Virus record (IMG/VR): IMGVR_UViG_3300007541_000260
Span: 1 to 22,008 of that record
From: a virus
Direction: 5' to 3' (one strand)
Length of the DNA stretch: 22,008 bases
Translations under genes and position numbers: made by a program
The notes under the pieces: generated by a model
Told to the model about the DNA's origin: nothing
The model's input: the letters and a program-made list of their open reading frames with translations, nothing else
Database searches by the model: none
Shown: positions 1-22,008 of the stretch, one piece after another
How the letters are laid out: each line of letters begins with the position of its first letter
How positions within the stretch are numbered: the stretch's first letter is position 1

Positions 1-459
1 ACGTTATCTTCAAACATAGCATCGTCAGGTGAACTGCACATTATAACAATGTCTAATCACCCAGTTAACTCTGGTAGTTACTCTAGTATATTTTGCACGT
101 CTTCTGGTGCTGTAAGATTTTGGCTTGGTTACGTTGATAACGCAACGATTAACGCGTCGATCAGGGTGAGACCAAGTTCATCTTATACTTACCCTCAAAC
201 AGCTGGTTCGCTCGTAGGAGACTGCTTTTTTGAGTTATTTAGAAATAGTTCAAACCTGCTTAAAACAACGTTTAATAACTCACAAACTTCTAGTGCAACC
301 ATAACAGATAGTGTAGCAACAATTTCTTTGTTTAGCACAGGCAGTAATGCAGATACGATGAAATTAAGTACAGTGTTGTTCTTCAATGCAAACGTAACAA
401 CAACGGAAAGAGCGGATTTGGTTTCTTTTTATAACAGTAAATTTAATAAATCTATTTAA
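1..459 (+). CDS. C-terminal part of a tail fibre / LamG-like surface protein (5' partial)
   Basis: The reading frame is open from base 1 with no start codon or upstream stop, so this is the last 152 residues of a longer gene; the ATG at 49 is internal. The fragment is rich in Ser, Thr and Asn, lacks long charged helices and alternates polar and hydrophobic residues like a beta sandwich. Its end, with a strand (STVLFFNANVTTTERADL) followed by a short helix and SFYNSKFNKSI, resembles the closing segment of concanavalin/LamG-like domains of phage fibres, where a 'T..ER..L..Y...KF' tail is common. The likely role is adhesion to the host surface at the outside of the virion. This assignment is inferred from composition and the C-terminal pattern. 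The stop TAA is followed one base later by the next start codon. Confidence 0.5.
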   Translation, partial: TLSSNIASSGELHIITMSNHPVNSGSYSSIFCTSSGAVRFWLGYVDNATINASIRVRPSSSYTYPQTAGSLVGDCFFELFRNSSNLLKTTFNNSQTSSATITDSVATISLFSTGSNADTMKLSTVLFFNANVTTTERADLVSFYNSKFNKSI

Positions 460-460
460 A

Positions 461-598
461 ATGGCGAGTAATCAAAAAAAAACTATATTTGTAAAAAAAG
501 ACACAAAAAAAAGACCTGGACAACATTCAAAGAAAAAATCATCAAAAATAAAGTCTTCTAAATTGTATAAAAAACAATATAGAGGACAAGGTAAGTAG
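461..598 (+). CDS. Small Lys-rich basic protein (45 aa)
   Basis: An ATG one base after the preceding stop opens a 45-codon frame ending in TAG; an in-frame TAA follows seven codons later. The product has about 15 Lys and 2 Arg out of 45 residues and almost no acidic residues (one Asp), with KK pairs spaced through the chain. Such a peptide is likely to bind nucleic acid or an acidic partner, but I do not recognise a family. Tight packing between two real genes and the ATG-to-stop fit support translation. The gene contains A9, A7 and A7 runs, which make it prone to slippage or sequencing error. It could be a packaged basic peptide; that is speculation. Confidence 0.6.
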   Translation: MASNQKKTIFVKKDTKKRPGQHSKKKSSKIKSSKLYKKQYRGQGK

Positions 599-620
599 CA
601 AACAATTAAAATTAAATAAA

Positions 621-875
621 ATGAGAAAAATCGAAAGAAAAATTAATGATCAAGAATTAGCAAACATTAAATCTTTAACAGAAGAAATAAATAACTGTAA
701 AGTTGGTATCACTGACTTTGAAGTAAGAAAATACGCGCTAGTAAATAGGTTGATTAACGCTGAAAATAATTTTTACAACTTACAGCAAGAATTAGTTGAA
801 AAATATGGAAAAGTAAGCATTAACATCACTGATGGTTCAATTAAAGAAGTAGAAGAAAATGCCACTAATCCGTAA
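621..875 (+). CDS. Small coiled-coil conserved phage protein (84 aa)
   Basis: The start codon follows an A/T-only leader (aattaaaattaaataaa). Residues 1-65 are mostly charged and helical, with a heptad-like pattern in the segment around NRLINAENNFYNLQQELVEK. A short conserved-looking tail follows: EKYGKVSINITDGSI. Small proteins of this shape, a coiled coil ending in 'YGKV.INI.DG', recur next to structural modules of marine phages in my memory, with no known function. The last 17 nt overlap the next gene in another frame. A possible role is as a small assembly factor or chaperone, on position only. Confidence 0.65.
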   Translation: MRKIERKINDQELANIKSLTEEINNCKVGITDFEVRKYALVNRLINAENNFYNLQQELVEKYGKVSINITDGSIKEVEENATNP

Positions 876-1080
876 AATAACAATAGGTAGAGAATATAAA
901 GAAAATTCGATGCACTTTTCCGTGGGCCAAGAGGTCTACGGGAAGCATCGCATTGTTGACATACAAGAAACAGATGATTTGTTTATTCTTTATATTCAAG
1001 ATCAAAATTCTAACATTAAACAATGGAAGGATTTTAATAAAAACATGGCTATATCAGTTGAGTATAATTTAGAGTATTAA
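859..1080 (+). CDS. Small conserved hypothetical protein (73 aa)
   Basis: This frame starts inside the end of the previous gene (17-nt overlap), and its TAA shares its last base with the ATG of the next gene (TAATG). A second in-frame ATG at 910 (MHFSVGQEVYGKHRIVDI) could be the true start: the motif 'M.F..GQ.VYG.H.I.DI' looks like the beginning of a compact beta domain, and starting there would remove the overlap. The rest, with alternating hydrophobic residues (LFILYIQDQN) and a Trp-containing turn (IKQWKDFNKN), suggests a small beta barrel. No function is recognised. Coupled translation with its neighbours is likely from the overlap. Confidence 0.6.
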   Translation: MPLIRKITIGREYKENSMHFSVGQEVYGKHRIVDIQETDDLFILYIQDQNSNIKQWKDFNKNMAISVEYNLEY

Positions 1081-1706
1081 TGAAAAGTGTTTTTAATTTT
1101 TTAATAAAACCAGTTAAATCTAGATATAATAACGAGATAGATGTTGATGGTAAAAAATTAATAGTTAACACCGAGATATTTAATCACCAGTACATTAGCA
1201 GAGAAGCTGAAGTAATTAGCATACCACTTGCGTTTGAAACACCTATTAAAGTAGGTGACAAAGTAATTGTTCATCATAATATTTTTAGAAGATGGCATGA
1301 TATGAGAGGTGTTGAAAGAAATAGCTCGAATTACATAAAAGAAGATCTATATTCTTGCGATATAGAACAAATCTATGCTTACAAACCATCTATAAGTAAA
1401 AACACAAAAGAAACGTGGAAAGCTTTAGATGGTTATTGCTTTGTGCAACCTATAAAAAATAAAGACATGTTCGCTAACAAGTCTGAAAACGAACTTGTTG
1501 GTATATTAATTTACATAAGTGAAGATGCTAAAAAATTAGGTTTAAACATTGGTGACTTGGTTGGTATAACAAAAAGTAGTCAATATGAGTTTCATATAGA
1601 CGGTAAGTTATTATATAGAGTTAGTAATCAACACATTTTAATTAAATATGAATACAAAGGAGACGAGGAAGAGTATAATCCAAGCTGGGCACGTAGCAGT
1701 TCTTGA
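1080..1706 (+). CDS. Probable duplicated GroES-like (co-chaperonin-type) protein
   Basis: The protein is 208 aa and appears to hold two related beta-barrel units. Residues about 20-100 carry KLIVNTEI, a long exposed segment and VGDKVIVHHNIFRRW. Residues about 113-195 carry a second set with GYCFVQPIK, LVGILIYI, LNIGDLVGI and LYRVSNQHILIKY. Strings of the type 'V.vG.....GD.V.....' followed by 'yr.....Il' are the signature order of GroES chaperonin-10 barrels. If correct, it may cap a host or phage chaperonin during folding of the capsid protein, as T4 gp31 does; that role is inferred. The C-terminus GDEEEYNPSW sits inside the region shared with the next gene. Start: the ATG overlaps the previous TAA by one base. 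An uncharacterised beta-barrel protein is the alternative. Confidence 0.5.
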   Translation: MKSVFNFLIKPVKSRYNNEIDVDGKKLIVNTEIFNHQYISREAEVISIPLAFETPIKVGDKVIVHHNIFRRWHDMRGVERNSSNYIKEDLYSCDIEQIYAYKPSISKNTKETWKALDGYCFVQPIKNKDMFANKSENELVGILIYISEDAKKLGLNIGDLVGITKSSQYEFHIDGKLLYRVSNQHILIKYEYKGDEEEYNPSWARSSS

Positions 1707-1935
1707 GTTAATAAAAGTAGCTGAAGAATCTATTGTCACTGGTGGTGAAGATGATGTGTCTGCTGATAAATTAAAAAACGCCGCAGCAACAAAAAAGCTT
1801 GCGATATTTGATGCTTTTGAAATACTTCAAAGAATAGAAGAAGAGGATCAAAAAATAAACGGCGAAGTAAAAGAAACTGAGGTAGTTAAAGAAGAAAGCT
1901 TTATGGGTTTTGCTGAAAAAAAATCTAAAAAATAA
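1648..1935 (+). CDS. Small helical protein upstream of terL; candidate small terminase subunit
   Basis: The protein is 95 aa. Residues 1-75 are predicted helical by eye, with an N-terminal helix (SIIQAGHVAVLELIKVAEES) and a conserved-looking block around ADKLKNAAATKKLAIFDAFE, then an acidic and Lys-rich tail ending in EKKSKK. It lies directly before terL, its TAA sharing one base with the terL ATG. A helical protein in this place fits a small terminase subunit or terL-linked packaging factor, but no helix-turn-helix was clearly recognised, so the function is positional inference. The start overlaps the previous gene by 59 nt; no other ATG, GTG or TTG lies between 1651 and 1706 in this frame, so the overlap seems forced if the first helix is kept. 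Confidence 0.6.
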   Translation: MNTKETRKSIIQAGHVAVLELIKVAEESIVTGGEDDVSADKLKNAAATKKLAIFDAFEILQRIEEEDQKINGEVKETEVVKEESFMGFAEKKSKK

Positions 1936-4169
1936 TGAGTTACCAACAGAACTTATATAGTATCATTGAACCAATTCCAATTAACAGGTTAACTAGATTA
2001 AATAGATCTAAAAGTTGGAAATATGGTTATAATGAAGATGACGATATTGTTGTTATAAGTAAGACCGGTCAAATAGGTGAGATATACGAAATATCTGGTT
2101 TAAAAATAGCCTTGCCAAAAGTGCCAGGTGATGATAAGATATATAAAAGATCTAATAAAACCGAGGATCAATATTGGGAAAGAATAGATACCATAAAAGA
2201 TCTAGATAAAATAAAAACAATATTTGACTGGAAAGATTATCCTTTAGATTTTAAAAATAAATACATAGGATACATCGAAAAAGAATTTGAGTATAGAGAA
2301 GAAGGTTTTTGGTTTAAAAACAACGGCATAAACACATACATAACTGGCTCACACTATATGTACTTGCAGTGGAGTAAGATAGACGTTGGTTATGCTGATT
2401 TCAGAGAAGCAAACAGGCTGTTTTTTATTTTTTGGGAAGCATGCAAAGCAGATGAAAGATGTTATGGTATGTGTTATTTGAAAAATAGACGATCTGGTTT
2501 TTCTTTTATGGCTTCTTCTGAGACAGTAAACTTAGCCACAATATCAAGTGATAAAAGATTTGGTATACTTTCTAAAACTGGACCAGATGCAAAAAAACTA
2601 TTTACCGACAAGGTTGTACCTATGTCAACAAATTATCCTTTCTTCTTCAAGCCTATACAAGATGGTATGGATAGACCAAAAACTGAAATTTCGTATAGAG
2701 TACCTGCATCTAAATTAACTAGAAAGAAAATAGAGTCTAAGAGTGAAGATCAAGATTTAGAAGGTCTTGATACTAGTATAGACTGGAGAAATACAGCTGA
2801 TAACTCTTATGATGGTGAAAAATTATATCTATTAGTACACGATGAATCTGGTAAATGGGAAAGACCAGAAAACATATTAAACAATTGGCGTGTAACAAAA
2901 ACATGTTTAAGACTTGGTAGCAGGATTGTTGGTAAGTGTATGATGGGTTCTACTTCAAACGCGTTAGACAAAGGAGGGCAAAATTTTAAAGATTTGTTTA
3001 ATGACTCTAACACTAACAAAAGGAATAACAACGGTCAGACTAAAAGTGGTTTATACAATCTGTTTATACCAATGGAGTGGAACTACGAAGGTTTTATTGA
3101 TATATATGGTATGCCAGTATTTGAAACACCAGATAAACCAGCAAAAGCAGCTGATGGGAGTTTAATAAAAATTGGTGTTATTGAGTATTGGGAAAATGAA
3201 GCAAATGCTTTAAAACATGATCAAGATGCTTTAAATGAATTTTATAGACAATTTCCTAGAACAGAAGAACATGCTTTTAGAGATGAGACTAAACAAAGTT
3301 TATTTAACCTTTCTAGGATATACGATCAAATAGACTTTAATGGAGAAGTTTATAAAAGTAATTTAATAACTAGAGGTAATTTTCAATGGGAAAACGGCGT
3401 TATAGATACAAGGGTTATATTTATACCAGACTCTAACGGTAGGTTTTATTTATCTTGGATCCCACATAAAGATTTACAAAACCAAGTGATTATCAAGAAT
3501 GGAATTAAATATCCAGGTAATGAACATGTTGGTGCTTTTGGATGTGACCCTTATGATATATCTGGAACCGTAGATGGAAAAGGATCAAAAGGTTCACTAC
3601 ATGGTTTAACAAAGTTTTCAATGGAAAACGCGCCTCCAAATTCGTTTTTCTTAGAATATATAGCTAGACCACAGACGGCTGAAATATTTTTTGAAGATGT
3701 TTTAATGGCGACGGTTTTTTATGGTATGCCATTGTTAGCTGAAAATAACAGACCAAGACTACTGTATCATTTTAAAAATAGAGGATACAGAGGTTTCTCA
3801 ATGAATAGGCCTGACAAACCTTGGAACAAGCTATCTGCTACAGAAAAAGAAATTGGTGGTATACCTAACTCAAGCGATGACATAAAGCAAGCTCACGCAG
3901 CTGCTATAGAAACATACATAGATAAACATGTTGGCTTAGTGTCTGAAGGCAACTATGGTTCTATGTATTTTAACAATACTTTAAATGATTGGGCTAAATT
4001 TAATATAAACAATAGAACAAAGCATGATGCTTCTATTAGTTCTGGTTTAGCTATAATGGCTTGTAATAGAAATCTTTACAAAGTGAATCAAAAAAGAGAT
4101 GTAAAGGTATTAGATTTTGGTTTTAAGAAATACGACAATAGTGGAACTGTTTCAAAGTTGAAACAATAA
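1935..4169 (+). CDS. terL: Terminase large subunit (DNA packaging ATPase and nuclease)
   Basis: This is the motor that pumps phage DNA into the procapsid and cuts it to length. Visible motifs in order are: a Walker A-like loop at residues 183-190 (KNRRSGFS), lacking the standard lysine; Walker B LYLLVHDE at 297-304 with D303 and the catalytic E304; and a coupling motif MMGSTSN at 336-342. A RNase H-type nuclease half follows, with the likely catalytic Asp in GCDPYD (D538), an acidic residue in LLAENN (E603) and the last Asp in TKHDASISSGLA (D698). The protein has 744 aa, longer than most TerL, with about 180 residues before the ATPase core, as in crAss-like phages. It is followed 17 nt later by the portal gene, the usual partner. 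The start is translationally coupled to the previous gene. Confidence 0.92.
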   Translation: MSYQQNLYSIIEPIPINRLTRLNRSKSWKYGYNEDDDIVVISKTGQIGEIYEISGLKIALPKVPGDDKIYKRSNKTEDQYWERIDTIKDLDKIKTIFDWKDYPLDFKNKYIGYIEKEFEYREEGFWFKNNGINTYITGSHYMYLQWSKIDVGYADFREANRLFFIFWEACKADERCYGMCYLKNRRSGFSFMASSETVNLATISSDKRFGILSKTGPDAKKLFTDKVVPMSTNYPFFFKPIQDGMDRPKTEISYRVPASKLTRKKIESKSEDQDLEGLDTSIDWRNTADNSYDGEKLYLLVHDESGKWERPENILNNWRVTKTCLRLGSRIVGKCMMGSTSNALDKGGQNFKDLFNDSNTNKRNNNGQTKSGLYNLFIPMEWNYEGFIDIYGMPVFETPDKPAKAADGSLIKIGVIEYWENEANALKHDQDALNEFYRQFPRTEEHAFRDETKQSLFNLSRIYDQIDFNGEVYKSNLITRGNFQWENGVIDTRVIFIPDSNGRFYLSWIPHKDLQNQVIIKNGIKYPGNEHVGAFGCDPYDISGTVDGKGSKGSLHGLTKFSMENAPPNSFFLEYIARPQTAEIFFEDVLMATVFYGMPLLAENNRPRLLYHFKNRGYRGFSMNRPDKPWNKLSATEKEIGGIPNSSDDIKQAHAAAIETYIDKHVGLVSEGNYGSMYFNNTLNDWAKFNINNRTKHDASISSGLAIMACNRNLYKVNQKRDVKVLDFGFKKYDNSGTVSKLKQ

Positions 4170-4186
4170 TTTAAATAAGAACAAAG

Positions 4187-6586
4187 ATGGAGATGACACC
4201 TTCTAAAGGTATTTTTCCAAGTCACGCAGTGCTTGATGAAGAAAAATCTAGTTTTAGTTATGGAATGCAAGTTGCAAAAGCCATAGAATCAGAGTGGTTT
4301 AGAAAAGACAACGGTAGCGACAAATATCAGTCAGCTAAAGAAAACTACCATAGACTTAGGTTGTATGCAAGAGCTGAGCAAAGCGTTCAAAAATATAAAG
4401 ACGAACTATCTGTTAACGATGATCTGTCTTATTTAAACTTAGACTGGAAACCAGTTCCAATAATACCAAAGTTTGTAGACATAGTTGTTAACGGTATATC
4501 TGAAAGAGAATATGAATTAAAATGCTATAGTCAGGATCCAGATTCTATAAAAGATAAAACAGACTATGTCAATAGCCTTTTAAGGGACATGAATAATAAA
4601 CAGTTGTTTCAAAAAATAAATGCTACAACTGGTATAAACATGTTTAACAACGATCCATCTTCTATACCTCAAAACGTTGAAGAACTATCTGTTAAGATGC
4701 AGCTTGAATATAAGCCTTCTATAGAGATAGCACAAGAAGAAGCATTAAATAATGTTTTTGATCTTAATAAGTTTCCACTAGTAAAGAAAAGATGTGATTA
4801 CGATTTAGTTGTAATAGGAATAGCGTGTACTAGAAGTAAGTTCAACCCATCTGACGGTATTAAAATTGATTATGTTGATCCAGCAGATATTGTTTACTCG
4901 TACAGCGATTCTCCTTATTTTGATGATCTATATTATGTTGGTGAGGTTAGAAGAATGACTATACCTGAATTAAAAAAGTTTTTCCCTAGATTAACCAACG
5001 AAGAGGTTAAAGAAATAGAAAACATGACCTATGATAGTTCTGTTTATAGATCTCAAAAATATACAGCTACTCAACAAGATAACTTTGTTGACGTTTTATT
5101 CTTTGAATACAAAACGTACAATAATCAAGTTTATAAGATAAAGCAGACTTCTACTGGCGCTCAGAAAGCAATACAAAAAACTGATGAGTTTAATCCACCC
5201 AAAGATGATAGATCACAGTTTGAAAAAGTAAATAGATCGATAGAGGTTCTTTATGAAGGTGCTAAAATAATTGGTTTAGAAAAACTACTTGATTGGAGGT
5301 TAAGTGAAAACATGACTAGACCTAAGTCTGATATTACTAAAGTAAACATGAGTTATGCTATAGTAGCGCCAAGACTATATCAAGGTAGACCAGAATCTCT
5401 AGTTTCTAGAATGGTTACGTTTGCCGACATGATTCAATTGACACACTTAAAAATACAACAAGTAATGTCAAGATTGGTTCCAGATGGTGTTTATCTTGAT
5501 GCTGATGGACTAGTAGAGATAGATTTAGGTAATGGAACAAATTACAATCCTCAGGAAGCATTAAACATGTATTTCCAAACTGGTAGTGTTATTGGTAGAT
5601 CAATGACAATGGATGGCGAGATCAACCAAGGCGCTTTACCAATAAAAGAACTACAGACTGGATCTGGTGGATCTAAAATACAAAGTTTAATAACTATGTA
5701 TAATCATTATTTACAAATGATTAGAGACACAACTGGTTTAAACGAAGCTAGAGACGGTAGTATGCCTGATTCTAACTCGTTGGTTGGTTTACAAAAATTA
5801 GCAGCAGCTAATTCTAATACAGCTACTAGACATATTTTAGAAGGTAGTTTGTATTTAACTCTAAGAACAGCAGAGATCACGTCTCTTAGATTATCTGACG
5901 CTATAGAGTACTCTAGTATAAGAAACTCATTTATAAACTCTCTAGGTAAGTTTAATGTTGCCACGTTAGATGAATTACATAGTCTTCATTTACATGACTT
6001 TGGTATATATATTAATTTAGCTCCAGATGAAGAAGAAAAACAAAGGTTAGAAAATAATATACAAATAGCTTTAAATAGAGATCAAATTACTCTAGACGAT
6101 GTTATTGATATTAGAGAAGTTAAAAACTTAAAATTAGCTAATCAATTACTAAAAATACGTAGAAGAAAAAAGTTTGAACAAGATAGACAAGTTCAAATTC
6201 AAAACATACAAGTTCAAACAGAGTCAAACTCTAAAGCAGCTCAAATTAGTGCTGAGTTAGAAGTGCAGAAAGAACAAGTGCTAGCTAACACTAAGTCACA
6301 ATTAATACAGCTGCAAAACCAAGGTGATATTCAAAAATTAGAAAGAGAAGCTCAGTTGAAAAAAGATTTGATGCTTTTTGAGTTTCAATTAAACAGTCAA
6401 CTTAAACAGATGGATTTACAAGTGATTAAAGGAAAAGAAGAGTACAAGGAAGATAGAAAAGACAAACGCACTAAAATACAAGCAACACAACAAAGCGAGC
6501 TTATAGATCAAAGAAAAAACAATAAACCACCAAAAAACTTTGAATCAATTAACAATGATATGTTAACGGGTGGTTTTAGTATATAA
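4187..6586 (+). CDS. Portal protein
   Basis: This is the dodecameric ring at one capsid vertex through which DNA enters and leaves. It has 799 aa, which is long and in the range of crAss-like and large podovirus portals. Visible features are an N-terminal helical region (AKAIESEWF, 31-38), a clip/stem-like section with VDPADIVYSYSDSPYFDDLYYVGE at about 230-253, and the block LVSRMVTFADMIQLTHLKIQQVM (405-427), a long helix consistent with the stem. A second conserved-looking block is MIRDTTGLNEARDGSMPDSNSLVGLQKLA (511-539), typical of the portal crown/wing junction. The last 150 residues (about 650-770) are Gln/Lys/Glu-rich and probably form a helical barrel. It is placed between terL and a scaffold-like gene. 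A second ATG two codons downstream (4193) is an alternative start. Confidence 0.87.
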   Translation: MEMTPSKGIFPSHAVLDEEKSSFSYGMQVAKAIESEWFRKDNGSDKYQSAKENYHRLRLYARAEQSVQKYKDELSVNDDLSYLNLDWKPVPIIPKFVDIVVNGISEREYELKCYSQDPDSIKDKTDYVNSLLRDMNNKQLFQKINATTGINMFNNDPSSIPQNVEELSVKMQLEYKPSIEIAQEEALNNVFDLNKFPLVKKRCDYDLVVIGIACTRSKFNPSDGIKIDYVDPADIVYSYSDSPYFDDLYYVGEVRRMTIPELKKFFPRLTNEEVKEIENMTYDSSVYRSQKYTATQQDNFVDVLFFEYKTYNNQVYKIKQTSTGAQKAIQKTDEFNPPKDDRSQFEKVNRSIEVLYEGAKIIGLEKLLDWRLSENMTRPKSDITKVNMSYAIVAPRLYQGRPESLVSRMVTFADMIQLTHLKIQQVMSRLVPDGVYLDADGLVEIDLGNGTNYNPQEALNMYFQTGSVIGRSMTMDGEINQGALPIKELQTGSGGSKIQSLITMYNHYLQMIRDTTGLNEARDGSMPDSNSLVGLQKLAAANSNTATRHILEGSLYLTLRTAEITSLRLSDAIEYSSIRNSFINSLGKFNVATLDELHSLHLHDFGIYINLAPDEEEKQRLENNIQIALNRDQITLDDVIDIREVKNLKLANQLLKIRRRKKFEQDRQVQIQNIQVQTESNSKAAQISAELEVQKEQVLANTKSQLIQLQNQGDIQKLEREAQLKKDLMLFEFQLNSQLKQMDLQVIKGKEEYKEDRKDKRTKIQATQQSELIDQRKNNKPPKNFESINNDMLTGGFSI

Positions 6587-6616
6587 CATTATTGAACTTT
6601 TATATTTTATTTTATT

Positions 6617-7771
6617 ATGGAAAACAACGAATTAGAACAAGAAAATCAATTAGAACAAATTGATAATAAAGAAGTTACCAGTGAACCATCAGTAACTAAA
6701 ACAAATGATGGTTATAAATTAGATTTTTCAAAACAATCAAAAACTATAGAAAATGAAGAGCAAAGCATGCAAAATGGCGGCGAAGAACAGCAAGTCCAAG
6801 CCGAAGTCAAAGGGAACAATGACTCCAAAGAAGAAAAAATATTAGAAGAAATTGTAGATGATGAATCTGCAAAAGAAAAACAAACACAGGTTGATACTAT
6901 TATTGAAAAAAAGATAGAGGAAGAATCTGTTAAAAAAGAAATTGAATTACCTGAAAACATTCAAAAAGTCGTTGACTTTATGAAAGAAACAGGTGGTTCA
7001 TTAGAGGATTATGTTAGATTAAATGCTGACTATTCCAACGTAAACGAGGAATCTCTTTTGCGTGAATATTATAAACAAACAAAGTCTCACTTATCTGAAG
7101 AAGAAGTAAATTTTTTCATTGAAGATAATTTTTCTTATGACGAAGAGTTAGACGATGAAAGAGATGTGCGCAGAAAGAAATTAGCTTATAAAGAAGCTGT
7201 TACTGAAGCTAAAAAGTTTCTTAACACGATGAAGGAGAAATACTACGATGAAGTCAAGTTGACATCACGTTTAACTCCAGAACAAAAAGAAGCTGTTGAG
7301 TTTTATAACACTTATAAAAAGCAATTAGAATCTGGGCAAGAACTATCATCTCGGCAAAAGGAACATTTTGAAAAAGTAACAAATGAGTTTTTCGGTAATG
7401 AGTTCAAAGGTTTTGAATTTAAAGTTGGTGATAAAACTTACCGTTACAATGTTAAAGATGTTAATACTGTTAAGCAATCACAAAGTGATCTTTTAAATGT
7501 ATTCGGTGGATACATTAAAGATAATGTTTTGTCAGACGCAAAAGGTTATCATAAAGCTTTGTTTGCTGCTAGTAATCCAGATGCTTTAGCCGCTCACTTT
7601 TACGAACAAGGTAAAGCTGATGCTATTAGGGAAGCAACTATGCAGGCCAAAAATATAAATATTGATGGACGAAAAACTGACCCTGGTATTATCAACACTG
7701 GTAATGTTAAAGTAAAGGTTGTAGATGGTGAAAGTAGTTCAAAGCTTAAAATTAAACTTAAAAATTACTAA
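6617..7771 (+). CDS. Probable scaffolding or capsid assembly protein
   Basis: The protein is 384 aa and highly charged. Residues 1-110 are very acidic and Gln-rich with low complexity (LEQENQLEQIDN; runs of Glu/Lys). The middle (115-260) is helical with a recognisable block GGSLEDYVRLNADYSNVN and FFIEDNFSYDEELDDERD. The C-terminus is short and basic (KVKVVDGESSSKLKIKLKNY), as in scaffold proteins that bind the capsid protein through a basic tail. Position between portal and major capsid genes fits the scaffold slot. I recognise no protease motif. Codons 53-70 contain a locally G+C-rich patch unlike the rest. Arg codons here include CGN forms, partly like the capsid gene. The function is inferred from position and composition. 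Confidence 0.6.
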   Translation: MENNELEQENQLEQIDNKEVTSEPSVTKTNDGYKLDFSKQSKTIENEEQSMQNGGEEQQVQAEVKGNNDSKEEKILEEIVDDESAKEKQTQVDTIIEKKIEEESVKKEIELPENIQKVVDFMKETGGSLEDYVRLNADYSNVNEESLLREYYKQTKSHLSEEEVNFFIEDNFSYDEELDDERDVRRKKLAYKEAVTEAKKFLNTMKEKYYDEVKLTSRLTPEQKEAVEFYNTYKKQLESGQELSSRQKEHFEKVTNEFFGNEFKGFEFKVGDKTYRYNVKDVNTVKQSQSDLLNVFGGYIKDNVLSDAKGYHKALFAASNPDALAAHFYEQGKADAIREATMQAKNINIDGRKTDPGIINTGNVKVKVVDGESSSKLKIKLKNY

Positions 7772-7784
7772 ACATTTATAAAAA
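7772..7784 (+). promoter_or_regulatory. A-rich translation leader of the capsid gene
   Basis: The 13 bases between the scaffold-like stop and the capsid ATG are acatttataaaaa. There is no GGAG-like element. The same design (A/T-only leader, usually with TAAA or a run of A just before ATG) precedes most genes here. This is the pattern known from Bacteroidetes, whose highly expressed genes use A-rich leaders instead of Shine-Dalgarno pairing. It supports the chosen start. Confidence 0.35.
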
Positions 7785-9242
7785 ATGGCAACAAAAATTG
7801 TAGATTTATCTACCCCTGCTGAGATTCTTAGTCCAGCAACGTCTAAAGTTACTCTAGCTAGTAACTATGTTAATTTCACTGCATCTGGTTTTGAGCAATG
7901 GGCTCAACAATATTTACCAGAGCTTTACGAAGCAGAAGTTGAACGATATGGTAATCGATCATTATCATCTTTCTTGCGTCTTGTTGGTGCTGAAATGCCT
8001 ATGAGCTCTGATCAAGTTATTTGGTCAGAACAAGGTCGTTTGCACATTAAGCTTGATGCTACTGTGAACGATGGTAGTGCTAATACTTTTACCCTAACTG
8101 CTGGTCACTCTCTACGAGTTGGTCAAACAGTTGCTATTAGTTTCACTGATGCCAGCTCTCCTGCTGCTTATACTGGAACTAAGGTTGGTAAAGGTTATGT
8201 TAGCGTCGTTGGTGCTACATCTGCTACTATCCTTCCTTACGAGTATGCTTCTTGGGATGCATTTGTAACCGTTGGTATCACACCAGCTATTACGGCTGAT
8301 GGAGACAGTGTTACTATGTTCGTTTACGGTTCTGAATTTGGAAAAGGAACAAACGGTATGGCTGAATCAATTCAACCAGAGTTTGAATCTTTTTCTAATA
8401 AACCAATTATCATTAAAGATAAGTTCGAAGTATCTGGTTCTGACGCCGCGCAAATTGGTTGGATTGAGGTTTCAGGTGAAGCTGGTCAATCTGGTTACAT
8501 GTGGTATATGAAGGCAGAAGGTGATACTAGGACTCGTTTCGAAGATTATCTTGAAATGTCTGTTGTTGAAGCAGTTAAGAAAGATACAGGTGCCGCTGCT
8601 ACAGTTGATGGTACAGAAGGTTTGTTTGCAGCTATTGAAAGCAGAGGTATTGTATCTGAAGGCTTTGGTGCTGCAAATGCTAATAGTCCAACTGCTGCTG
8701 AGTTCCAAGCATCTTTAGATAACATCTGTATCGAGCTTGATAAGCAAGGTGCTATTGAAGAAAACATGCTTTTCTTGAACCGCGCTGCTTCTCTTGCTAT
8801 TGATACTGGTCTTGCTTTGCTAAATGGTGGTTATGATAAGGGTACTTCTTACGGTGTTTTCCAAAACAGCGAAGATATGGCTCTTAACCTAGGCTTCTCT
8901 GGTTTCCGTAGAGGTTCTTACGATTTCTACAAAACAGATTGGAAATACTTGAATGATCAAACCACTCGAGGAGCGATCGGCGGTATTGAGGGTGTTTTAG
9001 TTCCAGCTGGTACAACTTCTGTGTACGATCAAATGATGGGTAAAAATATCCGTCGTCCATTCTTACACGTTCGTTACCGAGCTTCTGAAATGGATAACCG
9101 TAGAATGAAGTCTTGGGTTGTTGGATCTGTTGGAGCAAGCAATAGCGACCTAGATGCTATGGAAGTGCATTACTTGTCAGAGCGATGCCTTGTTACTCAA
9201 GCAGCTAACAACTTCATCTTGTTCAACGACACAGATGCATAG
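7785..9242 (+). CDS. Major capsid protein (HK97 fold)
   Basis: The main shell protein has 485 aa. It sits in the standard slot after portal and scaffold genes. Features include a conserved N-terminal segment (WAQQYLPELYEAEVERYGNR, 39-58), SDQVIWSEQGRLHI (75-88), a beta-rich stretch at about 90-185 likely to be an inserted surface domain, an E-loop-like segment with FSNKPIIIKDKFEVSGSD (203-220), the helical block TRTRFEDYLEMSVVEAV (248-264) and a C-terminal P-domain with RRPFLHVRYRASEMDNRRMK. These match remembered crAss-like and marine Bacteroidetes phage capsid proteins. Codon use differs sharply from neighbours: Ile is always ATT/ATC (no ATA) and Arg is 15 CGN against 4 AGR, as expected for the most abundant product. 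It is followed by a terminator-like hairpin. Confidence 0.85.
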   Translation: MATKIVDLSTPAEILSPATSKVTLASNYVNFTASGFEQWAQQYLPELYEAEVERYGNRSLSSFLRLVGAEMPMSSDQVIWSEQGRLHIKLDATVNDGSANTFTLTAGHSLRVGQTVAISFTDASSPAAYTGTKVGKGYVSVVGATSATILPYEYASWDAFVTVGITPAITADGDSVTMFVYGSEFGKGTNGMAESIQPEFESFSNKPIIIKDKFEVSGSDAAQIGWIEVSGEAGQSGYMWYMKAEGDTRTRFEDYLEMSVVEAVKKDTGAAATVDGTEGLFAAIESRGIVSEGFGAANANSPTAAEFQASLDNICIELDKQGAIEENMLFLNRAASLAIDTGLALLNGGYDKGTSYGVFQNSEDMALNLGFSGFRRGSYDFYKTDWKYLNDQTTRGAIGGIEGVLVPAGTTSVYDQMMGKNIRRPFLHVRYRASEMDNRRMKSWVVGSVGASNSDLDAMEVHYLSERCLVTQAANNFILFNDTDA

Positions 9243-9267
9243 TCTTTGTTAGATTAGTTTTTAAAAT

Positions 9268-9297
9268 AACTTGGGGTCATTAATTTGGCCCCAAGTT
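9268..9297 (+). terminator. Terminator-like hairpin after the capsid gene
   Basis: Arms aacttgggg (9268-9276) and ccccaagtt (9289-9297) pair perfectly over 9 bp; adding T9277-G9288 and C9278-G9287 gives 11 bp around the 8-nt loop attaattt. The following bases are T-rich (ttatattcttaatttt) without a clean T run, so termination may be partial. It lies 25 nt after the capsid stop and 30 nt before the next start. Confidence 0.7.
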
Positions 9298-9327
9298 TAT
9301 ATTCTTAATTTTAAATTTTATATTATC

Positions 9328-10071
9328 ATGTCAACATCTTTAGAAAAAAATTGGGTAGTTAAAGATAGGTTTTACTATCTAGTAGGAAATAAAAAACCAG
9401 TGGTTTATATGTTAAAAACAAAAAACATATACTGGTTTGACGAAGAAAAAGGATACGAGAGAGAGATTAAATACACAAAAAATCAAAGAACATTATTTGT
9501 AGATGAATTTACTGGTAATGGCGTTTTAGATCATGTGGCGTTTAGAGACGGTGTTCTTTTTGTGCCAAAAAACAAAGTAACATTACAAAAACTATTATCA
9601 ATATATCATCCTAGTAAAAACAAGGTTTATGTTGAGCAAGACAACGTTAAAGAAGCAGAAAATGATTTGTCATACTTAGAAATGGAAATCGATGCTTTAA
9701 ACGCTGCGAAAATGATGGACATCGATCAAGCAGAGGCTATTTTAAGAGTTGAGATTGGATCAGCGGTAAGTAAAATGACATCAAAAGAAATTAAACGAGA
9801 TGTTTTACTTATGGCTAGAAATAACCCAGAAACCTTCTTACAGCTAGCTAACGATGAAAACGTTGCAATTAGAAATATAGGTATTAAAGCCGTAGAGCAG
9901 GGTATCATAAAGTTAGCTGAAGATCAAAGAACGTTTAAGTGGGCAACAAATGGTAGAAAGTTGATGACAGTTCCATTTGATGAGAATCCATACTCAGCAC
10001 TCGCTGCTTGGTTCAAAACAGATGAAGGAGTAGAAGTATTTCAATCTATAGAAAAACGACTAAAAGAGTAG
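9328..10071 (+). CDS. Conserved protein of unknown function after the capsid gene (247 aa)
   Basis: The ATG at 9328 is chosen over a TTG at 9271, because the upstream part would read through the terminator hairpin. Residues 1-110 look beta-rich, with KDRFYYLVGNKKPVVYML, DEEKGYEREIKY and DGVLFVPKNKVTLQKLL followed by SIYHPSKNKVYVEQD. Residues 110-247 are helical, with ENDLSYLEMEIDALNAAKMM, MTSKEIKRDVLLMARNNPETFL and a closing PFDENPYSALAAWFKTDEGVEV. I remember similar two-part proteins downstream of capsid genes in marine phages, with no function known. The gene ends TAG TAA, a tandem stop. Its place between capsid and neck genes suggests a head-associated or neck role, which is inference. Confidence 0.72.
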   Translation: MSTSLEKNWVVKDRFYYLVGNKKPVVYMLKTKNIYWFDEEKGYEREIKYTKNQRTLFVDEFTGNGVLDHVAFRDGVLFVPKNKVTLQKLLSIYHPSKNKVYVEQDNVKEAENDLSYLEMEIDALNAAKMMDIDQAEAILRVEIGSAVSKMTSKEIKRDVLLMARNNPETFLQLANDENVAIRNIGIKAVEQGIIKLAEDQRTFKWATNGRKLMTVPFDENPYSALAAWFKTDEGVEVFQSIEKRLKE

Positions 10072-10084
10072 TAAATTATTAATC

Positions 10085-10124
10085 ATATCTTGATAGCGCC
10101 TCTCCTGGGGTGCTATCTTGATAT
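10085..10124 (+). promoter_or_regulatory. Long intergenic hairpin with a symmetric internal loop
   Basis: Bases 10085-10089 (ATATC) pair with 10120-10124 (GATAT), then a 2x2 TT/TT internal loop, then GATAGCGCC (10092-10100) pairs with GGTGCTATC (10109-10117) with one G-T pair. The apical loop is about 6-8 nt. A direct repeat TATCTTGATA occurs at 10086-10095 and 10114-10123 as part of the structure. No T tract follows; the next bases are A-rich and lead into the ATG at 10138. It may be a mRNA-processing or stability element, or a weak terminator. Confidence 0.6.
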
Positions 10125-10137
10125 AAAACATAAAAAA

Positions 10138-10767
10138 ATGGAACCAGAAAAAACATTTAAGTCTATTGACTCATACACAGGTGAAGAAAAAACTTGGGCT
10201 TCTTATGATGAATATATAGCTTCGTTTAAGAATAATAATTTCAGTAAGTTAGCTAGATCTGCGAACATGGAATTAATTAAGCATGAACCCACTGTTTCTG
10301 TTCCAACTACTTTTAATAGCGAATCATACGAAAAAAGTTTAAAATCAAGTTCTTATCAAGCTGGAGAAGGTAAGGAATCAACTAAAATGGCTGGAACAAT
10401 AACCAGCAAATCTTTAGATGAAGTAATAAAAGAAAAACAAAGTGGTATTACTGGTAATGTATTTTTTGACGCTGGTTTTGCTTTAGGTCAATTAAGAAAT
10501 CAAAAAGTACAAAATCTATCAAAAGAATATGGTAGTTTTCAAAATTACAAAGCATCTAAAAAACAAAAAAGAGATGAAGCGGTTATGAGAGGTATTGGAA
10601 AAGTTCAAACCGCTTTCAATATCGGTGAATACGGTAAATACACAAAAACTAAAAACAAGTTAGAAAAAAGGCAAAGTAAAAATCCGGCCTTAAATAAAAT
10701 GCAACCTATAAGCAATGTTTTTTTACCACAAACCTCGACTAACTCACTACCAAAAAGGTATAATTAA
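10138..10767 (+). CDS. Basic protein of unknown function (209 aa)
   Basis: The ATG at 10138 follows an acataaaaaa leader; a TTG at 10090 in the same frame lies within the hairpin and is rejected. The product is Lys/Ser-rich and basic, mostly without hydrophobic core segments. Residues 1-30 (SIDSYTGEEKTWASYDEYIA) are the most ordered-looking, 60-100 are Ser/Thr-rich and probably flexible, 103-125 (ITGNVFFDAGFALGQLRNQK) are apolar, and the C-terminal 80 residues are basic with many Lys pairs. I do not recognise a family. The gene is in the virion block and ends in tandem TAA codons 6 nt before the ring-type gene, so a minor virion or neck-assembly role is possible. Confidence 0.6.
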   Translation: MEPEKTFKSIDSYTGEEKTWASYDEYIASFKNNNFSKLARSANMELIKHEPTVSVPTTFNSESYEKSLKSSSYQAGEGKESTKMAGTITSKSLDEVIKEKQSGITGNVFFDAGFALGQLRNQKVQNLSKEYGSFQNYKASKKQKRDEAVMRGIGKVQTAFNIGEYGKYTKTKNKLEKRQSKNPALNKMQPISNVFLPQTSTNSLPKRYN

Positions 10768-10773
10768 TAAACT

Positions 10774-11826
10774 ATGGCAGTAAATGTAAACTCTGTTTAT
10801 ACTAAAGTTTTAGCTATATTAAACAAAGAACAAAGAGGTATAATGACGCCGTCTGAGTTCAATAGAATAGCACCAATAGTAGAATTAAGTATTGTAGATA
10901 AAACTTTTTATGAATTAAATAAAGCTTTAAACTACAAAGCAAGAGGAGCAGTAAGCCAAGGTGTGGCTGACACTACTAGTAAAATACAAGAAAAAATTGA
11001 CTCTTTGTTCAATGAATCAAGTATTACGTTTACTTCTGGAGCAGCTACTTTACCTGAAAACGTTTACAAAATCATAAATGTATTAAGCAGCGATAGGTTA
11101 ACAACATACGAAGAAATAAAAAGACACGAAATAAGTTATTTACTATCTTCTCCTTTAACAGCACCAACATCAAAGTTTCCCTGCTATTATCAAGGTCCTG
11201 CTGGTTCAGATGTATATACATTACCAACACCTCAAAACGGTAGTTCAGTATTAGTAAATTACGTTAAGAAACCAAGTGGAGCGAGATGGGGTTATACTAA
11301 AAACTCACAATATGGTAATGATATATATGATCAAAACACGTTTGTAGCTAATGGATTAGTTTTGAATAACGATTTAACCAGTTCAATTTTACCAACATCG
11401 ACATTTGGTGATGATGCCGACGCAGGAACAGTAACCGGTGTAATAGGTACAACGCCTGGATTTACAACAAGTGGTTCTGGTACTGGTGCATCTATCAATG
11501 TTACAACTACTGGATCCGCTGGTTCAGCCGTGGTTAGCTCTATAGTTGTTTTAAGTAGTGGAGATAATTTTCAACCTGGTGACACTATAACAATAGCTGC
11601 TAGTGCTTTACCAGGTAGTGGTACTGGTAATGTTGTGGTACAAGTTTCTAACTCTAGTTTATACAGATACTCCACACAAGGTTCAACTGATTTTGAGTTA
11701 CACTTATCGGAAGAACCAACGTTAATAATGGGTATACTTGCTTACGCTGGTGTTGTAATAAGAGATCCAAATATAACTACATTAGCGTCAAACATAATTC
11801 AGTCTAACGAAGTAATAAAACAATAA
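10774..11826 (+). CDS. Probable neck/ring (tail structural) protein with inserted beta domain
   Basis: The 350-aa protein starts MAVNVNSVYTKVLAILNKEQRG, followed by MTPSEFNRIAPIVELSI: a helical N-terminal unit I associate with a conserved structural protein next to the connector in crAss-like and marine phages. Residues 86-175 are beta-rich and the C-terminal 50 residues (TDFELHLSEEPTLIMGILAYAGVVIRD) return to that core. Between them, about 176-293, lies a Gly/Ser/Thr-rich stretch with a repeat-like pattern (GTGASINVTT, SIVVLSSGDNFQPGDTITI) typical of beta modules in marine phage fibres. I read this as an insertion into a ring protein. It is followed by TAA TAA ATG, with the connector gene in the same frame. 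The role as ring protein is inferred from position. Confidence 0.62.
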   Translation: MAVNVNSVYTKVLAILNKEQRGIMTPSEFNRIAPIVELSIVDKTFYELNKALNYKARGAVSQGVADTTSKIQEKIDSLFNESSITFTSGAATLPENVYKIINVLSSDRLTTYEEIKRHEISYLLSSPLTAPTSKFPCYYQGPAGSDVYTLPTPQNGSSVLVNYVKKPSGARWGYTKNSQYGNDIYDQNTFVANGLVLNNDLTSSILPTSTFGDDADAGTVTGVIGTTPGFTTSGSGTGASINVTTTGSAGSAVVSSIVVLSSGDNFQPGDTITIAASALPGSGTGNVVVQVSNSSLYRYSTQGSTDFELHLSEEPTLIMGILAYAGVVIRDPNITTLASNIIQSNEVIKQ

Positions 11827-11829
11827 TAA

Positions 11830-12927
11830 ATGGGTTTGTTAAAAGAAACAGCATCTCAGTATTACACTGGTATACAAGGATTTTTCGTTACATCAACTGG
11901 TCCTCAAACTATAACACTTACGTTTGATCCAGTACCAGAGGATAAATCTGATATTAGAGTATATGTTGATGGTGTAGAATTAAACACAGCTTTCTACTCT
12001 TATTCTAAGCCAACTGTATCTATTTCTTCTAGTGTAGCATCTGGTTCTAATATAGAGGTAAAAAGTATATTTCATAAAACTGGTAAATATCAATTTATAT
12101 CTATAGAAGATATAGTTAACAATTTTATGATAGCATACGTTGGCAATGGTAAGATTATTGATGATGTGAAAAGATCTGATGTGCTTTTTCATTGCAAAAG
12201 AGGTATTCAAGAGTTTTCTTATGATATATCTAGAGTTGAGAAAATTCAAGAAATAGAATTAGGTCCAACTTTAACAATGCCAATGCCTCAAGATTATGTA
12301 AACTATGTTAGATTATCTTGGGTCGATGCAAATGGGTTTGAGCATATCATATATCCATTTAGACATACCTCTAAACCTAATATACCTATACTACAAGCAA
12401 ATGATTACTCTTATTTATTTGACAACGAGGGTGATCTTCTTTTGGGTGATTCTATAACTGATACTAGATTCAGAGAGTCAGATTCTAATAACTTAGATGA
12501 TAATAGAACAAACGCTTATTTTTTAGGTCAAAACTACGAAACTGAAAGACAAGCTTTTCTTGGTGGTAGATATGGTTTAAACCCTGAAACAGCTTTCGAT
12601 ACAGGTGTTTTTTTGATCAACGAAGCTGAAGGAAAAATATCATTCAGTAGTAATTTATCTGGTAAAATCATTACACTAAAGTATATTTCAGATGGACTTG
12701 GTAGTGATGATGAAATGAAAGTTCATAAATTTGCTGAAGAAGCAATTTACAAGCATATAGCTTTAAATGTAATTTCATCAAAACTAAATGCACCTGAATA
12801 CTTAGTAAACAGATTTAAAAAAGAAAAAAGAGCAGCTGTACATAATGCAAAAATAAGATTATACAATCTTAAACAGCTAGAAATGACTCAAATAATGAGA
12901 AATAAGTCTAAACACATTAAACATTAA
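11830..12927 (+). CDS. Head-to-tail connector / ring protein (P22 gp4-like)
   Basis: The protein has 365 aa. The core begins near residue 92 with SIEDIVNNFMIAYVGNGKII, then VKRSDVLFHCKRGIQEFSYD (113-132), PMPQDYVNYVRLSWVD (151-166), NPETAFDTGVFLINEAEGKISFSS (251-274) and a helical end KFAEEAIYKHIALNVISSK to KIRLYNLKQLEMTQIMRNKSK. These blocks match my memory of the tail accessory/connector family of crAss-like and related podoviruses, which docks beneath the portal. Residues 1-90 are an extra beta domain (ITLTFDPVPEDKSDIRVYVDG) like N-terminal anchor domains of phage fibres. Its ATG follows two tandem TAA codons, and its own tandem TAA codons overlap the next start (TAATAATG). Confidence 0.7.
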   Translation: MGLLKETASQYYTGIQGFFVTSTGPQTITLTFDPVPEDKSDIRVYVDGVELNTAFYSYSKPTVSISSSVASGSNIEVKSIFHKTGKYQFISIEDIVNNFMIAYVGNGKIIDDVKRSDVLFHCKRGIQEFSYDISRVEKIQEIELGPTLTMPMPQDYVNYVRLSWVDANGFEHIIYPFRHTSKPNIPILQANDYSYLFDNEGDLLLGDSITDTRFRESDSNNLDDNRTNAYFLGQNYETERQAFLGGRYGLNPETAFDTGVFLINEAEGKISFSSNLSGKIITLKYISDGLGSDDEMKVHKFAEEAIYKHIALNVISSKLNAPEYLVNRFKKEKRAAVHNAKIRLYNLKQLEMTQIMRNKSKHIKH

Positions 12928-12929
12928 TA

Positions 12930-13259
12930 ATGGCTGAGATAAAAAATAATTTTTTAGGAGCTAAATTAAACAAAGATTTAGATAAAAGATTAGTACCTAA
13001 AAACGAGTATATTGATGCACAAAATGTTTCAATACAAGAGGCTGTTAGCAATGATGCTGGTTCAGCTACACCTTTGTTAGGTAGTATACTTAATTATAGC
13101 GAATCGCTTGGTTTTAATGAAAACACTGAAGTAATTGGATACTACGTTGATGAGCAAAAAAAAAGAGTTTATTGGTTTGTAACAGATGGTGAGCAATACT
13201 CTAAAGGTGGTACAATTACGAAACCAGATACACCTGTAATATCACTTCCTGTATCATAA
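12930..13259 (+). CDS. N-terminal part of tail stabilisation ('muzzle', P22 gp10-like) protein, encoded separately
   Basis: The 109-aa protein starts AEIKNNFLGAKLNKDLDKRLVPKNEYIDAQNVSIQ, a classic opening of tail-stabilisation (P22 gp10-like) and related needle/muzzle proteins: 'G.LNKDLDERLVP.NEYIDA.N'. It continues with TEVIGYYVDEQKKRVYWFVTDG, the next blade-like strand pair of that family. It then ends early after a short Thr/Pro-rich tail (TKPDTPVISLPVS). The following gene seems to continue the same family. Both the stop at 13257 and another stop in the following gene's frame at 13261 lie between them, so a single-base frameshift cannot join the two. A truncated or separately folded module is the reading. 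The leader overlaps the previous gene's tandem stop. Confidence 0.72.
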   Translation: MAEIKNNFLGAKLNKDLDKRLVPKNEYIDAQNVSIQEAVSNDAGSATPLLGSILNYSESLGFNENTEVIGYYVDEQKKRVYWFVTDGEQYSKGGTITKPDTPVISLPVS

Positions 13260-13269
13260 ATAAAATTAT

Positions 13270-16200
13270 ATGGCAGTACACAAGATAATTGCGCAAGATT
13301 TATCAGATGAAACCTCTGAACCAATAGTTATCGTAGAAGGTGATTTTTTAAACTTTTCAAAGAATCATTTGATAACAGGTGTTAATACTATAGAGGATTT
13401 ATTGTTTTGGGTTGATAACTATAACCAGCCAAGAAAAATAAACACTGATGTAGCTATTCAAGATCCCACTTATTATGATAATGAAGATAAAATATCTGTA
13501 GCTAAAGTAGCTCCATATAAAGCTCCTTTTATATATGAGCATGAAAACCTGTCTTCAGTAAGTATTGCTAGAACAATAGGTAGGAAAGATGACGGTGGTT
13601 TAGGAGCCGATGTTCAATCTGATTACTTAAAAGATAAATTTGTAAGGTTTTCATATAGATACAAGTTCGAAGATAACGAGTATTCTTTAATGGCTCCGTT
13701 TAGTCAAATAGTTTTTGAACCGTTAAACAATGGCGCTATAGCTAGCGATAATGGAAATACAAACGCTGATCCTAATAGGTATGGTATTGAAAATATCATT
13801 GATACCACTAGGGTTGAAATAATGCAAAACATTATCAATAGGGTTAAACTTAGAATACCATTACCAGATGAAAACGATAGATTAACAGCACAATCAAATA
13901 CGTTATCAACTGACTTTTTAACACCATCAAGTACAATAAGTATAAATGGTGCGAGTATACAACCAGGAACTTACATCGTAAAAGGTGGTGATTCAAGTGC
14001 TAAATCAGAAGGCATAACGCAATTCCACACAGATACTTTAGTAACAACGCCAGCTACTGGTCTTCAATTAAGAAGCGGTAAAATATCTGGTTCTTCTGGT
14101 GATAAAATAAATTTTGTACCAATGTGGCAAAACAAATTTGGTATAAAGTCAATAGAGATATTAATAAAAGAATCAGATGATCAAGCTGTAAGAGTTGTAG
14201 GTGAAATACCAGTTACTGATACAAGAGATTTTACTAGCATCGTAGATGTTTATCCATTTAAAACAAACAGTGGTGCATTAACATTACCTTTATGGAGATA
14301 TTGCTGTGTTTTTGATTTTAAGGCAGAAAGACCGTATAAGTCATTAACTGAGCAAGAAATGACTAGAATAAGTGACGATGTACCAAGAATAGCTCAAGCT
14401 CAAGAAGTTGTATCAAATAGAGTTGTTTATGGTAATTACTTAAAAGATTATGAGTACCCATTAGATGGAAGCGGTAATAAAGGTATAAACTATTATGTTT
14501 CTGAAAAAATAAAAGGAGATTTAGAGTATGATACAATAAACGCTGAAGAAGAAGATTGGGGTAACTTACAGCACAATGAACATGCTCATAGATATTCTTC
14601 TGTAAAACAAAGAAGAACATATCAAGTTGGTATAGTTTTATCAGATAGATGGGGTAGAAAGTCTCCTGTTATCCTTTCATCAATAAAAAACAAAGGTAGT
14701 ATATATGACGCCTCTGATACTATAACAATAGAGAACGATTCTGGTTTAACATCAGAAGCATCTCCAGTAAACTACTCAGTTGGTGGTCCTAGCGGTGGTT
14801 TTAGTTGGAGTGCTAATGTTGACGATATCATAGGAAGATGTTTATCTATAACTTTTAATGAGCAGAGAATATTACCAGCGTCACAGTGTTACCATCCAAC
14901 AGATAATATATTTGGTTGGTATTCTTATAAGATAGTTGTAAAACAAAGTCAACAAGAATACAACAACGTATATGTCTCGCATCCATTAACATTAATAGCT
15001 GATGATCCAGCTAGTCCAAGCTACATATCTTTATTTTCAGATAATATAAATAAAGTTCCTAGAAGTATACTAGAACAAGATGCTACTAAAAACTATGTAT
15101 CTGGCTCTGATATATTGTTATTCCCAAAAGTAGTGCAAACAGCTACAGATAATAGCACGGCATCTAGAATGTCTACATTACCTATGTTAATAGATGTTGT
15201 TTCAATAGGTACACAATCTGATTTTGACTATAACAACACTGGAGCTTTAGATAATTTTATATACAAACAAGAAAAAGGTCCTCTTTTAGGTGAAATATTA
15301 AACCTAACGGTTTATCAAGGTGTTGGTCACGATACAATAGCACCTATAGTGGATGTTAAGCAAGGATTAACAGTATTTGAAACTGAACCATTTGATTCTA
15401 AGTTAGATATTTACTACGAAACATCTACAACTGGTTTAATATCAGATTTGAACTATATACTAGCGGCATTACCTCCTTTGTCTATACCTATAGACGTGCA
15501 ATGGGATAATGTTAGTGGTAGAGTACATGAGGCCGCTGAGTCATATACTGGTGCTCTAGCTGACCCAGTTGAAGCAACAAAAGGTAATCCATCTAATACT
15601 TTAGAGTATGAGTTATTACATTTATATGATTATAATGGTGGACAAAGGGTTGACTACAAGAATGCCATAACATTAAATAGCTCAACAGGTGTTGTTACTA
15701 TAAAATCAGATGGTCCTGGTTTTTGTTTTAGAAACAATGGTTACGATGAGTACGAAATGGTCGTTAAGGTTTCAGAATATACACCAGCCGGTGAGTTTAC
15801 TGGGTCGTCAATAGAACCACTAATATTAAAAATAACAAACTCAATACCCACTATATCTCTTTATAGAGATTTATATCCAGCGTCTGGTGCTGAAACCGGC
15901 TCAAGCTCAACTGGTTTAATATCTTTTTTTGCTACTGATAATGAACCAGTTATTATACTTAATTCTAACAATGTAAAATATAACTACAACGGTTTATACT
16001 CTAACGGAGGTAGAAGAACTAGTGAAAAATATCAATATGTTGAGTTTGAGGTTACGTTCCCAGATGCACCACCAGAGGCTAGAGAATTTTTAGAAGACTC
16101 GTTTAAAATACAAGAAATAAATGGTTATTTTAATCTTGTAGCTACCGATGTTTGGGCTAAGACTACTAAAGAACAAAACGACGAGTATGGCGTAAATAAA

Positions 16201-16866
16201 AGGTATGTTTTAGAAGATTTAATTGACTTAGAAAGAACGGCTTTAATAAAAATCATAGATAATGGTTCTTTAGACGCTTCCGTTTATTTGACTATAAAAG
16301 AAAGAAATACACCCGTTAAAATGCCTAGTATTTATAACTGGCCTTTTAGAAGTTCATTCATAACATCAGACAATAAGACACCAACAACGGTTAATCAAGT
16401 TAATGATTATTACAACAAAACCACAAATCCATCTCCAAACGTTACTGATTGGAATTATCCTGGAAGCTTGAGTATAAACTCTTCTCCATTCGCTAATTAT
16501 GAAACAGGTTGGTTAGGTAGAGGATCTAGAGTTGAACAAGCTGACCCAAGTAATCCAAAGGTTGGTAATATACTTTACTCTGATATTAATGGAAATAAAC
16601 TTTGGACAGAAGATCCTTTACATTGGAATTGGATAGACGGTACAGGTGAAATAAATCAAGTGATTATATATAAGTACACTAATACTAAAAATAGCAGCGG
16701 TGAAAACGTAGCTGAGTATAGGTATATGGTTATTGATAAAGTTACATCTGAAGTTACAGCCGTTGGAGTTGAAACAGTTTTCGATGGACAATCAGCTAGC
16801 CAAGAATTAGGTTATAGATTAGCATTACAAACGTTTCCACCTTTAATTGATCCAGGTCAAATTTAA
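13270..16866 (+). CDS. Tail stabilisation ('muzzle', P22 gp10-like) protein, central part, with cadherin-like insertion
   Basis: The 1198-aa protein begins with VIVEGDFLNFSKNHLITGVN and DLLFWVDNYNQPRKIN (residues 19-58), which in related proteins come directly after the segment held by the preceding 109-aa gene. FVRFSYRYKFEDNEYSLMAPFSQ (124-146) and QRRTYQVGIVLSDRWGRKSPV (447-467) are further family-like blade segments, and KLDIYYETSTTGLI (711-724) is another. Residues about 741-860 look like a cadherin-type repeat (LEYELLHLYD; LNSSTGVVTI; YEMVVKVSEY; LILKITN), with a second possible module after it. It lacks the typical final section starting 'YFN.....N', which is found in the next gene. It probably forms the main tail barrel outside the connector. 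The start follows an ataaaattat leader. Confidence 0.7.
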   Translation: MAVHKIIAQDLSDETSEPIVIVEGDFLNFSKNHLITGVNTIEDLLFWVDNYNQPRKINTDVAIQDPTYYDNEDKISVAKVAPYKAPFIYEHENLSSVSIARTIGRKDDGGLGADVQSDYLKDKFVRFSYRYKFEDNEYSLMAPFSQIVFEPLNNGAIASDNGNTNADPNRYGIENIIDTTRVEIMQNIINRVKLRIPLPDENDRLTAQSNTLSTDFLTPSSTISINGASIQPGTYIVKGGDSSAKSEGITQFHTDTLVTTPATGLQLRSGKISGSSGDKINFVPMWQNKFGIKSIEILIKESDDQAVRVVGEIPVTDTRDFTSIVDVYPFKTNSGALTLPLWRYCCVFDFKAERPYKSLTEQEMTRISDDVPRIAQAQEVVSNRVVYGNYLKDYEYPLDGSGNKGINYYVSEKIKGDLEYDTINAEEEDWGNLQHNEHAHRYSSVKQRRTYQVGIVLSDRWGRKSPVILSSIKNKGSIYDASDTITIENDSGLTSEASPVNYSVGGPSGGFSWSANVDDIIGRCLSITFNEQRILPASQCYHPTDNIFGWYSYKIVVKQSQQEYNNVYVSHPLTLIADDPASPSYISLFSDNINKVPRSILEQDATKNYVSGSDILLFPKVVQTATDNSTASRMSTLPMLIDVVSIGTQSDFDYNNTGALDNFIYKQEKGPLLGEILNLTVYQGVGHDTIAPIVDVKQGLTVFETEPFDSKLDIYYETSTTGLISDLNYILAALPPLSIPIDVQWDNVSGRVHEAAESYTGALADPVEATKGNPSNTLEYELLHLYDYNGGQRVDYKNAITLNSSTGVVTIKSDGPGFCFRNNGYDEYEMVVKVSEYTPAGEFTGSSIEPLILKITNSIPTISLYRDLYPASGAETGSSSTGLISFFATDNEPVIILNSNNVKYNYNGLYSNGGRRTSEKYQYVEFEVTFPDAPPEAREFLEDSFKIQEINGYFNLVATDVWAKTTKEQNDEYGVNKRYVLEDLIDLERTALIKIIDNGSLDASVYLTIKERNTPVKMPSIYNWPFRSSFITSDNKTPTTVNQVNDYYNKTTNPSPNVTDWNYPGSLSINSSPFANYETGWLGRGSRVEQADPSNPKVGNILYSDINGNKLWTEDPLHWNWIDGTGEINQVIIYKYTNTKNSSGENVAEYRYMVIDKVTSEVTAVGVETVFDGQSASQELGYRLALQTFPPLIDPGQI

Positions 16867-16877
16867 AAACAAAAAAA

Positions 16878-18266
16878 ATGCCTTACGAATTAGAAATATC
16901 ATACTTCAACACATTTATTCTATCCAACTCTAAAACAGAGGTTGATGGTGAAGGAGACCTAACTCAACCAGACGTAATAGATGGCTCTTGGTATGTTGAA
17001 GAGTCTAGAATAAAAGGTAGATACAATGGTACTAACGTTGACTATGGCGTTGCTGCTCATGCAACTGACACTGATTATGAGTCAAGATTAGAATTTAATT
17101 CATGGATATTCTCTGGTATATATAATCCAAGAACTGGAGTAAACAGAACAAACGAATTTCCAACTGGTGCAGACATCAGGGGTTTTCTTGATCCTAAGTA
17201 TGGATCTATACAAAAATTATTTGCAGAGGACAATGATCTTTATATTTTTCAAGAATCTAAAATCCTCAGAGCATTAATAGATAAAGACGCATTATATACA
17301 GCAGCTGGTGGTCAACTTATTACATCATCCAATAAAGTAATAGGCCCAGTCACACCATATCAAGCAGCAAATGGTATATCTAAAAGACCAGAAACACATG
17401 CTTATAATAATGGAAGACAGTATTTTCTTGATGAAGATAGAGGATCTGTTTTAAGGTTAAGTAGAGATGGAATAACAAATATATCTGAGTATGGCGTTGA
17501 GTCTTTTATTAGAGATAACGTTAAGAAAGCTAATTTCTTTAGAGGTATGTTTGATGAAAGAAGATCAGAGTATGTACTTTGTATAGGTAATAAAGATGAG
17601 GCAAATAATAGTATACAAAATGGTTTAGTTAAAAACGATTTAGGCCAACTATCAAAAGCAAACTACATAACGCTTGGTTTCTATGAACCAGGTAATGGTT
17701 GGAGTTCTTTTTACACTTACAAACCTTACTTTGGTTTTAGTTTTCAAAATGAGTTTTACACATACAGTAAATTTGATTTACACAAACATTATAGTAAATT
17801 AGTTCCACAGTGTTCTTTCCATGGTAATGAACAAGATCCTGCTTACATAACATTAGTAATGAATGATAGTGTTTCTGTTGTTAAAAATTTCTTAACAGTA
17901 GGATATGAAGGAGAGCCTGGTTGGGAGGTTTATAATTTAAATTGCGAAAAATACAGAATAGAAGGATATGACTCTGTTTCTGAATCTGGTTATCCAATAC
18001 CTAAAAACGGAACAACGTTTATTAATGATTTTGGAGAAGAGGTGCAGTATGGTTTTAACAAGAAAGAAAATGAATATTTTGCTGAAATAAGAAGAAGTAG
18101 GAATGATGAGTTCAATGACTTTAGTTACTTTGAAACAAGTGGTTTAAAAGGTCACTACTTAGAGTTAACAATAATGAATTGGCCAAATAACGAACAAATA
18201 TATTCTTCAGATTATCCTGGATCTATATTTAGTATTTCTAGTGAAATTGTATTATCTTCGCAATAA
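16878..18266 (+). CDS. C-terminal part of tail stabilisation ('muzzle', P22 gp10-like) protein, encoded separately
   Basis: The 462-aa protein starts PYELEISYFNTFILSNSKTE and then reads FSGIYNPRTGVNRTNEF (99-115), DPKYGSIQKLFAEDNDLYIFQESKI (125-149), GPVTPYQAANGISKRPETHA (176-195) and DEDRGSVLRLSRDGITNIS (207-225). These blocks occur, in this order, in the C-terminal beta-propeller half of muzzle/tail-stabilisation proteins of crAss-like and other marine phages as I remember them, normally within one chain. Here they form their own gene with an A-rich leader (aaaaacaaaaaaa) after a TAA. There is no slippery heptamer at the junction, so separate translation is likely. It probably assembles with the two preceding proteins into the short tail. 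Beta-rich throughout; no enzymatic motif was noticed. Confidence 0.7.
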   Translation: MPYELEISYFNTFILSNSKTEVDGEGDLTQPDVIDGSWYVEESRIKGRYNGTNVDYGVAAHATDTDYESRLEFNSWIFSGIYNPRTGVNRTNEFPTGADIRGFLDPKYGSIQKLFAEDNDLYIFQESKILRALIDKDALYTAAGGQLITSSNKVIGPVTPYQAANGISKRPETHAYNNGRQYFLDEDRGSVLRLSRDGITNISEYGVESFIRDNVKKANFFRGMFDERRSEYVLCIGNKDEANNSIQNGLVKNDLGQLSKANYITLGFYEPGNGWSSFYTYKPYFGFSFQNEFYTYSKFDLHKHYSKLVPQCSFHGNEQDPAYITLVMNDSVSVVKNFLTVGYEGEPGWEVYNLNCEKYRIEGYDSVSESGYPIPKNGTTFINDFGEEVQYGFNKKENEYFAEIRRSRNDEFNDFSYFETSGLKGHYLELTIMNWPNNEQIYSSDYPGSIFSISSEIVLSSQ

Positions 18267-18277
18267 ACACATTGACA

Positions 18278-18748
18278 ATGGATGAAATAGAGTTAATACC
18301 AAACAAAGCTGAATTTAGAGTTAAAATAGTAGAGTTTGAAAATTCATGTAAAGAAATAAACGGTTATATTGAAGGAGAAGAGAAAGACAAGTTCAACCCA
18401 TTAAAACATACGTTTGTTAACGGTTTATACGTTAGAGAAATATTAATGCCAGCTGGACAATTAATAATAACCAAGATACATAAAGTAGAGCATCCATTTT
18501 TTATAGTTAAAGGTAAAGTATCTATATTGTCTGAAAATGGAATACAACACATAGAAGCGCCTTATAGCGGTATAACCAAACCAGGAACGAAAAGAATTAT
18601 GTATACGCATGAAGACACTATACTAATAACTGTACATGCGACAGATAAAAAAACACCAGAAGAGGTCGAAGAAGATGTAATTGCTAAAAACTTCGAAGAC
18701 CCTGTGATATCATTAGAAGAAATTAATTTATTAAAGCAAACACAATGA
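18278..18748 (+). CDS. Small cupin-fold protein in the tail block
   Basis: The ATG at 18278 is preferred; a TTG two codons upstream (18272) is also in frame. The protein has 156 aa, with a single-domain cupin-like core at about 48-120: GLYVREILMPAGQLIITKIH, KVEHPFFIVKGKVSILSENG and APYSGITKPGTKRIMYTHED. H68 and H72 with H111 could bind a metal, though the canonical glutamate of cupin motif 1 is not obvious. Such small cupins occur in many phage structural regions without a known reaction, and may be structural or sugar-binding. A charged helical tail (PEEVEEDVIAKNFED) follows. Its TGA overlaps the next ATG (ATGA), so the two are translationally coupled. Confidence 0.7.
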   Translation: MDEIELIPNKAEFRVKIVEFENSCKEINGYIEGEEKDKFNPLKHTFVNGLYVREILMPAGQLIITKIHKVEHPFFIVKGKVSILSENGIQHIEAPYSGITKPGTKRIMYTHEDTILITVHATDKKTPEEVEEDVIAKNFEDPVISLEEINLLKQTQ

Positions 18749-19425
18749 GTTTTGTAGCAGGAGCAATATTAATAGGGGCTGGATTAGCAGCAGCGGGAAG
18801 CGCGACAACGGCTATACTAGCTGGAACAAATGCTAAAAGAGCAAAAGAACAAGCTGATAAATATGGTCAACAACTAGCTGATCTAGAGGCTAATAGACAA
18901 GAATTAACACCAGAGGGCGTTGGTTTAGTTGATTTAAGTGGAACAATAACAAACCCATATGCTAATCTACAGGTAGCAACTGGTGCAGCTGAGTTTCAAG
19001 CGACTCAATCAGATATAGCGTTAGCTAATACACTGGACTTACTTAGAGCTACAGGTGCTGGTGCTGGTGGTGCTACTGCGCTTGCTAGAGAAGCTGCTGC
19101 CAGTAAACAACAGATAGCCGCAAGTATAGAAGCTCAAGAAGCTGCTAATACTAGATTAAGGGCAGAAGGAGAGCAAAGACAACAACAACTTATATTAGGT
19201 GAAAGAGGTAGATATCAACAAGGTTTATTTGCTTTAGCTGGTATGCAGGAGAGTAGAGAACAACAACAGTTACAAAGATTAGCTGGACTGGAGCAAGGTC
19301 AAGAATTTTTAGCTCAAACCTATCAACAACAAATGATGGGCGCTATCAGTGGTTTAGCTGGAGATTTAGGTTCTGGTTTAATGGGTTTTGGAGTAGGTGG
19401 TGGTTTTGGTACTACAACACCTTAA
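18745..19425 (+). CDS. Ala/Gln-rich internal virion-type protein with N-terminal membrane helix
   Basis: The 226-aa protein has a hydrophobic N-terminal segment at residues 3-27 (VAGAILIGAGLAAAGSATTA) without a signal peptidase-like site, then helical amphipathic sections rich in Ala, Gln, Glu and Arg (KRAKEQADKYGQQLADLEAN; QEAANTRLRAEGEQRQQQL). A conserved-looking centre is NPYANLQVATGAAEFQ and TLDLLRATGAGAGGATALA (97-114). The end is Gly-rich and apolar (ISGLAGDLGSGLMGFGVGGG). Proteins of this build near tail genes resemble internal or ejection proteins that enter the host envelope with the DNA. I recall the 'NP.ANLQVAT.AA' block from large marine phages but know no function. It is coupled to the cupin gene by an ATGA overlap. 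Confidence 0.68.
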   Translation: MSFVAGAILIGAGLAAAGSATTAILAGTNAKRAKEQADKYGQQLADLEANRQELTPEGVGLVDLSGTITNPYANLQVATGAAEFQATQSDIALANTLDLLRATGAGAGGATALAREAAASKQQIAASIEAQEAANTRLRAEGEQRQQQLILGERGRYQQGLFALAGMQESREQQQLQRLAGLEQGQEFLAQTYQQQMMGAISGLAGDLGSGLMGFGVGGGFGTTTP

Positions 19426-19446
19426 TACAATTATAAAATAAAAGAA

Positions 19447-20940
19447 ATGGCAGAAGAAACACAAGGTATGAACTTTCAACCAACTAACTTTGGTCAAGTA
19501 CAAGGATATCAATCAGTCAACGCTTATACTAACCCATCTGTTTTCGCTAGTGATTTCACGGTTATACAACAGAACTTATCTCAAGCTGGTCAAGGTATTA
19601 TTCAATCAGCAATGGCAATACAGGCTGAGAGAATTAAAATAGAAAAAGATCTTAGAGATAGTTACAACGAGTACACTCAAAAAAGACTTATTGAGGCGAA
19701 TAAAATGATGGGTCAAAAAGTTCAAGAAACAATGAACTTGAATATTGAGTCTTTTGATGATTTTATTAATATGACTGAACAGCAAAAACAAAGAACGCTT
19801 TTAAGTGTTGATGAGTTTAACAATGCTAACAAAATAGTAGAAAAATCAATGGCTGAAATTGGTAGTTATCAAATAGACGTAAGAGATACTAGCAAGCCAT
19901 CAGTTAGACTTATTTCAGAGATGCAAAAAGGTAATGCAGATGCTTTTGAAATGATACCATTTAAAGACGGTAGAATAGGTGCCGATTATAAGTTAAAATT
20001 AAGAGATGAAAACGGTAATTTTACCGGAGAAACTGTAACTATAACACAGGATCAATTGATTACACAATTAGGTACTGTTAAGAATATAGAACCAGTTATT
20101 AGTGGTTTAAATAAACAAATGTCAGATGTTGCTACAAAAATACAACCAATTATAAATGCATCGGCAACTAGAGGTGTGGCTGATTCAGATGTTCAGGTTA
20201 ATAGAGAAGTTAAGAATCTTTTTGAAACAACAATAATGCCTGACACAAAAGAAGCTTACTATGCTAATGTCATATCTCCAGGTGAAGATTATCACCCTGA
20301 GATAGATCCTAGAACTGGTGAAAAATTTAAAAATCAAAAAGAAAAAGAAGAGTATCATAATTTTCAAGATTCTAAATTTATAAACTATCTTAGAAATCAA
20401 TTAAAATCTCAAACTTATCAACCAGCTATTGTTGTTCCCACCCAAGAAACAAGCGGTGGTGGTTCTGGTTCTGGATCTAGAACACAGTATAAAAGACTAG
20501 ATCAACAACTACAAATAGATTTAGTTGAATCAATGAATATAGTAAAAGCCGGAATAAATACACCTTTTATAAATGAAAGATTGTACAAAATACCAGAAAA
20601 TTTTAACTTCGAGTTTCAAGAAGAAAACATAAACGGTAAAAACATTAGGTTGGTTAGAAATGAAGCTACGCAGTCTCTAATTGGTAAATCAATATTAGAT
20701 GGAGATAAAAGATTATCTATTAAAGACGCTTACATTAACGAGCAAGGTATTTTAAAGATAAGCTCTGATGTATATGATAATCAAACTGGATCATTAGTGC
20801 TTAAGGATCAAGCTAGTAATTTTGATAAAAACAACATAAATAATATACTTGAATATACAGCTGGTGTTAACAATGTTACAACTGGAACTAACTTAACGGC
20901 AGACGAATTAATAAAAATGTATATTCCAAAAAAAATATAG
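19447..20940 (+). CDS. Probable internal virion protein of unknown function (497 aa)
   Basis: The N-terminus (1-60) is Gln/Asn-rich and low in charge (FQPTNFGQVQGYQSVNAYTN); residues 40-140 are helical and charged (IQAERIKIEKDLRDSYNEY), 150-300 are mixed, and at 334-345 a flexible Gly/Ser linker (TSGGGSGSGSRTQ) separates a C-terminal half of about 150 residues. That linker suggests two folded parts. I do not recognise a family; the order after the 226-aa ejection-type gene and before a large Gly/Ala-rich gene suggests an internal or cargo protein. The gene ends in two tandem TAG codons followed directly by the next ATG in the same frame. Start: the ATG follows an ataaaataaaaga leader. Confidence 0.62.
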   Translation: MAEETQGMNFQPTNFGQVQGYQSVNAYTNPSVFASDFTVIQQNLSQAGQGIIQSAMAIQAERIKIEKDLRDSYNEYTQKRLIEANKMMGQKVQETMNLNIESFDDFINMTEQQKQRTLLSVDEFNNANKIVEKSMAEIGSYQIDVRDTSKPSVRLISEMQKGNADAFEMIPFKDGRIGADYKLKLRDENGNFTGETVTITQDQLITQLGTVKNIEPVISGLNKQMSDVATKIQPIINASATRGVADSDVQVNREVKNLFETTIMPDTKEAYYANVISPGEDYHPEIDPRTGEKFKNQKEKEEYHNFQDSKFINYLRNQLKSQTYQPAIVVPTQETSGGGSGSGSRTQYKRLDQQLQIDLVESMNIVKAGINTPFINERLYKIPENFNFEFQEENINGKNIRLVRNEATQSLIGKSILDGDKRLSIKDAYINEQGILKISSDVYDNQTGSLVLKDQASNFDKNNINNILEYTAGVNNVTTGTNLTADELIKMYIPKKI

Positions 20941-20943
20941 TAG

Positions 20944-22008
20944 ATGAACGAAGAATTAAAAGCAATAGTACAGCGAATGATTGATGCTGGTGAAACAGAA
21001 GAAAACATTGCAATTGTTATTAAAGAATATACTTCGCGGGGAAAGCAAGAAGGTGCCCAGAGTGTGGCTGCGACTGTGGCACCAGAAAAACCTCAGCAGC
21101 CTACTACTTTAGAAAAGCCTTCTCCTTTATTAGATCAACCATTACCAGTTGGCGTAGCAGCACCACAAGAAATTGAAGCTCAACAAGAAAAACAGTATAA
21201 GTATGTTGACCAAATAAAACCGTTTTTTGAAGCTGATTCTAAAGATGAAGATGAAGCTATAAAAAGAGCTAGAGAATACGAAGAGGCAAATAGCACTATA
21301 TTAGAAAACACATTTGGTAAAAACGCCATAACCAATTGGTTTAGCGATATATATAGAGCTGCTTACTCTGGTTACAACACAGGAGATTTATCTGATGCAT
21401 CTTTACCTATCGCTGTTGGTATTTACGACGAAGAAGATATAGATGAACTAGCTACTGCTTTTGAGAAAAATATGAGTTTAGGCGAGTCAGAAGAAATGGC
21501 TAGGTTTAATAAAGAAGTAGATGAAAATGGTTTATTAGATTTTATCACAAAAAACCCAATAGAAACACTAGCCATGGCACCACAAATAATGGCACAAACC
21601 GTGGCTCAAATGATTGGTAGCGAATCAGCTTTAGCAACATTTGGTTCAACGGTAGCAGGATTCACAGCCACAGGTGCTGCAACTGGCGCTGCGGCTGGTG
21701 GCGTTGGAGCAATACCAGGTGCTATAGCTGGTCTTGCCACTTCTTTACCATGGGCTTATGCTGCTGCTGGCGCTCAATTAGAAGCAACAATGTCTTTCGC
21801 TGATTATATACGCGAAGAGATTCAATCTAGGGCATCAAAAGGAGAAGAGATAGCATTAGATAAGGATGGTATATCAAAAGTTCTCTCTGATGACGATTTC
21901 ATGTATAAAGCAAGAGCTAAAGCAGCTGCTAGAGGTATTATAATAGGCTCTATAGATAGAATAACAGCTGGTGTTGCTGGTGAGGTTGGTACTAAGCTTG
22001 GAAAACAA
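20944..22008 (+). CDS. N-terminal part of a large virion protein (3' partial)
   Basis: From the ATG at 20944 the frame stays open to the end of the window, giving 355 residues with no stop. Residues 1-30 form a short helical unit (AIVQRMIDAGETEENIAIVI) that resembles a helix-turn-helix-like 'AG.sEe.I..vI.ey' element found at N-termini of phage proteins. Residues 35-85 are Pro/Gln-rich and probably flexible; 90-200 are acidic and helical. A long Gly/Ala-rich hydrophobic stretch spans about 203-278 (AGFTATGAATGAAAGGVGAI), followed by LEATMSFADYIREEIQSRA and a basic-charged helix. This design fits the start of a very large internal virion or ejection protein, possibly carrying an enzyme further on. 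Nothing visible identifies the enzyme, and the full length is unknown. Confidence 0.65.
   Translation, partial: MNEELKAIVQRMIDAGETEENIAIVIKEYTSRGKQEGAQSVAATVAPEKPQQPTTLEKPSPLLDQPLPVGVAAPQEIEAQQEKQYKYVDQIKPFFEADSKDEDEAIKRAREYEEANSTILENTFGKNAITNWFSDIYRAAYSGYNTGDLSDASLPIAVGIYDEEDIDELATAFEKNMSLGESEEMARFNKEVDENGLLDFITKNPIETLAMAPQIMAQTVAQMIGSESALATFGSTVAGFTATGAATGAAAGGVGAIPGAIAGLATSLPWAYAAAGAQLEATMSFADYIREEIQSRASKGEEIALDKDGISKVLSDDDFMYKARAKAAARGIIIGSIDRITAGVAGEVGTKLGKQ

Follow-up and report, generated by a model that had tools for sequence, protein, structure and literature searches.

The muzzle gates the ejection of DNA and protein from the crAss-like virion and is, to our knowledge, its least understood part. 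The window analysed here, an IMG/VR record of 22,008 bases, comes from a crAss-like podovirus and contains its head-tail cluster; directly after the ring protein, as expected of a crassvirus-type muzzle (MUZ), stand three genes (m1, m2 and m3; Table 1). The question arises as to whether three separate products still build one muzzle, and by which steps the gene was divided. The original prediction had read the products of 109, 1198 and 462 aa as successive parts, from start to end, of a single muzzle-type protein, and the three open reading frames lie exactly where it placed them. It had also spoken of the tail barrel, and this has to be corrected: the structure concerned is the muzzle or nozzle at the tail tip, the barrel above it being built in phi-crAss001 by ring proteins (PMC10172136).

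Table 1. Muzzle genes of the window, their junctions and the neighbouring genes
Feature	Position	Strand	Evidence
Terminase	1935-4169
Portal	4187-6586
Major capsid protein	7785-9242
Ring/adaptor-like tail protein, 350 aa, upstream neighbour	10774..11826	+	phrog_14543 E 4.5e-24; Pfam SU10_adaptor E 1.5e-4, under that family's cut-off
Second ring-type structural protein, 365 aa, immediately 5' of m1	11830..12927	+	phrog_13977 E 1.2e-45
m1, muzzle N-terminal gene, 109 aa; N-terminal segment and predicted strands 1 and 2 of propeller blade 1	12930..13259	+	phrog_14478 profile 1-81, E 1.5e-13
Junction 1: m1 TAA stop (13257-13259), 10-nt A/T-rich spacer with in-frame TAA for m2 (13261-13263), m2 ATG	13257..13272	+
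m2, complete ORF, 1198 aa	13270-16866	+
m2 core, residues 1-727; predicted remainder of blade 1 together with blade 2 and the IG and crass-type domains, ending at strand motif FETEPFDSKLDIYYET	13270..15450	+	phrog_14478; crAss_MUZ Pfam in 10/28 homologues; Foldseek to crAss-like 'stabilization proteins'
m2 C-terminal extension, about 471 aa, predicted cadherin/Ig-like, not in unsplit relatives	15451..16866	+	length dichotomy; Pfam in homologues; Foldseek
Junction 2: m2 TAA stop (16864-16866), 11-nt A-rich spacer, m3 ATG	16864..16880	+
m3, muzzle C-terminal gene, 462 aa; predicted remaining propeller and MUZ_C domain	16878..18266	+	crAss_MUZ_C E 8.1e-9; phrog_14478 E 3.9e-34; Foldseek
Tail-fibre-like gene, 158 aa, 3' of the muzzle genes, outside the muzzle	18272..18748	+	phrog_12032 E 2e-30

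Profile matches support the reading of the three products as pieces of a single muzzle-type protein. Along the single-chain profile phrog_14478 (1474 positions) their matches follow in order, m1 at 1-81, m2 with its best stretch at 110-224 (E 9.6e-26) and m3 at 920-1162, and the same order is repeated inside the single chain of Cellulophaga phi38:1 gp97 (1324 aa), a colinearity that appears to be far beyond chance. The MUZ_C domain (PF25729) is present in m3 with 36.2 bits against a cut-off of 27; with the N-terminal crAss_MUZ model (PF25731), m1 and m2 of the window stay below the cut-off of 27, m1 of the related locus L258 reaches 19.6 bits and the joined relatives L063 and L110 reach 50-69 bits. 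Across 14 sequences the m1 residues M1, K5, F8, N14, D18, R20, Y27, N32, G44 and G70 are invariant. A single-protein search with m3 alone returned no matches, nor did sequence-profile searches of the PDB with muzzle alignments, and muzzle structure surfaced only by fold search. The m3 model, built from an alignment of 13 split relatives and of low confidence (mean pLDDT 59), found the phi-crAss001 muzzle as its best PDB matches in Foldseek (7qol_P, E 2e-13; 7qok_A, E 4e-13), followed by the P22-type nozzles 8eap, 9jg6 and 7eeq, P22 gp10 included, and the m2 model, also of low confidence (mean pLDDT 58), matched crAss-like 'stabilization proteins' among viral models (BFVD, Foldseek).

Loci were gathered from IMG/VR by capsid, ring, m2 and N-domain searches, with one search of bacterial and archaeal genomes in addition, and were sorted with profiles for five muzzle regions. 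The 143 non-redundant complete loci fell into 46 single-chain, 80 two-gene and 3 three-gene muzzles, together with 14 that have a separate gene for the C-terminal domain. The N and M regions are joined in 229 of the 234 non-redundant loci that have both, and lie apart in five: the window, L257, L258-L261 (four IMG/VR records that have 99.86% identity or more along the length they share and are counted as one lineage), L054 and L329. The last two were rejected as further splits of the N gene, since two genes of L054 each contain one in-frame TGA that is probably recoded, and L329 is frameshifted in several places and has a shortened ring gene as well. One polypeptide per muzzle subunit is thus not what the window encodes, and its three-gene layout recurs in L257 and in L258-L261, related contigs of the kind in which the original prediction had proposed to look for it; all three lineages are metagenomic. 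The exact junction-1 DNA was found in IMG/VR in the window's copy alone, the m2 start as a single-protein query matched joined forms throughout and no split ones, and L177 and L258 were found only with a profile of the N-terminal domains.

The most trivial explanation for junction 1 would be an error of sequencing or assembly, or else a mutation that recently inactivated the gene in one population. Such breaks do occur in the same collections, since L106, which we classed as single chain, is a one-base frameshift relative to L107 and L329 is frameshifted several times. However, the three lineages are well diverged: the window shares about 50% protein identity with the others in m1 and 48-50% in m2, and L257 and L258-L261 share 72-77% nucleotide identity where alignable. 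Their genes nevertheless keep the same dimensions (m1 of 109, 109 and 110 aa, m2 of 1198, 1187 and 1197 aa in the window, L257 and L258-L261, respectively), and m2 starts at the same protein position in each (MAVHKII, MAVNKII and MAANKII, with MA..KII..QDL conserved) behind spacers of 10, 10 and 11 nt whose sequences differ. The recurrence of junction 1 in diverged and independent contigs excludes an assembly error. The proper stops and A-rich leaders noted at both junctions are indeed there, and an in-frame stop stands two codons 5' of the m2 ATG in the window and in L258; in the window this TAA closes the m2 frame, and therefore m1 and m2 cannot be rejoined by any single indel, exactly as had been claimed, so that two separate changes would be needed. 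Furthermore, a comparison of L257 with L258 indicates purifying selection on m1, m2 and m3, with a dN/dS of about 0.04-0.23 in the m1 core, a rough estimate as dS is near saturation. Already refuted by the independent lineages, an artefact deserves practically no credence: junction 1 is rare but real.

One could also imagine that a single chain is still made, by programmed frameshifting, bypassing, stop readthrough or protein splicing. The gaps at junction 1 are short (10-11 nt), the parts are colinear and recoding is used by phages, L054 probably reading TGA as Trp. The details speak against it, however. The frame offset at junction 1 differs by lineage (+1, +1 and +2), which, together with the differing spacers, excludes a conserved programmed frameshift; the stops are TAA and are followed by more stops in the downstream frame; a 10-nt gap is too small for an intron or an intein. 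The downstream genes have typical start contexts and begin with MA or MP. The context of the m2 ATG, at the 32nd percentile of 181 inferred starts and with a score reached by only 4% of the 449 non-start ATGs in the window, is typical of real starts. At junction 2 the gaps among split loci range from 0 to 45 nt with all frames represented, and the upstream gene ends in an extra domain of its own. Synthesis of one continuous chain is, accordingly, very improbable, and three separately translated products are the more likely reading.

The two junctions have different distributions. In a quick maximum-likelihood tree built on ring and muzzle core regions, with SH-aLRT as its only support measure, the junction-2 loci and the window form one clade of 92 with a support of 100, made up of 79 two-gene, 3 three-gene and 10 single-chain loci, the latter in three separate places. 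The claim that relatives carry these parts in a single chain is right for cultured isolates and for other clades, but within the clade of the window most loci already have junction 2. The three-gene loci form one clade (SH-aLRT 100), sister to the two-gene loci L319 and L063. On this topology the junctions appear as two events, junction 2 being an old trait of the clade tied to a long extension and junction 1 a younger split in a subclade of three lineages. The simplest reading of junction 2 would be one split followed by at least three re-fusions, although the split may have arisen repeatedly.

What accompanies junction 2 is a change in the upstream chain. In all 82 genes cut at this place, 234-886 more residues follow the motif FETxPxxSxxDIYYE before the stop, whereas in the 58 of 58 uncut genes 19-163 residues lead to the next domain, and the two ranges have zero overlap; in single-chain members of the clade the motif is joined to the YFN strand via a short linker. 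The break thus coincides with a new free C-terminus bearing added domains. Pfam Cadherin (PF00028) is found in 6 of 28 homologues, with other adhesion-type domains as single cases. A Pfam search of the window's own m2 gave no match, Cadherin included, and its low-confidence model resembles tandem cadherin ectodomains and the SraP adhesin (Foldseek, E 1e-8 to 1e-6). The modelled extension therefore resembles cadherin/Ig adhesion domains, from which an adhesion role may be inferred. Cadherin/Ig folds also act as plain spacers.

It could be argued that the splits are real and the chains co-assemble without any function gained, fission having been neutral in loops that tolerate it and the extension being a hitch-hiking insertion. 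Junction 1 indeed adds no domain and sits in a loop already variable among relatives, between the strands RVYWFVTD and HKIIAQDL, and many insertions are tolerated by relatives. Against this, split and extension at junction 2 are inseparable in 82 of 82 cases and the re-fused lineages lack the extension; this coupling and the loss on re-fusion suggest that the free end matters. We thus regard purely neutral fission as a serious alternative but a rather unlikely one. The flexible module exchange proposed for this muzzle finds indirect support only, because the extension is highly variable in both length and content and is gone wherever the gene was re-fused.

The muzzle of phi-crAss001 gives a frame on which the cuts can be placed. 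Its gp44 forms a hexamer with a ring-joining domain and a seven-bladed propeller, in which IG1 (163-292) lies between blades 2 and 3 and IG2 (318-1021) is inserted in blade 3, the crass domain being inserted in IG2 (PMC10172136). The N-terminal region of the joined homologues aligned by profile to gp44 1-159 (prob 97.5), and by sequence alignment junction 1 falls at about residues 87-90, between two strands and before IG1. We infer from this that junction 1 lies inside propeller blade 1, m1 providing the first two strands and m2 the last two. Profile alignment gave no exact placement of junction 2 on gp44; it is firm as lying before the propeller part equivalent to about gp44 1054. One might suppose that m2 and/or m3 still form the muzzle and that m1, or the extended m2, now serves outside it, for instance as a factor in assembly or as an accessory resembling a fibre; m1 is a small protein, and m2 with its extension is partly adhesin-like. 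Yet m1 retains the conserved N-terminal residues and the strands that complete blade 1, for which the rest of the muzzle offers no substitute, and such a parting of the pieces seems unlikely.

Taken together, the three genes very probably derive from two successive fissions, and their products most likely co-assemble non-covalently into the usual six-fold muzzle. In a first step, shown by the phylogeny, the ancestor of the large clade gained a stop and a new start where the crass/IG2 part ends and the remaining propeller begins, along with the long C-terminal extension on the upstream half. In a second step, also shown, the three-lineage subclade gained another stop and start in the loop between strands 2 and 3 of blade 1, freeing the N-terminal chain of 109 aa. 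The adjacent cistrons would be translated by stop and restart at the A-rich starts; m1 would dock into blade 1 of m2 by beta-strand addition, and m3 would provide the later blades and the MUZ_C domain, closing the propeller. The break at junction 2 would leave the upstream chain with a free end, on which cadherin/Ig-like domains could be displayed at the tail tip and perhaps touch the host surface.

The muzzle family itself is already known, and it is its split form that appears to be new; no description of a divided muzzle was found in the open-access literature searched. The Crassvirales muzzle (phi-crAss001 gp44; 7QOK/7QOL; PF25731, PF25729; phrog_14478) has the domain order of the window genes, the fold matched by m3 and the MUZ_C found in m3, and its gene likewise follows that of a ring protein, but gp44 is one chain of 1371 aa, whereas the window has three genes, the middle one of which bears an additional extension of 471 aa. 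Homologous muzzles with a matching gene neighbourhood are found in phi38:1, Flavobacterium elemo (gp22, 1493 aa) and Tenacibaculum Gundel (gp060, 1386 aa), each a single chain unlike that of the window; the ring-protein gene stands directly before the muzzle in these phages, in Panino and in the IMG/VR loci. Two-gene IMG/VR muzzles (L063, L319, L013) have the identical junction 2 and extension but keep the N-terminal part fused to the middle. Two- and three-gene relatives probably infect Flavobacteriia. Other divisions differ in place: in MW202828 (L005) and the type-C loci the break frees the MUZ_C domain alone (14 loci, some with inserted genes), and in Maribacter phage Panino (L003), the one two-gene locus of the 80 not cut at junction 2, it falls within the propeller part. 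P22 gp10 and T7 gp12 have the propeller nozzle fold in common with the window muzzle, and P22-type structures match m3, but they are shorter single chains without crass domain or extension.

In a few uncultured relatives of the crAss-like phages, the muzzle is thus encoded by three genes, and the two-gene form is common, with 79 of the 92 sampled loci in its clade; being more widespread, it is perhaps also the more informative of the two, the three-gene form being its extreme. Automated annotation overlooks these muzzles, as their parts are listed as 'structural' or 'hypothetical' proteins with no relation to one another. Natural split muzzles reveal the places at which the chain tolerates a cut and still functions, and they are ready-made constructs for expressing muzzle parts. 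In phi-crAss001 a role in host contact has been proposed for the crass domain at the tail tip, where insertions vary (PMC10172136), and the split forms suggest exchangeable host-contact modules at the tail tip. It is tempting to hypothesize, though we hold it at somewhat less than an even chance, that fission made the gatekeeper a display platform, whose free C-termini would carry exchangeable cadherin/Ig-like modules for receptor contact and wire host recognition to the opening of the gate, one subclade having cut its propeller further, within a blade, into a three-chain gate.

Another type of muzzle split was found at loci of relatives (L005, L024, L151, L153, L157, L160, L168, L171 and L289), where the C-terminal muzzle domain, MUZ_C, is encoded by a separate gene of about 250 aa. 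At some of these loci one or two additional genes lie between the two muzzle genes; the inserted genes include a recurring 'YYIDxxxFSxATxVW' type and one annotated as a glycosidase. The muzzle of Maribacter phage Panino is broken within the region homologous to m3, the C-terminal muzzle gene of the window, and its two pieces are annotated as structural protein and hypothetical protein.

Interruptions of the muzzle gene were also seen in single contigs. The frameshift in L106 stems from a one-base difference from L107, a contig 99.3% identical to it, and may be either an error or a strain variant; the in-frame TAA in L169, beyond which homology goes on in the same frame, may reflect an error or a polymorphism. 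As regards the in-frame TGA codons of L054, this phage probably reads TGA as tryptophan, although two codons are a thin basis.

Coordinates of muzzle features in relatives
Locus	Positions	Feature
L003 (Panino)	4418-8331	Muzzle pieces of 946 and 320 aa, 110-nt gap
L054 (IMGVR 3300009428_000032)	13413-15585	Ring-protein gene and muzzle N-region, one in-frame TGA each
L106	11520-11546	Muzzle gene frameshift
L169	4040-4933	In-frame TAA in muzzle P region

Four muzzle-bearing contigs (L324, L325, L326 and L327) are assigned to genome bins labelled Ilumatobacteraceae, Maricaulis, Aliivibrio and Woesearchaeota; judged by the hosts known for this phage family, these assignments probably reflect binning errors.

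Finally, some single-chain muzzles (L133, L053, L055, L065, L145 and L232) carry 590-1050 additional residues C-terminal to MUZ_C; this appendage sits at the natural C-terminus of the protein, not at junction 2, the break between the middle and C-terminal genes.
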